A stretch of 64,000 nt of DNA from Chloroflexota bacterium. Its GTDB lineage: Bacteria > Chloroflexota > Anaerolineae > Anaerolineales > Anaerolineaceae. Of this stretch, positions 1 through 64,000 are shown one piece after another. Position 1 is the first letter of the stretch. Every line of letters begins with the position of its first letter. Both the position numbers and the translations under genes were made by a program. Where the stretch lies: assembly GCA_021825925.1 (NCBI GenBank), contig JAKAFP010000004.1, forward strand, positions 124,001-188,000. The letters run 5' to 3'. Under the pieces are notes generated by a model. That model had not been told where the DNA came from and did not search any database. It saw only the letters and a list, made by a program, of their open reading frames with translations.

Positions 1-451
1 CCGGGGGCTGGTTCTGATGAGATAATTGTGCGAATACTTTGGGCAGAATCATAGAATCTAAAACCGATTTGCCTTGATGAACATCCCTGATGGCATTTAT
101 GATTTCATCCGGCGTGGCTGTTTTAAGTACATAGCCATTGGCGCCGGTTTTTAGGACTGCAGAAATATATGGATCATCATCGTATGAAGTTAAGATGAGC
201 ACCCCAATTGGTAAGCGCCTGGCCCGAATTTCACGGGTAACTTCAATACCTGTAGCCTTCGGCATCTGGATATCCAAAACGGCAACATCTGGAACCAATT
301 GTTCAATCATATTTATAGCCTGCTCCCCGTCAGACGCTTCGCCAATGACCTGAATATCGCCGGCTTGTTCCAGAAATTGCCGTATCCCTGCGCGGACCAC
401 TGCGTGGTCATCAGCCAAAAGTACGCGAATCAAGGGGTTGGGTTCAATCAT
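1..451 (-). CDS. NarL/FixJ-family response regulator, C-terminus cut by window edge
   Basis: This is the receiver domain of a LuxR/NarL-type response regulator; only the first 150 residues are in the window and the HTH domain lies beyond the left edge. The reading frame opens MIEPNPLIRVLLADDHAVV, with the acidic pair in LLADDH, the phospho-acceptor Asp in VAVLDIQMP, the Thr/Ser switch in LILTSYDDDP and the Lys in YVLKTATP. It is strikingly similar to the complete regulator at 9490-10164, so the two are paralogues. The start codon overlaps the stop of the upstream DUF2085 gene (ATGATTGA, 8 bases), which implies translational coupling. It is the third gene of an operon that begins at 1651 and carries a candidate 7-2-7 operator at 1720-1735, so autoregulation by this family is plausible. 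Confidence 0.93.
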   Translation of the reverse strand, partial: MIEPNPLIRVLLADDHAVVRAGIRQFLEQAGDIQVIGEASDGEQAINMIEQLVPDVAVLDIQMPKATGIEVTREIRARRLPIGVLILTSYDDDPYISAVLKTGANGYVLKTATPDEIINAIRDVHQGKSVLDSMILPKVFAQLSHQNQPP

Positions 452-1298
452 GAAATTTATCTCCGCGAATTGTTTTTGTAGCTTCTTCGCCTATGGTTTC
501 CTGTAGCCTTGACAAGCGTAAATTCAAGAGTCGATCATTTTCTTTTGCAATTAATCTTCGGTACTCATATTTGTCATCAATGACCTTCACCGAGTTTGAT
601 ATCCAGTCTTGTAATAATGGGAATCCATACCAGACACTGCTTAAACCAAACAAGATGCCTGAAATCAAGCGCATCCAGGCATTGAAAGATCCCCAAGCAT
701 CACCTGTATAAAAAGCAGTTGGAAGACTATTGTTGGTCAATATCGCCAGCCATGTATTTGTATCCCTGAAACCCTGTCCGATGCCTGCAAAATCACTGAT
801 CAGATGTGTTGTGCCATCAATCGCCATGGGTAGAATCAATAAAAACGCCCCCCACCACTGAAGTTTACCGGTTTTTTTCTTGAGGATCGCCCAAATAATT
901 CCAAACACCCAAATACTGGTAAACATTGAGAACATGCGGTCAGACCAGGCCATCTTCCAGCCCATCTGAGGATTTCCAACAAACTGCCTCAAGATAACCG
1001 CGTCTGTTGTGTTTTGCCAGGCAGATTGAATTTCTGAAAGCGAATAAGATATTTTGGGACCAAATAGAAAATAAGAACGTTCTGGCAGCTGATGACAGAC
1101 AAAAGAATAAACCCAATAAATCACTTTTGCGGGTCCTATTCCTCCTGATGCCATCAACAGAGGTGCAATTATTGGGAGGATTACAAATAGACCCATAAAT
1201 GTATTAACCACGGCCAACCAATGTTGGCCAAACCAATAGCCAAACCGGTCATTATTAGAAATGCTATCGTGTTGACCAACAACTTTCATATATTTCAC
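444..1298 (-). CDS. DUF2085-family integral membrane protein
   Basis: This is a 284-residue multi-pass membrane protein. Hydrophobic helices are visible near residues 30-55, 125-150, 155-175 and 215-235. The signature CHQLPERSYFLFG near residues 70-80 is the conserved His/Arg motif of DUF2085, a family of unknown function common in anaerobes and archaea. The C-terminal 60 residues are hydrophilic, highly charged and predicted cytoplasmic. The start overlaps the preceding gene by ATGA and the stop overlaps the following response regulator, giving a tightly coupled three-gene operon. The link to a two-component regulator suggests a stress or respiratory role, but this is inference; no enzymatic motif is recognised. 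Confidence 0.85.
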   Translation of the reverse strand: MKYMKVVGQHDSISNNDRFGYWFGQHWLAVVNTFMGLFVILPIIAPLLMASGGIGPAKVIYWVYSFVCHQLPERSYFLFGPKISYSLSEIQSAWQNTTDAVILRQFVGNPQMGWKMAWSDRMFSMFTSIWVFGIIWAILKKKTGKLQWWGAFLLILPMAIDGTTHLISDFAGIGQGFRDTNTWLAILTNNSLPTAFYTGDAWGSFNAWMRLISGILFGLSSVWYGFPLLQDWISNSVKVIDDKYEYRRLIAKENDRLLNLRLSRLQETIGEEATKTIRGDKFHD

Positions 1299-1651
1299 CT
1301 TAGTGAATCTAAAGGATTAATCGCCAATAAAGTACCTGGAATATGTTTGGTGAGATTTTCAATTAAGAATTCTCGTCTGGGTTGGTTCAGGTCATTTACC
1401 AAATAGACTGCAGTTTCAAGGGAATCGCCATCCAATATCAGATTCGTTGAAGGCCCCTCTTGCGGATAGATCATTAATACAGCCATCTGGCAATTGCATG
1501 CAAAAGGATTTTTGTGATCATTAACGGCTGAATGCAAATCGAAAGATTTTACAACCATATACCCTTCAGACCTCAAGGCAGTTGAAACCTCAAGTTCCGC
1601 AGAATCGCAATCCTTTTGAAGGACGAAGAGTAATTGGTTCGATGCATTCAT
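1295..1651 (-). CDS. Small protein with CxC motif, function unknown
   Basis: This is a 118-residue soluble protein. The start MNASNQLLFVLQ is chosen because GGAG lies eight bases upstream. An in-frame upstream extension to 1693 would read through the promoter and is rejected. The sequence has a predicted alpha/beta pattern and a CNCQMAVLMIYP segment near residue 55 with two closely spaced cysteines. The overall pattern recalls small DUF302-like domains but I cannot assign it firmly. It is the first gene of the operon leading to the DUF2085 protein and the response regulator at the window start. Its promoter has a TATACT -10 box at 1669-1674 preceded by the shared 16-bp operator. Confidence 0.7.
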   Translation of the reverse strand: MNASNQLLFVLQKDCDSAELEVSTALRSEGYMVVKSFDLHSAVNDHKNPFACNCQMAVLMIYPQEGPSTNLILDGDSLETAVYLVNDLNQPRREFLIENLTKHIPGTLLAINPLDSLR

Positions 1652-1668
1652 AAGCAATCTCCAGATAT

Positions 1669-1735
1669 AGTATAAAAAAATAAGACATCCCAACCAGTGT
1701 AATATTGCGGGAATGTCTATAAGCTATATTGCCTA
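1669..1735 (-). promoter_or_regulatory. NarL-like 7-2-7 operator and -10 box, unknown-protein/DUF2085/RR operon
   Basis: The 16-mer TAAGCTATATTGCCTA at 1720-1735 is one of eight copies of a TARGC-N6-GCCTA element in this window. On the minus strand the -10 box TATACT sits at 1669-1674, 45 nt from the operator edge, as at the other copies. Transcription would start near 1662, just ahead of the GGAG ribosome site of the gene at 1651. Confidence 0.7.
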
Positions 1736-2035
1736 TTAATGGCAACCATGACTATGCTTATTTTCTTCGGATTTAATATCTGGAACAGTGTGAAATTCAT
1801 CTAAGGGATTTTGTAGGTTAGCTTTTTTATCCTGTTCCTGATGATTACCATGGGTACCGTGTCCAGAATGCATAAAAATATGACTAAGTAACATTACAGC
1901 AATTAGGCCGTAACTCAAAACCAGACTGGAGGGAACTTTGTATATAAAAATTGCTACCAAAGCAATCAATATTCCATCCAGGGCAGCAAGGCTCCATATG
2001 GGAATCCGAAATTTATTTTTACCGATCATTTTCAT
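1736..2035 (-). CDS. DUF2933-like His-rich small membrane protein
   Basis: This is a 99-residue protein with two membrane segments (about residues 14-32 and 36-54) followed by LLSHIFMHSGHGTHG and a hydrophilic tail that ends HSHGCH. The His-rich stretch after a second helix is typical of DUF2933 proteins, often found near copper or heavy-metal genes. A paralogue with the same plan is at 24790-25014. The start has TAAAGGAG eight bases upstream. The role is unknown; metal binding through the His-rich tail is an inference. The gene is alone between two operator sites and is expected to respond to the 2109-2124 element. Confidence 0.75.
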   Translation of the reverse strand: MKMIGKNKFRIPIWSLAALDGILIALVAIFIYKVPSSLVLSYGLIAVMLLSHIFMHSGHGTHGNHQEQDKKANLQNPLDEFHTVPDIKSEENKHSHGCH

Positions 2036-2056
2036 TTTTTCTCCTTTATTATGTAC

Positions 2057-2124
2057 ACTATAGTTGAGGAAAATGATGATGACCAGAGTAATTCAGCGTA
2101 TCAGTGTATCAGTCGTTCTGCCTA
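2057..2124 (-). promoter_or_regulatory. 7-2-7 operator (weak left half) and -10 box, DUF2933-like gene
   Basis: TCAGTCGTTCTGCCTA at 2109-2124 keeps only the right half-site (GCCTA). The -10 box TATAGT at 2057-2062 is 46 nt from the operator edge, the spacing seen at the other copies, and this is the reason for accepting it. The site overlaps the stop codon of the upstream gene. Confidence 0.55.
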
Positions 2125-3171
2125 TATTTCTTCTACCTTACTGAGATAACTGCAAGCAAGAGGAAATCCACTATCAAGAATTTTATGCAGCTTTTTTTGA
2201 ATATTCACTGATTTACTGATCTTTTCTAGACGTGGTAAGAGGAGTGATTGAGAGATTGCGAGGTCTAGTGCGATCTGTAAATTTATTTGTATATCTCGAT
2301 CAAATAATCCCACGCCGTTGTAAGACCATGAATTTGCGAGATAAATTATTCCTTCAAAAAATGAATTACCAAACCTCACTGATCGGATTTCCTGCAGTAT
2401 TTGTTTTACTTGTAAAAAAGGCAACAATCCGGAAGGATGCCCGATTAGTATTTTTGACAATTTCCAAAAAGCCTGTTGTGGATCCCGAATTGAAGAGTGT
2501 AGTATTCCCCTTTCACTTGAGTGATTCGGTGAAATACGTTCTGAAGGTAATCCAGAGATTCTGTTTATCAGATCACAATTAATGATTGTTGCCTGGGAGA
2601 GTAAATTCAGGTCCAACCAGTTGGTTTTAATGGAATCTATCGTTCCAACGATTGACAAATTTGAGGGAAATGGGATTGGCTCAGAGAAATGCGATGTAGG
2701 AAGGCGCATTATTTCTTTATGCTGGAGTTGAAAAGCAGTTTCAGAAAAATACCCATCCAATTCACTAGGACTAATTCTTATCAATTCGGCAACAAAGTAC
2801 CGATCCTTGTTTTGGGGCTGACTTGCTTCTTCAATTATTGATTCTAATTTTAGGGTATTAAACCGCGAATGTGCTCTGGTTAAAGTATCTCCATCGGCAT
2901 TATTCGAAGCCCACCAAGGATGGCCCAACATGGTTTGATATTGATACAAATTACCCATTGTGAGAATGTTACTGAAGCAATTAACCATTGTTTCTTTTGC
3001 TGATTCCATTAAGCCAGTCAAAAGAATCAAAGGTTTGGATTTTAGGGCTACAAGAAGATTGCCAACCCAAATTGGAGTAGTAGAAATTCCAGATTGTTCA
3101 ATTCTAGCCAAAGTATTATTGATGATATTAAGTTCAAAATCTTGATCTTTTGAATTTTCGACTTTTCTCAT
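2122..3171 (-). CDS. Degenerate AAA/McrB-like ATPase-fold protein
   Basis: This 349-residue protein resembles the AAA domain of McrB-type NTPases but with altered catalytic motifs. The expected P-loop is LLTGLMESAKETMV near residue 55, lacking the GxxxxGK(T/S) glycines. The expected Walker B region reads YFVAELIRISPSELDGYF rather than the LDEhNR pattern. The following FPSNLSIVGTIDS matches the sensor-1 neighbourhood (PxNxxixGTxD) well. The remainder is helical. The start follows the methyltransferase stop by one base with no separate ribosome site, so the two are translationally coupled. It is probably a scaffold or regulatory NTPase relative rather than an active ATPase; the function is unknown. 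Confidence 0.55.
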   Translation of the reverse strand: MRKVENSKDQDFELNIINNTLARIEQSGISTTPIWVGNLLVALKSKPLILLTGLMESAKETMVNCFSNILTMGNLYQYQTMLGHPWWASNNADGDTLTRAHSRFNTLKLESIIEEASQPQNKDRYFVAELIRISPSELDGYFSETAFQLQHKEIMRLPTSHFSEPIPFPSNLSIVGTIDSIKTNWLDLNLLSQATIINCDLINRISGLPSERISPNHSSERGILHSSIRDPQQAFWKLSKILIGHPSGLLPFLQVKQILQEIRSVRFGNSFFEGIIYLANSWSYNGVGLFDRDIQINLQIALDLAISQSLLLPRLEKISKSVNIQKKLHKILDSGFPLACSYLSKVEEI

Positions 3172-3172
3172 A

Positions 3173-3814
3173 TTATTTGATCGATCGATAGTAGATCAAT
3201 TCTCCAAAGATTGTTTTGAAATGTTTGTTTTCAAGGATTGTTGAAAAACCTGTCTGGCGAAGCATGTCAAACAAGAGTCCCCGGATATTATCCCCGGCCT
3301 CTTCCATATGAGAAATTGGAATGGCGATGAGACGCATAACAAAACTTGTGGGTTTTCCAAAATCAATGAGGTGGAACTCACCCCCGGGTTTCAAGACACG
3401 AAAGACTTCTTGGAATGCTTTTCTTTTATTCGCCGTCGTCAAATGATGGATCATTAAGCTGGAAATAACCCGGTCAAATGATGCCTCTTCAAAAGACAGA
3501 TCGAATGCCAATCCGTATTTCCAGTTAATCACCGCTCCAACAGCATCTGCTTTTTCTTTAGCAATGGATAAAACTTTTTGATCCCCGTCCAAACCGGTCA
3601 AATCAATGCGTGGTGAGAATTGTTTCATTTGAACAGTTAACGTGCCTGTTCCACACCCCAGATCCAATACTTTATGACCAGGTTTTAAATGAGCTTTCTC
3701 TATCAGGTAACTTTTGAAGGTTTCTTCGCGCATTCCCCACTTGAGCAATGGATCGTACAGTGGGGTTAACCAATTTCGATTTAATGCCGGAATGTATTTC
3801 TCTTTTTTCGTCAT
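3173..3814 (-). CDS. Class I SAM-dependent methyltransferase (UbiE-like)
   Basis: This 213-residue protein has the class I methyltransferase motif I VLDLGCGTGTLTVQM near residues 47-61, an acidic motif II at LTGLDGD, and the post-motif VLKPGGEFHLIDFG near residues 140-153. It belongs to the Methyltransf_11/25 group, which includes menaquinone/ubiquinone methylases and many uncharacterised enzymes; the substrate cannot be read from sequence. It lies 22 bases downstream of lgt and runs directly into the AAA-like gene, so the three form one transcription unit. A membrane-associated substrate would fit this context but is speculative. Confidence 0.85.
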   Translation of the reverse strand: MTKKEKYIPALNRNWLTPLYDPLLKWGMREETFKSYLIEKAHLKPGHKVLDLGCGTGTLTVQMKQFSPRIDLTGLDGDQKVLSIAKEKADAVGAVINWKYGLAFDLSFEEASFDRVISSLMIHHLTTANKRKAFQEVFRVLKPGGEFHLIDFGKPTSFVMRLIAIPISHMEEAGDNIRGLLFDMLRQTGFSTILENKHFKTIFGELIYYRSIK

Positions 3815-3836
3815 TTTGGCTTGCCTTATTGAATCT

Positions 3837-4628
3837 CTAATGGACTTTTACAACCTGTTGTTTTTTTAGAGTCAAGATGGCGATTAGGGGCACACTGATT
3901 GCAAACACTAAAACACTGACAATTTGTGCTTGATTCAACCCCAGTGCAATGATCTTATAAGAACTTGTAAAAGCAACGAAAAAGCGCAACAAGGAATAAA
4001 GAGATAAATAAATCAGAGTGAGCATCCCATCAGACAAGTTCCTCTTACGAAGCTTCCACAACAAAACAAAAATTGCCAGATTCATTATGATTTCAAAAAC
4101 AGGTGTGGGTGTGTAGTAGACACCCAGTTGGGGGACCATGGCATTTGGGCTTGTATAAGCAAACCCAAAGGGTCCGGAAGTGGGTTTTCCAACTGCATCA
4201 CCAGTGATAATGCAAGCAACACGTCCTATTGCCTGGGCTAAAACTAACGCCGGCACAAAAGCATCAAGCAAGCGTGGCAATTTCCAGTGTTGCAATCGGG
4301 CAAGAATAGCCGCTGCAATCATACCGCCGATCACTCCCCCCCAAATTGCCAAACCGCCTTCCCAAATGGCAAATGCTCTTAGTGGATTTGCAGCAAACTC
4401 ATCCGGCCAATGATCGATAACATGGAATAATCGAGCACCGATGAGGCCGGCGATGATAATCCAAATAAGACCATCCGCAATTTTGTCTTTATTAAATCCT
4501 TTTCGTTCGGCTTCTTTTAATGCCAGCCAAATACCGATAAGAATTGCAGAGATCACTATCAAACTGTACCAACGCAAATGAAAGTGACCAATTGTAAAAA
4601 TAATTGGATCAATCGATATAGTAATCAT
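3837..4628 (-). CDS. lgt: Prolipoprotein diacylglyceryl transferase
   Basis: Lgt moves a diacylglyceryl group from phosphatidylglycerol to the lipobox cysteine of prolipoproteins in the cytoplasmic membrane. The 263-residue product has about seven membrane helices. It carries the N-terminal HLRWYSLIV segment, the WEGGLAIWGGVIGG loop near residue 90 and the QAIGRVACIITGDAVGKPT signature near residue 135, which matches the Lgt GRxxNFxNxxxxG region. The length is usual for the family. Several lipoproteins in the window (PCYCGC protein, MetQ, ModA, the protein at 24221) would be substrates. It is probably co-transcribed with the downstream methyltransferase. Confidence 0.93.
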   Translation of the reverse strand: MITISIDPIIFTIGHFHLRWYSLIVISAILIGIWLALKEAERKGFNKDKIADGLIWIIIAGLIGARLFHVIDHWPDEFAANPLRAFAIWEGGLAIWGGVIGGMIAAAILARLQHWKLPRLLDAFVPALVLAQAIGRVACIITGDAVGKPTSGPFGFAYTSPNAMVPQLGVYYTPTPVFEIIMNLAIFVLLWKLRKRNLSDGMLTLIYLSLYSLLRFFVAFTSSYKIIALGLNQAQIVSVLVFAISVPLIAILTLKKQQVVKVH

Positions 4629-4647
4629 GATTCCTTTTTAATTGTTT

Positions 4648-4673
4648 CCCCGTTGACATCATTGCCAACGGGG
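4648..4673 (-). other. Hairpin between YHS gene and lgt
   Basis: CCCCGTTG and CAACGGGG form a perfect 8-bp stem with a 10-base loop. No T-tract follows on either strand, so it is more likely an RNA processing or attenuating structure than a full intrinsic terminator. Confidence 0.5.
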
Positions 4674-4697
4674 AATCCAGGGAGGGATGTAATTAAT

Positions 4698-4865
4698 TTA
4701 GTGGTGGTGGCCAGCTTCTGGTTTTCCTACATATTTCTGGGGTTCTTTGTCAAAAGATTTTTTACAACCAGCCGAGCAGAAATAATAGGTTTTTCCCTGA
4801 TACTCCGACTTTTCAGTGGCAGTTTTGGGATCAACATCCATGCCGCATACAGGATCTTTTGTCAT
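4698..4865 (-). CDS. YHS-domain metal-binding protein
   Basis: This is a 55-residue protein, MTKDPVCGMDV at the start and AGHHH at the end. It has the YHS domain pattern: DPVCGMDV, then KTYYFCSAGCKKSFDKEPQKY. Cys7, Cys30 and Cys34 plus the terminal His residues are the likely ligands. YHS domains occur alone or inside copper P-type ATPases and multicopper oxidases and are thought to bind metals. A TAAAGGAG ribosome site lies eight bases upstream. The gene is expressed from the operator-linked promoter at 4926-4992 and shares that promoter segment, about 110 bp long, with the V-ATPase subunit I gene. Confidence 0.9.
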   Translation of the reverse strand: MTKDPVCGMDVDPKTATEKSEYQGKTYYFCSAGCKKSFDKEPQKYVGKPEAGHHH

Positions 4866-4925
4866 TTTATTTCTCCTTTAGTAACCTCTAAAACCTGATT
4901 GAGTTGTTGTAACCTTACAATGACA

Positions 4926-4992
4926 GTATACGGCGAATCAAAAAGGAATTACAGCGCCAAGTGGCTGGAATGACCATAAGTATTTTTGCCTA
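4926..4992 (-). promoter_or_regulatory. 7-2-7 operator and -10 box, YHS gene
   Basis: TAAGTATTTTTGCCTA at 4977-4992 is followed on the minus strand, 45-46 nt on, by a TATACT -10 box near 4926-4931. The segment from about 4921 to 5030 is a near copy of 7506-7615, including the ATTCGCCGTATACT core, so two promoters derive from one ancestor. Confidence 0.72.
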
Positions 4993-5059
4993 TATTTATC
5001 TCGAAAAGAAAAATCTAAAAGGATATCCTGCGATCAGATTTACGTTTTTTTCGTAAAGA

Positions 5060-7018
5060 CTAGTCTTTTTCGACAGGATGGAGAGATAACGGTTCAAACT
5101 TCTTGCCTCCACCTGAAAAGAATTTGCCGAAGATTTCATAGTACGTAAGTCTCATCGTCTGGATGCCGACAATCAAGCCTTCAAATCCAACTATGAACAC
5201 TAATCCGACCAAAAACATTACCCAATAACCGATGCCGTGGGATGGACTAATCATATTGCCAAGGATGAAGAATACACCGCTCAAGTTGCCGTGAGCTACT
5301 GCAAACGCACCCACACGGACAAAGGAGAGGGTGTTGCTCAAGTAGCTGATGAAGACTTCGAGCAGTTCAAAGAAAACCTGCACGGCAAACATGCCAACGC
5401 CGCCGTCAAGTAAGGGGCGGTGGCCTTCCATTAGCCGGATGAAGACTTCCGCGCCGCCGATGGCTATGACACCGATGACCATTGCCACGATGAACGGGAT
5501 TTTTGGCAAGCCATATTGGGGCATGACCAGGGCAAGTCCGGTGCCGATCAAGGACCAGTACAACCAGAGCCCGGCAATACCGTTTTTGCTGAAAAATAAA
5601 TTTGGCCAATCCTTCATCTTGATGAGGTTGAAGATGTTGAGGAAGTAGCCAATCGAAAGCACGATCACACCTGCAACAATGGTGATGATCAAGATAGTCA
5701 TGATACTTTCACCAGGCCTGAGCCAAAGGGCAGGCAGTATATCTTCAAATCCGAAGAGACTGCCATAAAGAAAACCGAAGACTATCGACATAAGTCCGCA
5801 TGCAAAAATGATCGGATTCAATCCGCCCAGGAACTTCATGAACTTGAGTTTTTTGGTTATACCCAGGTAGCCAAGAATGGCTAGGATTAATCCTTGTCCA
5901 ACATCTCCAAACATGGTTCCAAACAGAAGTGGAAAGAGCAGCGCCACCAACGGGGTGGGGTCCAGTTCGCCGTACTTGGGTTCGGCGTAATTTGACACCA
6001 ACATCTGGAAGGGTCGCAGCATTCTGGGATTGTTTAGGGCGATTGGGATTTCATTGCTGTCTTTTTCACGTTTTGTGGCGTGCGTTTCAATCACTATGTT
6101 TTCCGCGATGGCTTTTAACTTATTTCTCAGATTTTCCACCTGGGAAGAGAAGACCCATCCCACGATGATATAGGTATATTTCAACCGGCCGTATTTCAAG
6201 ATCGCGTTGGTGGTCAGATGGCTACACTTAATATCCCATAATAGGTCGGTAAGTTCAGTTTCTTTGGCCTTGCGGATTTCGGCCAGCGGTTCTTTGAGTT
6301 TTACGATCTTTGCTTCAGATTCCTGGATGGTCGTTTTGACCGATTCCACGATCTGGGCGGGTGTTCCCTTGAAATCCTGGGGAAGGCTGATCGGATCCAG
6401 GTAAGCGCTCTTGGCGGCCCGATCAAGCATATCCAAATTATCACGGCTGGCAGCCAGCCAAACCACTGATCTTTGCGGTTTTTGACTGAGGGTGAACAAT
6501 TCGTGAGGAATTCGATCAAGACTGGTGCCAAGGCGTTCGATGTGCTCGTTGGGGATAATACCAATAATCGAAGCGATATATTTGGCGTTTTGCAACTGTG
6601 AAAAATCTACGTCAATTCCAGACAGCGGTTCAATCTGTATAAGAACCGTCTTGAGATGTTCAATCTTTTTGGTCTCAAGATTGATCTGATCTACCAATTC
6701 CTTGACCTGTTTTTCTACTTCATCAATAATGCTTTTAGCTTTTTCCGCATCAATCAATTCATCGTAATCCTTCTGCAAAGGGATTGTCTTTTCAACACCC
6801 AATGAAAGAAGAATTGAATGAAGTCTGCGTTCTAGTATGGAATAAGTAGCCGCTCTTTCTTGCCACAAGTTTGCCTGGGGATGGTTTTTATCAGCACCCA
6901 AATAATTAACATCGGTCTGACTAAATACCCCTTGACCACTCAAGACCTTGGTAACGGTAATCAAGTCTTTGGCGGGTGCAATAATTTCGATCTCAGTCAT
7001 TTCTTGCGGATAGAACAT
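5060..7018 (-). CDS. atpI: V-type ATP synthase subunit I (orphan)
   Basis: This 652-residue protein is the membrane stator/proton-channel subunit of V/A-type ATPases. The N-terminal half (about 1-330) is hydrophilic with coiled coils around 85-135 and 210-250. The C-terminal half has about seven helices, with the marker FGTMFGDVGQGLILAILGY near residue 375 and the helix FVRVGAFAVAHGNLSGVFF near 575, which carries the essential Arg of the family. The start MFYPQEM has GGAGA five bases upstream. No other V-ATPase subunit gene is present on either side, which is unusual because these genes are normally one operon. The long 5' leader of about 480 nt and the NarL-like operator also set it apart. 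Confidence 0.93.
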   Translation of the reverse strand: MFYPQEMTEIEIIAPAKDLITVTKVLSGQGVFSQTDVNYLGADKNHPQANLWQERAATYSILERRLHSILLSLGVEKTIPLQKDYDELIDAEKAKSIIDEVEKQVKELVDQINLETKKIEHLKTVLIQIEPLSGIDVDFSQLQNAKYIASIIGIIPNEHIERLGTSLDRIPHELFTLSQKPQRSVVWLAASRDNLDMLDRAAKSAYLDPISLPQDFKGTPAQIVESVKTTIQESEAKIVKLKEPLAEIRKAKETELTDLLWDIKCSHLTTNAILKYGRLKYTYIIVGWVFSSQVENLRNKLKAIAENIVIETHATKREKDSNEIPIALNNPRMLRPFQMLVSNYAEPKYGELDPTPLVALLFPLLFGTMFGDVGQGLILAILGYLGITKKLKFMKFLGGLNPIIFACGLMSIVFGFLYGSLFGFEDILPALWLRPGESIMTILIITIVAGVIVLSIGYFLNIFNLIKMKDWPNLFFSKNGIAGLWLYWSLIGTGLALVMPQYGLPKIPFIVAMVIGVIAIGGAEVFIRLMEGHRPLLDGGVGMFAVQVFFELLEVFISYLSNTLSFVRVGAFAVAHGNLSGVFFILGNMISPSHGIGYWVMFLVGLVFIVGFEGLIVGIQTMRLTYYEIFGKFFSGGGKKFEPLSLHPVEKD

Positions 7019-7505
7019 ATTCTCTCCGTTGGTATAAAAATAAATATGATCAAATCACAGATTTCATAATCCTGCATCACTTGTTTCCTCACCAATACCA
7101 ATTTGAAAAAGATTGCCTTCAAAACCAATATGGTTTTTAAGTGAGCCGCTTCTAAAGCCTCATCTCAGCCTTGGTAACTTGTGTAAAAATGCAGAAGCAC
7201 TTTATCCATGTAGAATTGTCAGATCAATTCTGTTTGCATCCGTTTCCTCCTTCATATTATTTGGAACAAACTGCAATGGCCTGTCACTTTTACTTTTACT
7301 TATAAAGGTATCTAATATTTGGTATTCCTTCACATTTTGTTAAACTTTTTCAATGAATAATACAAACTTTTGAATAGATATAATCCATATATTTCAACAA
7401 CAATTTATTAGTCTAATTTCTTGATTTTGAACTGGATTATTATCTTCTTTTTGTTTCCCGTTTTCTAGAAACACAATGCGAACCTGTAATAATTTTCTAC
7501 ACTTT
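7019..7505 (-). other. Long leader of the subunit I gene, with a vestigial reading frame
   Basis: No complete gene is seen. From the promoter near 7507 the transcript would run about 480 nt before the subunit I start. Inside it, a perfect ribosome site AAGGAGG precedes ATG at 7239, but the frame stops after six codons at TGA (7219-7221). The same frame then continues as protein-like sequence (QFYMDKVLLHFYTSYQG, then DEALEAAHLKTILVLKA) interrupted by a second TGA at 7165-7167. It may be a decayed gene or an upstream reading frame. Confidence 0.35.
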
Positions 7506-7506
7506 T

Positions 7507-7573
7507 AGTATACGGCGAATTTTGAGAGAATTACAGGCTAAGTTGCTATTATTCATGTAAGCAATTATGCCTA
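7507..7573 (-). promoter_or_regulatory. 7-2-7 operator and -10 box, V-ATPase subunit I
   Basis: TAAGCAATTATGCCTA at 7558-7573 is a clear 7-2-7 site (TAAGCAA-TT-ATGCCTA). On the minus strand the -10 box TATACT lies at 7507-7512, 45 nt away. The surrounding sequence is nearly the same as that of the YHS promoter. Confidence 0.75.
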
Positions 7574-7676
7574 TATCTATCCAGAAAAGGTAAATCCTAT
7601 GGGAATCAGATAAAGTGAATGACCATTATTTTATTGTCACTGACCATTGAAAATGATAATGATCTTTTTGATTTGC

Positions 7677-9464
7677 CTATTGGTCGTTGGGGTTTGTCGT
7701 TTTGATTAAAATGGTTGTACCTTTACCAAGAATGGAATTGATTTCCAATTCAGCATCAATAAGTTCCGCTCGTTCGGATAAACCTAACAAGCCAAAATGA
7801 CCTTTTTCAGGAAATTCGACAGGGTTTCCAGAAACCACGAATCCCTTGCCATCATCTCGGATCATGACGATAAGTCGATTATCTGAGAAATCAAGCTCTA
7901 CCCAGGCATGAGCTGCGTTGGCATGATGGATTACATTATTTAGAGATTCTTGAACCATGCGATAAACAGACATTTCACTTTTAGCATCGAGCCTGTGTTC
8001 CTGCCCCTTTGAACTAAAAGCAATTGGAAGATTTGATGATTGCTCCATTTCATGGACCAACATTTCCAAAGAAGCGACTAATCCCAAGTCTTCGAGATAA
8101 ATAGGCCTCAATCCACGGATCATACGCCGCAGGTTGGTCATCGTTTGTTGAACAAGGGTTTGAAGCTCGCTCATTGGTTCGCTTTGTGGTTTTGGTGTGT
8201 TCAATAAGGCTAACTGGATCCTCTGATTAAGAGCTATCAAAGCTTGAATGGTATCATCATGCAATTCACGAGCCAGACTTTTTCGTTCACTTTCTACTCC
8301 AGCAGTAATGGCGCCAATATAATTGTGCAATGTTTGTTGGGCGGTCTTCAACTTCTCTGCCATTTGTATTAATTCTGCCTGCAGGTTGCGAATCTCTTCA
8401 ATTCCGCCAACAGGTTGGTTTATGGAATCAAAATCGCCAGCCGCCAGGTTAGAAGCTTGTTTTTCCAATTTCTGTAAAGGTGTAACGATACGGCGGGCGC
8501 CAAACCAGATTGCCAACAAAGCCAAAAGAAAAACGGGGACTAAAATTAACGGCGCAGCCTGAGTGTTAACTAAATTGGGATTAGCAATATCCTCCCATGC
8601 CTCCTCAATAATCAATCCCCATCCAGTAATTTGAATTGGGCTAAAAGCTACGACATGTTCACCTTCACTGCTTTGAAAATAATTTATCCCGCTTTCACCG
8701 TTTAGAACTTCTTCTATCCCAGGATGAGCAGGCAGGCTCTCGTCGATCTTTATTGGACCACCATGGTAAAGGACATCGAACTTTCCTTTAGCACTAGAAG
8801 AACTTATTACCATCACTGTGGTTTGACCTGAATTGGAAAGTGACCCAATAGATTCCTCTATCATCCGCCCTGGTGAAAAAGCCCCTACCAGGATTTCTTT
8901 CTGGGCGGTGATTATACTGACAAAAATATATGCATTTGAATCTACACCCGAGTTGATCAGAGTCGAGAATTTTGGAGCCTCTGCCTTTTCACCAGATTCG
9001 AATGAAGCTGGAATTTGTTTTGGAAGGCTAATCCACTCTACTTTTGAAGAGGAAGAACGGATCAAGCTTCCATCACTCGTAAACAGGGCCAAGCCTCCGT
9101 CAAAAGTGGTTGCGATTTCATCTGGTGTCAATATCAGGGAATTAAAATCCGTTTTGCCTTCAAGATTTCGTGACAAAATCAGAATCGTACTGCCAACATG
9201 AGAAATTTCACGTTCCAAAGTGCTTGCTGCGGCCTGTACAGTTTTTAGGTCTCGATCCCCGACCAGGCTACGCATAGCTTCGTGATGGAGAGATTGACTG
9301 CCAAATGCAACAACAAGAACCAAGACGGTTAAGGGAAGGACGATAAATAAGAATAATTGTAGCGTGAACCCTCTTAAACCGGAGGGCCGCGCTTTGAGAG
9401 TTTTTTTATTCAAAGAAGGTTGGGGAGTTTTATTCAAGACATCCCTTTTTCCATAAAGAACCAA
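7677..9464 (-). CDS. NarL-type sensor histidine kinase (HisKA_3)
   Basis: This 595-residue membrane kinase has a TM helix at about 35-55, an extracytoplasmic sensor region of about 240 residues, a second TM near 304-322, a HAMP linker (about 320-375), a HisKA_3 dimerisation domain with the phosphorylated His402 in SLARELHDDTIQALI, and a HATPase domain with QESLNNVIHHANA and DDGKGFVV. This is the NarX/DegS/LiaS class, which pairs with LuxR-type regulators. It follows the regulator at 9490-10164 by 25 bases. The ATG at 9464 has no strong ribosome site; a TTG nine codons later (9437) follows AAAAGGGATGTC and could be the true start. The sensed signal is unknown; no haem or Fe-S motif is visible. 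Confidence 0.93.
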   Translation of the reverse strand: MVLYGKRDVLNKTPQPSLNKKTLKARPSGLRGFTLQLFLFIVLPLTVLVLVVAFGSQSLHHEAMRSLVGDRDLKTVQAAASTLEREISHVGSTILILSRNLEGKTDFNSLILTPDEIATTFDGGLALFTSDGSLIRSSSSKVEWISLPKQIPASFESGEKAEAPKFSTLINSGVDSNAYIFVSIITAQKEILVGAFSPGRMIEESIGSLSNSGQTTVMVISSSSAKGKFDVLYHGGPIKIDESLPAHPGIEEVLNGESGINYFQSSEGEHVVAFSPIQITGWGLIIEEAWEDIANPNLVNTQAAPLILVPVFLLALLAIWFGARRIVTPLQKLEKQASNLAAGDFDSINQPVGGIEEIRNLQAELIQMAEKLKTAQQTLHNYIGAITAGVESERKSLARELHDDTIQALIALNQRIQLALLNTPKPQSEPMSELQTLVQQTMTNLRRMIRGLRPIYLEDLGLVASLEMLVHEMEQSSNLPIAFSSKGQEHRLDAKSEMSVYRMVQESLNNVIHHANAAHAWVELDFSDNRLIVMIRDDGKGFVVSGNPVEFPEKGHFGLLGLSERAELIDAELEINSILGKGTTILIKTTNPNDQ

Positions 9465-9489
9465 ATAGATCCATCATGGAAAACAAATA

Positions 9490-10164
9490 CTATGAATTTT
9501 CAGCGATGTTTGCCGAAATAAGTCCCAGCGAAACAGCTTTCATCACTGCTTCAGTGCGGCTTTCGGCATTCATTTTCTGAAAGACATTTGCCAGATGGTT
9601 TTGTACAGTGCGGTCACTGATCGATAATTGGACGCCGATAGCCTTATTTGTAAAGCCCTTTGCAGTTAGGGTCAATATCTGAAGCTCCCGTTCAGTTAGC
9701 GCTTCAACCATGTTCGTTTCTGCTTTGCCAGAAAGTTTGGCGATCAGTTTTTGAGCAAGGGCAGCATCAAGCACGGATTTGCCGTGGAACACATCTTTAA
9801 CCGCATCAACAATCTCTTGAGGTTCAGCGGTTTTTAATACATACCCATTTGCTCCTGCCTGAAGGACGGCTTGAACAAATGGTTCGTCATCATAGGCTGT
9901 TAATACCAATATACCGATAGAAAAACGATTTGAGCGTATCCAACGGGTTACTTCAATCCCACTCATAATCGGCATCTGAATATCCAGAACAGCGACATCG
10001 GGTTTATTTTTTTCAAGCAACTCACAGGCTTCCTGACCATTGGAAGCTTCAGCGATTACCTGAATATCCGGGCTTTGCTCAAGAAACTGACGAATGCCAG
10101 CCCTCACGACCACATGATCATCGGCCAATAAAACACGAATAGTAGATTGAGATAGATTTGTCAT
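9490..10164 (-). CDS. NarL/FixJ-family response regulator
   Basis: This 224-residue regulator has a receiver domain (about 8-125; Asp pair in LLADDHVVV, phospho-Asp in VAVLDIQMP, Lys in YVLKTAEP) and a C-terminal LuxR HTH (about 155-215; LTERELQILTLTAKGFTNKAIG then SDRTVQNHLANVFQKM). It is cognate to the kinase just downstream and a close paralogue of the truncated regulator at 1-451. Family members bind 7-2-7 inverted heptamers. The window contains eight promoters with such an arrangement, so this protein and/or its paralogue is the prime candidate to bind them; that link is an inference. Confidence 0.95.
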   Translation of the reverse strand: MTNLSQSTIRVLLADDHVVVRAGIRQFLEQSPDIQVIAEASNGQEACELLEKNKPDVAVLDIQMPIMSGIEVTRWIRSNRFSIGILVLTAYDDEPFVQAVLQAGANGYVLKTAEPQEIVDAVKDVFHGKSVLDAALAQKLIAKLSGKAETNMVEALTERELQILTLTAKGFTNKAIGVQLSISDRTVQNHLANVFQKMNAESRTEAVMKAVSLGLISANIAENS

Positions 10165-10260
10165 TATTTGATAATTATACTCACAGAATGGATATTCACT
10201 AGAACTGTTCTTTTTTTCCTAATTGCACTGAAAGAAAAAACTCCTTGAGCAATTGTTTAC

Positions 10261-10647
10261 CTAAGGCATAACTTCAATGATCCCGCGCATTCTGGTGTGA
10301 TTCGGGCTGCACCAGCGGTTGCAGAAAAAGGTGTATTCACCAGGTTTATCAAAGGTGAGCGTCGTTTCAACGAATTCACCTGGTGTCACCTCTAGTGGAA
10401 TCATCTCATAGCCCCCGATTGCGAAACCGTGAACGACATCTTCACTGGTCATACGGATACGAATCGGAACCCCAACCCTGGTTTGGAGGGTATCCATTGA
10501 CCAGCCGCCATTTTCGAAAGTACGCGCATGGAGATCAATTTTGGTTCCCTGTTTACGACTGATCAGCCACCGTCCCACAAAGGGGATGGAAATAGCAATT
10601 AATATGAAAAAAACCACCAGCGAACGAGCAAGTATCTCTTTTTTCAT
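10261..10647 (-). CDS. CuA-type cupredoxin, membrane anchored (cytochrome oxidase subunit II-like)
   Basis: This 128-residue protein has one N-terminal helix (about 9-27) and a cupredoxin domain with a complete CuA ligand set: His73 in DVVHGF, and Cys109, Cys113, His117, Met120 in CNRWCSPNHTRM. It therefore probably carries a binuclear copper electron-transfer centre on the outer face of the membrane. The usual CuA Glu between the cysteines is Trp here. It is the last gene of the PCYCGC/cupredoxin/polyferredoxin operon, six bases after the polyferredoxin stop. No oxidase subunit I is nearby, so its partner is either the polyferredoxin or a distant reductase. Confidence 0.88.
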   Translation of the reverse strand: MKKEILARSLVVFFILIAISIPFVGRWLISRKQGTKIDLHARTFENGGWSMDTLQTRVGVPIRIRMTSEDVVHGFAIGGYEMIPLEVTPGEFVETTLTFDKPGEYTFFCNRWCSPNHTRMRGIIEVMP

Positions 10648-10653
10648 GATTTG

Positions 10654-11979
10654 TTATCCGATCAATAACCAGAGCATGCCAAGTGAGGTCATGGCTGAAA
10701 AAACAATTATGGGCAGCCCCTGTTTCAATGAACCTGAAATTTTCATGGCAACCCGGCTGGACCAAAAAAGTCCGATCCCTAAAACAATCACTTGCAAGAA
10801 CATACTGAAGAGTGTGGATTGTCCGACCCAGGGTTTTGCAACAGAGCCAAGCAATTTCCAGCCCCACCCAAACGGGTCAGAAACCACCGGTAAAACGTAT
10901 GAGAACTTGGCCAACGCAAAAGAAATCGTGAATGCAATCCAGGCTGTTAACCCCAATGGAACCAATACCTGACTTTGATGGGCAAGTGCCTTTCGCAGGC
11001 TCATTTTCTGCTCACCAAGTTTATTAGCAATCCAAACAGCTAACGTATATATCCCTGGAACAAGCATCAAGGCAATAACGAGGAATAATCCGGCAAAAAA
11101 GAACCACGATCCGGTGCCTATCGCATATGCGGCCATTTTAAGCTGCCCCCACGGGCCAAGAAAAATTGCCGAGTCGATTAATGCACTGGAGACCATGACC
11201 AATCCAAGAAATGCTTCGTCAAGAGAGTGTTTTGTTTCTGGTCCAAGATCACTCCCCCATGGACGCAGGTTCACAGCTAGGTTATCAGATGGGCAGACAC
11301 GCAGACATTCCATGCACAAACCGCAATTGGCGCTGGACTTCAATGCCAAGGGGTACACACCCCATGGGCAAGCTTCATAACAACTTTTTTGAGCATGCGT
11401 TGAGCAAATTTCCGGGTTCTTGACTCTCACTTCCACAGGGGCGGCTTGTGCATATAATCCAGTAAAGCCTCCAATTGGACAGAGGTAATTGCAGAAAGAC
11501 CTGCGTTCAAAAACCAGGGCAAGCATAAATGCCAGTAAAAGGATGACTAATAATACAATTGAAGTCACACTTGGTGAGGTTAATGTGATTGCACCAAAAA
11601 GACCCACCAGCATAAACCCACCTGCCTGTAACCACCGTCCACGCAGGAATTTGGGCCAACGTTTTCCAAGACCAAAATTTTTACCTCTGGGTTGAAGGAT
11701 TCCTCCATTTTGAATCCACTCACCCGGCATCGGGATGGGGCAAATACTGCACCAGGAGCGGCCTCCTAAGGGGATGAAGAATAATTTTAGAGCAGTCCAC
11801 CAGGCAATCCACACAAAGATGATCGCGAAATTATGACTGCCAACGACGGAACCCAATAAGCCAGCCAGAATCGTAAAGATAAACCCTGCCAAAGTAATGG
11901 CGCGAATTAAGAATTGCGGCCACCGATTTCTTATAAGAAAATTTGTCCATCTTGTACGGGTAAGATCCAGCCGGTTCAT
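10654..11979 (-). CDS. NapH/NosR-like membrane polyferredoxin
   Basis: This 441-residue protein has about ten membrane helices and cysteine motifs for iron-sulfur clusters. A short SWCSICPIPMPG near residue 77 and FCNYLCPIGG near 162 resemble the CxxxCP motifs of NosR/NapH/CcoG. These are followed by two ferredoxin-type motifs: ICSTHAQKSCYEACP and CGLCMECLRVCP (about 190-230). Such proteins pass electrons between the quinone pool and periplasmic copper or nitrogen-oxide enzymes. It overlaps the upstream cupredoxin gene by ATGA and is directly followed by the CuA protein, so a membrane electron-transfer complex of the three is likely. The exact acceptor is not evident. Confidence 0.85.
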   Translation of the reverse strand: MNRLDLTRTRWTNFLIRNRWPQFLIRAITLAGFIFTILAGLLGSVVGSHNFAIIFVWIAWWTALKLFFIPLGGRSWCSICPIPMPGEWIQNGGILQPRGKNFGLGKRWPKFLRGRWLQAGGFMLVGLFGAITLTSPSVTSIVLLVILLLAFMLALVFERRSFCNYLCPIGGFTGLYAQAAPVEVRVKNPEICSTHAQKSCYEACPWGVYPLALKSSANCGLCMECLRVCPSDNLAVNLRPWGSDLGPETKHSLDEAFLGLVMVSSALIDSAIFLGPWGQLKMAAYAIGTGSWFFFAGLFLVIALMLVPGIYTLAVWIANKLGEQKMSLRKALAHQSQVLVPLGLTAWIAFTISFALAKFSYVLPVVSDPFGWGWKLLGSVAKPWVGQSTLFSMFLQVIVLGIGLFWSSRVAMKISGSLKQGLPIIVFSAMTSLGMLWLLIG

Positions 11980-12491
11980 GAGGTTTTTCCTGTTTTTGAT
12001 TCTTTAGATTTCTTTAAAGAAAAAATAGCTGCCACAACAGCCAATATTCCAAGCAGCACCCCGCGGATAAACAACATGTTGGATCCCACCCGGAGTTTTC
12101 CGATCATGAAGGGATGTAGGTTACCGCAGGGAACAGAACAGCGAAAGCGAAACATGCCAGGCCTGGAAGCCACAAAAGTCCCTGTTACGGGCTGACCAGG
12201 ATCCGATGTAAGTTGAAAATCATACCCATCGATGGAGATTCCATGAACCACATCCGTGGAGACGAATTCGATTGTTACTCGGTCGCCCTGGTTGACCTTT
12301 ATTTCTGCAGGTGTGAACTGAAAACTGGTGGCGTCAATATGGATCACTCGATCTGTTGGCTTGGGAGTCGCCAATGGTATTGGTACAAAAAGGATCAATA
12401 AAGCACAAAGACTGATAAATACCATCAACCGCCATTTTGATTGTAGAGGTTGATGGTTTAGGTTTTCTTGAGTGGACAAGAGTTCCTCCAT
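11976..12491 (-). CDS. Membrane-anchored cupredoxin with CuA-like site
   Basis: This 171-residue protein has an N-terminal TM (about 22-40), a cupredoxin domain, and a second TM near 135-158 with a Lys/Ser-rich tail, which is unusual for a subunit II-like protein. Ligands are His83 in DVVHGISI, and Cys118, Cys122, His126 and Met129 in CSVPCGNLHPFM. It is a second, distinct copy of the CuA-type fold found in 10261-10647. It starts on the last base of the PCYCGC gene stop (TAATG) and overlaps the polyferredoxin start. A role as electron-carrying partner of the polyferredoxin is inferred. Confidence 0.87.
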   Translation of the reverse strand: MEELLSTQENLNHQPLQSKWRLMVFISLCALLILFVPIPLATPKPTDRVIHIDATSFQFTPAEIKVNQGDRVTIEFVSTDVVHGISIDGYDFQLTSDPGQPVTGTFVASRPGMFRFRCSVPCGNLHPFMIGKLRVGSNMLFIRGVLLGILAVVAAIFSLKKSKESKTGKTS

Positions 12492-12970
12492 TATTTTACC
12501 GGCGGCATATTGGATTTTCCGTATTGTGAATAAGTTGCATCTATCGTTGCACGAATTTCTGCGGGTGTTTTTCCTTCTTTGGTCATCTTTTGGGTATCTT
12601 CATTTATCTGAACGCACAAGTAGCAATAAAGGGCGTGAGGATCATTGACCACTTCACCTGAAGATTTGACTTCTTTTACGTAGCACGAGTAATTGGATGT
12701 GTGACCCACTGCACCGCATCCACAATAGCAGGGCACATTTTTCAAGGCATCCGGGTTTGTGATGGCAAATTGATATGCCGCCTGGACGTTCGCCGGGGCC
12801 TTGAGAATCTCTGCTTGAACATCAATAGGCGGCAGTGCTTTAGTGGGTTCCTTGATGGACGCTGCCGGCGTACTGCTGCAAGCTGCCAAAAAAACAGCCA
12901 GCGGAATGATTACTGAAATTAAGAATATCCATCGTTTTCGAGATTTATTCCCGACTGAAATTTTTTCCAT
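12491..12970 (-). CDS. PCYCGC-motif lipoprotein
   Basis: This 159-residue lipoprotein has a signal peptide ending FLAAC (Cys31) and the family-defining PCYCGCG motif near residue 80, followed by SNYSCYV and LYCYLCV, giving a Cys-rich domain. The family (PF13798) has no established function; the Cys pattern suggests metal or Fe-S binding. It is the first gene of an operon with two CuA-like cupredoxins and a polyferredoxin, so a role in copper delivery or redox maturation is plausible but unproven. Transcription starts from the best-matching copy of the shared operator, at 13065-13080. Confidence 0.88.
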   Translation of the reverse strand: MEKISVGNKSRKRWIFLISVIIPLAVFLAACSSTPAASIKEPTKALPPIDVQAEILKAPANVQAAYQFAITNPDALKNVPCYCGCGAVGHTSNYSCYVKEVKSSGEVVNDPHALYCYLCVQINEDTQKMTKEGKTPAEIRATIDATYSQYGKSNMPPVK

Positions 12971-13012
12971 AGATCGCTCCTTGTTACAGGTAAAAGATAA
13001 TCATCTTCTCTT

Positions 13013-13080
13013 AGTATATGAAGATAGCTTGCATCCCTTCAGGGCGAAACAGCGTGCTTGAAGATAGGCCGTTTTGCCTA
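13013..13080 (-). promoter_or_regulatory. 7-2-7 operator and -10 box, PCYCGC/cupredoxin operon
   Basis: TAGGCCGTTTTGCCTA at 13065-13080 has perfectly inverted arms (TAGGC/GCCTA). The -10 box TATACT on the minus strand is at 13013-13018, 46 nt away. This is the strongest copy and defines the consensus. Confidence 0.78.
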
Positions 13081-13104
13081 CGAATCATGGTTAAGGAATA
13101 ACAA

Positions 13105-13137
13105 AACAAAGGCAGTGATTATCCCACTGCCTTTGTT
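13105..13137 (-). terminator. Intrinsic terminator after the DUF1573-like gene
   Basis: AACAAAGGCAGT pairs with ACTGCCTTTGTT (12 bp, 9-base loop) with a T-rich run on the minus strand, downstream of the gene that ends at 13174. Confidence 0.85.
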
Positions 13138-13173
13138 TATTCTTGTTTGAATTAATAATTTGACTTTTGTGAA

Positions 13174-13668
13174 TTACGGAACCCAATTTGAGAGTACTTC
13201 AAGGGTTTGGTCTTTTTTCGCAGCGTCATTGTTCGGAATGTGCACCTTGAAATCATGGAATCCATCCATCCCTTCATGCATCATCAGCTTAAAAGACAGA
13301 GTTGTCTTTTGACCAGGTTGTAACGTCATTGTTCCAATTTCGGGGGTAGGTGGACAACATCCTTTTACTACTTCAATGTATGGAGCCTCTGTAAAAATAA
13401 GAGATTGATCGCCAACATTTGATAACTCAAATGATACCAATACCGGAACCAAATTCTTTTGATTTCCCAAGTCAAGTGATTCTTTGTTCACTTTTAAACT
13501 TGGCCCTCCCGTAAATTCAGGGGTATAAGGTTGAGCTTTTTTTTGCAATACGACAGTCAGCGTTGTTGTTACAACCAATAAAACAGCGATAACATACACC
13601 CAGGAATTTTTTCGACTTCTTTTTTGGGGTTGTTGGCGTTTTGTTGAATAAGGTTTCTTATTTGCCAT
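13174..13668 (-). CDS. DUF1573-like membrane-anchored protein with CCPP motif
   Basis: This 164-residue protein has a basic N-terminal tail, one TM (about 23-43) and an extracytoplasmic immunoglobulin-like beta domain. The pattern LGNQKNLVPVLVSFELSNVGDQSL, then VVKGCCPPTP and LQPGQKTTLSFKL follows the DUF1573 layout, in which a Cys-containing loop lies between two beta strands. A DUF1573 protein with the classical TTCGCTT loop is at 25019-25624. The function is unknown. The -10 box TATAAA is so close that the transcript would begin just before the AGGAGG ribosome site. It is probably an envelope protein of the shared regulon. Confidence 0.72.
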   Translation of the reverse strand: MANKKPYSTKRQQPQKRSRKNSWVYVIAVLLVVTTTLTVVLQKKAQPYTPEFTGGPSLKVNKESLDLGNQKNLVPVLVSFELSNVGDQSLIFTEAPYIEVVKGCCPPTPEIGTMTLQPGQKTTLSFKLMMHEGMDGFHDFKVHIPNNDAAKKDQTLEVLSNWVP

Positions 13669-13682
13669 TCGTACCCCTCCTT

Positions 13683-13760
13683 TTTATATTTTCTGATTTT
13701 GAAAAATTGTATGAGACAAACCTATCCACCACAATAGGCCATTATGCTGAGTTATGCCTA
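13683..13760 (-). promoter_or_regulatory. 7-2-7 operator with extra half-site, DUF1573-like gene
   Basis: TAGGCCATTATGCTGA at 13735-13750 lies 46 nt from the -10 box TATAAA (13683-13688) on the minus strand. A further GCCTA half-site ends at 13760, overlapping the first, so two protomers could bind side by side. The site faces the plus-strand gene at 13867 as well, but no -10 box is found at the matching distance. Confidence 0.65.
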
Positions 13761-13866
13761 GGTAAAAGTGCGTGCCAATCGTTACGCAAGATTGCTTTTG
13801 GGGTTTGGCGCAATTTTGCTATCATAATCAGGGTGGCATCATATAATCACTGGAGAAAATAATCAC

Positions 13867-16800
13867 GTGGATAATTCAGACGATCAAGAATATTTCGAGA
13901 ACAATCAACCTTCCTCAGTAAACCTGTTTAATAAATTGCATAATAAATTCGAACAACCCTTTTTATTAACTTGGGAAGGGATTGTATATGCCTTCATCTA
14001 TTTAGCCGCAATTCTTACGCGACTAGTGGGGTTGGGGTCGCGTGTCATGAGCCACGATGAAAGTCTGCATGTTTTTTACTCATGGTTGATCACAACCGGT
14101 GGCGGATACATCCACTCACCAATGATGCACGGACCATTTTTGTTTGAATCCACTGCTTTGATAAATCTACTTTTTGGCGCCAATGACTTTGCCTCGCGGT
14201 TGGTACCTGCGATCATAGGCATCTTGATTGTCATCGTCGTCCCTCAACTCTTAAAACCCTGGATCGGCAGAGTCGGCGCAATGATAGGCTCTTTATTGTT
14301 TTTAATATCTCCATACCTGTTGTATTACTCTCGATATATTCGTCACGATATCATGGTGATTGCATGGATGCTTTTAATGGTTTTTGCAATTCTAGCTTAC
14401 CTGCATGATCGCAAAGAAAAGTATCTGGTTCTCTTCGTGACCGCGTTGGCTCTTATGTTTTCCACCATGGAAATCACATTTATCTATCTGGCTATATTTG
14501 CATGCTTTCTTTTAGTGCGGATGTTTACTATCCATGGCTGGCATTGGAAAGCGATCAAAACGTCAGCCGAGTTTGATCTGCTTATCTTAATGATCACGCT
14601 GGGAGCCTTTTTCTCATCTCCAATTCTTTTACCGCTGCTTAATCCCATTTTTGTTAAGGCAACTGGAATTCCTTTTGTAGATATTGCAGTTTTAGGAAGT
14701 CAAGGCACCGAATGGATAAAAGGAGTAAACGGTATCCGTATATTTGGGCTCTTGGGTGGTTTTACTATTCTTAGTGGAGTGATTGGTTTCGCCTGGGGAA
14801 AGTTACGTTGGTTGAAACTTGCGGGATTGTTCCTTGCAATTAGTATCCCATTATTCAGCTCATTTTTTACCAATCCGGCGGGTTTGGCCAGCGGCTTTAT
14901 CGGTTCACTTGGTTACTGGCTTTCACAACAAGCAGTTGCCCGGGGTGGTCAACCCTGGTATTACTTCCTGATTGTTGTGCCGATCTACGAGTACCTCCCT
15001 CTTATTGGAGGGCTGGGTGCAGCCATCTATTACTTTACAAAACGCAAATATCTCTCCGAGTTAGCCAATGTCATGATCCCTTTTACACTTTGGTGGGCAA
15101 TCGGAATATTTGTCGCGCTAACTCTTTCAGGCGAAAAAATGCCCTGGCATTCAACTCATATCATCGTTCCATTTATCCTTTTAACCGCCTGGTGGATCGG
15201 GCAACTTCTTGAAGGAAATTGGAGAGAATATCAAAACTATAAAAAACGCCATGAATGGTTCATCAGGGTTGGATTAATAGGTATTGGAATCTTGTTTTTA
15301 CTCACGCTGCGTACTTCATTCATGGTTAACTATGTGAATTACGACTACTCCACTGAGTTCATTGATTACGCTCACGGCGCGCCAGGGGTTAAATGGGTAT
15401 TGAATGACATTGAAGCCATCGCAAACCACACGGGAGAGGGTAAAAACCTAAAAATCGCCTTTGATGATGAGGTTTCCTGGCCAATGAGCTGGTATTTAAG
15501 GGATTATCCAAACAGAGCTTTTTTTGGTGCTCAACCCAACAGGGATGCCCTTAATGCTCCAGTTGTTCTTGCCGGGCCTAAGAACTGGAAAAAAGTCGAG
15601 TTACTTTTGGGTTCCAATTATCATCGTTTCGAAGTAATCCGGCTGTGGTGGCCACTTGAAGATTACAGGAATTTGACCTGGGATCGCATTTGGAAGGCGC
15701 TTAAAGATAAAGAGATGAGAAATGCGATCCTGGATATTCTCTGGCAGCGAGATTACACCCAATACGCCAAACTGACTGGAGCAGACTTGGTGCCTCCCAC
15801 ACAATGGCCTTTGGCTGAAAAGATGCGCGTTTATGTGCGAAAAGATATTGCTTTACAAATGCTCAGTTTTAGTTTGGGTTCCACTATACTGCCAGAGTCC
15901 GCTCCTTCGGTGGATGTGTATGCAAATCTTCAACGAGACCTGACACCGGATAAGATCATAAGTATTGGAGGTTTAAACTCCCCACGTAATATGGTCGTTG
16001 GCGTAGACGGCATTATTTATGTTGTAGATAGTGGAAATGCACGCGTGGTGAAATATAACGCTCAAGGTGAATTACTAACCACATGGGGAACTCTGACCCC
16101 AAATGGACAAACACCAGCTAATTCTGGAACCTTTAATGAACCCTGGGGTATTGCCATTGATCAAAATGGGAATGTACTGGTGGCGGATACATGGAATCAC
16201 CGTATTCAAAAATTTGATCAAAACGGCAAGTTCCTTAACCAATGGGGAATTGCTGGAACGGCAGAAGATGGTTTGGATCGCCTTTGGGGTCCACGGGGTT
16301 TGGCTGTTTCGAAAGATGGAAAAATCTATGTGACTGATACTGGCAATAAACGCGTTATGGTTTTTACTTCAGATGGAAAACCTTTATTTGAGTTCGATAA
16401 AACGGGTGATGCAAGTCTTGATGAACCCGTTGGCATCGCAATTGGACCCGACGGAAATGTCTACGTAGCTGACACATGGAATATGCGAGTTGCCATCTAC
16501 TCGCCGGAAGGGCATTTTATATCAAGTTTTGAAGTTAAAGGTTGGAACAGCGATTCAATGGATAACAAACCCTATATCGCGGTTGATCAAGAAGGCAGGG
16601 TCATCGTCACCGATCCTGAAGGTTATCGAGTGCTTGTCTTCTCCTCAGAAGGAAACCCGCAGTTCGTTCTTGGCAAATACGGGCCGGAAGAAAACGCTTT
16701 CGGCCTGCCCAATGGCGTTGCCCTGGATTCTTCAGGGTATCTTTGGATTGCTGATGCCGGTAACAACAGGCTCGTACGTTTCTCAATTAATCAACCATGA
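13867..16800 (+). CDS. TIGR03663-family GT39-like membrane protein with C-terminal NHL repeats
   Basis: This is a 977-residue protein. The first 490 residues form about 11-12 TM helices and carry the mannosyltransferase-type SHDESLHVFYSW near residue 60, an acidic loop motif found in GT39/TIGR03663 proteins. After an extracytoplasmic alpha/beta region (about 500-690) the last 270 residues form NHL beta-propeller repeats with recurring IYVVDSGNARVVKYN, VLVADTWNHRIQKF, IYVTDTGNKRVMVF and VYVADTWNMRVAIY blades. The start is GTG with GGAG upstream. Reaction and substrate are unknown; a lipid-linked sugar transferase that recognises envelope glycan is the usual guess. It is followed 28 bases on by a sortase. 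Confidence 0.85.
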   Translation: MDNSDDQEYFENNQPSSVNLFNKLHNKFEQPFLLTWEGIVYAFIYLAAILTRLVGLGSRVMSHDESLHVFYSWLITTGGGYIHSPMMHGPFLFESTALINLLFGANDFASRLVPAIIGILIVIVVPQLLKPWIGRVGAMIGSLLFLISPYLLYYSRYIRHDIMVIAWMLLMVFAILAYLHDRKEKYLVLFVTALALMFSTMEITFIYLAIFACFLLVRMFTIHGWHWKAIKTSAEFDLLILMITLGAFFSSPILLPLLNPIFVKATGIPFVDIAVLGSQGTEWIKGVNGIRIFGLLGGFTILSGVIGFAWGKLRWLKLAGLFLAISIPLFSSFFTNPAGLASGFIGSLGYWLSQQAVARGGQPWYYFLIVVPIYEYLPLIGGLGAAIYYFTKRKYLSELANVMIPFTLWWAIGIFVALTLSGEKMPWHSTHIIVPFILLTAWWIGQLLEGNWREYQNYKKRHEWFIRVGLIGIGILFLLTLRTSFMVNYVNYDYSTEFIDYAHGAPGVKWVLNDIEAIANHTGEGKNLKIAFDDEVSWPMSWYLRDYPNRAFFGAQPNRDALNAPVVLAGPKNWKKVELLLGSNYHRFEVIRLWWPLEDYRNLTWDRIWKALKDKEMRNAILDILWQRDYTQYAKLTGADLVPPTQWPLAEKMRVYVRKDIALQMLSFSLGSTILPESAPSVDVYANLQRDLTPDKIISIGGLNSPRNMVVGVDGIIYVVDSGNARVVKYNAQGELLTTWGTLTPNGQTPANSGTFNEPWGIAIDQNGNVLVADTWNHRIQKFDQNGKFLNQWGIAGTAEDGLDRLWGPRGLAVSKDGKIYVTDTGNKRVMVFTSDGKPLFEFDKTGDASLDEPVGIAIGPDGNVYVADTWNMRVAIYSPEGHFISSFEVKGWNSDSMDNKPYIAVDQEGRVIVTDPEGYRVLVFSSEGNPQFVLGKYGPEENAFGLPNGVALDSSGYLWIADAGNNRLVRFSINQP

Positions 16801-16828
16801 GGAAACTGGTTTTTATGAGAGGAAATAA

Positions 16829-17503
16829 GTGAACCAATTTCTGCGATTTATTGAGGGGTTGATTATTATTGCCTTGCTGGGAATATTTGGTTATGCTGGT
16901 ATGAGTCTTCTGAAGCTGAATAATGTATCGAAAAATAACTGGTCGCTGCCAACTCTAACCCCTACTGCATTGATTAGGGCGCTTATTTTGCCTGGAGGAA
17001 ATACTTCTCCAAGCTCGTATATCGAAAACCAGGCCTCCTCCAGTCAGATTCCTTTGAATATCAAACCCTTTGTCAAATCAGATTTGAATATTCAATATCA
17101 AACACCTGCACCCCATAATGGGGTTCGAATCCAGATCCCAGCCTTGAATATTGATGCTCCGATAGTCCGTGGAGATGGGCCAGAACAATTGAAAAAAGGG
17201 GTGGGACAACACATTGGAACTGCAAACCCAGGTGAAATTGGCAACATGGTGCTTTCAGGCCATAACGACACTTTTGGTGAAGTCTTTCGTTATCTGGATC
17301 AAATGAAAGCCGGGGACAAGATTATCATTTATACCTTCACTCGATCATACACCTACATAGTAGAAGGATGGTCGTTGGTTAACCCCGATCAAGTGGATGT
17401 TATGGATCCAACCCCTTACGAAAGTGTGACCTTGATTTCCTGTTATCCGTATCTTATTGATACCCAGCGGATCATTGTTACCGCCAGGTTACAAGTTGAA
17501 TGA
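16829..17503 (+). CDS. Sortase family transpeptidase
   Basis: This 224-residue protein has an N-terminal membrane helix (about 9-27), a Ser/Pro linker, and a sortase domain. The catalytic His is in VLSGHNDTFGEVF (about residue 147), the Cys in TLISCYPY (about 205), and the Arg in TQRIIVTARL. The domain has class D/E character. The gene starts at GTG with GAGG eight bases upstream and immediately follows the TIGR03663 gene, so the two are co-transcribed. Its substrates with sorting signals are not in the window. It probably attaches or crosslinks surface proteins; the association with the NHL protein is consistent with envelope assembly. Confidence 0.9.
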   Translation: MNQFLRFIEGLIIIALLGIFGYAGMSLLKLNNVSKNNWSLPTLTPTALIRALILPGGNTSPSSYIENQASSSQIPLNIKPFVKSDLNIQYQTPAPHNGVRIQIPALNIDAPIVRGDGPEQLKKGVGQHIGTANPGEIGNMVLSGHNDTFGEVFRYLDQMKAGDKIIIYTFTRSYTYIVEGWSLVNPDQVDVMDPTPYESVTLISCYPYLIDTQRIIVTARLQVE

Positions 17504-17535
17504 AATCTTTAGACCTTGATCTTATTATCATAAAA

Positions 17536-17564
17536 GAACAACCCACCGACTTGGTGGGTTGTTC
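17536..17564 (-). terminator. Terminator shared by the sortase and SHOCT units
   Basis: GAACAACCCACC pairs with GGTGGGTTGTTC (12 bp, 5-base loop). The T-rich side (CTTTTAT) is on the minus strand, ending the SHOCT pair; it can also stop transcription of the converging sortase gene. Confidence 0.85.
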
Positions 17565-17581
17565 AACGTATTGTGAAAAAG

Positions 17582-17788
17582 TTACTTGATATCATTGATC
17601 ATCGAATAATATTGCTCCTGGGTTATTTCTCCTTTGGCGTATTGCCGATCTAGGATTTGTCGGGCATTGACCGGCTGAACACGTTCAGGTTGCCCAATCG
17701 GTTGAGAAATATCATTCACAAGTAACACTACAGCAAACAATACTGCAATTCCGAATAACATCATTCCACCAAAACCCATCATTATCAT
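17582..17788 (-). CDS. SHOCT-domain small membrane protein (copy A1)
   Basis: This 68-residue protein has one TM helix (about 6-25) and a C-terminal SHOCT motif, ARQILDRQYAKGEITQEQYYSMINDIK. SHOCT domains are short helical hairpins found at the end of many membrane and regulatory proteins; they mediate oligomerisation. It lies 12 bases after copy B1 and together they repeat the gene pair at 18405-18874. The function is unknown. Confidence 0.85.
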   Translation of the reverse strand: MIMMGFGGMMLFGIAVLFAVVLLVNDISQPIGQPERVQPVNARQILDRQYAKGEITQEQYYSMINDIK

Positions 17789-17800
17789 TGTGATCCTTTC

Positions 17801-18055
17801 TTATTTTGTCAGATCGGTGAGGATCTGTTGGTATTCATCTCGCGTGATTTCACCCTTGGCATAACGAGCCTGGGCGATTTCTTTGGCTGAAGGACTGGAT
17901 GATCCTTGAATAACAGGCTGGTGATTATTTCCGCTCGTGCGCCGAACTGCCCAGATTACAAGGAAAATGAATCCGACAACAATTGCGAGCATGATCACCA
18001 TATTCACTAACATACCGATCCAGCTAAAACCACCATACCCCAAATATCCCATCAT
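17801..18055 (-). CDS. SHOCT-domain small membrane protein (copy B1)
   Basis: This is 84 residues from MMGYLGYGG, the start chosen for its GGAAGG ribosome site; an in-frame extension upstream would cross the 5' UTR hairpin. There is one TM (about 10-33), AVRRTSGN, then SHOCT motif AKEIAQARYAKGEITRDEYQQILTDL. It is near identical in the SHOCT part to copy B2 at 18614. The transcript starts about 140 nt upstream at the operator-linked promoter and carries the shared hairpin element (18132-18195). Confidence 0.85.
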   Translation of the reverse strand: MMGYLGYGGFSWIGMLVNMVIMLAIVVGFIFLVIWAVRRTSGNNHQPVIQGSSSPSAKEIAQARYAKGEITRDEYQQILTDLTK

Positions 18056-18131
18056 TTTGAACCTTCCTTTTCTATTCAAACTGACTTTTGCAGTTTGATC
18101 ATTAATTACTTTTTTTATCTTCTTTGCATTT

Positions 18132-18195
18132 GTAAGGCACCATCCATCACCTATGAAAATGATTGGTGCCTTACTCTGCGTAGGAGGAGAAGATG
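18132..18195 (-). ncRNA. Conserved 5' UTR hairpin element (copy 1)
   Basis: The minus-strand transcript begins CATCTTCTCCTCCTA and then folds into a hairpin with an 11-bp stem, GTAAGGCACCA with TGGTGCCTTAC. An inner ATCA/TGAT pair closes a loop reading TTTTCATAGG. The copy at 23498-23556 has the same leading CTTCTCCTCCT and the same TTTCATAGGT loop with an unrelated stem. Unrelated stem sequences that both pair are evidence for a selected RNA structure. Confidence 0.6.
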
Positions 18196-18200
18196 TTTTA

Positions 18201-18268
18201 ACTATACCCAATGCCCATATACAAAACCACGGCTATTAGGCTCAAAACCATATAGGGGTTAATGCTTA
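18201..18268 (-). promoter_or_regulatory. 7-2-7 operator and -10 box, SHOCT pair 1
   Basis: TAGGGGTTAATGCTTA at 18253-18268 (TAGGGGT-TA-ATGCTTA) lies 46 nt from the minus-strand -10 box TATAGT at 18201-18206. It shares GTTAATGCTTAGT with the copy at 23614. Confidence 0.68.
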
Positions 18269-18355
18269 GTGAACTCCAAGTTAGTAAACAGATTAGTATT
18301 TTATAAAGTAATAGTATAAAAAACAGTAATCGATAGGATTGACTCATATATAAAA

Positions 18356-18384
18356 AAGCAGCCCATATTTGCCATGAGCTGCTT
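18356..18384 (-). terminator. Terminator after SHOCT pair 2
   Basis: AAGCAGC pairs with GCTGCTT, with further CAT/ATG pairing, and a run of six T residues follows on the minus strand. Confidence 0.85.
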
Positions 18385-18404
18385 GGTAATTGTATGTAAT
18401 AAAA

Positions 18405-18602
18405 TTATTTTAAATCACTGACCATTAGTAAATATTGTTCCTGGTCAATCTCACCTCTTGCATAGCGCTGGTCAAGAATTTGCCGGGAAGTCAAGTCGGT
18501 ATTTTTCTGAGTAGGTTGTTTCGATTGAAAAAGATTCTTCACCAACAAAACGGCTAAAACAATTATCAGGACCGAGAAAAACATCATTCCGCCAAACATC
18601 AT
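18405..18602 (-). CDS. SHOCT-domain small membrane protein (copy A2)
   Basis: This 65-residue protein has one TM (about 5-24) and the C-terminal motif SRQILDQRYARGEIDQEQYLLMVSDLK. It is the counterpart of copy A1 (17582-17788). It starts 11 bases after copy B2, with AAGG ahead of the ATG. The pair carries a different promoter signal from pair 1: the OmpR-type repeats at 18947-18975. Function unknown. Confidence 0.85.
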   Translation of the reverse strand: MMFGGMMFFSVLIIVLAVLLVKNLFQSKQPTQKNTDLTSRQILDQRYARGEIDQEQYLLMVSDLK

Positions 18603-18613
18603 TTTATACCTTC

Positions 18614-18874
18614 TTACTTTTCAAGATCAGCAAGGATACGCTGATATTCATCACGAGTGATCTCACCTTTAGCATAACGCGCTTGGGCAATATCTTTGGC
18701 TGACTGATTTGCAATTGTCTGGGAGCTCGATTGGTTGCTGGTTCCGTTCGACTTTCGAACTGCCCAAACGATCAACAGGATAACTCCTACGATGATACCA
18801 ATCACAACAATTGAACCAAGGATCATTCCGACAAGACCCAATCCACCAAACCCATATCCATAATTACCCATCAT
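18614..18874 (-). CDS. SHOCT-domain small membrane protein (copy B2)
   Basis: This 86-residue protein has a Gly/Tyr-rich N-terminus (MMGNYGYGFGGLG), a TM helix (about 15-40), AVRKSNGTSN, and a SHOCT motif AKDIAQARYAKGEITRDEYQRILADLEK nearly the same as that of copy B1. It is the first gene of SHOCT pair 2 and sits directly downstream of the copper-type kinase on the same strand, separated by 114 bases that hold three direct repeats. It is likely a target of that two-component system. Confidence 0.85.
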   Translation of the reverse strand: MMGNYGYGFGGLGLVGMILGSIVVIGIIVGVILLIVWAVRKSNGTSNQSSSQTIANQSAKDIAQARYAKGEITRDEYQRILADLEK

Positions 18875-18946
18875 GACGAACCTTCCTTTTCTGGATTTTC
18901 ATCCGCATACTTTGTTTTGACTTACTTAATCATCTTAACAAAGTAG

Positions 18947-18975
18947 ATTGAAGGAATATTGAAGGCAATGTAAAG
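18947..18975 (-). promoter_or_regulatory. OmpR-type triple direct repeat, SHOCT pair 2
   Basis: ATTGAAG (18947-18953), ATTGAAG (18958-18964) and TGTAAAG (18969-18975) recur with an 11-bp period, fitting NNTRAAG. The same pattern occurs at 21772-21800. A period of about one helical turn is typical of OmpR/PhoB-family binding. Confidence 0.55.
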
Positions 18976-18988
18976 CTTTGATAAAGAT

Positions 18989-20146
18989 TTATTTAGAATT
19001 AAGCTCGGAAATTGGCAATGAGAAATAGATTGAGGTACCTTCCCCTTCACCGGCACTTTTAACCCAAATTCGCCCATCATGAGCTTTAACTAGAGCCTGC
19101 GCAATCGTTAATCCTATGCCACTTCCCCCGCTTGCACGTGTTCGTGATTTGTCCGTTCGATAGAAACGATTAAATATCAAAGATAGGTGTTCTGGCGAGA
19201 TTCCAATACCTGTGTCGGTTACTTCAAAAATTACTTCATTTTTTACTCTTGAAACCGAAATCGTTACCACTCCACCAGTCGGTGTATATTGCAAAGCGTT
19301 TCCAACCAGGTTAGTCAACACTTGCACAATACGGTCTTTATCCACAGACACTTTTGGAAGGTTGGCTTCATATGAATGTTTTAGAATTAGTCCTTTTTCG
19401 TCAAATTGCCGGTTGAAATTATTTACAACAGTTTCAACCAACAAAGTTGGTGCCGCCGATTCAATTTTAAGTTGATATGTCCCAGCTTCAACTCTGCTAA
19501 GTTCTTGTAAATCATTAACAAGCCTCTGCAAACGGTCTGCTTCAGCATAAACTTGATTGTAGGTTTCTGGAGTTGCTGAAATAACGCCATCAATAAGGCC
19601 CTCCATATATCCTTTTATAGCTGAAAGTGGAGTTCGCAATTCGTGCGTTACATCACCGATCAATTGACGGCGCATACCTTCAGTTTTTTCGAGTTTATCG
19701 GCCATCTGATTGAAAGAAAGCGCTAATTGATCCAATTCATCAAGTTGGTTTCCTTGAACATTACCTGAGATTTGTAATCGTTCTTCATATTCTCCAGCTG
19801 CTATTTTGCGACTGAGCTTCATTAATCTTTGAATTGGTTCCACCACTTGACGACTAATCAAAAAACTAGCCACAACCGCTGCTAGAAGAGCAATTATTGT
19901 TGCCAATGATAAGGCTTCAGTTACTGCTGCCTTGTAATTAACAAATAATTTGGTCTCCATTGATTGAGTTGATCCCATCGTTGGATTATTTAGCATCATT
20001 GCGCTCATGCCAGACATGTGCCGACTAAATGCAGTTGGAATAGACACACTCGTTGCGGTTGCAAGAACAACAACTCCGATAATAATAACGATCACATAGG
20101 AAACAAATAATTTCCAAGAGAGATGTTTGCGGATAAAACTTAGCAT
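18989..20146 (-). CDS. Sensor histidine kinase, Met-rich sensor loop (copper-type)
   Basis: This 385-residue kinase has two TM helices (about 12-32 and 76-97) enclosing a short loop rich in Met (HMSGMSAMMLNNPTMG and SMETK), then HAMP (about 98-150), HisKA with the phosphorylated His in VTHELRTPLSAIKGY, and HATPase with DTGIGISPEHLSLIF and SGGSGIGLTIAQALV. Met-rich sensor loops suggest Cu(I) or Ag(I) sensing; that is inference. It is co-transcribed with the OmpR-type regulator eight bases upstream. Confidence 0.92.
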   Translation of the reverse strand: MLSFIRKHLSWKLFVSYVIVIIIGVVVLATATSVSIPTAFSRHMSGMSAMMLNNPTMGSTQSMETKLFVNYKAAVTEALSLATIIALLAAVVASFLISRQVVEPIQRLMKLSRKIAAGEYEERLQISGNVQGNQLDELDQLALSFNQMADKLEKTEGMRRQLIGDVTHELRTPLSAIKGYMEGLIDGVISATPETYNQVYAEADRLQRLVNDLQELSRVEAGTYQLKIESAAPTLLVETVVNNFNRQFDEKGLILKHSYEANLPKVSVDKDRIVQVLTNLVGNALQYTPTGGVVTISVSRVKNEVIFEVTDTGIGISPEHLSLIFNRFYRTDKSRTRASGGSGIGLTIAQALVKAHDGRIWVKSAGEGEGTSIYFSLPISELNSK

Positions 20147-20154
20147 CTGACCAC

Positions 20155-20838
20155 CTATTTATCTTCGAAACGATAGCCTACTCCACGAATTGTCTCAATA
20201 AAGCGATCTTCCCCTAATTTTTGTCTCACATGTCCTATATGGACATCAACAACTCTTGTGTCACCAAAATAATCATATCCCCATGCCTTCTCCAACAATT
20301 GTTCGCGGGTTAATACCATACCTTGGTGTTGTGCAAGAGCTACTAAAAGGTCAAATTCCACCGCAGTCAAATCGATTGATTGCTCATCCACCCAGACTCT
20401 CCGCGCAGAGGAATCAATATGGATGTGAGAAAATACAAAAGAAGAATTTGAATCGCCCAAGTTCCTCGTGTTTTGAAGACGACGCAATACCGCTTTTATC
20501 CTGGCAATTAATTCCCTTGGGCTAAAAGGTTTGGTCAAATAATCATCAGCACCCACGGATAAACCTACTATCTTATCGGTTTCCTCTGCGCGTGCAGTGA
20601 GCATAATCACATACGCGTTCGATTCTCGTCGAAGATTGGTAAGCACCTCAACGCCATCCATTCCAGGTAGCATAACATCCAGAATGATTACATCCGGTTT
20701 AAACGTTCTTGCAGTTTGAAGCCCGGTTTGGCCATCCATAGCGGATAAGTAATCATATCCTTCTGCTTTTAGATATGCTGTGATTACTGTATGAATCGAG
20801 GGTTCGTCATCAATAATTAATATTTTTGGTGTAACCAC
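20155..20838 (-). CDS. OmpR-family response regulator
   Basis: This 227-residue regulator has a receiver domain (phospho-Asp in VIILDVMLPGMDG, Lys in YLTKPFSP) and a winged-helix DNA-binding domain (about 130-225; LTAVEFDLLVALAQHQGMVL, then GDTRVVDVHIGHVRQKLG). Start GTG at 20838 is chosen because AAGGA lies seven bases upstream; a TTG five codons earlier (20853) is an alternative. It is cognate to the kinase downstream. The best target sites in the window are the 11-bp direct repeats at 21772-21800 and 18947-18975, which is an inference. Confidence 0.93.
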   Translation of the reverse strand: MVTPKILIIDDEPSIHTVITAYLKAEGYDYLSAMDGQTGLQTARTFKPDVIILDVMLPGMDGVEVLTNLRRESNAYVIMLTARAEETDKIVGLSVGADDYLTKPFSPRELIARIKAVLRRLQNTRNLGDSNSSFVFSHIHIDSSARRVWVDEQSIDLTAVEFDLLVALAQHQGMVLTREQLLEKAWGYDYFGDTRVVDVHIGHVRQKLGEDRFIETIRGVGYRFEDK

Positions 20839-20895
20839 TGGAATATCCTTCAAAAAAGAAAATCAAATTGATCATGGATCTATTTTACATACAAA

Positions 20896-20923
20896 CAGGG
20901 ACCGGTGTTATATCCGATCCCTG
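20896..20923 (-). terminator. Terminator after the Met-rich PepSY-like gene
   Basis: CAGGGACCGG pairs with CCGATCCCTG (one mismatch; 8-base loop), with TTTGTATGT following on the minus strand. Confidence 0.75.
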
Positions 20924-20949
20924 GGAATAAATTTCACACAATAGTATGG

Positions 20950-21699
20950 CTATTCCGACATCTCAATAAAAGTTCCATGCCATGTGTGTAGGAATACTTG
21001 ACCGTTGAAACCATTAACGCTAAGCATGCCAGTCACATTTCCATCTTTCGTAATGTCGATTGTGTAATAACCATAAAAGGGGTCAGCGTCTGTTGCAGTC
21101 TTATATCCTGGATACTCTTTATCCAAATAGGTTTGGGCCAAAGTTAAAGCTTCTTCTGAAGTCACTGTCATTGTTGAAGACGCGGATTCAGTGTTGGCAT
21201 TCAATCCACCCATCATTCCATTGCGCCCACTCATCATTCCATTGGAAGCGCCCATACCACCATATTTTAGATTCCACATCATATTTGGACCATATTCGGG
21301 AATTACATTGAGACTTACAGGATCAACCAGAAGTTCCATTGCTCCAATTCCAGTACTTTTTTCAGTAATGCGAGCATAGGCATTGTTATTGAAAATCATA
21401 ATTTCTTTGAGTTCAAGATCAGAATTATTCAAATTCTTCAGGTATCCCTCAACAGCTTGAGTAGCCTGCGTAACAGTCAGAGGCTTACTATTCACAGCTG
21501 CTGGTCCGCCCATCATGTTGTAACCATTACCCATCATTGAATAGCCTTGGTTGGTATATCCTTGTCTCATCATACCTGTTGATGCCGAACCAACTGATCC
21601 AAGATTAGTACGACCTACAATCAACCCCGCTCCAAAGAGTAGGGCGCTCAACACAAGTCCACCGATAACCATTAACGTAATTGCTAAAGTTTTATTCAT
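20950..21699 (-). CDS. Met-rich membrane-anchored PepSY-like protein
   Basis: This 249-residue protein, start MNKTLAITLMV chosen for its GGAG nine bases upstream, has one N-terminal TM (about 5-28). The rest is extracytoplasmic with clusters of Met and Gly: TGMMRQGYTNQGYSMMGNG and NGMMSGRNGMMGG. Between them are two PepSY-like folds (about 70-130 and 170-245; AQTYLDKEYPGYKT, then YTIDITKDG). Met clusters like these bind Cu(I)/Ag(I). It is directly upstream of the OmpR-type regulator and kinase, separated by a terminator. Its promoter carries the same 11-bp repeats as SHOCT pair 2. A copper-buffering or sensing accessory role is inferred. Confidence 0.8.
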   Translation of the reverse strand: MNKTLAITLMVIGGLVLSALLFGAGLIVGRTNLGSVGSASTGMMRQGYTNQGYSMMGNGYNMMGGPAAVNSKPLTVTQATQAVEGYLKNLNNSDLELKEIMIFNNNAYARITEKSTGIGAMELLVDPVSLNVIPEYGPNMMWNLKYGGMGASNGMMSGRNGMMGGLNANTESASSTMTVTSEEALTLAQTYLDKEYPGYKTATDADPFYGYYTIDITKDGNVTGMLSVNGFNGQVFLHTWHGTFIEMSE

Positions 21700-21771
21700 C
21701 TTGATAATCTCCAATCTCTTATATAAACTTCAAACTTATGATTTTAGGATACCCTTTGGAGGTAAAGAGAC

Positions 21772-21800
21772 TGTGAAGCGATTCTAAAGTTTTTGTAAAG
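21772..21800 (-). promoter_or_regulatory. OmpR-type triple direct repeat, PepSY-like gene
   Basis: TGTGAAG (21772-21778), TCTAAAG (21783-21789) and TGTAAAG (21794-21800) are spaced exactly 11 bp. A candidate -10 box TATCCT is at 21746-21751, 20 nt away on the minus strand, so the repeats occupy the -35 region, as for a PhoB-type activator. Confidence 0.6.
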
Positions 21801-21880
21801 AATTTATCATATGGTTCGGGGCAAATGGGTCCCACAATGAAAAGAGTTTAGTGTTTTATGCTTTCCTGTGGTTATTAGTA

Positions 21881-21917
21881 AAAAGGAGATTTTCACTTTC
21901 CATGAAAATCTCCTTTT
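21881..21917 (-). terminator. Terminator after the L,D-transpeptidase
   Basis: AAAAGGAGATTTTC pairs with GAAAATCTCCTTTT (14 bp, 9-base loop) and is flanked by T-rich sequence on the minus strand. Confidence 0.88.
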
Positions 21918-21949
21918 ACATATCGCAAAATCTATGAATAATATGTAAC

Positions 21950-23116
21950 TTATGCTCCTCCAGCACCATAGAAGTAAGGATCTGTTGGTGTTTTTCCAGA
22001 AGGATCCCAGACATAAACGTAATCGCCTTCGTTTGCCCAATCAAAAACCCAGTGTGCATCGGCAACTGATAAATTGACGCAACCGTGTGATCGTTGATAT
22101 CCAAAAAGAGTATTCCAATAGGCACCATGTAATGCCCTCGCTTGATCATAATACTGGATGAAAGGGACATCCTCCAAATAGTAATAATCTGACCGATCTG
22201 CTTCAAAGGCGCCTTGCATATATTGATTCTCCAACCTTTTGTAGATCTTGAATACTCCTGGTTGTGTAAAGAACGGATCCACACCACTTGAAATCAATGT
22301 CGCAAAGACAATACGATCTTTTTCATGCACAATCAATACTTGCTCATAAAGGTTTACCTCAACCCATCGATCTGATGTTACTCCTGCAGGTTTGTCGTAG
22401 TTTGGAGTAACTCGACCAACTGCATGATGGTCTATCCATTCGTTTGGTCCAACCATGACCCATTCGATATCTTTATCTTTTTTTGAATTATAGATATTGA
22501 TAATGTCATATCTTTTATATGTTTTGCCTGTTTCGTCGAATTCATACCCGGGACCTTTTCTGGATGTTGTTTCAGTGAGCACCCATCCAAACGGTAAAGT
22601 GGGATTCCTTTTAAAAATAAAGCCTTGAAATGATTGCACACCCACCTTTGTAATCACTTCCGCGCTAATCCACTTTGACATCGAAGTCTGATAGAACACA
22701 CCTTTTTCTGTTGTTACTTTTTGAATAAGCGAGATATATTTTATTCGGCTTGCGCCCAATTTCCCAGATGGTTTATCTGCGATAGCATCCTCAATTGAGG
22801 CATAAAGAGGAACTTCCTCATTAGTTACCACAGCATAAGAAAAAGGTATTTTATTCAACTCGACAGGTGGGTTTATCCCCGGAAATGGTATGGGCGGGAA
22901 AGTGATTCCATATTTGGCCAAATCATCCAACCTTTTTACAGGACCTTCCACGCTGCAGTCCTTAACCGTGAAAAGGTCTGTCTCACCAGGAATACATAAA
23001 GCATTTGTCGAATTTTCAACAATTGGATTATTTTCTGCCAATACTTTAGTTGGATTAAATAGTTGGATCGATAACAGAAACAACAAAAGTATTGATCCTG
23101 AAAGGGACTTCTTCAT
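21950..23116 (-). CDS. L,D-transpeptidase (YkuD domain)
   Basis: This 388-residue secreted protein has a signal peptide (MKKSLSG, hydrophobic, cleavage near LAENN). The N-terminal 240 residues contain SH3-like repeats (about 75-130 and 145-230). The C-terminal YkuD domain carries the catalytic signature RSHGCVNLSVADAHWVFDW near residue 345, with the nucleophile Cys in HGC. Members crosslink peptidoglycan through 3-3 bonds or attach lipoproteins. Its promoter region overlaps the HMA gene end, about 55 bases upstream. It appears to be a separate transcription unit. Confidence in the family assignment is high; the physiological partner is unknown. Confidence 0.93.
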   Translation of the reverse strand: MKKSLSGSILLLFLLSIQLFNPTKVLAENNPIVENSTNALCIPGETDLFTVKDCSVEGPVKRLDDLAKYGITFPPIPFPGINPPVELNKIPFSYAVVTNEEVPLYASIEDAIADKPSGKLGASRIKYISLIQKVTTEKGVFYQTSMSKWISAEVITKVGVQSFQGFIFKRNPTLPFGWVLTETTSRKGPGYEFDETGKTYKRYDIINIYNSKKDKDIEWVMVGPNEWIDHHAVGRVTPNYDKPAGVTSDRWVEVNLYEQVLIVHEKDRIVFATLISSGVDPFFTQPGVFKIYKRLENQYMQGAFEADRSDYYYLEDVPFIQYYDQARALHGAYWNTLFGYQRSHGCVNLSVADAHWVFDWANEGDYVYVWDPSGKTPTDPYFYGAGGA

Positions 23117-23172
23117 TGCGCTCCAATTTTTCGTATCAAGGAATAAATGGAAAAATCATAAAGTCTATGTTT

Positions 23173-23469
23173 CTATCCTATGATTTGAGCACTGTATTGA
23201 TGATGGGCACCATTTCCGGCTTTTGAAATTAAGTCGGGTACAGTTGAGGGTTCGATAAAACTGGGGTTGTAAGTCACTTCAGTCATTCCATCAAAGTAAT
23301 CGATTTTTACATCGATTATTCCTGATGTGGAAATCAGAGCATTTCTTACCCTCAATGCACAGTTGGGACAATTTAATCCGGAAGTAACCAGATATAGAAA
23401 CTTAACTAGGTTTTTTTCTTCTTCTGAAGGTGTTCGAATAATGGGTTCAACATTACAAGAATCATTCAC
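23173..23469 (-). CDS. HMA-domain metal-binding protein
   Basis: This heavy-metal-associated domain protein, about 98 residues, has SGLNCPNCALRVRNALI (CxxC at about residues 37-40) followed by VKIDYFDGMTEVTYNP. The CxxC motif of this class binds Cu(I), Zn or Hg and moves it to a partner P-type ATPase or transporter. Start GTG at 23469 is chosen because GGAAA precedes it; ATG at 23499 is in frame but sits inside the base of the upstream hairpin and has no ribosome site. Expression comes from the operator-linked promoter at 23562-23629, whose transcript carries the shared hairpin. Confidence 0.82.
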   Translation of the reverse strand: MNDSCNVEPIIRTPSEEEKNLVKFLYLVTSGLNCPNCALRVRNALISTSGIIDVKIDYFDGMTEVTYNPSFIEPSTVPDLISKAGNGAHHQYSAQIIG

Positions 23470-23497
23470 TTTGGCTTTCCTTTCATTTGTGATTCGC

Positions 23498-23556
23498 ATC
23501 GACCGCCATTCACACCTATGAAAGTGAATGGCGGTCGATTAAGGAGGAGAAGGATG
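23498..23556 (-). ncRNA. Conserved 5' UTR hairpin element (copy 2)
   Basis: The minus-strand transcript starts CATCCTTCTCCTCCTTA and then forms a 16-bp perfect stem, ATCGACCGCCATTCAC with its complement, closing a TTTCATAGGT loop. The leading pyrimidine run and loop match the element at 18132-18195, whereas the stem does not. It lies just ahead of the HMA start. Confidence 0.6.
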
Positions 23557-23561
23557 TACCT

Positions 23562-23681
23562 AATATACAAGTTTCTAAATTAGAACCATAGTGCCTTATA
23601 GCCCAGTTCCTAATAGGCGTTAATGCTTAGTTGATTTCAAGCTACTCTGCGGATGACACAATAGATCATTATTCGTATGAT
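23562..23681. promoter_or_regulatory. Bidirectional promoter with 7-2-7 operator, HMA and CCAHH operons
   Basis: The operator TAGGCGTTAATGCTTA (23614-23629) sits midway between two -10 boxes: TATATT on the minus strand at 23562-23567, 46 nt away, and TATGAT on the plus strand at 23676-23681, also 46 nt away. The symmetry suggests one site activates both divergent operons. Confidence 0.65.
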
Positions 23682-23714
23682 TCAAACATAATATTGGTTT
23701 TATTGGATGCTTGA

Positions 23715-24224
23715 ATGAATAAGATTGCTATTTCAAAAAAAAGAATATTTATCCCAATTATTTCAGGATTCGTTGGTTCCATCTTTCTGGCAGCAGTATA
23801 TTTTGGAATTGTGTCATGGGCAGAGAGTTTCAACCATGCGGTTGAATACTTCTGGCAAGACCGGTGGATAGTGCTCCCAATCATATTGGGGTTTGGGATT
23901 CAGGTTGCGTTGTATACCATAATCAAATTCAAAATATTTCTACCAATAGAGCATATTGGGTTTAGTGGACCTAGTGTCGGAGCGAGTGGAACAACTTCCA
24001 CAATTGCAATGGTGGCGTGTTGTGCACACCACCTAACCGATGTACTTCCCATTCTTGGGTTAACAGCAGCAGCTACGTTCCTTTCTAAATATCGAATCCT
24101 GTTCATGGGTGTAGGTCTTGGATCTACAATTTTGGGCATTGTTTATATGTTATTCATCTTAATTAGAGAAAAACAGAAATTCATAAAAAATTATTCTGCC
24201 CCATTAATTTCAAAGGAAATATGA
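23715..24224 (+). CDS. Membrane protein with CCAHH motif
   Basis: This 169-residue protein has four TM helices (about 11-31, 56-75, 100-125 and 135-155). The segment MVACCAHHLTDVLPILG near residues 97-113 is the mark of the family: adjacent Cys-Cys and His-His in a membrane helix, suggesting transition-metal binding or transport. I recognise the family by motif only and know no function. It begins a plus-strand operon with a lipoprotein, a DUF2933-like His-rich protein and a DUF1573 protein, and is driven from the bidirectional promoter opposite an HMA protein, which supports metal handling. Confidence 0.72.
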   Translation: MNKIAISKKRIFIPIISGFVGSIFLAAVYFGIVSWAESFNHAVEYFWQDRWIVLPIILGFGIQVALYTIIKFKIFLPIEHIGFSGPSVGASGTTSTIAMVACCAHHLTDVLPILGLTAAATFLSKYRILFMGVGLGSTILGIVYMLFILIREKQKFIKNYSAPLISKEI

Positions 24225-24778
24225 TGAAATCCTCAAAAATACTCTTGTCAGTTCTTATTGTGGCGCTTTTCTTAGTTTCTTGTGCAAAACTTCAATTTCC
24301 CTCAAAAAACGTCAAGATACAACCAACAACTACAAGTTGTTCAACCCCTGATGCTGATAAACCAGCAGCTTGTAAGCTTAATCCAAGTGGTACGCCAACT
24401 TTGGTGGCAACCCCAACCGTAACCTCCGTGCCCATTCTTACACAAACTGACTCGCAAGGTTCAATTACAGTTGAAATAACCCCCGGAAACCTGAAACCTG
24501 CAAGTGATACACTAATTTTCGATGTCTCTCTGGATACTCATTCGATCGACCTTTCTATGGACCTTGCACCCCTAACTTCACTAACCACAGATACTGGAGC
24601 AGTCATCCAGGCGAGCACCTGGGATGCTGTGAGAGGTGGGCATCATGTTTCAGGTAAGCTGATCTTTAAAACAACAGTCGATGGAAAAAATTTACTGGCT
24701 GATGTTAAAAGTCTCACAATTACTATCAAAGATTTGGATGTTCCGAGTCGTCAATTTTCATGGCAGTCAAATTTCTAA
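24221..24778 (+). CDS. Lipoprotein of unknown function in the metal operon
   Basis: This 185-residue lipoprotein has a signal peptide ending LFLVSC (Cys21), a Thr/Pro-rich linker with three cysteines (TTTSCSTPDADKPAACK), and a C-terminal beta-rich domain from about 80 with ITVEITPGNLKPASDTLIFDVSLDTHSIDLSMDL. The domain resembles secreted immunoglobulin-like folds of unknown role. Its start overlaps the CCAHH gene stop (ATGATGA). Translational coupling and context suggest an extracytoplasmic partner of the membrane protein. Confidence 0.75.
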   Translation: MMKSSKILLSVLIVALFLVSCAKLQFPSKNVKIQPTTTSCSTPDADKPAACKLNPSGTPTLVATPTVTSVPILTQTDSQGSITVEITPGNLKPASDTLIFDVSLDTHSIDLSMDLAPLTSLTTDTGAVIQASTWDAVRGGHHVSGKLIFKTTVDGKNLLADVKSLTITIKDLDVPSRQFSWQSNF

Positions 24779-24789
24779 TCAGGTGAAAA

Positions 24790-25014
24790 ATGTCAAAAAA
24801 ACATACTGTAATCATGATATTGTGCTGTTTAATCCCTATTGGGGCCTTTTTGGCAATCCGTTTATTAAATTTACAGATTAATGGCCTGTTTTCGTTTTTG
24901 CTAATATTATTATGCCCGCTTTCACATGTGTTAATGATGGGCTCAATGAAGCACGAGGATCATTCTCACCACACTTCATCAGAAAATATTATCGACGTAA
25001 CGCCTAAGGAATAA
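24790..25014 (+). CDS. DUF2933-like His-rich small membrane protein
   Basis: This 74-residue protein has two TM helices (about 7-26 and 32-50) followed by LSHVLMMGSMKHEDHSHH. It is built like the protein at 1736-2035, including the His-rich tail. It lies 11 bases after the lipoprotein gene with GGTGA as ribosome site and four bases before the DUF1573 gene. Likely a metal-binding membrane subunit; function unknown. Confidence 0.75.
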   Translation: MSKKHTVIMILCCLIPIGAFLAIRLLNLQINGLFSFLLILLCPLSHVLMMGSMKHEDHSHHTSSENIIDVTPKE

Positions 25015-25018
25015 TTGT

Positions 25019-25624
25019 ATGAAAGAATTAATTCCAGCCATACCCAAAAAAAACAACAGATTGAACTCTTTATCGGAATGGTTTGCCAATCACGTCAGGA
25101 AAAGAGTTTTAATCGGATTGGCTGGAGTTGTAATCATCGGGTTCTTACTTTACAGTTTTGGTGCATTTGGAACCCCCAACGATTCAAAGATCATCTATTC
25201 GCCGTCAGATGTGGTCTATGGTGAGAAAATAGTTGCCATTCATTTAATGGGTGAAGTTCCCGCCAAGGTATCAATAAGTCAATCTATTTCAAGTCCTGCG
25301 GATGAACCTAGAATTCAGATCTCTGAAAAATTTTATGACTTTGGATCTGTAAGTTCTACCCAGATACTGAGCCGCACATTTATCATCTCAAACACGGGCA
25401 AATCACCTTTGATCATTCAAGAATCATATACAACCTGCGGTTGCACAACAGCCGAATTCTCTGCCAAAGAAATCCCCCCTGGTAAAGTAGCTTTGATGAC
25501 ACTTAGGTTTGATCCTTCTTTTCATAACATGAGCGGCTCAACTGTTCGCCGTGGAGTGATTATCTATACCAACGATCCTGAGCTTCCTACACAAGAGATT
25601 TGGATTCAGGCATCTGTGAGATAA
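25019..25624 (+). CDS. DUF1573-domain membrane-anchored protein
   Basis: This 201-residue protein has a basic N-terminal tail, one TM (about 33-52) and an extracytoplasmic DUF1573 domain (about 105-195). The domain marker is YTTCGCTTAEF, with two cysteines, preceded by FDFGSVS-like ISEKFYDFGSVSSTQILSRTF and followed by MTLRFDPSFHN. The role is unknown; a Cys pair in an Ig-like fold suggests redox or copper binding. It is the last gene of the plus-strand metal operon. A relative lies at 13174-13668 under the same regulator site type. Confidence 0.82.
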   Translation: MKELIPAIPKKNNRLNSLSEWFANHVRKRVLIGLAGVVIIGFLLYSFGAFGTPNDSKIIYSPSDVVYGEKIVAIHLMGEVPAKVSISQSISSPADEPRIQISEKFYDFGSVSSTQILSRTFIISNTGKSPLIIQESYTTCGCTTAEFSAKEIPPGKVALMTLRFDPSFHNMSGSTVRRGVIIYTNDPELPTQEIWIQASVR

Positions 25625-25768
25625 AAAAGGAAATTTCTTTGAATTTTATTCTGTCATTTATGGTTACGATTCAACATCAATAGCTTAATGTAATTCTCAT
25701 TTAAACAATAGTCAGATATGATAATATTTTTAGGACATTTTTTATCTTTTTAAGGAGAGTTTATAATT

Positions 25769-26608
25769 ATGTTTCCCAGTTACATACTCGCTTTACGCGA
25801 AGGATTGGAAGCCGCCCTCATTATCGGAATTGTTTTTGGTGTTTTACGCAAAACGAACCACCAAAAGCTCAACACATCTGTCTGGTTTGGGACATTAAGT
25901 GCAATTGTGACCAGCACTATGGCAGCTTTGGTTCTTAATTGGGTAGGCGCGGAATTTGAAGGAAAGGGTGAACAGTTATTTGAAGGGATCACCATGTTCC
26001 TGGCTGCTGGTATTTTAACCTGGATGGTTTTTTGGATGCGGAAGCAATCGCTTGTAATGAAACAGAACATCGAATCTTCAGTGCAGCAAGCAGCTGAAGG
26101 ACAAGGAAAGAAAGCGTTATTTTTGTTGGCATTTCTTGCAGTGGTCAGAGAAGGAATTGAACTGGCGCTCTTCTTACTGGCAATCCGCCTGACTACCAAT
26201 CCATCACAGGAATTGCTTGGAACAGTTTTCGGACTATTTTCTGCGGCGTTGGTCGGGTGGATCATTTTCTCCACAACCCGAAAATTGAGACTCACTCGGT
26301 TCTTTCAAATAACAAATATTCTTTTTACGTTTTTTGCGGCAGGCTTGGTAGGACTTGGTATTCACGAGTTTAATGAACTGGGGTGGATCCCCGGGGTTGT
26401 TGAACATGTATGGAATTTGAATTCATTTTTACCCGACCAGTCTACCTTAGGGCAATTACTCAAGGCTTTGGTTGGTTATTCCGGCAGCCCTTCCTTAACT
26501 CAAGTGATTGGATATTTTGGATACTTTGCAGTAATACTCATATCCTTATTGAAAAAACTACAAGGTTCGAATTCTTCTCGAAATAAAGAGAGTAAAACAA
26601 TTCTTTGA
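25769..26608 (+). CDS. efeU: FTR1-family iron permease
   Basis: This 279-residue protein has seven TM helices and the two REGxE motifs of the family: LREGLEAALIIG at residues 9-20 and VVREGIELALFLL near residue 120. These Glu/Arg helices are essential in FTR1/EfeU ferrous-iron uptake. No EfeO/EfeB partner is present. A GGAG ribosome site lies upstream. The promoter region contains a TATGAT box near 25715, but not the shared operator. The substrate could be iron or another divalent metal. Confidence 0.9.
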   Translation: MFPSYILALREGLEAALIIGIVFGVLRKTNHQKLNTSVWFGTLSAIVTSTMAALVLNWVGAEFEGKGEQLFEGITMFLAAGILTWMVFWMRKQSLVMKQNIESSVQQAAEGQGKKALFLLAFLAVVREGIELALFLLAIRLTTNPSQELLGTVFGLFSAALVGWIIFSTTRKLRLTRFFQITNILFTFFAAGLVGLGIHEFNELGWIPGVVEHVWNLNSFLPDQSTLGQLLKALVGYSGSPSLTQVIGYFGYFAVILISLLKKLQGSNSSRNKESKTIL

Positions 26609-26906
26609 TCAAGGAAATACTTTTTATAAATGAGGTTTTTAGGAATATGAAAATCATTTATAAAGTGATTCCTTACTTGAACTAAACAAAGAAAAATGGA
26701 AAAATGAATTTCAGATTTTTATTCAAAGTTTATTTTTGTCGAAAACAAATTGGTTAATCATTTGATGTGGAACAAAAAGACTTGCTCACCTGCATCAGGG
26801 AAGATACAAATGTTTTCCACGGCAATGAGGTTTTTCTATTCATGAGGTTTTCTTTGGTTAACCTCTTGATGATGATAGTTGATGCTAGATAATTTTTGGA
26901 TGCAAA
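26609..26906. other. AT-rich intergenic region with an inverted repeat
   Basis: No gene is seen between the FTR1 gene and modA, which converge here. TTTATAAATGA at 26623-26633 and TCATTTATAAA at 26654-26664 are perfect inverted arms 20 bases apart. A weaker GAGGTT/AACCTC hairpin lies near 26840. These may end transcription from both sides, although neither has a clear T-tract. Confidence 0.4.
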
Positions 26907-27746
26907 CTAGGCCGCAGGAATGAAGTTGTACTTAGCTAAAACGGCTTGACCTTCAGGGGAAAGTACAAGAGCAACAAAAGCCTTGGCAAGATCAGCATTT
27001 TTACTGTCAGCGATGGGAGCGATTGGGTAGCTGGCAATGGTGTTCAATTCGTTGGGGATGTCAATGGTGGCTACTTTTTCTGCAGCATCGGAGGTGATAT
27101 CAGTAACATAGACAATACCGGCATCCGCTTCACCCAATGAAATTTTGTTGACGACAGCTTTGACATTCTCTTCGTAGGAAACGACATTAGCCAGTACTTT
27201 ATCTTTAAATTTGGCATCAAAGATGGGGTCTGCAAGGGTTTTATCGAGAAAATCAAGCGCATATTGACCCGCTGGAACGGCCTTATCGGCCAGAACGATC
27301 TTGATCCAGGGTTTGGTAAGGTCGCCAAGCGTGGTGATTCCGGCGGGATTATCCTTTGGGGAAATCACAACCAGACGATTTTTTACGAAGGTTTTGGCGT
27401 CTTCAGCGTTGACGCGTTTGGCATCCACGGCAACGGTCATATATTTCTTGCTGGCGCTGGCAAATACATCCGCTTCGGCGCCCTGGCCAAGTTGTTCGGC
27501 CAGAGCCTGAGAACCGGCGAAGTTGAAGGCAACTTTGACTCCCGGGTTTTGTAGCTCAAAAGCCGCGCCCAGATCGGTGAAGGATTCGGTTAAGGAGGCT
27601 GCAGCCATGACGGTCAGTGTGACAGGCTCAATTGTAGTGGTTGCTGTGTTCTCGGTTACAACGGGGAGGGCAGTATCAACTACGGTTGGTGCAATGTTCG
27701 CAACCGGAGAACAAGCAGCGCTTGTCAGCAAAACAAACAATATCAT
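26907..27746 (-). CDS. modA: Molybdate ABC transporter, substrate-binding lipoprotein
   Basis: The mature protein is a ModA-type binding protein: LTVMAAASLTESFTDLG (the phosphate-like oxyanion loop) near residues 43-60, FNFAGSQALAEQLGQGAEADVFASA, and a C-terminal PEGQAVLAKYNF. The signal peptide ends LLTSAAC, a lipobox. The first in-frame ATG gives an N-terminus with no positive charge. Upstream the frame reads I-N-I-K-F-L-T-F after GGAGAAGGATC, so an ATA codon at the expected start position could be the native start (27764). It follows modB and, like it, lacks a modC nearby. Confidence 0.9.
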   Translation of the reverse strand: MILFVLLTSAACSPVANIAPTVVDTALPVVTENTATTTIEPVTLTVMAAASLTESFTDLGAAFELQNPGVKVAFNFAGSQALAEQLGQGAEADVFASASKKYMTVAVDAKRVNAEDAKTFVKNRLVVISPKDNPAGITTLGDLTKPWIKIVLADKAVPAGQYALDFLDKTLADPIFDAKFKDKVLANVVSYEENVKAVVNKISLGEADAGIVYVTDITSDAAEKVATIDIPNELNTIASYPIAPIADSKNADLAKAFVALVLSPEGQAVLAKYNFIPAA

Positions 27747-27885
27747 GAATGTTAAAAATTTGATGTTTATATGATCCTTCTCCTAATATTAAGGAGTATT
27801 GATTAAACTAAAAAGATTTCAAGTTTCATTATTCTGTTCACAATACTTCGTGATCCACTTTTTTTATCCAAATGAAAAGTGAAAG

Positions 27886-28794
27886 TCAAAGTGAATTATC
27901 AAACGATGGCGAACACTCAACATCTAAGCGCTTATGCAGCAGGCTTTTTACAATGATCAAGGTAAGAAATGAAAAACAGATCAGGATGATGGCTAATGTT
28001 AACGCAACATTTAAGTCTATTTCGAAGCCGATATAAATTGCCAAAGGCATGGTTTGTGTTCGCCCCGGGAAGTTGCCGGCAAAAATGATGGTTGCACCGA
28101 ATTCGCCTAATGCCCTTGCCCAGGTCATCACACTGCCGCTCAATATAGAGGTCCAGGATATGGGCAGCGTTATATATCTGAAGGTCTGCCAGCGGGTGGC
28201 GCCGTCCAGGGCAGACGCTTGTTTTAGTTCAGTATCCACTGAGGAAAAACCAATAGTGGCGGCTTTAATATATAGGGGTGAAGCGACAAATGTTTGTGCC
28301 ATAATGACTGCGATTACCGTAAAAGGGATTGTGATATCCATTGAGGAGAAAAAGGTACCAAATAATCCTCTACGTCCGAACGCCATGAGCAGGGCAATGC
28401 CAGCCACCGAAGGAGGCAAAACAGTTGGCAGATCAATGATGGTGTCTATGATGCGGTGCAATCGGAAGCTGCGACGTGACAACAGCAGGGCAACCGGGGT
28501 TCCGAAAAGTAGCGTGATCGCTGTGGTGGATAACGATGTGAAAATACTTAAATTTATGGCTTGCAACAATTGGGTCTTGTTAATAGTGTCGAATAATTGA
28601 CTAACCGGGATCTTCAAAAAAATGGCAATGATCGGTATGGTAATGAACAAAACGAGTGGAATTGCCAGGGAACGCCACGAATTTTTGATACCAATGAGAA
28701 TCCAAGAGGGCACACCTCGGCGGAAAAGTGGTTTCTCAATCGTGGTATCGGTGATGAGAAGTGAATTTGTTGCCATCGGTGCTGATTTATCCAT
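27886..28794 (-). CDS. modB: Molybdate ABC transporter, permease
   Basis: This 302-residue protein has six TM helices and the permease loop ELKQASALDGATRWQTFRYITLP (EAA-like, near residue 200). It matches ModB-type permeases by LLSRRSFRLHRIIDTIIDLPTVLPPSVAGIALL. The N-terminal 40-residue extension is longer than usual. It precedes modA, but no ATP-binding modC is found, so the ATPase must be elsewhere. The proximity of molybdenum cofactor genes supports molybdate as substrate. Confidence 0.92.
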   Translation of the reverse strand: MDKSAPMATNSLLITDTTIEKPLFRRGVPSWILIGIKNSWRSLAIPLVLFITIPIIAIFLKIPVSQLFDTINKTQLLQAINLSIFTSLSTTAITLLFGTPVALLLSRRSFRLHRIIDTIIDLPTVLPPSVAGIALLMAFGRRGLFGTFFSSMDITIPFTVIAVIMAQTFVASPLYIKAATIGFSSVDTELKQASALDGATRWQTFRYITLPISWTSILSGSVMTWARALGEFGATIIFAGNFPGRTQTMPLAIYIGFEIDLNVALTLAIILICFSFLTLIIVKSLLHKRLDVECSPSFDNSL

Positions 28795-29058
28795 TGAACT
28801 TGATCATTCCAATAAGTCTGAGATTTCGTATATTCTTTTATAAAATTGGTATTTGAAAATCAGATATATATTTAATAATTGACTATTCAATAATTGAGTA
28901 GTAATATCATAACATGACAAAGAATCCTTGTAAATACACCCCATAAAAAATGGGTAACCTGTTAAAAAATTATTGGTGATTAATAAATACAGAAATCTAG
29001 AAAGATATAATCAATCTACATTGAATATTTGATCAGCAGTGATAGGTCTGGAGGAAAA
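28795..29058. other. Divergent promoter region of modBA and the Mo cofactor genes
   Basis: No gene is seen. The region is AT-rich and separates the minus-strand modBA operon from the plus-strand MOP-moa genes. TTTAATAATTGACTATTCAATAATTGAG near 28872-28899 contains a repeat of AATAATTGA that could be a regulatory site, but I cannot tie it to ModE. Confidence 0.35.
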
Positions 29059-29268
29059 ATGAAACTCAGCGCACGCAATGTAATAAAGGGTACTGTAAAA
29101 GAAATCATTACCGGTGCAATCAACTGTGAGATCATCATCTCCACGCTGCACGGCGAAACCATCGTTTCAGTGATCACAAAGGAATCCGTGGAAAGTCTGG
29201 AACTGAAGGTTGGCAAGGAAGTTTATGCAGTGGTCAAGGCCACAAACGTCATGGTTGCAATTGATTAA
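29059..29268 (+). CDS. Mop/TOBE-domain molybdate-binding protein
   Basis: This 69-residue protein is a single molbindin-type domain: MKLSARNVIKGTVKEIITG, then GAINCEIIISTLHG and ITKESVESLELKVGKEVYAVVKATNVMVAID. Proteins of this size form hexamers that store molybdate or tungstate. The ATG at 29059 has a GGAGG ribosome site four bases upstream. It opens a plus-strand cluster with moaD, moaA, moaC and moaE, so molybdate binding before cofactor insertion is the likely role. Confidence 0.9.
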   Translation: MKLSARNVIKGTVKEIITGAINCEIIISTLHGETIVSVITKESVESLELKVGKEVYAVVKATNVMVAID

Positions 29269-29290
29269 TGGTGAACACGGACTCTGATAA

Positions 29291-29536
29291 ATGAAAATTG
29301 AGTTGTTACTCTTTGCGTCCTTGAAAGAAAAGGTTGGCAAATCACAAGTTGTGGTCGTAACCAATGAGCATTGCACCGTACAAAGCCTGTTGGATGCCCT
29401 TTTTATTCAACATCCTGCGATTAATCCGTTTGCTAAAAGCATCGTGGTTTCTGTGAATCGGGAATTTGCCGACCGCGGACAGGTCATCCATGCCAACGAT
29501 GAAGTCGCAATTTTTCCTCCAGTGAGCGGAGGCTAA
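29291..29536 (+). CDS. moaD: Molybdopterin synthase sulfur carrier subunit
   Basis: This 81-residue ubiquitin-fold protein ends in VSGG, the Gly-Gly tail that is thiocarboxylated to deliver sulfur to precursor Z (cPMP). The start LLLFASLKEKVGKSQVVV fits the family. It lies between the Mop gene and moaA. Partner moaE is at 31092. Confidence 0.93.
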   Translation: MKIELLLFASLKEKVGKSQVVVVTNEHCTVQSLLDALFIQHPAINPFAKSIVVSVNREFADRGQVIHANDEVAIFPPVSGG

Positions 29537-29576
29537 CCATAACATTACACACAAGATTTATGACGGACCTTCAAAG

Positions 29577-30563
29577 ATGCTGATCGATCCCTTTGGTCGC
29601 GCCATCACTTATTTACGCATCTCAGTGACGGACCGCTGCAATTTAAGTTGCGCCTACTGCCTGCCTGAATCCGGCGTCAAATGGATGCCAGATGATCTTG
29701 TACTCACCACGGATGAAATTGTGCGCGTGGCACAGGCAGCGGCACGATTGGGAATATTTAAAATTCGCTTAACCGGCGGAGAACCTCTGGTACGGCCTGA
29801 TTTGGTTGCAATTGTACGCAGGATCAAGGAAATCCCGGGTGTAACCGACCTCAGCCTAACGACGAACGGTATGTTGCTTGAAAAACTATCAAAAAAGCTG
29901 TTCGATGCTGGGTTGGACCGCGTCAATATAAGTCTGGATACTTTGGATCCGGCGAAATTTAAAAAAATGACCCGCTTTGGCGATTTCCAAAAAGTTTGGA
30001 ACGGTATTTTGGCTGCTGAAGCCGCGGGGCTAAAACCCATTAAGTTGAACGCTGTGGTGGTTGGCGGACTAAACGAAGATGAAATCCCGGCAATGGCTTC
30101 ATTGTCCATTGAGCATGCGTGGCATGTAAGGTTCATCGAACTCATGCCGGTTGCAAATGAACAGGGTTGGGGCAACGGGCTGCCTACTGTTTCTGAACGT
30201 TATATTTCGGTGCAAAAAATGCATGCCATGCTTGAACCCCTGAAAATGCAATCACTCGTGATTGAAAATGAAGTAGGACCTGAACGGACGTTCAAGATCC
30301 CTGGATCATTGGGCACAGTCGGTTTTATTTCTCCACTCGGTGAACATTTCTGCAACAAATGCAACCGCCTGCGTCTGACGGCAGACGGCTGGCTGCGGTC
30401 TTGTTTATTAGTGGATAAGGAAATATCATTGAGAAACGCCTTGAAAAATGGTATCAACCTTGAATCTTTCATTTCACAAGCTGTGTCTGAAAAACCTGAA
30501 GGTCATAAATTAAAAAGTCACAACTGCCCTGAAGCCAGGCACATGTCACAAATTGGCGGCTAG
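29577..30563 (+). CDS. moaA: GTP 3',8-cyclase (radical SAM)
   Basis: This 328-residue enzyme starts molybdenum cofactor synthesis by converting GTP to 3',8-cyclo-7,8-dihydro-GTP. The radical SAM cluster motif is RCNLSCAYCLP with Cys21, Cys25 and Cys28. A second cluster motif lies near residue 257, HFCNKCNRLRLTADGWLRSCL. LRLTGGEPLVRPD is the SAM-binding GGEP motif. The C-terminus is normal length with no GG tail visible (ends MSQIGG). Confidence 0.96.
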   Translation: MLIDPFGRAITYLRISVTDRCNLSCAYCLPESGVKWMPDDLVLTTDEIVRVAQAAARLGIFKIRLTGGEPLVRPDLVAIVRRIKEIPGVTDLSLTTNGMLLEKLSKKLFDAGLDRVNISLDTLDPAKFKKMTRFGDFQKVWNGILAAEAAGLKPIKLNAVVVGGLNEDEIPAMASLSIEHAWHVRFIELMPVANEQGWGNGLPTVSERYISVQKMHAMLEPLKMQSLVIENEVGPERTFKIPGSLGTVGFISPLGEHFCNKCNRLRLTADGWLRSCLLVDKEISLRNALKNGINLESFISQAVSEKPEGHKLKSHNCPEARHMSQIGG

Positions 30564-30600
30564 GTGGCAGGGTTAAATCCAATTTAAGGGATGATTGCGT

Positions 30601-31092
30601 ATGAAAAATGAATTGACCCATCTTGATACCAACGGCAAAGTGCAAATGGTGGATGTCGGTGTGAAACCGGACACCATCCGGACGGCAGTGGCTCAAGGCG
30701 AGATCAAAATGAAACATGAGACCTTCAAGTTGATCCAAGAAGGGGCAAGTAAAAAAGGGGATGTTCTGACTGTGGCCAAGATTGCGGGCATCCAGGGCGC
30801 CAAGAAGACATCTGAACTGATCCCCCTATGCCATACGCTCGGGCTTTCTCATGTGGAGGTCGACCTGGAGCTCGATGACAGCATCCCCGGCGTACGGATC
30901 ACCGCGACCACAAAAGTTAACGGCAAAACCGGTGTTGAAATGGAAGCGCTAACCGCTGTATCCGTGGCGGCTTTAACTGTATACGATATGGTCAAGGCGG
31001 TGGAAAAGACCATGGTAATCCAAAAGATCAGGTTAATCGAAAAACATGGTGGACAATCCGGTGACGTGGTCAATCAATTTCAGGAGGATTGA
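30601..31092 (+). CDS. moaC: Cyclic pyranopterin monophosphate synthase
   Basis: This 163-residue protein has the MoaC landmarks [34 protein letters not shown] and [19 protein letters not shown], giving the active-site Lys and acidic residues. It converts the MoaA product into cPMP. ATG at 30601 follows AAGGG. Its stop overlaps the moaE start (TGATG). Confidence 0.96.
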
Positions 31093-31550
31093 TGGCTGAT
31101 TATCCCTTGATCATATTGATCACCGAAAATGAACTTGATCTGGATGATTTGACTACCAGGATCACTTTACCTCAAACTGGGGCGGTAGTATTATTTACGG
31201 GTGTGGTTCGAGGCGAAACAAAACGCGAAAACCGTGAAACAAGCCTTCTTGAATATGAAGCATACAAACCTATGGCAGAGAATAAAATGCGGCAAGTCGC
31301 TGAAGAGATCAGAGTGCGTTGGCCGGTGGTTCAAGGCATCGCCATCGTTCAGCGTATCGGAAAACTGAAACCGATGACCCCCACAACCCTGATTGCATGC
31401 GGAGCTTCACACCGCGATAGTGGCGTATTTGAAGCCGCGCGGTACGGAATTGACCGGCTGAAAGAGATCGTGCCGGTTTGGAAAAAAGAATTCAGCCCAA
31501 ACGGTGAAACATGGATCGAAGGGCACTATTCACCCAAACCAGGCGAATAG
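31092..31550 (+). CDS. moaE: Molybdopterin synthase catalytic subunit
   Basis: This 152-residue protein carries the MoaE core GAVVLFTGVVRGETKRE, LLEYEAYKPMAENKMRQV and VQRIGKLKPMTPTTLIACG, with catalytic lysines in VPVWKKEF. It makes dithiolene-bearing molybdopterin from cPMP with MoaD. ATG at 31092 has AGGAGG upstream. It completes the moaDACE cluster; moeA, mobA and mogA are not in the window. Confidence 0.96.
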   Translation: MADYPLIILITENELDLDDLTTRITLPQTGAVVLFTGVVRGETKRENRETSLLEYEAYKPMAENKMRQVAEEIRVRWPVVQGIAIVQRIGKLKPMTPTTLIACGASHRDSGVFEAARYGIDRLKEIVPVWKKEFSPNGETWIEGHYSPKPGE

Positions 31551-31604
31551 ATCAATCTAAAAAAATTTATTCCTGTATTGGGTCCAACCCCAAACACAAA
31601 TGTG

Positions 31605-31847
31605 TTAACCTATGGGAATCCAATTAACATTAGCCGTTTGAATTTCAACAAATTTTTCAATAAGTGTCTCAAGCACGGCAGGAAAATTACGGTTTGTGAA
31701 ACTAAAAGCGGTATGCAAGTCACGATACCCTTTTAAAATAGGATCAGACTCTCGATTCTTGACATCGTGAATCGCCAGATAAACGCCGCGCAGCCCTTTG
31801 AGAATTAAAGTTGGATCGATATCAAATAGAATTTCTTGATTTTTCAT
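31605..31847 (-). CDS. Small protein, function unknown
   Basis: This 80-residue protein, start MKNQEILFDI, is rich in charged and aromatic residues with a predicted mixed helix/strand fold. It ends NVNWIPIG. No domain is recognised and no ribosome site is convincing. It lies between moaE and pdxS, on the opposite strand to moaE and the same strand as pdxS, 31 bases downstream of the latter. It may be a real small gene of the pdxS unit. Confidence 0.55.
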   Translation of the reverse strand: MKNQEILFDIDPTLILKGLRGVYLAIHDVKNRESDPILKGYRDLHTAFSFTNRNFPAVLETLIEKFVEIQTANVNWIPIG

Positions 31848-31878
31848 AATAATGTAATCTTCATTGTTATTATGGCTA

Positions 31879-32766
31879 TTACCAACCTCTGCCTGCTATC
31901 AGCTCAGGCACTGGGATGGACGAGATTTGACGACCGACCATGGCTTCACCGATGCTGCGGCTTACCTCAGCCAGAATGGCCGGGTTATTATAGTGAGTTG
32001 TGGCTTTGACGATAGCCTCTGCCCGTTTGGCCGGGTCGCCTGACTTGAAAATGCCAGAACCCACGAAAACACCGTCCACACCCAACTGCATCATCAAGGC
32101 AGCATCCGCCGGCGTAGCGATGCCGCCAGCCGCGAAATTGACCACGGGCAAACGTCCTAATTTCCTGACTTCCAAAATCAGTTCATATGGCGCGCCAATT
32201 TCTTTGGCATAAGCCATCAACTCTTCTTCACCCAGGCTCTTCACGTGTCGGATATCACCAAGCACGCTGCGGGCGTGACGAACCGCTTCAACCACATCCC
32301 CAGTGCCGGCTTCACCCTTGGTGCGGATCATGGCAGCGCCTTCACCCACCCTTCGCAGCGCTTCACCCAAATTACGAGCACCACACACAAACGGAATCTT
32401 GTAGTTGTGCTTATAGATGTGATGCGCTTCATCCGCCGGGGTCAGCACTTCTGATTCATCAATGTAGTCAATACCGATGGATTCCAGAATCTGCGCTTCA
32501 ACAAAGTGGCCGATGCGGCATTTTGCCATCACCGGGATGGTCACCGCGTCCATGATCTTCAAGATCATATCCGGGTCGCTCATGCGCGCGACCCCACCAT
32601 CCGCACGGATGTCCGCAGGCACGCGCTCCAGCGCCATCACGGCACAGGCGCCTGCATCCTCTGCAATTTTGGCTTGGTCCACATTGACCACATCCATGAT
32701 CACTCCCCCCTTGAGCATCTGGGCAAGGCCCGTTTTTTCTGTCCAATTACCTGTAATTGCGGTCAT
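31879..32766 (-). CDS. pdxS: Pyridoxal 5'-phosphate synthase subunit PdxS
   Basis: This 295-residue protein makes pyridoxal 5'-phosphate from ribose 5-phosphate, glyceraldehyde 3-phosphate and ammonia. Markers: [11 protein letters not shown]-like [20 protein letters not shown] near the start, [20 protein letters not shown], the catalytic-lysine peptide [14 protein letters not shown] (residue about 80) and [27 protein letters not shown] precedes the start. The glutaminase partner pdxT is not adjacent, which is unusual but not unknown. The many PLP enzymes of the sulfur cluster to the right need this product. Confidence 0.97.
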
Positions 32767-32777
32767 TTGCTTTTCCT

Positions 32778-33182
32778 TTAATCTTCGATTTGTGTTAATA
32801 ATTTTTGAAAAGAGGTCGTGCCGTAATTGATGGTTTTAGGCTCGCCCTTTTTATCCAATAAAACGGTCGTGGGAACGGTTAAGATGCCCCACTGCGAGGC
32901 AAGCTCCGGATTCTCATAGGCATTGATCTCAACAACCACCAGGTCGTTGTGCAGATAGTTTTTCAACTGCTGCAAAGCTGGTGCTTGCGCGGTTTTGCAG
33001 GCCACACAATCAGGGGTTGAAAAATAGACTATGATGTTTTTCGCAGGATTATCCAGTATGAACTTGCCACTATTCTTTGATACTTTATTCAACGACCAAC
33101 GCTTGATCAATATAAAGAAAAGTAGAAAGAATAACGATAATCCAATCGCAATAAACGGACGGGCTGGTTCAAATTGGAACAT
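32778..33182 (-). CDS. Membrane-anchored thioredoxin-like protein
   Basis: This 134-residue protein has an N-terminal TM (about 9-26) and a thioredoxin fold with CxxC in [13 protein letters not shown] near residue 62, and cis-Pro in [10 protein letters not shown]. The domain is shorter than standard TlpA. It lies 11 bases upstream of pdxS and 53 bases after the DUF4395 gene. Thioredoxin/DUF4395 pairs are common in bacteria and are linked to sulfur or thiol redox reactions outside the cytoplasm. Confidence 0.82.
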
Positions 33183-33235
33183 GTTATTTGCCTTTCAGGC
33201 TTATCCCCGGAAAAGCCCCACTTGGCACTGATTTT

Positions 33236-33667
33236 TTAAATCCGGGCACCTTTAGCTTGTTCAGCCAGTAGTAAACCGCGCAGCCCGCGCAAAACCCCGC
33301 GGAACAAGTTCACTGCCGCCAAAACGATCACCACCCAAGCCAGCGTCCAGCCCAGGGTGCTTGCTCCCAACCACAAGGCTACGGCTGCACCAGACGCAAC
33401 AATTCCACCGAACCCTTGTGCGAATTGGTGCGGTTCAGGGTTATCTGCAAAAAAGTCTGATTTCACCCATTTCCACGGTCGAAAAGCAGCCGTATAGAGA
33501 AACCCAAAACCAGGTTTCTTGAGAATGGTTCCCAGGATCATCGCAAAAGCCACCACTGATACCAGCCAGGGGGTGTTCAAAATAAACGACAGCAACAGCA
33601 AAACGATGATCGTTGCCTGGTTGGTGCTGAGCGGTGCGTGATCAATTTGTTTTAATTCATCTGACAT
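33236..33667 (-). CDS. DUF4395-family membrane protein
   Basis: This 143-residue protein has about four TM helices. The segments FILNTPWLVSVVAFAMILGT, FFADNPEPHQFAQGFGG and FRGVLRGLRGLLLAEQAKGARI match DUF4395, a family of unknown function. It is translated from a GGAGG site and is followed by a thioredoxin-like gene, a recurrent arrangement. Possibly an electron or thiol transfer partner. Confidence 0.8.
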   Translation of the reverse strand: MSDELKQIDHAPLSTNQATIIVLLLLSFILNTPWLVSVVAFAMILGTILKKPGFGFLYTAAFRPWKWVKSDFFADNPEPHQFAQGFGGIVASGAAVALWLGASTLGWTLAWVVIVLAAVNLFRGVLRGLRGLLLAEQAKGARI

Positions 33668-33698
33668 TTCAAAACCTCCAATTGTTTTATTTTTAAGG

Positions 33699-33770
33699 AG
33701 TCCATAGCGAGAATCGAACCCGCGGATAACGGTTTTGCAGACCGTCGCCTTTCCACTTGGCTATATGGAC
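33699..33770 (-). tRNA. tRNA-Cys (GCA)
   Basis: On the minus strand the sequence folds as a cloverleaf with acceptor arms GTCCATA/TATGGAC, anticodon loop CTGCAAA giving GCA, T loop GTTCGAATC and a discriminator U, which is diagnostic for Cys tRNA. CCA is not encoded. It sits ahead of the sulfur amino acid genes. Confidence 0.95.
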
Positions 33771-33834
33771 ATAAATTTGATTCTTCCTGGCATCCTTGTT
33801 TTAAAGGATGCCAGGGTAGGAGAAAAGATGACCT

Positions 33835-35151
<1,317 letters not shown>

Positions 35152-35230
35152 CTAAACTATTTGAATGTTTTTTGATTATCTTCTTCGATCAATGAAGTTG
35201 CAGACATTATTGTTTTGATTTTTCTCCTTT

Positions 35231-36169
35231 TCACAACCGCGTAGTTGCATATTGGTTGAATTGAATGATTTCGTAGGGCGTTTCTTGATACACACAATAG
35301 TTGATCCAATTGGCGAATAGCAAATTTGAATGTCCTCGCCAACGTACAACCGGAGACTTGCCCGGATTGTTTTCAGTGAAATAGTTTGCCGGGATTGCGG
35401 TTGGCAATCCAGCAGCCAGATTACTTTCATATTCATTTTTCAAAGTCAAAGTATCGTATTCAGGCTGACCAGTGATAAACACCTGCCGGTTGAGCGGACT
35501 TTCAACAATATAAACGCCGGCTTTCTTTGATTCCGCCAGAATTCGTAAGTCGCGTACTTTTTCAATATCTGAACGGCGAACCTCAGTCTGGTGTGAATGA
35601 GGGGCATAGAAAGTGTCATCAAAACCGCGCAATAAATCGACATCCTGGGCAACGACTTGATGTTTGTACACACCAAACTGCTTTACTTCAGACGAAACCT
35701 TAGGCACTCCAAAATGATGGAATAAAGCCGCCTGAGCACTCCATCCCAGGTATAGACGGGCAAAAACATGATTGATACTCCAGTTGAGAAAAGCTTTAAG
35801 CTCCTCCCAATACTCCACTTGTTCAAAAGCCAGGTGTTCAACCGGTGCGCCTGTGATGATCAAGCCATCAAAGTATTCACGGCCAATCTGATCGAACTTC
35901 TGATAAAAATTCCAGAGATGTTCAGCCGGCGTCTCCTTGCTTTGGTAAGTACTGGTGCGTAAAAGGGTAATTTCAATCTGCAAAGAAGTGTTGCCCAACA
36001 AACGGAGCAATTGAGTCTCAGTCGCAATTTTTAAAGGTGCAAGGTTCAAGATGGCAATTTTTAACGGACGAATGTCTTGATGAATGGCACGTTCATCGTC
36101 CATGACAAAGATGTGTTCGGCTTTGAGAACTTCGTACGCCGGTAATTTTTCTGGTATTTTTATTGGCAT
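35231..36169 (-). CDS. MetA homologue lacking catalytic Cys and His
   Basis: This 312-residue protein aligns closely with homoserine O-acyltransferase MetA (about 300 residues; start MPIKIPEKLPAYEVL, then IRPLKIAILNLAPLK). However, at the positions numbered as in E. coli the catalytic residues are changed: Cys142 is Gly (LYLGWSAQA, where MetA has ICWGAQA) and His235 is Gln (FITGQPEYD, where MetA has TGHPEYD). Glu237 is kept. The DNA codons GGA and CAG are unambiguous. The enzyme is therefore unlikely to acylate homoserine by the known mechanism. It is nevertheless the first gene of the SAM-I-controlled operon, directly before metY. Either it is a pseudoenzyme partner or a different chemistry is used. 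Confidence 0.88.
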   Translation of the reverse strand: MPIKIPEKLPAYEVLKAEHIFVMDDERAIHQDIRPLKIAILNLAPLKIATETQLLRLLGNTSLQIEITLLRTSTYQSKETPAEHLWNFYQKFDQIGREYFDGLIITGAPVEHLAFEQVEYWEELKAFLNWSINHVFARLYLGWSAQAALFHHFGVPKVSSEVKQFGVYKHQVVAQDVDLLRGFDDTFYAPHSHQTEVRRSDIEKVRDLRILAESKKAGVYIVESPLNRQVFITGQPEYDTLTLKNEYESNLAAGLPTAIPANYFTENNPGKSPVVRWRGHSNLLFANWINYCVYQETPYEIIQFNQYATTRL

Positions 36170-36196
36170 TTCATTTTCCTCGGATCACCATGTTAT

Positions 36197-36230
36197 AAAA
36201 AAAACCTCTTCTATAAGATAAGAAGAGGCC
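36197..36230 (-). terminator. Terminator of the SAM-I riboswitch
   Basis: CCTCTTCT pairs with AGAAGAGG and a run of eight T residues follows on the minus strand, between riboswitch and metA. It is the expected expression platform. Confidence 0.88.
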
Positions 36231-36245
36231 AAATTAGTGTTGATC

Positions 36246-36351
36246 TCCTCTCATCTTCCAGATCACTTCTGCCGGATTTGGCACCTTGTTCGCTTGAACA
36301 GGTTGTCGAGGCTTCATCGGGCCGGTCCCTCTGCCTCTCTGGATAAGAGTG
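36246..36351 (-). ncRNA. SAM-I (S-box) riboswitch
   Basis: The minus strand shows the S-box consensus: P1 arms CTCTTATCCAGAG and GATGAGAG, GAGGGACCGGCCCGATGAAGCC for the core, and GGTGCCAAATCCGGCAG for P3-P4. It binds S-adenosylmethionine and then favours the terminator at 36197-36230. It controls the metA homologue and metY. Confidence 0.95.
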
Positions 36352-36381
36352 TTTGCTATTCAGTTGTAATTTCTACTTGTC

Positions 36382-36418
36382 AAAATAAAAAAAAGCCCGG
36401 GAGCAAATCCCGGGCTTT
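36382..36418 (-). terminator. Attenuator terminator between leader peptide and SAM-I riboswitch
   Basis: AAAGCCCGGGA pairs with TCCCGGGCTTT (11 bp, 5-base loop), followed on the minus strand by eight or more T residues. It lies 70 nt after the leader peptide stop. The intervening segment also forms a CTGCTCC/GGAGCAG hairpin (36434-36462). Confidence 0.85.
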
Positions 36419-36487
36419 CATCTTTCATTTGGGCTGCTCCATCAAAATACTTTCAGGAGCAGATCACTTTCTATTTTGGCTTATTGA

Positions 36488-36592
36488 TTATCTCAATGAG
36501 TAAAGGTATGCCAAAGAAGGTGCAGAAGCTCCTCGCTTTTTACACATACACATACACATCATTTTTGTCGCGCCAAAATTTGTTGAAGTCAT
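36488..36592 (-). CDS. Met/Cys-run leader peptide of the metA-metY unit
   Basis: This is a 34-codon reading frame with a start at 36592 (GGA five bases upstream) and TAA at 36488-36490. It contains KMMCMCMCKKRGASAPS: four Met and three Cys codons alternating in a run of seven. It is followed by the terminator at 36382-36418. The layout is that of an attenuation leader that senses charged Met/Cys tRNA. It shares an MxSTxFG opening and RGxSxP end with the leader at 42820-42906. Confidence 0.8.
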   Translation of the reverse strand: MTSTNFGATKMMCMCMCKKRGASAPSLAYLYSLR

Positions 36593-36620
36593 TTTTTCCG
36601 TATCCATTTCTTAGTTGAAG

Positions 36621-36649
36621 AGTCTACGCTTTTTAAAAACGAATGTCAA
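36621..36649 (-). promoter_or_regulatory. Promoter of the metA-metY leader
   Basis: TTGACA at 36644-36649 and TAGACT at 36621-36626, separated by 17 nt on the minus strand. Transcription would begin about 22 nt before the leader peptide ATG. Confidence 0.8.
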
Positions 36650-36818
36650 GCGTTTTTCTAAAATTTTAAGATTGAAAAAATCGCAACTGAATTCAGAAAA
36701 TTTAAGATTGGAGTTTCTTTTGGATCTTTTCTGAGAATATAGATGAAGTCGCCATCCCATACATCCCATGTTTTTTTGCATAAACTAACTACTTTTATAC
36801 TTTAAACTATTTTGGGGG

Positions 36819-36847
36819 TTGACAAATCTTTTTGTGTTGTTTATTAT
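36819..36847 (+). promoter_or_regulatory. Promoter of the metQNI unit
   Basis: TTGACA at 36819-36824 and TATTAT at 36842-36847 with 17 nt between. The predicted start (about 36853-36855) falls on the A of the leader peptide ATG, so the leader mRNA appears leaderless. Confidence 0.75.
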
Positions 36848-36854
36848 CATGCAC

Positions 36855-36953
36855 ATGATAAATCAACTCGGCAAGTCACAGATCTGTATGTGTTCATGTA
36901 TGATGCTTTTGCGATGGAGTTCTCCTCTACCGCTAGTACATGAATTTGACTAG
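36855..36953 (+). CDS. Met/Cys-run leader peptide of the metQNI unit
   Basis: This is a 32-codon reading frame ending TAG at 36951-36953. It contains QICMCSCMMLLRWSSPLP with three Cys and three Met codons in a cluster, followed 88 nt downstream by a strong terminator (37041-37079). An ATG two codons upstream (36849) lies before the predicted transcription start, so 36855 is preferred, without a ribosome site. The cluster and the R-x-S-S-x-L-P tail resemble those of the other two leaders. Attenuation by Met/Cys supply is inferred. Confidence 0.75.
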   Translation: MINQLGKSQICMCSCMMLLRWSSPLPLVHEFD

Positions 36954-37040
36954 TCGCTAAAGATTTGAGCCCATCGCTTCCTGATTCAAAATAGGATGGC
37001 ACGGTGGGCAAACAGCTCAACAAGCGCTTGTAGATAATCT

Positions 37041-37079
37041 CAGCGCCACCAGACATCCTGGTGGCGCTGTTTTATTTTT
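37041..37079 (+). terminator. Attenuator terminator ahead of metQ
   Basis: CAGCGCCACCA pairs with TGGTGGCGCTG (11 bp, 7-base loop), followed by TTTTATTTTT. It lies 42 nt before the metQ start. A GGTGGGC segment near 36999 could pair with GCGCCACC as an alternative structure. Confidence 0.88.
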
Positions 37080-37120
37080 CCAAAGTTTCTGTGTACCAAA
37101 TAAACCTATCGGAGAAGAAA

Positions 37121-38068
37121 ATGAAAAACACAGTTCGTAATAACACATTGTTTAGCCGCACTCAGCATGCGGCTGGTCACAAAGCAACCGTGACAGGTAT
37201 TTTGATTTTGGCAGTTCTGGTCGTATTAACCTTCGTCCTCTCGGCTTGCTCCACTGCCGCTGCAACCCCGACCGAAGCCGCTGCAACTGTTGCAGCCACC
37301 GAAGCAGCCACGGCTGTCGCCACTGCTGAACCTACCAAGGAGCCGATTAAGATCAAGGTTGGTGTTTCACCTGTTCCCCATGGAGATATCATCAATTTCG
37401 TCAAAGAAAATCTTGCTGCCGCCGCCGGTTTGGATATCGAAGTGGTTGAATTCACAGATTACGTCCAACCCAACCTGGCTTTAGCCGCTGGTGAAATTGA
37501 CGCCAATTTCTTCCAACACGTTCCGTATTTGACCGATTTCAACAAGGAACATAACCTCGAATTGGTCTCTGTCGCCGCCATCCATATTGAACCTCTTGGC
37601 ATTTTTTCCTCCAAGATCAAATCACTGGATGAAATCACCGATGGCGCAGTCGTTGCCATCCCTAATGACGCCACCAATGCCGGTCGTGCCCTAAGCCTGC
37701 TCGCCGCAAATGGTTTGATCACCCTCAAAGACGGTGTGGGTGTTTCAGGCACTGTTGCAGATATTGTGACCAATCCCAAAAATCTCGACATCAAAGAACT
37801 CGAAGCTGCCCAGCTTGTGCGCTCATTGGAAGATACCACTATCTCAGTCATCAACGGTAACTACGCCCTTGAAGGTGGCTTATCTCCCGCCAAGGATGCA
37901 CTGGCTCTTGAAAGCGCCGAGAACAATCCCTATGCCAACGTCCTCGTGGTAAACAAGGGTCATGAGAATGATGAGGGTGTCCAAATCTTGATCAAGCTGC
38001 TCACTTCACCAGAAGTCAAGAAATTCATCGAAGAAAAGTACAGCGGTTCAGTAATTCCGGCGTTCTAA
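37121..38068 (+). CDS. metQ: Methionine ABC transporter, substrate-binding lipoprotein (NlpA/MetQ family)
   Basis: This 315-residue lipoprotein, start MKNTVRNNTLF (GGAGAAGAAA upstream), has a signal peptide ending FVLSAC (lipobox). A low-complexity Ala/Thr/Glu linker follows (TPTEAAATVAATEAATAVA). The binding domain starts IKVGVSPVPHGDII and contains VVEFTDYVQPNLALAAGEIDAN and FFQHVPYLTDFN, typical NlpA/MetQ signatures. It is followed by metN and metI. Its transcript opens with a Met/Cys leader and terminator. Confidence 0.94.
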   Translation: MKNTVRNNTLFSRTQHAAGHKATVTGILILAVLVVLTFVLSACSTAAATPTEAAATVAATEAATAVATAEPTKEPIKIKVGVSPVPHGDIINFVKENLAAAAGLDIEVVEFTDYVQPNLALAAGEIDANFFQHVPYLTDFNKEHNLELVSVAAIHIEPLGIFSSKIKSLDEITDGAVVAIPNDATNAGRALSLLAANGLITLKDGVGVSGTVADIVTNPKNLDIKELEAAQLVRSLEDTTISVINGNYALEGGLSPAKDALALESAENNPYANVLVVNKGHENDEGVQILIKLLTSPEVKKFIEEKYSGSVIPAF

Positions 38069-38253
38069 GGAAAAACGCCATGGGATGTTTGATGCAACAC
38101 CGAAAACAAATCACATCGATTAACCGGATTTCCAGATCCTCACTATGGTACACAGAACCTGACTGGAAAAGCAATTGAAATACTGGATGTTGGTTCCAAT
38201 CGATCTCGGTTTTCTCAAACACCAATTTGGCAGGGGGCCAAATCGCAGGTTCG

Positions 38254-38277
38254 CCAGGAGAGACAATTCTCTCCTGG
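38254..38277 (+). other. Hairpin between metQ and metN
   Basis: CCAGGAGAG and CTCTCCTGG form a perfect 9-bp stem with no T-tract, in the 245-base gap between metQ and metN. It may stabilise the metQ message and let the binding protein be made in excess. Confidence 0.55.
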
Positions 38278-38313
38278 TAAACCGTTAAAACAGAAGAAGT
38301 ATGGACAATAATA

Positions 38314-39291
38314 ATGATTTCGATTTCGAACCTCAGAAAGACCTATGACCAAACGCAACAAGTCGTCCACGCCCTGGATGGCGTTTCACTGCACGTTTCA
38401 CCCGGTGAAATTTTCGGCGTGGTGGGTTCCAGCGGCGCCGGAAAGAGCACATTGATCCGCTGCGTCAACCTGCTTGAGCGTCCGACTTCCGGGTCCATTG
38501 TTGTCAATGGACAGAATATGAATTCACTCTCTACTCAAGAATTACGCATCGCGCGCCAAAAGATTGGTATGATCTTTCAACAATTCAATTTATTGAGTTC
38601 CCGTACTGTTGCCGGTAACATCGCCTTCCCGCTTGAGATTATCGGCTTAGACAAAGCTGAAAAAGAAAACAAGGTCAACGAGTTACTCGCATTGGTCGGA
38701 CTGAGCGATAAGGCGAACGTCTACCCTGCCCAACTTTCAGGCGGACAGAAGCAGCGTGTGGGTATTGCCCGGGCGCTGGCCACCGATCCAAAAGTGTTGT
38801 TATCGGATGAAGCCACCTCGGCTTTGGATCCGCAAACCACCGCTTCGATCTTGAACCTGCTGAAAGAATTGAACCAGCGTTTGGGGCTAACCATTCTCTT
38901 GATCACGCATGAAATGGAAGTGGTCAAACAAATTTGCGACCATGTTGCTGTTCTTGAAGACGGAAAAATTGTGGAGGAAGGTGCACTGGCTGACCTGGTG
39001 GTTCGTCCTCACAGCTTGATATCCAATGCCCTTTTTCCAGCCACTGAAGTCAGATTATCCAAACCCGGAATTACCAGCGCAACCATCACCTTTATCGGTG
39101 AAGCCGCGGATCAACCTGTTCTGGCAGGATTGGTCAAGAACTTTGATGTTGAGGTCAATATCCTCAGCGGCAGCATCCAGAACATCAGCGGTCGCCGAAT
39201 AGGTAGACTGCAGATCGATTTATCGGGTGTACAGGTGAACCACGCCATCGGTTATTTGCGCGGTCTTGGCGTGAACGTGGAGGTGAACTAA
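38314..39291 (+). CDS. metN: Methionine ABC transporter, ATP-binding protein
   Basis: This 325-residue ATPase has Walker A VVGSSGAGKSTLI, signature LSGGQKQRVGIARAL, Walker B VLLSDEATSALD, and H-loop LLITHEMEVV. The C-terminal 80 residues form an NIL domain (from about 245; TFIGEAADQPVLAGLVKNF), which senses Met and inhibits transport in MetNI. The start ATG at 38314 has a weak ribosome site. The metI start overlaps its stop. Confidence 0.95.
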   Translation: MISISNLRKTYDQTQQVVHALDGVSLHVSPGEIFGVVGSSGAGKSTLIRCVNLLERPTSGSIVVNGQNMNSLSTQELRIARQKIGMIFQQFNLLSSRTVAGNIAFPLEIIGLDKAEKENKVNELLALVGLSDKANVYPAQLSGGQKQRVGIARALATDPKVLLSDEATSALDPQTTASILNLLKELNQRLGLTILLITHEMEVVKQICDHVAVLEDGKIVEEGALADLVVRPHSLISNALFPATEVRLSKPGITSATITFIGEAADQPVLAGLVKNFDVEVNILSGSIQNISGRRIGRLQIDLSGVQVNHAIGYLRGLGVNVEVN

Positions 39292-39947
39292 TGGACTGGT
39301 CAGTTTGGGTGCCAAATTTATTGAAAGGAACTTCTGAGACTTTATACATGGTCGGAGTCTCCACCCTGTTTACCCTGGTGATAGGGCTTCCTTTGGGGGT
39401 CTTGCTGGTGATCACTGACAAAAAGGGATTGCTGGCTTTGCCTGTTTTTAATCAAATTCTGGGAGTTGTAGTTAATATTCTGCGTTCGCTGCCCTTTATC
39501 ATCCTGCTTGTGGTGATCATCCCCTTTACGAGGCTGATCGTGGGCACCACCATCGGCTCAACCGCTGCCATTGTTCCGCTCTCGATTGCCGCCATTCCTT
39601 TCTTTGCCAGGGTGGCCGAGACAGGATTGCGTGAAGTGGACCGCGGCCTGGTCGAAGCGGCACAAGCCATGGGTTGTTCCACCTGGCAGATCATTTACAA
39701 GGTGCTAATCCCGGAAGCGTTTCCGTCATTGATCTTGGGAACTGCACTAACCATCATCAGCCTGATCAGCTATTCCGCGATGGCTGGCGCCATTGGCGGG
39801 GGCGGATTGGGCGATCTGGCAATCCGTTATGGATACCAGCGCTTCGAAACGGAAATTATGATTGCCACCGTGGTCTTGCTCATTCTGCTGGTGCAGGGCA
39901 TCCAGTTCCTGGGGAATAAATTGGCGCTAAAATTATCAAAAAGGTAG
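39291..39947 (+). CDS. metI: Methionine ABC transporter, permease
   Basis: This 218-residue permease has five TM helices and the EAA-type loop EAAQAMGCSTWQIIYKVLIPEA near residue 120. It begins MDWSVWVPNLLKGTSETLYMVG, typical of MetI. It overlaps metN by one base and completes metQNI, which imports methionine. Confidence 0.95.
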   Translation: MDWSVWVPNLLKGTSETLYMVGVSTLFTLVIGLPLGVLLVITDKKGLLALPVFNQILGVVVNILRSLPFIILLVVIIPFTRLIVGTTIGSTAAIVPLSIAAIPFFARVAETGLREVDRGLVEAAQAMGCSTWQIIYKVLIPEAFPSLILGTALTIISLISYSAMAGAIGGGGLGDLAIRYGYQRFETEIMIATVVLLILLVQGIQFLGNKLALKLSKR

Positions 39948-40002
39948 AATTGAACTATTGTTGTGTGAACACTATTTGGTTTTTAATAGAATAAGGAAAA
40001 AA

Positions 40003-41169
40003 ATGTCTCAATCCTCTCATTTCGAAACACTCGCCATCCATGCAGGCCAGGAGCCTGATTCTGCCACCGGCGCAGTCATTACCCCGATCTACCAAACCTC
40101 CACCTATGCGCAAGAAGCCGTGGGCGTAACCAAGGGGTTTGATTACAGCCGCTCGGATAACCCTACCCGCCAGGCTTTGGAACAGTGTTTGGCAGCCCTC
40201 GAAAGCCCCGATGCCAATCACCCTTCATTTGGACTGGCTTTCTCTTCTGGTCTGGCCGCCACGGATACGCTGCTGCGCCTGATCAAACCCGGCGAACATG
40301 TGCTGGCCTCCAATGATGTCTACGGTGGAACTTTTCGCCTGTTTGACAAGGTGTTGAAAGACTATGGCATTCACTTCTCGTTTGTGGATATCACTGATCC
40401 CAAACTTGTGGAAACCGCACTTCAACCAGAAACCCGCCTGGTGTGGATCGAAACCCCCACCAATCCGCTGCTCAAGATCGCGGATATTGCTGAAATTTCA
40501 AAGCGCGTTAAAGCCCATTCCCATCGAATCTTGGTCGCGGTGGATAACACTTTTGCCTCACCCTATCTACAGCAGCCCCTCAGCCTTGGTGCGGATTTTG
40601 TGGTGCATTCGACTACTAAATACCTGGGCGGTCACTCCGACGTGGTGGGAGGCGCGATCATCATCAAAGACAAAGCCCATTATGAAAAATTGAAATTCCT
40701 GCAAAATGCCATCGGCGCAGTCCCCGGACCGCAAGACAGCTGGTTGACCTTGAGAGGCATCAAGACCCTCGCCCTGCGCATGGAACGTCATTCATCGAAT
40801 GCTGCTGAGGTTGCCAAATATCTCGATAATCATCCCGCTGTTGAGCGCGTGATCTATCCCGGTCTCAAAAGTCACCCAGGGCATTTTGTGGCCAAAAAGC
40901 AAATGAAGCTGTATGGCGGCATGCTATCTGTCATTCTGAAAGGCGGCGCACCTGCCGCGAAAAAGTTGGTTGAAGCCACGAAGCTATTCACCCTGGCTGA
41001 AAGTCTGGGCGGCGTGGAATCTTTGATTGAAGTGCCTGCCTTGATGACGCATGCCTCGGTCGCAGGCAGCGACCTCGAAGTCCCAGCCGGGTTGGTTAGG
41101 CTATCAGTTGGGATTGAAAAAATTGAAGACTTGATTCAGGATTTGAATCAAGCTTTATCAACACTATAA
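40003..41169 (+). CDS. Cystathionine gamma-synthase/lyase-family PLP enzyme
   Basis: This 388-residue enzyme has GFDYSRSDNPTRQALEQCLAALE near residue 45, the FSSGLAATDTLLRLI motif, and the PLP Lys in VVHSTTKYLGGHSDVVGGA near residue 210. It is of the MetB/MetC/CGL class. With cystathionine beta-synthase next to it, reverse transsulfuration (homocysteine to cysteine) is likely, so cystathionine gamma-lyase is the better guess, but sequence alone cannot separate MetB from CGL. AAGG precedes the start. It lies 55 bases after metI. Confidence 0.9.
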   Translation: MSQSSHFETLAIHAGQEPDSATGAVITPIYQTSTYAQEAVGVTKGFDYSRSDNPTRQALEQCLAALESPDANHPSFGLAFSSGLAATDTLLRLIKPGEHVLASNDVYGGTFRLFDKVLKDYGIHFSFVDITDPKLVETALQPETRLVWIETPTNPLLKIADIAEISKRVKAHSHRILVAVDNTFASPYLQQPLSLGADFVVHSTTKYLGGHSDVVGGAIIIKDKAHYEKLKFLQNAIGAVPGPQDSWLTLRGIKTLALRMERHSSNAAEVAKYLDNHPAVERVIYPGLKSHPGHFVAKKQMKLYGGMLSVILKGGAPAAKKLVEATKLFTLAESLGGVESLIEVPALMTHASVAGSDLEVPAGLVRLSVGIEKIEDLIQDLNQALSTL

Positions 41170-41187
41170 AAACTCATTTACCGATGG

Positions 41188-41228
41188 ACAGAACAGGCAC
41201 CGGTTTTATTAAAGAGTGCCTGTTCTGT
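41188..41228. terminator. Bidirectional terminator between converging sulfur genes
   Basis: ACAGAACAGGCAC pairs with GTGCCTGTTCTGT (13 bp). It separates the plus-strand metQNI-CGL unit from the minus-strand cystathionine beta-synthase. Confidence 0.85.
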
Positions 41229-41241
41229 TGTATTGTTGCCA

Positions 41242-42696
41242 TTAATTGATTTTGCCAGTCAGGTAATCAATCAAATCAATCTTGGTAAGCATGCCAACCG
41301 GCTGCCCTTCATTGTTAACCACTATCACCACTTTGCCACGTTCAAAGGCAGGCAGCACCTTTTCAATGCTTGAATCCGGTGTGACAGACAGCACATTGGG
41401 GTTAATGATCGAGGCAATCGTCTCCAACGGATCATGTACATGAGTGGATTTCAATAAATGGTCAAGCACATCCGCTTCACCTACCATGCCAATCAGTTTA
41501 TCCTGATCATCCACCACTGGCAGTTGCGAAATATCATACTGATTCATTTTGCTGACCACCGCGTTCATCTCATCGCCAGCTCTTGCCACCACCAGGGGTA
41601 ATTTCTGACGGGTTTCAATCAGAGACATCACGGTATCGGTCACCTTGTTGTCAGGTAAGAAACCGTTCTCACGCATCCAGTTGTCGTCAAAAAGTTTCGA
41701 TAGGTAGCGATTGCCAGAATCTGGCAGGATAACCACTACAATTTGTCCGGGTTTAAGGGATCTCACAATTTCAGATTTTAGTACCCCTGCGACTGCTGAA
41801 CCGGATGAACCTCCGGCAAAAATACCTTCTTCACGAACCAGTCGGCGGGCCATTTGGAAAGATTCACGATCACTGACCTGAACCACTTCATCCACCAGTG
41901 AAAGATCCAATGTGCTGGGGATGAAATATTCGCCGATGCCCTCGATCTTATAGGTCTTGGGATGAGGATCGCTAGGCATCTTGCCTTCTTTCCAGGTATC
42001 GTAAAGCAGAGAACCCTCAATATCCACACCCACCACTTTTAGATCGGGGTTTTGCTCTTTTAAGTAGCGTGCGGTTCCGGTGATCGTTCCGCCCGTGCCC
42101 ATGCCCGCCACCAGCACATCGATTTTGCCGGCAGTTTGTTCCCACAATTCCGGCCCGGTGAATTGGTAGTGCGCTTCAGGGTTAGCCTGATTATGGTATT
42201 GATTTGCCAGCATACTGTTGGGAGTTTCTTTTACAATGCGGGCTGCAACACTGTAATAGCTGCGTGGATCTTCAGGTGCAACCGCCGTCGGGGTGATGAC
42301 CACCCGGGCGCCAAATGCGCGCAAGAAGCGGATTTTCTCTTCGCTCATCTTATCTGGCATGACAAAAATGGTTTTGTAGCCTTTGATCGATGCAGCCAGT
42401 GCCAGGCCTGCCCCTGTGTTGCCTGAGGTAGCTTCAACAATAGTGCCGCCTGGCAACAAACGTCCTTCTTTTTCGGCGTTCTCAATGATGCTCAATCCGA
42501 TTCGGTCTTTAATCGAACCGGCCGGGTTGAAAAATTCCACCTTTGCCAGGATGGTTGCGGAGCAATTGCCGAAAACAATTTGATTAAGGCGCACCAGGGG
42601 AGTATTGCCGATGGTTTCCAGTATATTCTTTTTAAATTGAGGTTGGGTATTTTGGGTTGCCACACCCATAATGGTTTGTGCAGTTGCGTTCGTCAT
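41242..42696 (-). CDS. Cystathionine beta-synthase/cysteine synthase with CBS domains
   Basis: This 484-residue enzyme has a PLP domain (about 20-340) with ILETIGNTPLVRLN, the PLP Lys in NPAGSIKDRIGLSIIE, the substrate loop VEATSGNTGAGLAL and GMGTGGTITGTARYL. The C-terminal part holds two CBS domains (about 355-480; VVDDQDKLIGMVGEADVL and NEGQPVGMLTKIDLIDYL), as in cystathionine beta-synthase. Homocysteine plus serine gives cystathionine, or it may act as cysteine synthase. Its mRNA begins with a Cys-rich leader peptide and terminator. An adjacent cystathionine gamma-lyase-type gene supports transsulfuration. Confidence 0.92.
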   Translation of the reverse strand: MTNATAQTIMGVATQNTQPQFKKNILETIGNTPLVRLNQIVFGNCSATILAKVEFFNPAGSIKDRIGLSIIENAEKEGRLLPGGTIVEATSGNTGAGLALAASIKGYKTIFVMPDKMSEEKIRFLRAFGARVVITPTAVAPEDPRSYYSVAARIVKETPNSMLANQYHNQANPEAHYQFTGPELWEQTAGKIDVLVAGMGTGGTITGTARYLKEQNPDLKVVGVDIEGSLLYDTWKEGKMPSDPHPKTYKIEGIGEYFIPSTLDLSLVDEVVQVSDRESFQMARRLVREEGIFAGGSSGSAVAGVLKSEIVRSLKPGQIVVVILPDSGNRYLSKLFDDNWMRENGFLPDNKVTDTVMSLIETRQKLPLVVARAGDEMNAVVSKMNQYDISQLPVVDDQDKLIGMVGEADVLDHLLKSTHVHDPLETIASIINPNVLSVTPDSSIEKVLPAFERGKVVIVVNNEGQPVGMLTKIDLIDYLTGKIN

Positions 42697-42736
42697 TTCG
42701 TCACCTATCGATTTGTTTTACTATTGCCAACTGGAA

Positions 42737-42797
42737 TAAAAAAACGGCAGACAGTTTCACCGTAACAAAAGAGATTTTGCGGGGAAACTGTCTGCCG
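42737..42797 (-). terminator. Attenuator terminator ahead of cystathionine beta-synthase
   Basis: CGGCAGACAGTTTC pairs perfectly with GAAACTGTCTGCCG (14 bp), followed by seven T residues on the minus strand. An outer GCCAACTG/CAGTTGGC pair (42726-42733 and near 42804) encloses it. It lies between the Cys leader and the gene. Confidence 0.9.
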
Positions 42798-42819
42798 CCG
42801 GGCAGTTGGCTAATAATCG

Positions 42820-42906
42820 TCAGGAACGATAACCAGGCGGTAAAGAGCATCCCCGCCGGATACAGGAGCAACAGACAATCAATTGGCCAAAATGAGTCGA
42901 TTTCAT
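42820..42906 (-). CDS. Cys-rich leader peptide of the cystathionine beta-synthase unit
   Basis: This is a 28-codon reading frame, start 42906 and TGA at 42820-42822. It opens MKSTHFGQLI and continues VCCSCIRRGCSLPP, with Cys at positions 12, 13, 15 and 20. The -10 box TATAAT at 42916-42921 puts the predicted transcription start within about three bases of the ATG, so translation would be leaderless. The strong terminator at 42737-42797 follows. Attenuation by cysteinyl-tRNA supply is inferred. Confidence 0.78.
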   Translation of the reverse strand: MKSTHFGQLIVCCSCIRRGCSLPPGYRS

Positions 42907-42967
42907 ATTAAGTTTATTATATCGCGTTTTATTACGTAATTTAGTAATTTTTTCAAAATCTAATAAA

Positions 42968-43642
42968 TTACTTATGAGCTAGAACAATTTCCTGCCCCCA
43001 CAATAAGGCGACAATTGATTTGCGAGTTGGCCGATAGTAACGTGAAATTTGAACGAAGCCTGCCTCTTCAAGATAAGAACTCATCAATACAGGCCGGCAG
43101 GGCATGACCGCCCAACCTTTTTCATAAATGGTTTCAAAAAATGTCTTACGTCCATCCGGTTTGCTCATGTTTACTAAAACAATTTTTCCGCCAGGTTTCA
43201 AAACACGCTTCATTTCCTGCAAAATTGGAAGGAATCCATCCAACGGGATAAGGTCAAACATGTACCCGTTATAAACCAAATCAAAGGATTCATCCGGATA
43301 TGGAAGTTCTTTGGCATTCCCCTGTTTAATCGTTACTCTTGACCCTAGGCCAGCTTTTCTTATTTTTTCACGTGTTTTCTCAAGCATGGCTTCGCTGATA
43401 TCCATTGCTTCAACGAGTCCATTATTACCAACAGCCTGAGCCAGCCCAATCGTTGCCCGACCCGTTCCACATGCGACCTCAAGAACATGCTGCCCCTCTT
43501 GTATGTTTGCCAGCTTGAGCGCTTCAATATGATGTTCAATCTCAAAAGTGGATCCTGCATCATAATTCGAGGCACGCCAACTATAATATTTTTTGATTTT
43601 TTCTTCGTCAATATGAGTTGCTTCTACGATCATTTTTTCCAT
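42968..43642 (-). CDS. Class I SAM-dependent methyltransferase
   Basis: This 224-residue protein has motif I VLEVACGTGRATIGLAQ near residue 47, DISEAMLEKTREKIR, and the post-motif VLKPGGKIVLVNMSK. ATG at 43642 is chosen because GGAG lies seven bases upstream; a TTG two codons earlier is in frame. It follows an ArsR-type regulator on the same strand, with a palindrome in the intergenic region. It lacks the conserved Cys set of arsenite methyltransferase, so the substrate is unknown. Confidence 0.85.
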   Translation of the reverse strand: MEKMIVEATHIDEEKIKKYYSWRASNYDAGSTFEIEHHIEALKLANIQEGQHVLEVACGTGRATIGLAQAVGNNGLVEAMDISEAMLEKTREKIRKAGLGSRVTIKQGNAKELPYPDESFDLVYNGYMFDLIPLDGFLPILQEMKRVLKPGGKIVLVNMSKPDGRKTFFETIYEKGWAVMPCRPVLMSSYLEEAGFVQISRYYRPTRKSIVALLWGQEIVLAHK

Positions 43643-43665
43643 TATCAATCTCCTCTTATGGTTGT

Positions 43666-43689
43666 ATCGTTAATTCGGAATTTAACGAT
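43666..43689. promoter_or_regulatory. Palindromic candidate ArsR operator
   Basis: ATCGTTAA and TTAACGAT are perfect 8-bp inverted arms with an 8-base centre, between the ArsR gene and the methyltransferase. It is a plausible operator for repression of the methyltransferase. Confidence 0.5.
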
Positions 43690-43706
43690 ATTATGTTTTA
43701 AAAAAA

Positions 43707-44009
43707 TTACTCCAAACAACAACTCAACATATTCTTGATTTCATCAATTTTCGCTATGATCTCCTTCCGGTCCAGGTGGTAAAACACTTCTTTTTCCATT
43801 TTTCGTGATTCAAGTATACCCGCCCTCTTAAGCAAAGACAGATGTTCTGAGGCCGTCGATTGTGCAATTTCGGCTCTGGCTGATACTTCAGTGATGTTAT
43901 GTTCCTGTTCGTCTCCAAAGATATTTAACAAAATTTCCTGCCTTTTGGTATTACCCAGGGCTTTGAGAAAATCAGTCAAACTTTGCGGGAGCGATCTTTG
44001 GTTTGTCAT
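43707..44009 (-). CDS. ArsR/SmtB-family transcriptional regulator
   Basis: This 100-residue winged-helix regulator contains FLKALGNTKRQEILLNIF, the recognition helix region AEIAQSTASEHLSLLKRAGIL, and SRKMEKEVFYHLD. A typical metal-binding Cys box in the recognition helix is not seen, but LSCCLE ends the protein with two cysteines, so metal or thiol sensing at the C-terminus is possible. It is followed by a methyltransferase gene. Confidence 0.9.
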   Translation of the reverse strand: MTNQRSLPQSLTDFLKALGNTKRQEILLNIFGDEQEHNITEVSARAEIAQSTASEHLSLLKRAGILESRKMEKEVFYHLDRKEIIAKIDEIKNMLSCCLE

Positions 44010-44080
44010 ATAGTTATATTCCGATATGACTAATTGTAGCGGTATACGGTGCTTGTGTCAAGAGAATAGTCTTAAATTTC

Positions 44081-45307
44081 TTAATGCTGGATTTTTTGGT
44101 ACAAAACAACAGCTTCTTTTACAATTTCAATTGCTGCCGCTTCTTTGGTTAACAACAAAAATTCTTTGGATCTTCCATCAGCGAAAAGCAATGTGACCCT
44201 GTTCGTATCCACTGAGAACCCGGCATCCCGGGCAGAAATATCATTAGCCACGATCATTTCCAGTTTCTTGGCTGCCAACTTTTTGGAGGCATTTTGCAGC
44301 AGTTCCTGCGACTCGGCTGCAAACCCGATCACAACTTTTGGATTTTTTCCGTGTACTCGCTTTTCTGCAAGCGCTTTAAGAATATCCATGGTCGGTTCAA
44401 GCTGAATATTTGAAAATCCACTGTCTTTTTTGATTTTTTGATCTGCTTTGCTGACTGGTTTAAAATCCGCCACTGCAGCAGCCATGATCAAAATATCCGT
44501 CTGGTCGGCGTATTTGAGCACCGCATCAGCCATTTCTTGTGCAGTGTGAACAAGTGTTTCAGCCGCACCTATCGGTAATACCAGGTTGGTTGGTGTATGA
44601 ACCAGGGTAACTTCAGCACCCTCATCTAAAGCCGCCCGGGCTAAAGCATAACCCTGTTTGCCGGAAGATCGGTTGGTGATCATGCGAACCGGATCAATCG
44701 GTTCTTGCGTGCCGCCGGCTGTAACCATAACCCTAACCTTTGAAAGCGGACCTTCTTTCGCAAGATGCCAGCGAATTTGTCCCAGCAATTCTGAAGGTTC
44801 AACCATCCTTCCAAGCCCTACCAAACCGGATGCCATGTGTCCTTCTGCCGGCCCGATAACGATAAATCCGCGCTGACGCAATATTTCAAGGTTCGCCTGG
44901 GTGGCCGGGTTTTCAAACATGCCGCCATCCATGGCGGGTGCAATCATGATAGGGCAGCGGGCTGCAAGCGCCGTAACGGTCAGTAAACTATCTGCAATAC
45001 CGTGCGCCAGTTTGGCGATGGTGTTCGCAGAAGCTGGGGCAATGACCAAAAGATCACCTGCCATGCCCAAACCGATATGCCTGACATGACCTTCTCCACC
45101 CCACAGATCATCATCCGTGAAGGCTTTGCGTGTGGTTACTGATTGAAAGGTAAGCGGGGTGATGAATTTCAATGCCGCCGGTGTCATGATTACATCCACC
45201 ACTGCGCCATTTTGGGTTAATTTAGAGGCCAGGTCTGCTGCCTTGTAAGCTGCAATCGAACCGGTGACCCCCAGTAATATATTTTTGCCGTCTATTGGAT
45301 TTGCCAT
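44081..45307 (-). CDS. coaBC: Bifunctional phosphopantothenoylcysteine synthetase/decarboxylase
   Basis: This 408-residue protein joins CoaC (about 1-180; ILLGVTGSIAAYKAADLASKL, the FMN-binding and catalytic IAPAMDGGMFENPATQ) and CoaB (about 185-400; VTAGGTQEPIDPVRMITNRSSGKQGYALA). It makes 4'-phosphopantetheine from phosphopantothenate and cysteine. It follows coaX by 29 bases. Confidence 0.95.
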   Translation of the reverse strand: MANPIDGKNILLGVTGSIAAYKAADLASKLTQNGAVVDVIMTPAALKFITPLTFQSVTTRKAFTDDDLWGGEGHVRHIGLGMAGDLLVIAPASANTIAKLAHGIADSLLTVTALAARCPIMIAPAMDGGMFENPATQANLEILRQRGFIVIGPAEGHMASGLVGLGRMVEPSELLGQIRWHLAKEGPLSKVRVMVTAGGTQEPIDPVRMITNRSSGKQGYALARAALDEGAEVTLVHTPTNLVLPIGAAETLVHTAQEMADAVLKYADQTDILIMAAAVADFKPVSKADQKIKKDSGFSNIQLEPTMDILKALAEKRVHGKNPKVVIGFAAESQELLQNASKKLAAKKLEMIVANDISARDAGFSVDTNRVTLLFADGRSKEFLLLTKEAAAIEIVKEAVVLYQKIQH

Positions 45308-45336
45308 TATGTTTAACCTTTGCTTCGCCTAAAAAC

Positions 45337-46101
45337 CTAATGATTGATATCCCAGAGGATGCGCAAGCCATCAAGCGTCAGCCAGGGAGCCACGATATCA
45401 ATCTTCTTCGTGTGTTTTGAAATGATCTCAGATAACCCGCCAGTGGCGATGACTTTGGCGTCCTGCCCCAATTCTGCCTTAAAGCGGGTGATCATGCCTT
45501 CTGTCATGGATACATAACCAAACAACAAGCCTGACTGCATGGCATGCACTGTATTCGTGCCTATTGCCGCGGGTGGCGCTTCAAGGTCCACGCGCGGTAA
45601 TTTGGAAGTGTGATGGAAAAGCGCATCGGCTGCCACGTTCAGACCAGGAGCAATCGCGCCGCCCAAATACTCCCCTTTTGAAGTAATGGCATTAAACGTA
45701 GTGGCCGTACCGAAATCAATCACGCAGGCGGGTCCGCCATAATAATGCATCACCGCAGCCGCGTCAGCAATGCGATCCACGCCAACCGCCTGGGGATTAT
45801 CATATTTGATGATGATGCCCGTTTTTATATCTGATGAAATTAGAAATGGGTTTTGATGGAGATAAATTTCACAGGCTTGAACCACTCGCTGGGTCAATTG
45901 CGGCACTACAGATGAGACACATACTGCGCTGACCTGTTCAACAGGAACATGAGCGTGTTCCAACAACCCGAGGATCTGCAAGCCGTATTCGTCCGCCATA
46001 CGGTGATGATCCGTGGCCAGCCGCCAGCGGGGACCCAACTCTTCTTTTTCATATAGACCCAGAGTTATATTAGTGTTGCCAATATCAATAGTAAGTAACA
46101 T
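45337..46101 (-). CDS. coaX: Type III pantothenate kinase
   Basis: This 254-residue protein has the acetate/sugar kinase-like motifs LLTIDIGNTNITLGLY at the start, VDRIADAAAVMHYYGGPACVIDFGTATTFN and ATGGLSEIISKH. It performs the first step of CoA synthesis and is paired with coaBC downstream, so two CoA steps are encoded here. Confidence 0.95.
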   Translation of the reverse strand: MLLTIDIGNTNITLGLYEKEELGPRWRLATDHHRMADEYGLQILGLLEHAHVPVEQVSAVCVSSVVPQLTQRVVQACEIYLHQNPFLISSDIKTGIIIKYDNPQAVGVDRIADAAAVMHYYGGPACVIDFGTATTFNAITSKGEYLGGAIAPGLNVAADALFHHTSKLPRVDLEAPPAAIGTNTVHAMQSGLLFGYVSMTEGMITRFKAELGQDAKVIATGGLSEIISKHTKKIDIVAPWLTLDGLRILWDINH

Positions 46102-46237
46102 ATTTTCTGACCATTTTCTATATAATCACGAATCGCAATAAAGTGTATCATGCTCGGAAAAATGCATCCAGTGATGGATTGAATGAGTCCAAATCAAGTT
46201 ATACTAGTCTTTTTACTGAAATCTAATCGAGGAAACT

Positions 46238-47194
46238 ATGAACAACAACTTCCAAAATGCCATCACAGATATCCCCGGAATCAAAGTCGGACACGCCCAG
46301 GATGATGTTGCCCTGACCGGATGTACCGTCATTCTGGTGGAACATGGCGCGGTGGGCGGCGTGGATCAGCGCGGCGGAGCCCCCGGCACACGTGAGACCG
46401 ATCTGCTCAGCCCAATGCATCTAGTCACTGAGATACACGCAATTTTACTAGCCGGCGGCTCCGCCTTTGGCCTGGATGCAGCGGCAGGTGTGATGCGTTA
46501 TTTGGAAGAACATAATATTGGTATTGACACCGGGGATGCAAGAGTCCCCATCGTCCCCGCCGCAGTGATTTATGACCTGGGGCTGGGAAACCCAAAGATC
46601 CGACCCGACGCGCAAATGGGAAATCAAGCCTGTCTCAATGCTTCATCTGACCGCCCGGCCGAAGGTTGTTTTGGCGCCGGTACAGGAGCCGCTGCTGGCA
46701 AGCTTTTAGGTATCCAGCACGCCACAAAAACAGGCATTGGCACCGCCAGCATCCATTTTGGAGATGGTGTTATGGTCGGTGCACTTGTCGTGGTAAACCC
46801 ATATGGAGATGTCGTAGATCCGAACAGTGGTGAAATCATTGCCGGAACGGGTAATCCGGATGAAAACAGCAGTCACAAGTTCATCGACAGTCTCGAATTT
46901 ATGAAGTCAAGCATGAATAAAAATAGTTTTAATGTGACAGGCTCCAATACCATAATTGGAGTCGTTGCCACCAATGCCAAATTGACCAAAGAAGAGGTCA
47001 ACAAGGTAGCCCAGATGGCGCAGGATGGCATCGCCAGAACCATCCGTCCGTCTCATACTATGTTTGACGGTGACACCATTTTCGCATTGGCAACCGGTGA
47101 GAAAGCCGCTGATGTGAGCGTGATCGGCGCGGTGGCTGCTGATGTTTTTGCACAGGCGATTTTGAATGGTGTTAAGATGGTGAAAACAACGTGA
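46238..47194 (+). CDS. P1-family (S58) peptidase/aminopeptidase
   Basis: This 318-residue protein starts ITDIPGIKVGHAQDDVALTGCTVILVEHGAVGGVDQRGGAPGTRETDLL, quoted here in parts: the first 20 residues and GTRETDLL. Markers are GGSAFGLDAAAGVMRYLEE, GAGTGAAAGK and SNTIIGVVATNAKLTKEE (N-terminal nucleophile region). DmpA-type enzymes cleave N-terminal D- or L-residues after autoprocessing. GAGG precedes the start. The gene is alone. Confidence 0.88.
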   Translation: MNNNFQNAITDIPGIKVGHAQDDVALTGCTVILVEHGAVGGVDQRGGAPGTRETDLLSPMHLVTEIHAILLAGGSAFGLDAAAGVMRYLEEHNIGIDTGDARVPIVPAAVIYDLGLGNPKIRPDAQMGNQACLNASSDRPAEGCFGAGTGAAAGKLLGIQHATKTGIGTASIHFGDGVMVGALVVVNPYGDVVDPNSGEIIAGTGNPDENSSHKFIDSLEFMKSSMNKNSFNVTGSNTIIGVVATNAKLTKEEVNKVAQMAQDGIARTIRPSHTMFDGDTIFALATGEKAADVSVIGAVAADVFAQAILNGVKMVKTT

Positions 47195-47940
47195 AGTTTT
47201 CATAATCACAAGCAGAAATAAGCATTTTTTACAAAGTTTATAAACCAAAAATAGTAGCTTTAATTTCCAAATATTTTTAACTCAATAATAATCTTTAGTT
47301 ATTCTTTCTTAATTACCTAATAATGATATTTACTAGCTTCCAAAAAGTAACATTATGAAAAAAAAGGGGCAGAATGCAAATCAGTCGTTTGTGTCAAAAA
47401 TCAACTTAAAGTAACCTTCTTAACTAACAACCTTAAGACAACTTGAGACACCCAAAGTTAGTCTACATTACTGTCTCAATTAGTTTTTTTGTGTCTCAAA
47501 TTGTCTCAAATTTAATTCTAAGATAATGGTTTTAGGAACCACTTTGTATACTGGAATAATAAGTCTAGTATTCCAAGCTGTTCGAATCTATCGGTTGAAA
47601 TGAGAAAATGTCTTTGTTTTTTTGAAATAGGAGTCTTATATATTGGAGGGTTTGTTTTTTTCAAACTTTGAAAAACCTGTTTGACATAATGAACTGAAAG
47701 AATTTCAACAATTAATCTGGCAATAAATCATTACGACGATTGAGGCAAATAGCGCTCCAATATGATATGTGATTTCATCTTATTATTGCGAAATGTTTTG
47801 CTATTGATTTAGGCGTTCCATCATGTTAAAATTACCTATGTAATTCAATCTATTCACGCCGGGTCCTTTTGGATCAAACATCGCCGGGCTTGGCTAAAAT
47901 AGTAACCTGAAGGTCTAAAGTACGCGAAATAAGATTGGAA
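47195..47940. other. AT-rich non-coding region with TGTCTCAA repeats
   Basis: No coding gene is seen. TGTCTCAA occurs at 47472-47479, 47492-47499 and 47502-47509, and its complement TTGAGACA at 47443-47450, with a near copy TTAAGACA at 47433. The cluster just left of the tRNA fragment resembles arm-type integrase or iteron sites. Its source is unknown. Confidence 0.5.
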
Positions 47941-47984
47941 CTCATAACCCGGAGGTCGTGCGTTCGAATCGCACCCCCGCTACC
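47941..47984 (+). pseudogene. 3' half of an initiator tRNA-fMet (attachment-site scar)
   Basis: CTCATAACCCGGAGG reads as the anticodon loop (CAT) and 3' anticodon stem of tRNA-fMet, followed by a T arm GTGCGTTCGAATCGCAC and acceptor CCCCGCTACC. The 5' half (CGCGGGG and the D arm) is absent upstream. A tRNA 3' half without its 5' half is what site-specific integration leaves behind. Confidence 0.8.
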
Positions 47985-48000
47985 TTGAACTTAAATGCCG

Positions 48001-48513
48001 AAAGGCACCTGGTTCATTTACCGTCAGTCCTGAATTGGACTGGCGTTTTTTTATTCGTAAGGCACCTGGCGCCCCTGCGGGGTGTCTCATTCATTTACCG
48101 TCAGTCCTGAATTGGACTGGCGTTTTTTATTCGTAAGGCGCCTGGCGCCCCTGCTGGGTGTTACATTCATTTACCTTCAGTCCTGAATTGGACTGGCGTT
48201 TTTTAATTCGTAAGGCACCTGGCGCCCCTGCGGAGTGTTTCATTCATTGACCGTCAGTCCTCAAAAGGACTGGCGTTTTTTTATTAGTAAGGCACCTGGC
48301 GCCCCTGCGGGGTGTTTCATTCATTTACCGTCAGTCCTCAAAAGGACTGGCGTTTTTTTTAGTAAGGCACCTGGCGCCCCTGCGGGGTGTTTCATTCATT
48401 TACCGTCAGTCCTGAATTGGACTGGCGTTTTTTTATTCGTAAGGCACCTGGCGCCCCTGCGGAGTGTTTCATTCATTGACCGTAAGTCCTCAAAAGGACT
48501 GGCGTTTTTTTAT
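48001..48513 (+). repeat. Seven tandem copies of a 77-bp terminator repeat
   Basis: Seven units of 75-77 bp, each containing AAGGCACCTGGCGCCCCTG, a CATTCATTTACC spacer, and the hairpin GTCAGTCC...GGACTGGC followed by 5-8 T residues. The hairpins start at about 48022, 48098, 48174, 48251, 48328, 48403 and 48480. Each is an intrinsic terminator in the plus direction. Loop variants are GAATT and CAAAA. An open frame seen through the array is an artefact of the repeat. Confidence 0.9.
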
Positions 48514-48525
48514 CCCCGCTACCTC
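48513..48525 (+). other. Direct repeat of the tRNA 3' end closing the array
   Basis: CCCCGCTACCT here repeats the tRNA end at 47975-47985. The array therefore lies between two copies of the tRNA 3' end. Confidence 0.6.
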
Positions 48526-48738
48526 GCAGACACCCTCTGGGTGTTGAACTGAAATAACTAAAACGACTCACGTTTATAATCAGAGAGAATAGCTCACCTT
48601 AGCGTGTCGAAAATCTGCCGATAATCACTTTAACTGGATACATTTGGTCTCATTATTAATGGTTGCTAAAGAAAATAACCAAAATAGTGTAATATACTCA
48701 AGTTAACGTGCTTTTATTATTAGTGGTGAGGATCAATC

Positions 48739-51700
48739 ATGAGTCAACCCTTGCAAATCCTGATCGTTGAAGACACCGAAACTGATGCTTTCTTACTCCA
48801 ACGGATCTTACAAAAGGGTGGATATGACATCACAAGCGCAGTCGTTGACAATGCAGACGACATGCGGTCTGCATTATTGGCTCATGATAATTGGCAGATC
48901 ATCACTTCTGACCACTCCATGCCAGGATTTAGTGCCCCCGAGGCATTGGCAATCGCCAAAGAAATCTGCCCCGATGTGCCTTTCATTATCCTGTCAGGTG
49001 AAATTGATATTAATCTTGCCGTTTCATTAATGAAGGGGGGCGCTCACGATTACATCCAAAAAAATGAAATGATCCAGATCGTTCCTGCGATCGAACGGGC
49101 GCTGATGGATGTAGCCATACGGAAAGAGCAAAAACAAATCAACAAGGAACTGATCGCAAGCGACAATCGTTTTCAAGAAGTCCTCGAAAACTCACTGGAT
49201 GCAGCATACAAATTGAATATTCAGACCAATACTTTTGAGTATTTAAGCCCGGTTTTTGCTCAAATTACTGGATACTCATTGGATGAGGTATTAAATGAGT
49301 CTTTCTCCTTTTTAGTCGGAAAGGTCCACAAAGATGATCTCGCTCCCGTTCAGGATGATAAAGAAAAATGTATAGCTAAAAAAAATAATGAAAAGCACCA
49401 GGTTGAATACCGCTTCAAACATAAGAATGGTCAATATATTTGGCTTCAAGACAAGTACTCGTTACTAAAAGATCCTGACGGAAAACCATACGCATTTGTT
49501 GGGAATATCAGTGATATCTCAGATCGCAAAAATGCAGAAATTGATCTTATATCAGCAAATATGCGTTTGGAAAGCATTATAGAAGGTACACGAGCCGGCA
49601 CCTGGGAATGGAATATCCAAACCGGCGAAACAATATTTAATGAGATGTGGGCGAATATCATTGGCTACACTCTGGAAGACCTGGCTCCTATTAGCATCAA
49701 AACCTGGGAAAAACTTGCCCACCCGGATGACCTCAAGAAATCAGACGTACTCTTAACTAAACATTTTTCAGGTGAAATTCCATTTTATGATATTGAATGC
49801 AGAATGAAACACAAAAATGGTGACTGGGTTTGGGTCCATGATCGTGGCCGGGTAATGACCTGGACAGACGATGGAAAACCTTTGATGATGTACGGAACCC
49901 ATATTGATATTACTGAAAACAAGAATTCTGAAGAATTGATCAAAAGTGTTTTTGAGAATTCTATCGTTGGTCAGTCGCTTACCTTGCCCTCAGGAGAGAT
50001 CAACGTCAATAAAGCTTTTTGCGAAATGATCGGATATACAAAAGAAGAGTTGGAAAACAAGAAATGGCAGGATATTACTCATCCTGATGACATCGCTTAT
50101 ACCAGCGACCAGATGAAAACATTGATATCCGGTGAATCAGAATCAGCTCACTTTATCAAGAGGTTCATAAAAAAAGACGGTTCTGTCTTGTGGGTTGAAA
50201 TTTTTTCAACTTTAATACAAAATCCAAAAGAAGCGAGACCGTTTTTCCTTACAACATTAGTGGATATTTCAGAACGAAAAAAGGCGGAAGAGCTTGTCAA
50301 ACAAAGGAATGATTTTTTTCAACTGATCTTTGATTATTCTCCCCTGGCAATAATAATTACAAGAAATTCAGATCTCTTATACATGAACCCAAGCTATATC
50401 AAAATGTTTGGGTTCGATAGTATTGAAGAAATTAATCAGTTACCTCCCTTGGATTTATTTGTTGAAGAATGGCGACCCAAAATCCTGGAAAATATGCGAC
50501 GCCGGGCAATGGGAGAAGTCATCCCGAATAGTTATGAAGTGGAATGCTATCGCAAAAACAGGTCCCGATTCCCGGTCCAAATGTTCATATCAAGAGTTGA
50601 GATGGCCGATGGACCAGTCTCTTTAACTTTTATTATTGACATTTCTGATCGCAAGCACTCAGATGAACTTTCAAAAAACATCATGATGATGAGCCCGGTA
50701 TCCATTCAAGTTCTGGATAAGAATGGTTTCACATTGAATGTAAACCCTGCATTTGAATCGCTATTTGGGTCTGTTCCGCCCCCTGATTATTCGATTTTTC
50801 AAGATCAGCAATTATTAGATAAAGGTGTTGGAGTGATTTTTGACAAACTAAGAAATGGAGAAGTGGTTCAGTTTCCTGATGTAAGTTTTAATCCCCATGA
50901 TTCGATATCGGAGTTGCCGGATGTCCCAAATTGGATCCGGACCATCGGTTTCCCATTACGCCGTAGTAATGAAAAACCGGAACTCTTTGTGTTAATGCAG
51001 GAAAGAATAACCGACCGAAAAATTGCTGAAGAAAAAATTAATCAATTAAATAACGAGCTCGAACAAAGAGTTGTTGAGCGCACATCGCAGCTTGCCATGG
51101 CAAATAAAGAACTTGAGTCTTTCTCTTATTCTGTTTCACACGACTTGCGAGCCCCTTTAAGAGGTATTGATGGCTATTCAACGGTCTTACAAGACGAGTA
51201 TTCTGAAAAACTTGATGAGACTGCCATTCAGTACATTGATCGGATAAGAAATGAATCCAAAAGGATGAATCAATTAATAGATGATTTGTTGAAACTTTCT
51301 CATGTCACCAGCACAACCCTTAAATTTAAAAAGGTCAATCTTTCTGACCTGGCCACGACAATAGTGACAAGACTGCAACAATCGAATCCAAATCAGAAAA
51401 CAACTTTTGATATTCAACCGGGTCTACTTGCAGATGGAGATCCCAACCTTTTGGAAGTGGCGTTAACCAACCTGTTAGGAAACGCTCTTAAGTATTCCAG
51501 TATGGTGTCAAATCCGCTCGTTCAATTTGGACAAGATAAAAAAGATGGCGAACCGGTGTACTTTGTTCGAGATAATGGAGTCGGTTTTAACATGGAACAT
51601 GCTCAAAACTTGTTCGGAGCGTTTCAGCGCATCCATAAGGAATCTGAATTTGAAGGAACCGGGATTGGATTGGCAACAGTAAAGCGTATCATCAATAAAC

Positions 51701-51789
51701 ACAACGGAAGAATTTGGGCTGAAGCCAAAGTAAATGAAGGAGCCACTTTCTACTTCACCCTCCCTGAAACAAGAATCATTCAGGAATAA
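48739..51789 (+). CDS. Hybrid histidine kinase with receiver, multiple PAS and kinase domains
   Basis: This 1016-residue soluble sensor has an N-terminal receiver (about 4-125; phospho-Asp in IITSDHSMPG), then five PAS/PAC modules (about 145-265, 275-395, 400-520, 525-640, 645-765), a short coiled coil, HisKA with the phospho-His in FSYSVSHDLRAPLRGIDGYS (about residue 800), and HATPase with RDNGVGFNMEHA and GTGIGLATVKRI. No TM is seen, so it acts in the cytoplasm. A receiver ahead of PAS domains suggests a phosphorelay input. It is followed 262 bases on by a diguanylate cyclase-type protein. Confidence 0.9.
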   Translation: MSQPLQILIVEDTETDAFLLQRILQKGGYDITSAVVDNADDMRSALLAHDNWQIITSDHSMPGFSAPEALAIAKEICPDVPFIILSGEIDINLAVSLMKGGAHDYIQKNEMIQIVPAIERALMDVAIRKEQKQINKELIASDNRFQEVLENSLDAAYKLNIQTNTFEYLSPVFAQITGYSLDEVLNESFSFLVGKVHKDDLAPVQDDKEKCIAKKNNEKHQVEYRFKHKNGQYIWLQDKYSLLKDPDGKPYAFVGNISDISDRKNAEIDLISANMRLESIIEGTRAGTWEWNIQTGETIFNEMWANIIGYTLEDLAPISIKTWEKLAHPDDLKKSDVLLTKHFSGEIPFYDIECRMKHKNGDWVWVHDRGRVMTWTDDGKPLMMYGTHIDITENKNSEELIKSVFENSIVGQSLTLPSGEINVNKAFCEMIGYTKEELENKKWQDITHPDDIAYTSDQMKTLISGESESAHFIKRFIKKDGSVLWVEIFSTLIQNPKEARPFFLTTLVDISERKKAEELVKQRNDFFQLIFDYSPLAIIITRNSDLLYMNPSYIKMFGFDSIEEINQLPPLDLFVEEWRPKILENMRRRAMGEVIPNSYEVECYRKNRSRFPVQMFISRVEMADGPVSLTFIIDISDRKHSDELSKNIMMMSPVSIQVLDKNGFTLNVNPAFESLFGSVPPPDYSIFQDQQLLDKGVGVIFDKLRNGEVVQFPDVSFNPHDSISELPDVPNWIRTIGFPLRRSNEKPELFVLMQERITDRKIAEEKINQLNNELEQRVVERTSQLAMANKELESFSYSVSHDLRAPLRGIDGYSTVLQDEYSEKLDETAIQYIDRIRNESKRMNQLIDDLLKLSHVTSTTLKFKKVNLSDLATTIVTRLQQSNPNQKTTFDIQPGLLADGDPNLLEVALTNLLGNALKYSSMVSNPLVQFGQDKKDGEPVYFVRDNGVGFNMEHAQNLFGAFQRIHKESEFEGTGIGLATVKRIINKHNGRIWAEAKVNEGATFYFTLPETRIIQE

Positions 51790-52051
51790 AAACAAATCAA
51801 ACTTGTGCTAGGAATGGCAGAAAATCTCAGGACCTCACAACCACGGAATTGGTTGAAGGAATACCCACATTATTATCCTTTTTTACACACATCAATTAGT
51901 TGCATACGAAAAAACAAAAAAGTGCTAAACTTAATTGATCCCCAGATAACTTTGTCTTTATGTTCCTGTTGAAAAGAATAGTAATCTGTAAAGAAAGAAG
52001 TAAACCGTTTCCTCTAGAGATTCGATTATATATCGCCGTTTGGGGGTATAG

Positions 52052-54322
52052 ATGAAAGAGAATCAAAAACCTAAAACACAACAGGTCAACGGCCTATCCG
52101 AACTGTATCAACACGTTTCAATCCCAGATGATCAAAATCAATTGGAAGACCAGCTGCGGTTGTTTATGTGCGCAGTGGATCAAAATCCGACTACGGTAAT
52201 GATCACCAGTGTCAATGGTATTATCGAGTACGTCAACCCGATGTTCACCGAAGTTACCGGGTATGAATTCAAAGACGTTGTCGGGAAGAATCCAAGCATC
52301 CTTAAATCTGGTCATACTTCAAATGAAGAATACGCCTCCCTTTGGCGAACGATCAAATCTGGCAAAATCTGGCATGGAAAACTATACAATCGCAAAAAAA
52401 ACGGCGATTTGTTTTGGGAAACGATCTCAATCTCGCCTGTGATCAACAAGATGGGTGAAATCACTCATTTTGTGGCCATCAAAGAGGATCTCACCTATCG
52501 CAAATTGGTCGAGGAAACCCTGGAAAAAGAGCGCCGTTTGCTGCGTGCCGTTGTTGACAATATCCCTGATCAGATCTTCGTCCACGATCGAGACTGCAAG
52601 TTTGTCCTTAATAATTTAAGTGATGCGCGTGTCATTGGCGTGAACGATCCGGCACTTTTATTGGGTAAAAGTGACATGGATTTCTATCCACCTGAGCTGG
52701 CCTCAACATACCAGGCGAATGATCGCCTGGTAATGGAAACAGATCAACCCGTGATCGTGGAAGAAGAACCCAGTATTACTGCCAGCGGACAGAAACGCTG
52801 GGTGAGTGCCATTAAAGTTCCGTTCCATGATAATGATGGCAAAGTGATCGGGTTGGTGGGAATCGCCCGTGATGTGACCAAACGTAAACTGGCTGAAGAC
52901 GAACTTTTCCGTTCACGCCAAATGCTGCAACTAGTCGTGGATAACATTCCCATGCTGGCTTACTGGAAAGACAATAATTTGGTCTACCTGGGTTGCAACC
53001 AGGCGTTTGCATGTCAGATGGGGTTGTCCTCCCCTGCTGATATTGTTGGAAAAACCGATTTCGATCTTCCATGGAAAGCTTCTGCTGCTCAATTTAGAGA
53101 GGAAGAAGAAGAGATCATCAAAACGGATTCACCCACACTGGGGGTTGAAGAATCAACTGCTCTTCCGGGAAATGCACAAGTTTGGGGCAGAACCAATAAG
53201 ATCCCCCTCCATGATCGCGAAGGGAAAGTGATCGGATTACTGGTCACATCTGAAGACATCACTGAAAGACGATTGGCAGAACAAGAAATTGAAAAAGCGA
53301 ACGAGAAACTGATCTCGTGGGTAAGCGATCTCGAAATACGCAATCAAGAAGCCAATCTTCTTCGTCAGATGGGTGATCTGCTTCAAGTGAGCAATGAACG
53401 TGAAGAGTATTTCACCATCATTAAAGAATACATTCCTCAGTTGTTTCCAAACACCTCCGGAGCATTGTTCATCCAAAATAATTCCCAGTCTTCTGTTGAG
53501 GCAATGACCGTGTGGGGAGACGATCTACAGAGTGATATTGCGTTTGCTCCAAGCGATTGTTGGGCCATGCGCCGCGGACAGATATATCAAGGTGGATCCA
53601 CAAAACCCGGCTTGAACTGCCGCCATATAAAGAAACCATTTACTGGACGCTATATCGAAGTACCGATGATGGCATCTGGAGAGATGTTCGGCATCTTGCA
53701 TATTGAGGAAAAGGATGAAACCCTCCTTAATCCCAACACTCAAGAAATGGCACATACCCTCGCAGATCATTTGTCTCTTTCACTTTCCAACCTGAAGCTG
53801 CGCGAAACGCTGCGGATCCAATCCATTCGCGACGCGCTGACCGGTTTATTCAACCGAAGGTATATGGAAGAATCGCTTGCCCGTGAAATTCCTAGGGCCG
53901 TACGTAAAAAAACGCCAGTTGGCATTATCATGCTGGATATAGACCACTTCAGGGATTTCAATAATACTTATGGCCACGAAGCCGGTAACGTTGTCTTACG
54001 TGAGATCGGAGCGCAACTCCAAACGCACATCCGGGGCGAAGACATTACCTGCCGTTATGGGGGTGAAGAGTTCATCCTGATCCTCCCTGAAGCCAATCAG
54101 GAAGTCACGGTCCAACGCGCTGAACGGATCCGTGAAGCCATCAAATCCATTCGAGTCGAATACCACCGCCAGCCCCTGGGTGTGATCTCCGTTTCATTGG
54201 GTGTTGCCATTTTCCCTGATCACAGTTCAACAGTGGAAGGCATACTCGAAAAAGCCGATGAGGCGCTTTATAAGGCAAAACATAATGGCCGTGATCGGGT
54301 TGAAATCGCGACAGTTACCTAA
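52052..54322 (+). CDS. PAS/GAF/GGDEF diguanylate cyclase
   Basis: This 756-residue protein has three PAS/PAC modules (about 35-155, 160-285, 290-410), a GAF domain (about 435-585) and a GGDEF domain (about 595-750). The active-site motif is YGGEEFILILPEA, and the inhibitory I-site is RGED, five residues before it, so product inhibition by c-di-GMP is likely. No EAL domain is present. The start follows GGGGGTATAG. It is probably soluble and reads cellular signals; next to the multi-PAS kinase. Confidence 0.93.
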   Translation: MKENQKPKTQQVNGLSELYQHVSIPDDQNQLEDQLRLFMCAVDQNPTTVMITSVNGIIEYVNPMFTEVTGYEFKDVVGKNPSILKSGHTSNEEYASLWRTIKSGKIWHGKLYNRKKNGDLFWETISISPVINKMGEITHFVAIKEDLTYRKLVEETLEKERRLLRAVVDNIPDQIFVHDRDCKFVLNNLSDARVIGVNDPALLLGKSDMDFYPPELASTYQANDRLVMETDQPVIVEEEPSITASGQKRWVSAIKVPFHDNDGKVIGLVGIARDVTKRKLAEDELFRSRQMLQLVVDNIPMLAYWKDNNLVYLGCNQAFACQMGLSSPADIVGKTDFDLPWKASAAQFREEEEEIIKTDSPTLGVEESTALPGNAQVWGRTNKIPLHDREGKVIGLLVTSEDITERRLAEQEIEKANEKLISWVSDLEIRNQEANLLRQMGDLLQVSNEREEYFTIIKEYIPQLFPNTSGALFIQNNSQSSVEAMTVWGDDLQSDIAFAPSDCWAMRRGQIYQGGSTKPGLNCRHIKKPFTGRYIEVPMMASGEMFGILHIEEKDETLLNPNTQEMAHTLADHLSLSLSNLKLRETLRIQSIRDALTGLFNRRYMEESLAREIPRAVRKKTPVGIIMLDIDHFRDFNNTYGHEAGNVVLREIGAQLQTHIRGEDITCRYGGEEFILILPEANQEVTVQRAERIREAIKSIRVEYHRQPLGVISVSLGVAIFPDHSSTVEGILEKADEALYKAKHNGRDRVEIATVT

Positions 54323-54661
54323 CCAGTGTAAATTCCAATTTATTCAATAAACCAATAAGAACCATCGTTTGAACGCCAGCTCCCCACCGGACTGGCGATT
54401 TTGTTCATCAGGGTTGTTAACAAAAGAGTCAAATAAGACTTAAGTCATAGTATTTGGATTCTTCATGGTTTACCATCCCAATATCAATCAACATCGTGTT
54501 ATGGAACGCCAACAAAAACGCCATATTGTTCAAAAAAAAACTGAGGTGTTGGATTCCATTGATTCAATATACTGCAGCTCGTGTTTGCAAAGAGGAGGCC
54601 AAAATACCATTTATCTGCGTCGCAAATTGATGTTTATTTCATAACGATTATGGAGGTTCAA
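54323..54661 (+). other. Intergenic region ahead of the oxidase operon
   Basis: No gene is seen. CGCCAG (54374-54379) and CTGGCG (54392-54397) form a terminator-like hairpin followed by ATTTTGTTC for the upstream cyclase. The palindrome GACTTAAGTC at 54437-54446 could be a regulator site for the oxidase operon; I cannot name the regulator. Confidence 0.4.
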
Positions 54662-54766
54662 ATGCATTTCACGGACAACTTATGGTGGATCTATCTCACC
54701 CTGGTTATCTTAATCGCCATTTTCTTCCTGGTTTTTTCAATTCTGATCAAGGATAGAGGAAAATAA
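54662..54766 (+). CDS. 34-residue single-helix subunit of the oxidase operon
   Basis: MHFTDNLWWIYLTLVILIAI starts a 34-residue protein with one TM helix (about 8-29) and a charged tail. ATG is chosen for a GGAGG seven bases upstream. The gene precedes subunit II by one base. It resembles small accessory subunits of haem-copper oxidases, such as CcoQ-like proteins. Too short for firm homology. Confidence 0.7.
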   Translation: MHFTDNLWWIYLTLVILIAIFFLVFSILIKDRGK

Positions 54767-54767
54767 A

Positions 54768-55184
54768 ATGGAAAAATCAGAGCGTAACTGGCTGTTCATT
54801 CTCATTGCTATTTTTGTCATCGTCAATGTGGTCACTCTTTCCAACCTGGTTCCATGGCAAAGTTGGCAGCTATGGCAAAAAGTAACCCCTGCCAAAGTGG
54901 TGAACGTAGAATACAAAGATTATGTCATTTCCATGGATACCCCAGTTGAGATCAAGAAGGGCGAATATGTGCAATTTGCGGCGACGTCCGCTGATGTGAC
55001 CTATGGTTTTGGGGTCTTTCGTAAAGACAACAGCATGGTTTTCCAAATGCAGGTGCTTCCTGGCAGAACCAACACGATCATTTGGAAATTCGACGAAACC
55101 GGAACGTATGACGTACGTTCGACAGAATACTCCGGCCCCAAGCATTCCGGCATGGTTGTCCGGGACGCAATCGAAGTGAAATAA
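54768..55184 (+). CDS. Haem-copper oxidase subunit II without CuA ligands
   Basis: This 138-residue protein has one TM (about 9-28) and a cupredoxin domain. The CuA site is lost: the first His is Tyr79 (DVTYGFGV), and the motif usually C-x-E-x-C-x3-H-x2-M reads S118-T-E-Y-S122-G-P-K-H126-S-G-M129, with both cysteines replaced by Ser, while Glu120, His126 and Met129 remain. It precedes subunit I by 12 bases. Such subunits are found in the NO-reductase-like branches. Electrons must therefore enter by another route. Confidence 0.85.
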   Translation: MEKSERNWLFILIAIFVIVNVVTLSNLVPWQSWQLWQKVTPAKVVNVEYKDYVISMDTPVEIKKGEYVQFAATSADVTYGFGVFRKDNSMVFQMQVLPGRTNTIIWKFDETGTYDVRSTEYSGPKHSGMVVRDAIEVK

Positions 55185-55196
55185 GGAGGATGCCAC

Positions 55197-56825
55197 ATGA
55201 AAAAACTTGGCTGGATTGAAAAATGGACATTACGTTTTACGGTGGTGGCGCTGCTCTTTATGCTGCTATCTGGATTTGAAGGCATGTTAATGCGTTCGCA
55301 GCAGTATGACATCAATTCGCTGCATGGCATGGAAACCGTACTCAACAGCATCCGACCTGGTGGCACAAATCCAAGTACTGAAGACCTTTATTACGCAATG
55401 CTGACCGCCCACCCCATCGTAGGCATCTACGGTTTCGTCTACATGGCGATTTTCGGCGCATTTTATTTTTTGGTCCCTTATTTGGTAAAGAAACCTGTCA
55501 AACACCCCAAACTGGTGGTGGCCAATTTCTGGCTGCAGATCATCGGGGTGATGACCTGTTGGGCAGCAGGTTTCTTTGGACTGTTCAATGCACTCTATAC
55601 CCTCTATTGGCCGCTGCCGGTTGCCTTTGACCGCGTGCCTGTGATCGGTAGCATTGCTTTCATGCTGGGGGCAGCCGTTATTATGGTCAATATTTTGATC
55701 TTCTCTTACAACATTTTTAAAACAGTATTGAGCAAGGATCATAATGGTTCTTATACGGTAGGCCAATTCCTGAGAGCAGCTTTTGGCATCCCTCGATTAA
55801 TGAAGCTTTTCGGCAAAGAAGATAAAGGTGCAGTCAATCTTGACTATAATGGCATGCCTGTATTTATCGTGGCCGTGGCTAGAGGATCCATTGACACGGT
55901 GATCAATGCGGTCGTGCTGCTATCCGCGGGTGTGCTGATCCTGGTGTATGGCGTGTTTGCGCTGTTGGGGCATCCGCTCAACCCGGGCGCGGTGGACGCG
56001 CTGATCTATAAAAATATTTATTGGTGGGGGTTGGATATGGTCGCGGATGGCAACGCCCTGATCTACACCGCAGGAGTCTGGTACTTACTGGTGCCCCTTC
56101 TCACCGGAAGACAGCTGTTTGGTGCAAACGTGGTTAAGACCGTTATCATGGTGGACTTGCTCGTCTCAATGGGCGTCTGGAGTCATCACTTGTTGGGCGA
56201 TACCGCACAACCCATTTGGATGAGATTGTTCTCAGGCCAGTTGATCACCTGGGGCGAGATCTTCACCATGGGGCTGACGCTCTTTGCCACGCTGATGACG
56301 ATCTGGAAAGCACGCCCCGTAAAGATGTCACCTCCGTTGAAATTTACGCTCGGCTCAATGTTCGGCTTCATCATGGGCGCCATCGCCGGGATTTTTCAGG
56401 CGAACGTGGGTTTGAATGTGGTGCTTCACAACACCCAATGGGTGATCGGATTGCACGCCCACACCCTGCTATTAACCGGTGTCGGCACCATGCTCTTCTC
56501 GGTGATCTATACGCTGGTGCCCATGCTCACTAAGCTTGAATTCAAGTTCAAAAAACTTGTAGACTGGCATTTCTGGTTGTGGATGATCGGCTCGGTTGGA
56601 ATGGCTCTGGCCATGGGTATGGCTGGCTCCAAGGGTATGCTTAGGCGCACGCTTTACACTGGAGGAGAGTTTACTCCTTACACTCTGGCCGCCATCATTT
56701 TCGGAAGCATTCTTTCAATCGGGTTTATCGTCTTCCTGTTCAACCTGGTGAGCACCCTCGGATTGAAGAATGTTTTCTCCCTGATCATTCCAGATAAGAA
56801 ACAGGCTGCGGTTGATGCTGCATAA
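55197..56825 (+). CDS. Haem-copper oxidase subunit I with Asp at a CuB ligand (gNOR-like)
   Basis: This 542-residue membrane protein has about 13 helices. His72 (TAHPIVG) and His422 (LHAHTLLLTG) would bind the low-spin haem, and His420 the active-site haem. The CuB His pair is present, His330-His331 (GVWSHHLLGD). The third ligand, normally in helix VI (H of WVVHLWVEG in NorB), is Asp280 in WWGLDMVADG, and the NorB Glu is Asp284. An Asp/His/His metal site with loss of CuA in subunit II matches the gNOR type of nitric oxide reductase reported in sulfur-oxidising and other bacteria. Activity is inferred. A terminator follows. Confidence 0.88.
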   Translation: MKKLGWIEKWTLRFTVVALLFMLLSGFEGMLMRSQQYDINSLHGMETVLNSIRPGGTNPSTEDLYYAMLTAHPIVGIYGFVYMAIFGAFYFLVPYLVKKPVKHPKLVVANFWLQIIGVMTCWAAGFFGLFNALYTLYWPLPVAFDRVPVIGSIAFMLGAAVIMVNILIFSYNIFKTVLSKDHNGSYTVGQFLRAAFGIPRLMKLFGKEDKGAVNLDYNGMPVFIVAVARGSIDTVINAVVLLSAGVLILVYGVFALLGHPLNPGAVDALIYKNIYWWGLDMVADGNALIYTAGVWYLLVPLLTGRQLFGANVVKTVIMVDLLVSMGVWSHHLLGDTAQPIWMRLFSGQLITWGEIFTMGLTLFATLMTIWKARPVKMSPPLKFTLGSMFGFIMGAIAGIFQANVGLNVVLHNTQWVIGLHAHTLLLTGVGTMLFSVIYTLVPMLTKLEFKFKKLVDWHFWLWMIGSVGMALAMGMAGSKGMLRRTLYTGGEFTPYTLAAIIFGSILSIGFIVFLFNLVSTLGLKNVFSLIIPDKKQAAVDAA

Positions 56826-56893
56826 TTTCAGATAAAACCTGTCACGACTAACCACTTACACATGAACTGTTAAGCGATCAATACGCATCCCGA

Positions 56894-56930
56894 AAAGGAC
56901 TGAGTCATAAAGGCTCAGTCCTTTTTCTTT
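56894..56930 (+). terminator. Terminator of the oxidase operon
   Basis: AAAGGACTGAG pairs with CTCAGTCCTTT (11 bp, 9-base loop), followed by TTCTTT. Confidence 0.9.
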
Positions 56931-57120
56931 ACATAATCCAGACAATTTATGTGATCTGGTCTCCTCATTTACCCACTCGCCGATTATTCTCCATTCCATT
57001 ACAGGGGGGTGGTGTAAAATAAAGTTATCAAACTGAATGCTGAATAATCATCACATTGTTTGACCATGACATTTTGAAATTTCAGCCCCTCATCCAATAA
57101 TTTGGAATTGTGACTACTTC

Positions 57121-57786
57121 ATGTCAGTAAACCTTGAAACCATAAAAGATCATCCCCTTTTTTCTTCATTAAAGACCGAAACCCTTGAAGATCTAGCCAG
57201 GGCTGCACTGCTTAAGGATTTTTCTACAAACACGATCTTTCAGATGCAAGATGAACCTTGTGAATTTGTGGGATTCGTAAGGACTGGAACTGCTGTCATT
57301 TTTCGAATTTCATCAAATGGAAATGAACAAATAATTTCTGTCCTCACCCTAGGAATGCATTTTAATACGGTACCAGCGATGGATAGCGACAAGAACGTGC
57401 GAGCGTGCATCAAGGCGATATCACCCTTGTCACTTCTGCTCATTCCGGTTGAAGATTTTCGCTGCCTTTTGCAGACTCACGCCGACCTGGCTTATTTGAT
57501 CCTTACGGATTTTGCCAGGCGACTTGATCATCTCGTCACGTTGGTTGATGAACTATCCTTGCATTCAGTCAGAGGACGACTGGCACAATTCTTACTGAAC
57601 CAGGCAAAAAAGGACCCATCGTCCAAACCTTGGACACAAGATGAAATAGCAGCCCATTTAGGTACCGTTCGTGATGTGGTCGGCCGAACACTGCGTGCTT
57701 TCATTAAAGCCGGTTTGGTCGAACGGAAAAATGGGGCAATTGTTATCTTGGATCGTAAAGGTTTGGAAGAAGAAGCCAATCTTTAA
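57121..57786 (+). CDS. Crp/Fnr-family transcriptional regulator
   Basis: This 221-residue protein has a cyclic-nucleotide-type beta-barrel (about 10-125) without the FNR Cys cluster, and a C-terminal HTH (about 145-215) with WTQDEIAAHLGTVRDVVGRTLRAFIKAGLVER. The absence of Fe-S cysteines and the neighbouring reductase suggest the DNR/NnrR type that senses NO through haem, although no haem ligand can be assigned. It is likely to regulate the oxidase operon upstream. Confidence 0.9.
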   Translation: MSVNLETIKDHPLFSSLKTETLEDLARAALLKDFSTNTIFQMQDEPCEFVGFVRTGTAVIFRISSNGNEQIISVLTLGMHFNTVPAMDSDKNVRACIKAISPLSLLLIPVEDFRCLLQTHADLAYLILTDFARRLDHLVTLVDELSLHSVRGRLAQFLLNQAKKDPSSKPWTQDEIAAHLGTVRDVVGRTLRAFIKAGLVERKNGAIVILDRKGLEEEANL

Positions 57787-57856
57787 AAATGAGACAAAAA
57801 GCGTATTATTATTTCAACCCTTTCGCTAGAATCAATCATGTGAAAGGAAGTCGTTG

Positions 57857-58087
57857 ATGAATCGTGGAAAAGAATTATTGATTAAGATCAACTTATCGCT
57901 ATGTGTCCATTGCGGCGCATGTGCTTACTTATGTTCAACAGGCACGCTCATCATCAGCGACGCCGAGCCCGTCGTTGATCAACCTGATCAATGCTCAAAC
58001 TGCGGAGCTTGTGAAGAAATATGTCCCACCGGGGCGATTAGTCTACCTTTTGTCATTACATGGCAGCCGACAACACTAATTGAATGA
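57857..58087 (+). CDS. 2[4Fe-4S] ferredoxin
   Basis: This 76-residue protein has two clusters: CVHCGACAYLC and CSNCGACEEICP. ATG at 57857 follows AAAGGA. It lies 70 bases downstream of the regulator and may carry electrons for the reductase or for other reactions. Confidence 0.92.
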   Translation: MNRGKELLIKINLSLCVHCGACAYLCSTGTLIISDAEPVVDQPDQCSNCGACEEICPTGAISLPFVITWQPTTLIE

Positions 58088-58235
58088 TGGATTATTTTTT
58101 TAAGTCAAATCCCGGGTTGATCAGCCTGAATTCTGTTTGAGTTTGGAAAAGAGAATCATGATAAACTAATTTTCATGAGTTTCTAAGGTTTCGTGTATTA
58201 CTCCCTTTTTCTGAACAAAGATAGAGAAGATCCAG

Positions 58236-59453
58236 ATGGAATCAATAACCGAAATATATAAAATTGGATATGGACCCTCAAGCAGCCATACCATGGGGCC
58301 GCGGAAGGCAGCCGAAATGTTCAGCCTTCGTACGCCTCAAGCGGCTACTTATCGTGTTACCCTGTTTGGCAGTCTGGCTGCCACCGGTCGCGGTCACTTG
58401 ACTGATGTGGCGATTTCAAAGGCGTTGTCTCCCAAAGGCGTGGAGTTCATCTGGAAGCCGGATGAAATGCTACCTCTTCATCCAAATGCGGTGCGCTTCG
58501 AAGCCCTGGATCAGACTCAAAACATCACAGACAGTTGGGAAGTGTACAGTCCCGGCGGCGGTGTGATCACTGACAGCTCCAAAAGCATGGCAACGAAGTC
58601 AATGTATACTCATCAAACCATGAGTGATATTCTGAGAGATTGCACTCAAAGTGGAAAATCCTTCTGGGAGTATGTGCAGGATCATGAAGACGCCTCCTTG
58701 TATTCTCATCTTCAAGAGGTCTGGTCCGTGATGAAGGACAGTATTAACCGTGGATTGATCTCAGAAGGTGTTCTGCCGGGAGGTTTGGGTGTTTCCAGGC
58801 GGGCGCGCAACATCTATCGCAAAATAGAAACCTCGGGTGAAAAGCTGAAAAAAGAAGGGTTTTTACCCGCCTATGCGCTTGCAGTAGCTGAAGAGAATGC
58901 GGTTGGAGGCAGGATCGTTACAGCTCCAACTTGCGGATCAGCAGGGATCCTGCCGGCTGTTTTACGATATGTTGAAGAGACCTTTGAGACCACTGAATCA
59001 GATATCCTGAATGCACTGGCTACGGCAGGTCTGGTCGGCAATTTGATCAAAACAAACGCCTCGATCTCGGGTGCTGAAGTTGGCTGCCAGGGAGAGGTAG
59101 GCGCCGCCTGTTCAATGGCGGCAGCCGCGGCCGCTCAAATGATGGGAGGTTCCATCCGACAGGTGGAATACGCCGCCGAAATGGGTCTCGAGCATCATCT
59201 TGGCCTCACCTGCGACCCGGTAAATGGATTGGTGCAGATCCCCTGTATCGAACGCAATGCTTTTGCGGCCACCCGGGCTCTGGATTGCGCAACCTTTGCC
59301 CTCTATTCGGATGGCGGCCACCGCATCTCATTTGATGAAGTGGTGAGGGTCATGGCCAAAACTGGCCGCGACCTGCCGCATGTCTACCGCGAAACCGCTG
59401 AAGGCGGCCTGGCAATCGTTTACCGCTTTCCACCAGGAAAACAACAAAAGTAA
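58236..59453 (+). CDS. sdaA: L-serine dehydratase, single-chain [4Fe-4S] type
   Basis: This 405-residue enzyme deaminates L-serine to pyruvate. It starts with the beta-chain motif IGYGPSSSHTMGPRKAAEMF (residues 9-28) and continues to the alpha-type half with APTCGSAGILPAVLRY, SGAEVGCQGEVGAACSMAAA and LGLTCDPVNGLVQIPCIERN, giving the cysteines of the iron-sulfur cluster. Length is normal for the fused form. Its link to sulfur metabolism is possible, since serine feeds cystathionine beta-synthase. Confidence 0.93.
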   Translation: MESITEIYKIGYGPSSSHTMGPRKAAEMFSLRTPQAATYRVTLFGSLAATGRGHLTDVAISKALSPKGVEFIWKPDEMLPLHPNAVRFEALDQTQNITDSWEVYSPGGGVITDSSKSMATKSMYTHQTMSDILRDCTQSGKSFWEYVQDHEDASLYSHLQEVWSVMKDSINRGLISEGVLPGGLGVSRRARNIYRKIETSGEKLKKEGFLPAYALAVAEENAVGGRIVTAPTCGSAGILPAVLRYVEETFETTESDILNALATAGLVGNLIKTNASISGAEVGCQGEVGAACSMAAAAAAQMMGGSIRQVEYAAEMGLEHHLGLTCDPVNGLVQIPCIERNAFAATRALDCATFALYSDGGHRISFDEVVRVMAKTGRDLPHVYRETAEGGLAIVYRFPPGKQQK

Positions 59454-59503
59454 GTTGGTTTTGTTACAATGGATAGTCGTTAAAATCAGCCAAAAAAATT
59501 AAT

Positions 59504-60037
59504 CTATTCTTTCAATTCATCCAAGATTTGTTGCGCCCATTCTCTGGCAACTTGATGTGATCTGAGACCATAATCCAATGTTTTAAATTGGTAGTTGTAG
59601 ATTTTCTGTTCCTGGTCACTTAATTGCAATTGAGATAGTGATTGCGACAGCGAACCCAGGGTTTCTTCCATTTTAGCGATTTCAGAAATGATGTTGTTGA
59701 GAATTTTTCGTTTTTCATCCGCCGATTCGATCAGCCCCAAAAAGAACACCTTACACAAAGCCATTGTCTCCAGTTTGTGGTCAGAGATTTCATCCCGCAT
59801 CCATTTATTAAAATGACTTCTACCCCCTTCAGTGATATGGTAGATCTTTTTATTTCGTCCATTCTCTACAAGTTCGATAAAAGTGATCTCATTAGCAGTT
59901 AACAGTTTTTTAATTGCACTTAATAAACTGCCGTAACTGGCGCTGTAAATCAAAGCAATCCCGGAATTGAAGGCCTGATTGAGTTGATAGATCGTTAGAT
60001 CCTGGATCATTAACAAACCAAGTATGACAATATCCAT
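59504..60037 (-). CDS. PadR-family transcriptional regulator
   Basis: This 177-residue protein has the PadR winged helix: MDIVILGLLMIQDLTIYQLN, SYGSLLSAIKKLLTANEITF and VENGRNKKIYHITEGGRSHF. The C-terminal half is a helical dimerisation domain (about 100-175). It is divergent from a serine hydrolase gene, which it is likely to repress. Confidence 0.9.
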   Translation of the reverse strand: MDIVILGLLMIQDLTIYQLNQAFNSGIALIYSASYGSLLSAIKKLLTANEITFIELVENGRNKKIYHITEGGRSHFNKWMRDEISDHKLETMALCKVFFLGLIESADEKRKILNNIISEIAKMEETLGSLSQSLSQLQLSDQEQKIYNYQFKTLDYGLRSHQVAREWAQQILDELKE

Positions 60038-60089
60038 AATAGTCTCCCCTCTAATTATATCGTTATATTTCTTTTCGTAATATTAGGGA

Positions 60090-60118
60090 TTGACAACTCT
60101 TTCGATTAATATTACTAT
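60090..60118 (+). promoter_or_regulatory. Strong promoter of the serine hydrolase gene
   Basis: TTGACA at 60090-60095 and TACTAT at 60113-60118 with 17 nt between. The AT-rich region around it contains dyads suited to PadR repression. Confidence 0.7.
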
Positions 60119-60157
60119 TAGATATATTATTATAAGAAATATTATAAGGAGCGGACA

Positions 60158-61324
60158 ATGAAAGGATTAAAAATTGCCGGGGTCGTAATACTTGTGCTTG
60201 TCGTCATCATTGGCGGTTTGTTGTGGGTGAACACCAAACCACTGACCAAAGATGAAGCAGTAACGCAAATTCAAAAGATCATCAAAAACGGGTTGAATAC
60301 CAAGAAATCCGTTTATTCTCTACTGGTCTTGGTTGATGCCCCCCAAAAAGACATCAATTTGAAATATGCAGTCGGAATATCTAAGGGACAGTCAATTCAA
60401 ACAGATCAACCTTTTCATGTGGCCAGTGTTGGTAAATTATTCACAGCCACCCTGATCGGTCATTTGGTAGACCAAGGAAAACTCAACCTTAATGATCCCA
60501 TTAATTTGTATCTGGAAAAATCCATGCTTGAGAACCTTTTTGTTTACCAAGGTGTGGATTACCAGGATAAAGTAACTATAAATCACCTGCTTTCTCATTC
60601 CAGCGGTGTGGCAGATTACTTTGCACTGGAAGATAATGGTTTGATGGAAACGCTTTATCAAACCCCTGACAAATTCTACACTCCTCAAGAATTGGTCCAA
60701 TACACACGAGAACATCAATCCGCGTACTTTGCGCCAGGAGAAGGTTATCATTATTCCGATACAGGTTATATCCTTTTAGGACTCATCATTGAATCTATCA
60801 CTGGAAAATCTTTCCACAAAAACTTGCATGAGGTTATCTTTGACCCACTAGAAATGAAGGATACTTTTTTGCTATTCTATTCAGAACCGTTGAACGGAAA
60901 GCGGCCGATTGCTGAAGCCTGGGTGAACGGACACGAAGTCAGCGAAAATCAAAGTGTAAGCATAGATTGGGCAGGTGGTGGGGTTGTTTCCACCCTGGAC
61001 GATCTGGCAATTTATATTCGCGCCTTGTATCAAGGCAAACTAATATCCTTGCAAACCTTGGATGCTATGAACAAATTCGATTATGAGTTCATGCGTGGCA
61101 TTGCCTATGGATACGGGTTTATGCAAATGCAATTTGAAAAATTTATGCCCACTCTTGGATTTTTACCAAGAATGTCAGGACACATGGGTGTTTTGGGAAC
61201 CCAGCTCTTCTATAACCGTGAAACTGACATGGTCTACGTTTCCAGTTTTGGATCAACGGATGCAACAGCAGCAAGTGTCCAAACCATGATCCAAATTCTT
61301 TCAACCATATATCGCATCAAGTAG
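60158..61324 (+). CDS. Serine hydrolase, class C beta-lactamase-like
   Basis: This 388-residue protein has an N-terminal TM/signal anchor (about 5-25). The SxxK nucleophile is in FHVASVGKLFTATLIG near residue 90, YxN-type motif as YHYSDTGYILLG near 205, and the HxG motif in MSGHMGVLGTQLF near 345. Family members include penicillin-binding-like peptidases and esterases. Its start follows AAGGAG. It is likely controlled by the divergent PadR regulator. Confidence 0.9.
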   Translation: MKGLKIAGVVILVLVVIIGGLLWVNTKPLTKDEAVTQIQKIIKNGLNTKKSVYSLLVLVDAPQKDINLKYAVGISKGQSIQTDQPFHVASVGKLFTATLIGHLVDQGKLNLNDPINLYLEKSMLENLFVYQGVDYQDKVTINHLLSHSSGVADYFALEDNGLMETLYQTPDKFYTPQELVQYTREHQSAYFAPGEGYHYSDTGYILLGLIIESITGKSFHKNLHEVIFDPLEMKDTFLLFYSEPLNGKRPIAEAWVNGHEVSENQSVSIDWAGGGVVSTLDDLAIYIRALYQGKLISLQTLDAMNKFDYEFMRGIAYGYGFMQMQFEKFMPTLGFLPRMSGHMGVLGTQLFYNRETDMVYVSSFGSTDATAASVQTMIQILSTIYRIK

Positions 61325-61345
61325 GTCAATTAACCAAAGAATAAC

Positions 61346-61378
61346 AAAAGACACAAAAAATCTCTTTTTGTGTCTTTT
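61346..61378 (+). terminator. Terminator after the serine hydrolase
   Basis: AAAAGACACAAAAA pairs with TTTTTGTGTCTTTT (14 bp, 5-base loop). Confidence 0.88.
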
Positions 61379-61502
61379 TGGGTAATGGAACACCATCCAT
61401 CAGAAACAGCCAAATCATTGTAAAATGGATTCTTCAGTACATATTCCAACATGTGCTCTAGCAAATTTTCAAGATAAATAGAGGGGATGATTCGGGAGAA
61501 AA

Positions 61503-62753
61503 ATGCAAGATACGTTCACAAAGCTTAAAAAAGTATTTACCGATTATCCGCGGGCATTTTGGACCTATAACCTCATTGTGTTTATTGATCACTTGGGTGG
61601 ATTCATGCTATACCCATTTTTTGCATTGTACCTCACCAAGAAATTTGAAATTGGCATGTCAACGGTGGGGATCCTGTTTGCCGTTTTTTCAGTCTCAGGT
61701 ATGGTCGGCAATGCCCTCGGAGGCGCACTGGCAGATCGCCTCGGTCGTAAAGTGGTGATTCTGGCCAGCCTACTGCTATCAGCACTAAGTGCATTGGGCA
61801 TGGGATTTGCCCCAACGCTTGGCGTTTTCATTGCGGTTTCAGTTATCGTTGGCACCTTAAGCAGCATCGGCGGACCCGCTCACGAGGCCGTCATCGCAGA
61901 TCTTCTTCCACCTGAAAAACGGGCCGAGGGATATGGCATTTTTCGTGTTGTTTTCAACGTTTCAGCCATCATTGCTCCACCGGTAGCCGGTTTTTTGGTG
62001 TCAGGTTCGTATATGACATTGTTTGTGGTTGATGCGATCATCAGCGTTTTAGCAGCAATTATTGTGATCTTCGCCTTGCCTGAGACAAAACCGCAAGGCA
62101 AGCCGGACGAAAAACCGGAGACCTTAAAACAGACTTTTGTGGGTTACTCTCACGTCTTTAAAGATCTGCCATTTTTACTGTTCATTGCCATAACCGTATT
62201 GATGACCCTCGTTTACATGAACATGAACACCACCCTTGGAGTGTTCCTGCGTGACTATCGCGGTCTAAAAGAAGTTTCATACGGAACGCTCTTAAGCATC
62301 AATGCAATTATCGTCGTGGTGCTTCAATTCTGGGTCACACGCAAACTTGAGAAATTCAAACCCATGCTCATGATGGCCATCGGAACACTTTTATATGCAG
62401 CCGGTTTCGCCATGTATGGGTTTGTCAAAGGATTCGCACTCTTCGTCACTGCAATGGTTGTCATCACCATCGGTGAGATGGTTGTCTCGCCTTTTCAACA
62501 ATCCATTGTCGCGGGGTTTGCACCTGAAGACATGCGTGGACGTTATATGGCCGTCTCAGGGTTAACCTGGAGTATTGCTTTCACCATCGGACCATATTTC
62601 GCCGGGTTGCTCTTGGATGGCAAAAATCCCGACATGCTCTGGTATGTCAGTGGTTTCATCGGCTTGATCGCCACAATCGGTTTTCTTCTATTTAATAAGA
62701 AACAATTTCAAACAAAACCAGTTGAAAGCGAACCTTCATCCGAATTGCATTGA
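61503..62753 (+). CDS. Major facilitator superfamily transporter
   Basis: This 416-residue protein has 12 TM helices. The MFS loop between helices 2 and 3 reads GALADRLGRKVVILASLL near residue 80. The central cytoplasmic loop is charged (ETKPQGKPDEKPETLKQ). It belongs to the multidrug/sugar efflux type (DHA1-like); the substrate is unknown. The upstream region is short and the gene is alone, convergent to the DUF2974 gene. Confidence 0.88.
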   Translation: MQDTFTKLKKVFTDYPRAFWTYNLIVFIDHLGGFMLYPFFALYLTKKFEIGMSTVGILFAVFSVSGMVGNALGGALADRLGRKVVILASLLLSALSALGMGFAPTLGVFIAVSVIVGTLSSIGGPAHEAVIADLLPPEKRAEGYGIFRVVFNVSAIIAPPVAGFLVSGSYMTLFVVDAIISVLAAIIVIFALPETKPQGKPDEKPETLKQTFVGYSHVFKDLPFLLFIAITVLMTLVYMNMNTTLGVFLRDYRGLKEVSYGTLLSINAIIVVVLQFWVTRKLEKFKPMLMMAIGTLLYAAGFAMYGFVKGFALFVTAMVVITIGEMVVSPFQQSIVAGFAPEDMRGRYMAVSGLTWSIAFTIGPYFAGLLLDGKNPDMLWYVSGFIGLIATIGFLLFNKKQFQTKPVESEPSSELH

Positions 62754-62762
62754 TCAAGAAAA

Positions 62763-63941
62763 TCAACTCTGAGTTGGAAGGGTTTTCCTTCCTAGCGGAT
62801 TTTTGGGCAACTTTTCTTTGATCTTTTCGGCCAGAACTCTTCTGGTTTCAGTCGTCAGCGAGTCAAACACCTGAGAGAGCAAAGCCTTGGTCTTTTTATC
62901 CAGCTTGGAATATTTGATCAGAATATTCTTGATTTCTTTTAAGTTCTCTTGCGGATCGAATCTTAAGGCCGCACCTTCTGAAGCCCCCAAAATGTCAAAT
63001 AACGCTTCAAGGAACATTTCCCGTTCTTCCAAAGAGATATCCGTCAACCAGGTTTTAAGCGTCCGCTCCAACAATTTGGCGTTACTTGACAAAGTTCCAC
63101 CCAAAAACTTTGATCTTTCGACACCCCAATTAAGGGCGTTATGCTGACTCATAAACCTGCCAGAACTTGATACAACAGTCCTTTTCCCGACGGGTTCCAA
63201 CAACATCCCAACCATGGACTCTTCAGGAATGTAACTGAATATTTTATGTTCGCAATTTGAAAAAGACGCCTTTTTAACGATCGAAAAATCAAAACCGGGA
63301 CCATCAAAGTTAAGGATTTTGGTCAATCGGCTTTGCCGTGTGGGATTAAGGTGAGAACCGGCGTACATGGCCAAATTACCACCCTTTGAATGTCCACACA
63401 CAATGAACTGGCTTGAGAACAATCCAATGGTGCGTTCAAGATATTTGCAGGCGGATTCCTGAGCGGGGATTTGCTCCATATATGCCAGCTCAAAATCTTC
63501 CTTCCAGCCGACCAATGAATTGTCAGTTCCTCTGAATGCCACCACTTTGGAGTGTTCTGCATTATGTAAAGTAAAAGTTAAAGCCGCAAATTGTCTGCCA
63601 ATCACAAAATCAGTGTTTTCGTCATAACGCGACAATCGAATATCTGAAAATCTTGGGCAAGAAGCAGCTTGCTTTAATAATTCATCCAACTCAGAGTCAA
63701 ATGAGGAGCTCGCAGTGGGATTGATGTTCGATGGTTTATCCTCGGGTTTTGCTGCCCGCTTAAAATAATGCCTGGAGGCCTCTTTTAACAAGACTTCTTC
63801 TTTTGATTCAATTCCAGGAACGATCTCTTTAAATGGTAGATAACTCAATAATGCCAAAATCAAAGCATCAATATCATTAAACGGATCCTTGGAAAAGCTC
63901 AGATCTCCTCGCCATTGTAGATAATCCTTTGTTTTACCCAT
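62763..63941 (-). CDS. DUF2974/Mbeg1-like alpha/beta hydrolase
   Basis: This 392-residue protein starts YLQWRGDLSFSKDPFNDIDALILALLSYLP (split here: YLQWRGDLSF and DIDALILALLSYLP), typical of Mbeg1-like proteins (DUF2974). It has the nucleophile elbow VCGHSKGGNLAMYAG near residue 180 and FRGTDNSLVGWKEDFELAY near 140. The C-terminus is a helical extension. It is probably a lipase- or esterase-like enzyme. Ser in GHSKG is the nucleophile; the substrate is unknown. Confidence 0.88.
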   Translation of the reverse strand: MGKTKDYLQWRGDLSFSKDPFNDIDALILALLSYLPFKEIVPGIESKEEVLLKEASRHYFKRAAKPEDKPSNINPTASSSFDSELDELLKQAASCPRFSDIRLSRYDENTDFVIGRQFAALTFTLHNAEHSKVVAFRGTDNSLVGWKEDFELAYMEQIPAQESACKYLERTIGLFSSQFIVCGHSKGGNLAMYAGSHLNPTRQSRLTKILNFDGPGFDFSIVKKASFSNCEHKIFSYIPEESMVGMLLEPVGKRTVVSSSGRFMSQHNALNWGVERSKFLGGTLSSNAKLLERTLKTWLTDISLEEREMFLEALFDILGASEGAALRFDPQENLKEIKNILIKYSKLDKKTKALLSQVFDSLTTETRRVLAEKIKEKLPKNPLGRKTLPTQS

Positions 63942-64000
63942 ACTGCCTACCCTCCCATAAATCCCCGTTGCTTGAAATCATCAAACAATAGAGATTGGTT

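Follow-up and report, generated by a model that had tools for sequence, protein, structure and literature searches.

A putative Met/Cys-codon leader peptide attenuator in series with a SAM-I riboswitch upstream of metA-metY in an Anaerolineaceae bacterium

The metA-metY operon of this Chloroflexota bacterium is preceded on the minus strand by a short open reading frame with consecutive Met and Cys codons, an intrinsic terminator (T1), and a SAM-I riboswitch followed by a terminator of its own (T2). The first part of this arrangement is interpreted here as a transcription attenuator that is controlled by the ribosome through the Met and Cys codons of its leader and acts in series with SAM-I, a reading that is considered probable (about 0.82). 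The frame, its codon run, the RNA segments, both terminators, the riboswitch and the conservation of these elements were observed directly in the window (the whole 64-kb stretch of DNA analyzed) and in related genomes, while switching, translation and the response to starvation are inferred in the absence of expression or ribosome data.

Organization of the metA-metY leader

An earlier note on this DNA had described a 34-codon frame containing KMMCMCMCKK, a G+C-rich terminator, a SAM-I riboswitch with its own terminator, and metA-metY. Each of these was found where the note had placed it, and the region is laid out as follows.

36621-36649, minus strand: σ70-like promoter of the metA leader (TTGACA-17-TAGACT), identified by motif and with a counterpart at the same place in relatives
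36488-36592, minus strand: leader peptide frame of 34 codons, MTSTNFGATKMMCMCMCKKRGASAPSLAYLYSLR, with its ATG at 36592 and TAA at 36490-36488
36542-36562, minus strand: regulatory codon run Met-Met-Cys-Met-Cys-Met-Cys within KMMCMCMCKK, identified by translation, chance test and comparison
36519-36533, minus strand: RNA segment 1 (AGGAGCTTCTGCACC), right after the codon run; partner, segment 2
36455-36468, minus strand: RNA segment 2 (AGTGATCTGCTCCT); partner, segment 1 or segment 3
36434-36440, minus strand: RNA segment 3 (GGAGCAG); partner, segment 2 or 4′ within the terminator
36391-36419, minus strand: intrinsic terminator T1, a 12-bp G+C-rich stem and a T run
36405-36400, minus strand: 4′ (TGCTCC), in the loop and 3′ arm of T1
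36248-36349, minus strand: SAM-I riboswitch aptamer (RF00162, 86.5 bits, E 4e-19)
36203-36230, minus strand: T2, terminator of the SAM-I expression platform
35231-36169, minus strand: metA, homoserine O-acyltransferase (PF04204, E 2e-123)
33835-35136, minus strand: metY, O-acetylhomoserine/O-acetylserine sulfhydrylase (TIGR01326, 670.7 bits against a cut-off of 495.1)
33697-33770, minus strand: tRNA-Cys (anticodon GCA), 64 nt downstream of metY

The promoter counterparts in relatives read TTGACT/TTGACA-17-TAATAT/TATAAA. The start of the leader frame is homologous to that of the relatives (MTTRLEVTRMM...); an in-frame ATG further upstream, at 36607, would lengthen the frame from 34 to 39 codons, and the Shine-Dalgarno sequence in the window is weak. 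Two features that define an attenuator, a short frame with codons for amino acids of the pathway and an intrinsic terminator ahead of the first gene, are both present. Assignment of the riboswitch rests on an RF00162 score well above the gathering score and on the presence of an expression platform, from which SAM binding and termination are inferred.

Neither a promoter nor a T-run terminator was found between metY and tRNA-Cys, and the hairpin that precedes the tRNA gene lacks a T run; tRNA-Cys is possibly part of the metY transcript. A tRNA-Cys gene also follows metY in genome G002, and one lies just before SAM-I/metA in G108 and just before metQ in G017; none occurs in this position at the copies in G001, G010 and G013 or at a second metA-metY copy in the genome studied here. 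The MetY family also makes cysteine; this property and the neighboring tRNA gene are both consistent with a leader that monitors Cys in addition to Met. Behind tRNA-Cys (32778-33667, minus strand), a small membrane-type protein and a thioredoxin-like protein were recognized by eye and possibly belong to the same operon.

Met/Cys codons in leaders of sulfur amino acid genes

Among all seven-residue stretches in the six frames of the window, only two contain at least five Met or Cys residues, one in the metA leader (7/7) and the other in the leader of the divergent metQ operon (6/7). Markov-1 shuffles of the window (n = 30) gave 0.53 such stretches per shuffle and none with six or more, and the part of the metA leader from segment 1 to T1 had a folding z of -3.6 relative to dinucleotide shuffles. 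Since the metA codon run doubles as a 6-nt repeat (3.2 copies, 36541-36559, Tandem Repeats Finder), the window by itself does not prove selection on the codons, and the run could be viewed as a chance microsatellite in an untranslated leader in which only T1 and SAM-I matter. The proof is supplied by relatives, whose runs are not repetitive (VMCMMC, AMCMLC, MMMCMCMAM, MMLMSMDM) yet lie in open frames at the same place; the metQ leader, moreover, carries a Met/Cys run of its own. A microsatellite origin is accordingly hardly credible.

Comparison of 16 genomes of the genus showed that all six SAM-I loci adjoining metA-metY, from five genomes, have a Met/Cys run and T1, and no comparable leader was found at the other SAM-I loci of these 16 genomes. 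The earlier note had called for a search for a conserved frame upstream of metA/metY S-boxes and had held that its idea would be refuted if homologues kept the terminator but lost the Met/Cys codons; in these six homologous loci the frame was found and the codons are kept. Their order varies and their Met/Cys content is maintained: the runs read MMCMCMC in the window, MMDMCMMC in the second copy on the same contig, MMVMCMMC in three genomes and MGMCMMCM in G002. Two subtypes of metA leader differ in the reading frame of the codons with respect to a conserved downstream segment, AAGCGAGGAGCTT, and in one of them the stop codon falls inside this segment. The second copy in the genome studied here (L010, G000:C2:300628-303729) encodes a MetA 66% identical to that of the window and has its own Met/Cys leader and SAM-I.

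In other genera of the family, metA leaders consist mostly of Met runs without SAM-I (MMMAMVMC, MMLMVM, MMLMSMDM, MSMDM, MHMGMC). A leader (MAMAM), T1 and SAM-I stand in tandem in one genome of another genus (G061), and in further genera SAM-I is kept and the leader is absent. The leader is thus not tied to S-boxes, several relatives having it without SAM-I.

Both divergent methionine operons of the window carry a Met/Cys leader, that of the metQNI operon without SAM-I:

36819-36847, plus strand: promoter of the metQ leader (TTGACA-17-TATTAT)
36855-36953, plus strand: second leader peptide MINQLGKSQICMCSCMMLLRWSSPLPLVHEFD (MINQLGKSQICMCSCMMLLRWSS...), with CMCSCMM at 36885-36905
36911-36917, plus strand: segment 1 (GCGATGG), 8 nt past the last regulatory ATG
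36969-36977, plus strand: segment 2 (GCCCATCGC)
37003-37009, plus strand: segment 3 (GGTGGGC)
37041-37069, plus strand: intrinsic terminator of the metQ leader
37121-38068, plus strand: metQ, methionine ABC transporter lipoprotein
38314-39291 and 39291-39947: metN and metI, downstream of metQ

Leaders of this type were present in eight genera, and in 14 of 14 a distance of exactly 8 nt separates the last regulatory ATG from the start of segment 1. In the window (36849-36857, plus strand) and several relatives the metQ leader seems nearly leaderless, its ATG lying about 6-7 nt past the -10 hexamer; in the window the ATG at 36855 follows this hexamer by 7 nt.

Covariance models of the metA type (R1) and metQ type (R2), which span segment 1 to the terminator and exclude the codons, were used to search the family and other families of the class. 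Nine new leaders were obtained, each with an open frame just upstream that has 3-8 Met/Cys per 10 codons. New leaders precede, among other genes, cysK (L169, L171, L237, L238) and sulfite-reductase-type genes (L160, L162, L165); the runs include MCMCMAM, MMMCMCMAM, CMCRCSC and MMYQCSC before cysK, CMCMC and MCMCCIC before sulfite-reductase-type genes, and MMAMCMLC and MLCMCLC in G002. A later model added a Cys-only leader (L276, STCICR), downstream of which the start of the gene resembles sulfite-reductase genes. Gene identity is based on Pfam or NCBIfam for L160, L171 and L238 and on N-terminal sequence resemblance only for L162, L165, L169, L237 and L276. Matches of similar E-value without codon runs, when inspected, lay in or beside unrelated genes.

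Weak matches that lacked Met/Cys runs and fell within other genes or at their ends were taken as chance (L161, L163, L164, L166, L170, L172-L179, L183, L184, L239, L254-L258, L261, L262, L277), and the weak matches L180-L182, L185-L193, L259, L260 and L264-L266 were left out of the inspection. Two more Met/Cys leaders were noticed at L267 (G002:C207; 9266-9399, minus strand, and 12094-12259, plus strand), one of them about 430 nt upstream of an unexpected target, a GPH-type sugar transporter, and the other near the contig end with its gene out of view. At L268 (G030:C17:255000-260500) the order is leader-cysK-SAM-I-metA-metY, with the Met/Cys attenuator at the head of the entire operon and SAM-I positioned internally, after cysK and before metA.

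An alternative role for the peptide, arrest of its own nascent chain in response to free Met, Cys or SAM instead of tRNA charging, might be suggested by the Met-x-(R/Q/L)-R-W sequence with which metQ leaders repeatedly end. The R-W, however, is merely what segment 1 encodes (CGATGG/CGGTGG), the codons used for it covary with the partner strand of the RNA helix, and the metA, metQ, cysK and sulfite-reductase leaders share no peptide motif beyond their Met/Cys content, all of which makes peptide arrest very improbable.

Alternative helices, ribosome position and serial termination

Leaders of the metA family contain segments 1 (GGAGC...), 2 (...GCTCC), 3 (GGAGC...) and 4′ (GCTCC in the terminator), which could form the helices 1:2, 2:3 and 3:4′. 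The mutually exclusive helices with covariation that are expected of an attenuator were recovered for 1:2 plus terminator, where 14 of 21 pairs had changed on both sides and none of 500 shuffles matched the paired percentage or the covariation score; support for 1:2 was lost when its partner was slid by 1-3 columns. Corresponding values for the metQ family were 7 of 15 pairs and again 0/500 shuffles for either measure. Both alignments were fitted to the structure and hence favor it. Support for a hand-set 2:3 helix was weaker (12/500 shuffles reached the observed value), and 3:4′ (GGAGC:GCTCC) is paired in 16/16 but nearly invariant, without double changes.

According to the mechanism proposed from these elements, segments 1 and 2 would form a helix immediately past the codon run that could be melted only by a ribosome that had cleared this run. 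A shortage of charged Met-tRNA or Cys-tRNA would stall the ribosome and preserve 1:2; segment 3, left free, would pair with the GCTCC of the terminator and let RNA polymerase pass T1 (ON). With good charging the ribosome would reach the stop codon, 2:3 and T1 would form and transcription would end (OFF). Polymerase that had passed T1 would then meet SAM-I and terminate there when SAM is high. Overall, the operon would be ON solely when low charging of Met- or Cys-tRNA coincides with low SAM. A leader of this kind, with no SAM-I behind it, would govern the divergent metQNI uptake operon.

Pair probabilities were computed for the moment just after transcription of 4′. The ribosome was placed on the regulatory codons in turn or on the stop codon, its leading edge was taken to be at A+8 or at A+12, and pairing of segment 1 across a terminating ribosome was assumed to be impossible. 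Mean P(3:4′) for stalled versus terminating ribosomes was 0.78 versus 0.20 at A+8 and 0.72 versus 0.12 at A+12, and it was higher under stalling in nine of ten leaders whichever edge was assumed. A stalled ribosome was predicted to give 1:2 and 3:4′, and a ribosome at the stop codon 2:3 with the terminator free. For the window leader the stop-state P(3:4′) was still 0.79 at A+8 and fell to 0.10 at A+12; the contrast is therefore clear only with the larger footprint. L111 showed a weak contrast and L108 no switch. The metQ leaders mostly behaved like the metA leaders, though not in every case or at every stall position: several formed the antiterminator only at some stall positions, and three at none. 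Two Met-run leaders of simpler design before metA (L105 and L121) are the least ambiguous: after the run they have a segment 1 that complements the 5′ arm of the terminator, and because of this a strong antiterminator is predicted to persist while the ribosome is stalled but not once it has reached the stop codon. At full length the predicted antiterminator beats the terminator in L105 but not in L121. The shared polarity in the folding models is that stalling gives read-through. The 7-8 nt that separate the last Met codon from segment 1 agree with the reach over which ribosomes generally unwind the helices ahead of them.

A real attenuator might nevertheless have the opposite or a different polarity. 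In metQ leaders and several metA leaders no more than 7-8 nt separate the last Met codon from segment 1; a ribosome stalled at that codon would cover segment 1, 2:3 would form and T1 would terminate, and read-through would have to come from free translation or another cue. With a 12-nt footprint, a stall at the last codon did partly mask segment 1 and lower 3:4′ (to 0.14 in L100, and also in L106, L107 and L111). At the earlier codons of the run, however, a stalled ribosome leaves segment 1 uncovered in nearly all leaders, L105 and L121 permit only a stall that favors the antiterminator, and it would make little sense for starvation to shut off methionine synthesis and uptake. A reversed polarity is for these reasons held to be unlikely, and stalling is retained as the condition for read-through.

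If one transcript carries both regulators, polymerase must read through both T1 and T2 for metA-metY to be expressed. Such series action would not exist if a second promoter between T1 and SAM-I placed them on separate transcripts, and the spacer in the window does hold a lone perfect TTGACA. Its -10 is poor (3/6 match), however, no conserved promoter was found across the spacers of the tandem loci, the six others included, and these spacers measure merely 29-92 nt in the seven tandem loci, so that separate transcripts seem decidedly unlikely. Two serial termination decisions that integrate tRNA charging and SAM, as the earlier note had suggested, thus gain support from the kept codons, the covarying alternative helices and the lack of a conserved intervening promoter, with function remaining an inference.

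Relation to known regulators and implications

Tandems of a Met T box and SAM-I with the same logic have already been published (PMC9481103). They resemble the present arrangement in their A AND NOT B logic and in placing a sensor of tRNA-Met charging, with its own terminator, in series with SAM-I ahead of methionine genes; the sensor there is an RNA that binds uncharged tRNA-Met, and here it would be a translated leader that also reads Cys codons. No T box was detected at the Rfam gathering score anywhere in the window, and the metA leader does not qualify as a Met T box. Leader families of Rfam (Trp, His, Leu and similar) were likewise not found above the gathering score in the window, only SAM and tRNA. 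A plain SAM-I (S-box) leader has the same RF00162 match and terminator, but here an independent attenuator precedes them in the same leader.

Like the classical attenuators (trp, his, leu, phe, thr), the metA and metQ leaders combine a short frame with regulatory codons, alternative helices and an intrinsic terminator before biosynthetic or uptake genes. They differ in that a single run represents two amino acids, segment 3 does not supply an arm of the terminator, and one more helix is interposed; because of the latter two differences, 2:3 would here favor termination and 1:2 read-through. A simple trp-like polarity with 2:3 as antiterminator was dropped, segment 3 being no part of the terminator.

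In Actinobacteria, Cys-run leaders occur before cysteine and sulfur genes, with runs near the stop codon and no conserved terminator hairpins (PMC1262725), and Cys-rich small upstream ORFs have been reported in mycobacteria (PMC4633059). Frames with Cys codons before cysteine and sulfur genes, and leaderless small ORFs, are common to these systems and the present one, but the metA leader does not meet the definition of the actinobacterial Cys leaders: an intrinsic terminator with alternative pairing follows it, and Met is read as well.

A claim that nothing similar is known needs to be narrowed. The T box-Met/SAM-I tandems provide a precedent for the logic; in the open-access literature, subscription papers being outside the search, neither a methionine leader peptide nor any leader peptide for this lineage was found, and none with Met(/Cys) codons ahead of an S-box. 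A Met(/Cys) leader peptide that serves as a charging sensor in series with SAM-I therefore appears to be undescribed in the literature searched.

More broadly, the leaders may represent a lineage-wide family of sulfur amino acid attenuators (metA, metQNI, cysK and sulfite-reductase operons) with joint sensing of Met and Cys charging, a three-step helix relay and SAM-I in series in at least two genera, in which the operon described here may even carry the sensed tRNA-Cys; this wider picture is offered at even odds. With Met and Cys codons read jointly, the supply of two connected amino acids would be signalled by a single ribosome, and at the seemingly near-leaderless metQ leader initiation itself may depend on fMet-tRNA. 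The searchable models provided, and a clean test case for transcription control by two inputs, accompany the proposal. A leader peptide would here do the job of the T box, in series with the same SAM-I riboswitch, and leader-peptide attenuation would extend to a lineage in which little of it has been described.

Follow-up and report, generated by a model that had tools for sequence, protein, structure and literature searches.

What kind of control might a short Met- and Cys-rich open reading frame exert on the methionine-uptake genes behind it? This question is raised by a leader on the forward (+) strand of the window, the 64,000-nucleotide stretch of DNA analysed here. The leader opens with the promoter TTGACA-N17-TATTAT (36819-36847), in which direct reading places the -35 TTGACA at 36819-36824 and the -10 TATTAT at 36842-36847, separated by a 17-nt spacer. 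The preliminary description had called this promoter perfect, a label that fits its -35 and its spacing only, as 11 of the 12 positions agree with the consensus; both hexamers and their spacing are kept in homologues. The ATG at 36855 lies 7 nt 3′ of the -10 and opens a frame of 32 codons (36855-36953, with the TAG at 36951) encoding MINQLGKSQICMCSCMMLLRWSSPLPLVHEFD. An intrinsic terminator with a T tract follows (37041-37079), its 12-bp stem and loop reading CAGCGCCACCAG-ACATC-CTGGTGGCGCTG at 37041-37069 and then TTTTATTTTT. Behind it, Pfam and NCBIfam identified, all on the + strand, metQ for a methionine-binding lipoprotein (37121-38068), metN for an ABC transporter ATPase with a NIL domain (38314-39291), the permease gene metI (39291-39947) and a cystathionine gamma-synthase gene (40003-41169), which is probably the last gene of the operon. 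A Met/Cys-rich frame of this length containing QICMCSCMM, then a terminator, then metQ, had been described before and was confirmed by direct reading. We found that the leader element also takes in 36967-37009, between the frame and the terminator, which was absent from that description.

We found 15 further copies of the leader, of which 13 precede metQ. A DNA similarity search picked up two congeneric genomes with the leader, a protein search located it upstream of metQ in Leptolinea tardivitalis (Anaerolineaceae), and a covariance model search added more genera; in the distant genus g15, upstream regions taken from a family-wide metQ search revealed the same layout with a very different sequence. 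One extra copy, in genome G002, precedes a methionine-aminotransferase-like gene, identified from an N-terminal fragment only. Another, in G633 from a different family of the class (leader L095), precedes cysK-cysE and carries the same switch core with Cys codons. In the family metQ search, no leader was found in genus g17, where metQ is located after metI-like permease genes, or in G017, where metQ is present. In G017 (L103), a tRNA-Cys gene lies directly upstream of this metQ. The covariance model searches of phylum and class were run with strict filters, which divergent copies can escape, and the weak matches L094, L096, L097 and L124-L129 were taken as chance, as they showed no promoter-ORF-terminator context. 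Moreover, the pattern of promoter, ATG and Met-N6-CGRTGG occurred once in the window and in none of 100 shuffles. Among 327 genomes of the class, a sample of the distribution outside the family, this pattern, validated on the window and the loci, matched the window leader alone, and the reversed control gave 0 matches.

Judging by comparison of the 16 leaders, the frame appears to be translated. The distance from the ATG to a fixed Trp codon was 51, 57, 60 or 63 nt, a multiple of three throughout, and the 247 upstream codons held 0 stops in this frame, while the two alternative frames had 21 and 7; as the leaders are related, these counts do not amount to independent trials. The first codons have almost completely diverged, while the frame and its start position are kept. 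The lack of stops and the variation of leader length only in threes support the translated frame proposed earlier. These observations also bear on a riboswitch made of RNA alone that would respond to methionine, SAM or a related metabolite, its conserved helices serving as the aptamer and the open frame being incidental. Such an element would suit the conserved RNA structure, the terminator ahead of genes for methionine uptake, the strong fold of the leader RNA (z = -4.0 against shuffles) and an unpaired GACU..UAAA stretch that close relatives keep after the stop codon. However, this stretch is lost in genus g15, the leaders keep their start position and a stop-free frame although the codons diverge, and the identity of the signal codon follows the pathway, as detailed below. 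Even with E allowed to reach 10, Rfam gave nothing credible for the leader on the + strand, and the SAM aptamer models found no match on this strand or in the homologues. A plain riboswitch was set aside since the reading frame is conserved, and we consider it improbable.

The position of the ATG suggests how translation would begin. In 14 of the 16 leaders, only 6-7 nt separate the -10 from the ATG, so there is no room for a Shine-Dalgarno site, and the leaderless start that had been predicted on the A of the ATG at 36855 agrees with this spacing. The two remaining leaders would fit an attenuator that is real but not leaderless, with transcription starting further upstream or the frame beginning elsewhere: the ATG lies 17 nt from the -10 in G194 (L092) and 39 nt from it in the cysK copy. 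Against this stand the near-consensus promoter, the spacing kept in the other 14 leaders and the lack of a comparable upstream promoter on the + strand, and we regard a start other than the leaderless one as unlikely. The G194 leader has an AAGG upstream of its ATG; in this lineage, Shine-Dalgarno initiation appears to have replaced the leaderless mode.

We then consider which codons could carry the signal. In the window, the control codons are C11 M12 C13 S14 C15 M16 M17 (36885-36905, +), of which M17 (36903-36905), placed four codons ahead of the fixed Trp (CGRUGG), is the conserved Met. Met occupies this -4 position in 15 of the 16 leaders; the sole exception is the cysK-cysE leader, with Cys-Ser-Cys in its control region. 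At -6 from the Trp, Met occurs in nine leaders, Trp in four and Cys in three; the four with Trp (L087, L089, L090 and L091) read Trp-Leu-Met, which lies outside the account given by the attenuator model. The Cys run of the window is common to its near relatives only, and G204 has a single Met in its control region. Cys as the main conserved signal was rejected, given that the leaders of G044, G204 and genus g15 have no Cys before the switch point. Methionine would then be the conserved main signal, as we infer from these codons. The joint Met/Cys signal proposed at first is thus upheld for Met and narrowed for Cys to close relatives, together with the cysK-cysE copy in which Cys replaces Met. 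Dual sensing of Met and Cys would be reasonable in the window, because the cystathionine gamma-synthase of the operon consumes cysteine. The genes behind the leaders (metQNI-cgs, the methionine-aminotransferase-like gene and cysK-cysE) match the signal.

The leader RNA, on the + strand throughout, could form several mutually exclusive helices: A:B, A:C, C:D, D:E as the antiterminator and E:F as the terminator. The local hairpin A:B (36904-36938) begins at or close to the conserved Met codon, and segment A (GCGAUGG A GUUC, 36911-36922) lies inside the frame. Segment C (GAGCCCAUCGCUUCCU, 36967-36982) may pair with A or D; segment D (AGGAUGGCACGGUGGGC, 36993-37009), the 5′ side of the antiterminator, may pair with C or E; and segment E (37041-37059) comprises the 5′ arm and loop of the terminator, so that D:E pairing spans the loop in addition to the arm. 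A terminator lies between the frame and the operon in all 16 leaders. When the segments of each leader were compared with segments swapped between species, own pairs were more stable for A:C (-25.5 vs -19.1 kcal/mol), C:D (-19.9 vs -16.4 kcal/mol) and D:E (-17.8 vs -14.0 kcal/mol), with 0 of 20,000 permutations in each case, counts that overstate independence because the leaders are related. With one leader per genus or locus, the corresponding counts were 0 of 50,000 for A:C and 2 of 50,000 for D:E, and C:D was weak (2135 of 50,000). The base of A:C is nearly invariant and contributed few double changes to the formal pair count. The partners in D:E change together, from GGAUG:CAUCC in the window to GGUAGAU:AUCUACC in G194 and GCGGGUGG:CCACCUGC in G204. 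The covariation in D:E also speaks to a T-box or degenerate T-box that would sense uncharged tRNA directly. A likeness to the T-box consensus is seen in segment D of the window (AGGAUGGCACGGUG), and this resemblance is lost among relatives, where D varies freely with E. The T-box covariance model (RF00230) matched neither the leader, at E up to 10 in the window, nor the homologues, and a T-box would leave the frame unaccounted for; we hold it to be hardly credible. Taken together, competing helices and a terminator in 16 of 16 leaders point to a transcription attenuator, as had been suggested from the window.

We modelled the position of the ribosome by equilibrium folding of a transcript that ends at the terminator loop and lacks all RNA 5′ of the ribosome's leading edge. 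In the window, a ribosome held on the control codons or 5′ of them gave about 13.6 A:C and 9.7 D:E pairs, while one past the control codons or at the stop codon gave about 14.6 C:D pairs and no D:E pairs; without translation, C:D was favoured, corresponding to the off state. The last effective stall shifted with the footprint assumed downstream of the first A-site base: for 8 nt it was M17, for 10 nt M16, for 12 nt C15 (with a partial effect at M16) and for 14 nt C15. The assumed footprint decides whether M17 could act as a control site or the codons upstream of it alone. Across the leaders, stalls at -5 to -10 favoured D:E in 11 to 15 of 16 under nearly all settings. In 7-10 of the 16 leaders, D:E remained dominant even when the ribosome was placed at the stop codon, so that the off state was not reproduced there. 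The off state of some relatives would therefore need kinetics, because equilibrium folding keeps D:E at this position.

Comparison of the leaders shows the frame, the promoter-to-ATG spacing, the conserved Met codon, the terminator and the A:C and D:E complementarity to be common features, and from these we infer where the transcript would start, its translation and the direction of the response. We propose, with a probability of about 0.8, that the leader is a leaderless, ribosome-mediated transcription attenuator that senses charged Met-tRNA, plus Cys-tRNA in the genus of the window. The transcript would begin at the ATG or 1-2 bases from it, and a ribosome would load at the 5′ end and translate the 32-codon frame behind RNA polymerase. 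As had been suggested earlier, initiation of this kind might also tie the ribosome more closely to the polymerase. When charged Met-tRNA (and Cys-tRNA) is plentiful, the ribosome would pass A and reach the stop codon in the A:C loop; with A unavailable, C:D and then the terminator E:F would form, and the operon would be off. Under a shortage of charged Met- or Cys-tRNA, the ribosome would stall on the Cys and Met codons just before A, blocking the A:B hairpin while leaving A free. A:C would then form and release D, which would pair with the 5′ arm and loop of the terminator in E, and transcription would run into metQNI-cgs.

Stalling could in principle also come from the peptide itself. TnaC is an example of nascent-peptide arrest, for Trp; here, excess free methionine or SAM would be sensed by M-x-x-R-W in the exit tunnel and stall the ribosome. 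One invariant Met with an R-W pair, and the lone control-region Met of some leaders such as that of G204, would be expected of such a peptide. However, the R-W pair is dictated by RNA segment A (CGRUGG) and the remaining peptide is not conserved. Furthermore, Cys replaces Met before cysK, and the folding model links a stall to the on state, whereas a signal of excess should turn an importer off. Arrest by the peptide is accordingly rated as very improbable.

The neighbourhood of the leader carries further elements. A SAM-I riboswitch (S-box, RF00162; 86.5 bits) with a terminator lies at 36203-36349 on the - strand, before metA, so that a riboswitch on the - strand and the putative attenuator on the + strand stand back to back as two different sulfur sensors in one intergenic region. 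An additional terminator-like hairpin (36391-36419, both strands) lies upstream of the riboswitch on the - strand, and a tRNA-Cys (GCA) gene (33697-33770, -) is found immediately downstream of metA-metY. The adjoining riboswitch suggests that uptake may track charged tRNA while biosynthesis tracks SAM.

Bacterial methionine genes are usually under the control of SAM riboswitches, T-boxes or repressors. We found no methionine leader-peptide attenuator among the open-access papers that our search covered; since the sequence-level features of an attenuator are present, the leader would represent a novel form of a known type. We think it rather likely that these leaders make up a methionine-dedicated attenuator family of the Anaerolineae, possibly the first of this type on record for methionine, with a leaderless frame, a shared RNA core and exchanged sensor codons (Met before metQ, Cys before cysK-cysE). 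The leaderless start would drop the Shine-Dalgarno step and unite the 5′ end, initiation and sensing in a compact whole, and the presence of Cys codons in place of Met before cysK may be seen as a natural codon-swap experiment.

Like the SAM-I riboswitch (RF00162), the leader would control methionine genes at transcription, but its + strand has no match to that model, and sensing is proposed to go through translation. In Actinobacteria, no conserved RNA structures were reported before methionine operons (PMC1262725). Leaderless leader peptides are documented in Actinomycetota. In mycobacteria, leaderless polycysteine short ORFs lie upstream of sulfur-metabolism genes, according to PMC4633059, PMC1262725 and Canestrari 2020 as cited in PMC13236596. 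They lack a conserved terminator hairpin (PMC1262725), and PMC13236596 describes their mode of control as translation attenuation. The leader of the window shares with them the predicted leaderless short ORF, the cysteine codons and the downstream sulfur-metabolism genes, but has a conserved intrinsic terminator with an antiterminator, and Met as the conserved codon. In Corynebacterium glutamicum, a leader peptide on a leaderless message controls the terminator of ilvBNC (PMC11857589); that system differs in its branched-chain amino acid signal and three-hairpin layout, and is unrelated in sequence and phylum. The plan resembles that of the classical trp, his, leu and ilv attenuators, in which a short ORF with signal codons precedes a terminator before the structural genes and the ribosome selects between exclusive helices. 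In contrast to these, the leader described here has a predicted leaderless start, Met (with Cys) as its signal and two more segments (A:B, A:C, C:D, D:E, E:F), and a stalled ribosome therefore has to leave A exposed instead of covering it.

Follow-up and report, generated by a model that had tools for sequence, protein, structure and literature searches.

A conserved haem-copper reductase of Chloroflexota and Thermoproteota with aspartate at the helix VI histidine position: a candidate NO reductase

Three adjacent genes at 54662-56825 of the window (the whole stretch of 64,000 nucleotides that was analysed) encode a haem-copper oxidoreductase (HCO) in which an aspartate takes the place of the metal-binding histidine of helix VI and in which subunit II has lost CuA. 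The genes, their residues, the conservation of these residues, the clade to which they belong and the linkage of the genes are established. It is reasonably probable that the genes encode a membrane-bound haem-copper NO reductase that is CuA-less, probably quinol-fed, equipped with a haem b3-FeB site on two His and one or two Asp and used mainly for NO removal. More tentatively, at somewhat short of even chances, we propose an unrecognised NO reductase family, spread over Chloroflexota and two groups of Thermoproteota, with a metal site of two His and one Asp, a second Asp at the Tyr position, a CuA-less subunit II and quinol as the donor, which would be the only HCO that these strict anaerobes possess. 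The original observation is confirmed and its interpretation partly supported: the enzyme is a variant of NO-reductase kind, conserved across two domains of life, whose ligand set is unusual.

If NO is the substrate, the enzymes would form a new N2O-forming or NO-detoxifying class in anaerobic Chloroflexota and archaea, and their carriers would have to be added to genome-based counts of N2O-forming potential. Standard annotation calls such enzymes cytochrome c oxidase or misses them. The natural exchange of His for Asp at an otherwise invariant position of helix VI would also offer a direct test of the ligand set and metal that suit NO as opposed to O2 chemistry.

Gene layout and the smaller subunits

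The genome that contains the window (Chloroflexota) has a size of about 3.4 Mb and is 84% complete. The operon lies on the + strand and consists of an open reading frame (ORF) of 34 amino acids (54662..54766), the gene for subunit II (54768..55184, 138 amino acids) and the gene for subunit I (55197..56825, 542 amino acids), all within the interval given in the original prediction. It is followed on the same strand by the gene for a Crp/Fnr-family regulator devoid of the Fnr-type Cys cluster (57121..57786; PF13545 and PF00027) and by that for a 2[4Fe-4S] ferredoxin (57854..58087; PF00037); the Pfam matches bear out the regulator and the ferredoxin that had been predicted there.

The 34-residue protein had been described as a preceding one-helix subunit, and this description holds. 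Its length of 34 codons is kept in the bacterial homologues having enough upstream DNA, whereas in one archaeal group the protein is encoded by a separate ORF of 35-40 amino acids and in the other it is joined to the N-terminus of subunit II as a fusion; on these grounds it is a genuine subunit. Searches with the small subunit against PDB and PHROGs yielded no significant match. A comparable small subunit, IIa, is encoded in the same order in Thermus ba3 oxidase, and we take the position of the 34-residue protein to resemble that of subunit IIa of the ba3 oxidases.

Subunit II comprises one transmembrane helix and a cupredoxin domain without CuA. It scored slightly over the cut-off of the COX2 profile (PF00116) and under that of the CoxB profile (TIGR02866). 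The residues read in the region of interest are S118, E120, S122, H126 and M129. Upon alignment with the CuA domains of Thermus ba3, S118 and S122 fall on both Cys positions, in agreement with the predicted replacement of the CuA cysteines by serine, and Tyr79 falls on the first CuA His. Regarding the CuA ligand set (two Cys, two His, Glu, Met), none of the subunit II homologues read has it in full, both Cys being replaced by Ser and the first His by Tyr; H126 and M129 remain. The motif RSTEYSGP is invariant in 18 subunit II sequences, and STEYSGP is also present in the second archaeal group. Because the motif is kept in the subunits read, the loss of CuA is probably ancestral to the clade and the altered loop constrained. 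With CuA lost, subunit II would serve as a structural cupredoxin only.

The metal site of subunit I

Subunit I belongs to the haem-copper oxidoreductase superfamily: it matches the COX1 profile (PF00115) with 210 bits and has the conserved His residues. Solved HCO subunits I match its fold at Z 34-38. An AF2 model, structure prediction of the metal site having been suggested as a check, reached a pLDDT of 77 and a pTM of 0.81 overall, but a pLDDT of only about 55-66 in the block around the active site; because of this low confidence, which weakens the case for an NO reductase, the model was left out of the argument on site geometry.

All codons given below are on the + strand, and all residues they encode are invariant. 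His72 (55410..55412, helix II) is the expected low-spin haem ligand, and His420-x-His422 (56454..56462, helix X), preceded by one extra residue relative to other families, provides the expected high-spin and low-spin haem ligands. His330-His331 (56184..56189, helix VII) align with the HH pair of all HCO families and are expected metal ligands. Glu354 (56256..56258, helix VIII) corresponds to the conserved NorB Glu in both the multiple alignment and the profile-profile alignment, where it is aligned to Glu267 of Ruegeria NorB.

Helix VI sets the protein apart. In the sampled A-, B- and C-family oxidases, sNOR, cNOR and qNOR, this helix reads aromatic-x3-His-x3-(Tyr/Asn/Glu), the C-family deviating at the last position. 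Here it reads W276-x3-D280-x3-D284 with no gap against the other families, that is, W-x3-D as opposed to W-x3-H elsewhere. Asp280 (56034..56036) thus occupies the place of the metal-ligand His of helix VI and Asp284 (56046..56048) that of the oxidase Tyr or NorB Glu, both as originally proposed. Both residues are invariant in 28 subunit I sequences (51-94% identity) and in the second archaeal group. The register is defined by the gap-free W-x3-[H/D]-x3 pattern, the profile-profile alignment alone being ambiguous by a few residues; whatever the register, no His of that helix is available as a ligand. Helix VI and its surroundings are free of His in 39 of 40 family members; the lone exception has a His in the loop, 12 residues ahead of the WW pair. 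Invariant across both domains are H72, D280, D284, H330, H331, D335, E354, H411, H420 and H422. Invariance in 28 sequences of subunit I and 18 of subunit II, at 51-94% identity, argues that D280, D284 and STEYSGP are not a product of chance.

The c- and q-type NO reductases have haem b3 and a non-haem iron on three His and a Glu; they are devoid of the cross-linked Tyr, and acidic residues near their site are needed. We infer the identity of the metal, the haem type, the electron donor, the regulation and NO as substrate as parts of the NO-reductase reading. A low-spin haem b would be held by H72 and H422 of subunit I, and a high-spin haem b3 on H420 would face a non-haem metal with H330, H331 and Asp280 as ligands and Asp284 adjacent. 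Such a set of two His and a carboxylate would suit iron (FeB) better than copper. E354, matching the NorB Glu in position, may help to deliver protons or hold the metal, and the predicted reaction is 2 NO -> N2O + water. The NO-reductase reading draws support from the two Asp and Glu354, which mimic the His-Glu and Glu of NorB, and from the lack of the oxidase Tyr and of the helix VI His throughout the clade. As neither CuA nor a cytochrome subunit is present, the electron donor would most likely be quinol; a route via ferredoxin is conceivable but less likely.

The HCO fold would also suit an enzyme of anaerobes that reduces or scavenges O2 at an altered active site and protects from O2 rather than from NO. 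The active-site Tyr and the three CuB His of the A- and B-family oxygen reductases are, however, not found in subunit I, which has Asp284 and no helix VI His; with neither an equivalent of the cross-linked Tyr nor a third His, with acidic ligands like those of NO reductases and with CuA missing, a role in O2 reduction appears unlikely.

Distribution, phylogeny and genomic context

A species-level scan of 84,980 genomes (one per species) with the motif [YF]WWGLDM and an N-terminal motif, a search that misses WWGLDL members, yielded 29 loci with 48-94% identity. The hosts are Anaerolineae, Thermoflexia, a MAG labelled Dehalococcoides and MAGs of Crenarchaeota/Thermoproteota, including Candidatus Hecatella orcuttiae. 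Hits were thus confined to Chloroflexota and Thermoproteota, with none in Campylobacterota, Aquificota or Methylomirabilota among sequences with [YF]WWGLDM, WWGLDL members escaping the motif. The nearest relatives that carry the operon belong to Anaerolineaceae and to other Chloroflexi MAGs. When 398 Thermoproteota genomes were searched with a profile, 14 carriers emerged, the second archaeal group among them; 13 scored 600-791 bits and the remaining one was split on two contigs (310 and 281 bits), whereas every other HCO in these genomes scored less than 100 bits. Carriers amounted to two of 400 sampled Chloroflexota genomes and to six of 16 genomes within the genus. In total, the clade comprises about 40 homologues from Chloroflexota and two Thermoproteota groups, and D280, D284, HH330-331 and E354 are kept. 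The Anaerolineae MAG RSWS7 has a copy of subunit I on each of two contigs (L048 and L057), the copy at L057 being truncated at the contig end; this may reflect duplication or mixed strains.

A first tree, which included cNOR and ccoN, placed the clade beside cNOR on branches of about four changes per site. This placement was treated as possible long-branch attraction, and the tree was rebuilt without cNOR and ccoN. The rebuilt tree showed a single clade (100/100), which was joined with sNOR and an archaeal H-x3-E family (93/91) outside the sampled A and B families. AU tests did not reject joining the clade to the A family (p 0.058), the B family (p 0.13), Sox-type enzymes (p 0.17) or sNOR (p 0.25). 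A position inside the oxygen reductases had been named as the finding that would speak against the original prediction; the best trees do not show it, but the AU values for A and B leave it statistically admissible. Relative to the oxygen reductases, the clade falls outside the A and B sequences sampled and next to sNOR, its deep placement being not statistically significant. A stretch following the HH pair, [QM]P...GQ..[ST][WY], is common to the clade, sNOR and the archaeal H-x3-E family and was not found in A, B or C oxidases. The grouping at 93/91 and this shared stretch support the NO-reductase reading.

In the genome studied here (84% complete), subunit I is the only PF00115 gene found. 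Of six other carriers tested, four resemble this genome in having an enzyme of the clade as their only clear HCO; of the remaining two, one carries it as two matches on one contig and one has a single weak extra match. Haem A synthase is absent in all Chloroflexota carriers tested and in 17 of 24 carriers overall, so b-type haems are expected; its absence from most carriers also argues against an O2 reductase, as does the cytochrome bd already present in all six congeners. Cytochrome bd was not found in several carriers, G247, G451, G454 and G455 among them, which would suit an O2 reductase.

Full-length NosZ is encoded in four of 14 archaeal carriers as compared with four of 384 other Thermoproteota (Fisher p 6e-5, uncorrected for kinship), and in three of the four NosZ-bearing carriers the other HCOs are only of the oxidase type. 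This excess of NosZ, together with the status of the enzyme as the only clear HCO in most carriers tested, supports a function in NO reduction. No nirK above the cut-off was present in the 28 genomes checked, and NosZ was not found in the genome studied here. These negative results yield no gene for an NO source and speak against an NO reductase; they also make NO removal likelier than denitrification, and NO removal would most likely be the role of the enzyme in this anaerobe. The scarcity of NO source genes among the carriers would also fit another small molecule (nitrite, hydroxylamine, a sulfur oxyanion or peroxide) as the substrate, or a sensor protein, and to our knowledge the ligand set has no known biochemistry. 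The protein nevertheless retains haem ligands and buried acidic residues as in a turnover enzyme, and NO is indicated by the co-occurrence with NosZ and by the Glu resembling that of NorB; another substrate or a sensory role is thus quite improbable.

Another unusual HCO family, with AHNLMEAMG (His-x3-Glu) in helix VI, was observed in three Thermoproteota genomes (G554, G572 and G673; loci L144, L150 and L151). Its helix X motif AHLMT (H-x-M) suggests Met as a ligand of the low-spin haem, and two of the three genomes also encode NosZ.

The sequence AAGACTTAAGTCATA (54435..54449, + strand), about 213 bp upstream of the first gene, is a candidate operator that includes the 10-bp palindrome GACTTAAGTC. 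The exact 15 bases occur once in the whole genome; within the window the element, matched on both strands, occurs at this site only. The palindrome forms a conserved block before the operon in this genome and in two congeners (G001 and G010), in both of which the Crp-ferredoxin pair also adjoins the operon; G013 keeps the pair beside the operon too, but in a different order. A consistent match to a general Fnr/DNR site (TTG...CAA) was not found upstream of the operon. The regulator gave a full-length match to the NO sensor DNR of Pseudomonas, among many Crp proteins. The regulator, with the ferredoxin adjacent to it, probably controls the operon.

Genes for hemerythrin or DUF438-hemerythrin proteins are close to several copies of the clade. 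These neighbours and the linkage of operon and Crp-ferredoxin pair despite reordering support the NO-reductase reading, but hemerythrins can bind O2 too. Near the HCO genes of one archaeal group lie genes for a Fur-type regulator and a ferritin-like protein; they would also suit defence against O2 or peroxide, which favours O2 reduction and counts against NO.

Further neighbouring genes were recorded. An HTH_10 regulator with the motif SCTSC[KR], possibly a dedicated metal or redox sensor, adjoins the archaeal operons (upstream in L110, L114 and L115, downstream in L108 and L109). Three loci encode, 1.7-5.2 kb downstream from the HCO, a membrane protein with GHLH and GHWH motifs for which Pfam and PDB gave no match (L033, 11201-12676, 491 amino acids; related ORFs in L043 and L046). 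At 7677-12970 of the window, on the - strand, genes for a sensor kinase and a LuxR-type regulator neighbour those for a membrane protein with 4Fe-4S motifs of the Fer4_5 kind, a protein bearing the PCYCGC motif and two cupredoxins of CuA type in which C-x3-C..H..M is intact. In G001 and G010, too, comparable CuA-type matches are clustered; in this genome without NosZ, the region may represent a separate electron-transfer module.

Comparison with known haem-copper families

The original prediction pointed to a gNOR-type NO reductase. Its more general part, chemistry of the NO-reductase type, is supported by the lack of an active-site Tyr, the acidic residues at the metal, the NorB-type Glu and the tree position beside sNOR and outside the A and B families sampled. 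The gNOR described from Sulfurimonas, Persephonella and Ca. Methylomirabilis has Asp as the active-site residue (PMC8756737, Table A4), and Asp284, as well as Asp280, agrees with this; gNOR is further described as a two-subunit enzyme related to the B family, and PMC8756737 gives it a cupredoxin subunit II, as found here. The NO reductase activity of gNOR has itself been proposed on sequence grounds. The clade may therefore be the already named gNOR in new hosts, which would be compatible with a function as NO reductase. We regard this identity as possible but doubtful: the hosts differ, and the three phyla missing from the 84,980-genome scan speak against it, weakly, given the WWGLDL members that the motif passes over. 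As the comparison was with the published description of gNOR, the clade is not filed under that name; it may be gNOR or a separate family.

Regarding sNOR (NorY/NorS; e.g., Ruegeria pomeroyi SPO_RS20755 and Thermomicrobium), the gene for a cupredoxin subunit II likewise precedes that for subunit I, the helix VII-VIII stretch HHL..D...P...GQ..S[YW] is shared and the tree groups both; about a quarter of the residues are identical. However, in sNOR the helix VI His is retained, Asn occupies the Tyr position and Glu354 has no equivalent, whereas the clade has Asp280 and Asp284 at the first two of these positions. The cNOR and qNOR enzymes (NorB) share the acidic residue at the Tyr position and the helix VIII Glu (Glu267 in Ruegeria numbering), but NorB has three His, NorC is a cytochrome c and qNOR is a fused single chain of more than 700 amino acids. 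Among the residues typical of cNOR and qNOR (His207, Glu211, Glu215 and a Glu280-type residue), only the carboxylate at position 284 and Glu354 have counterparts here, and a cupredoxin subunit II is found in place of NorC or a fused cytochrome domain. An assignment of the clade to sNOR, cNOR or qNOR was ruled out, as the defining residues differ.

The ba3-type (B-family) oxygen reductases share the cupredoxin subunit II and the haem His set, but they have three His, Tyr and CuA, and the clade falls outside them in the best trees. The bo3 and aa3-600 quinol oxidases share a CuA-less cupredoxin subunit II and a helix I resembling GF....MR.QQ; they belong to the A family and have the helix VI His and Tyr, and their known quinol-site residues are only partly matched in the clade.
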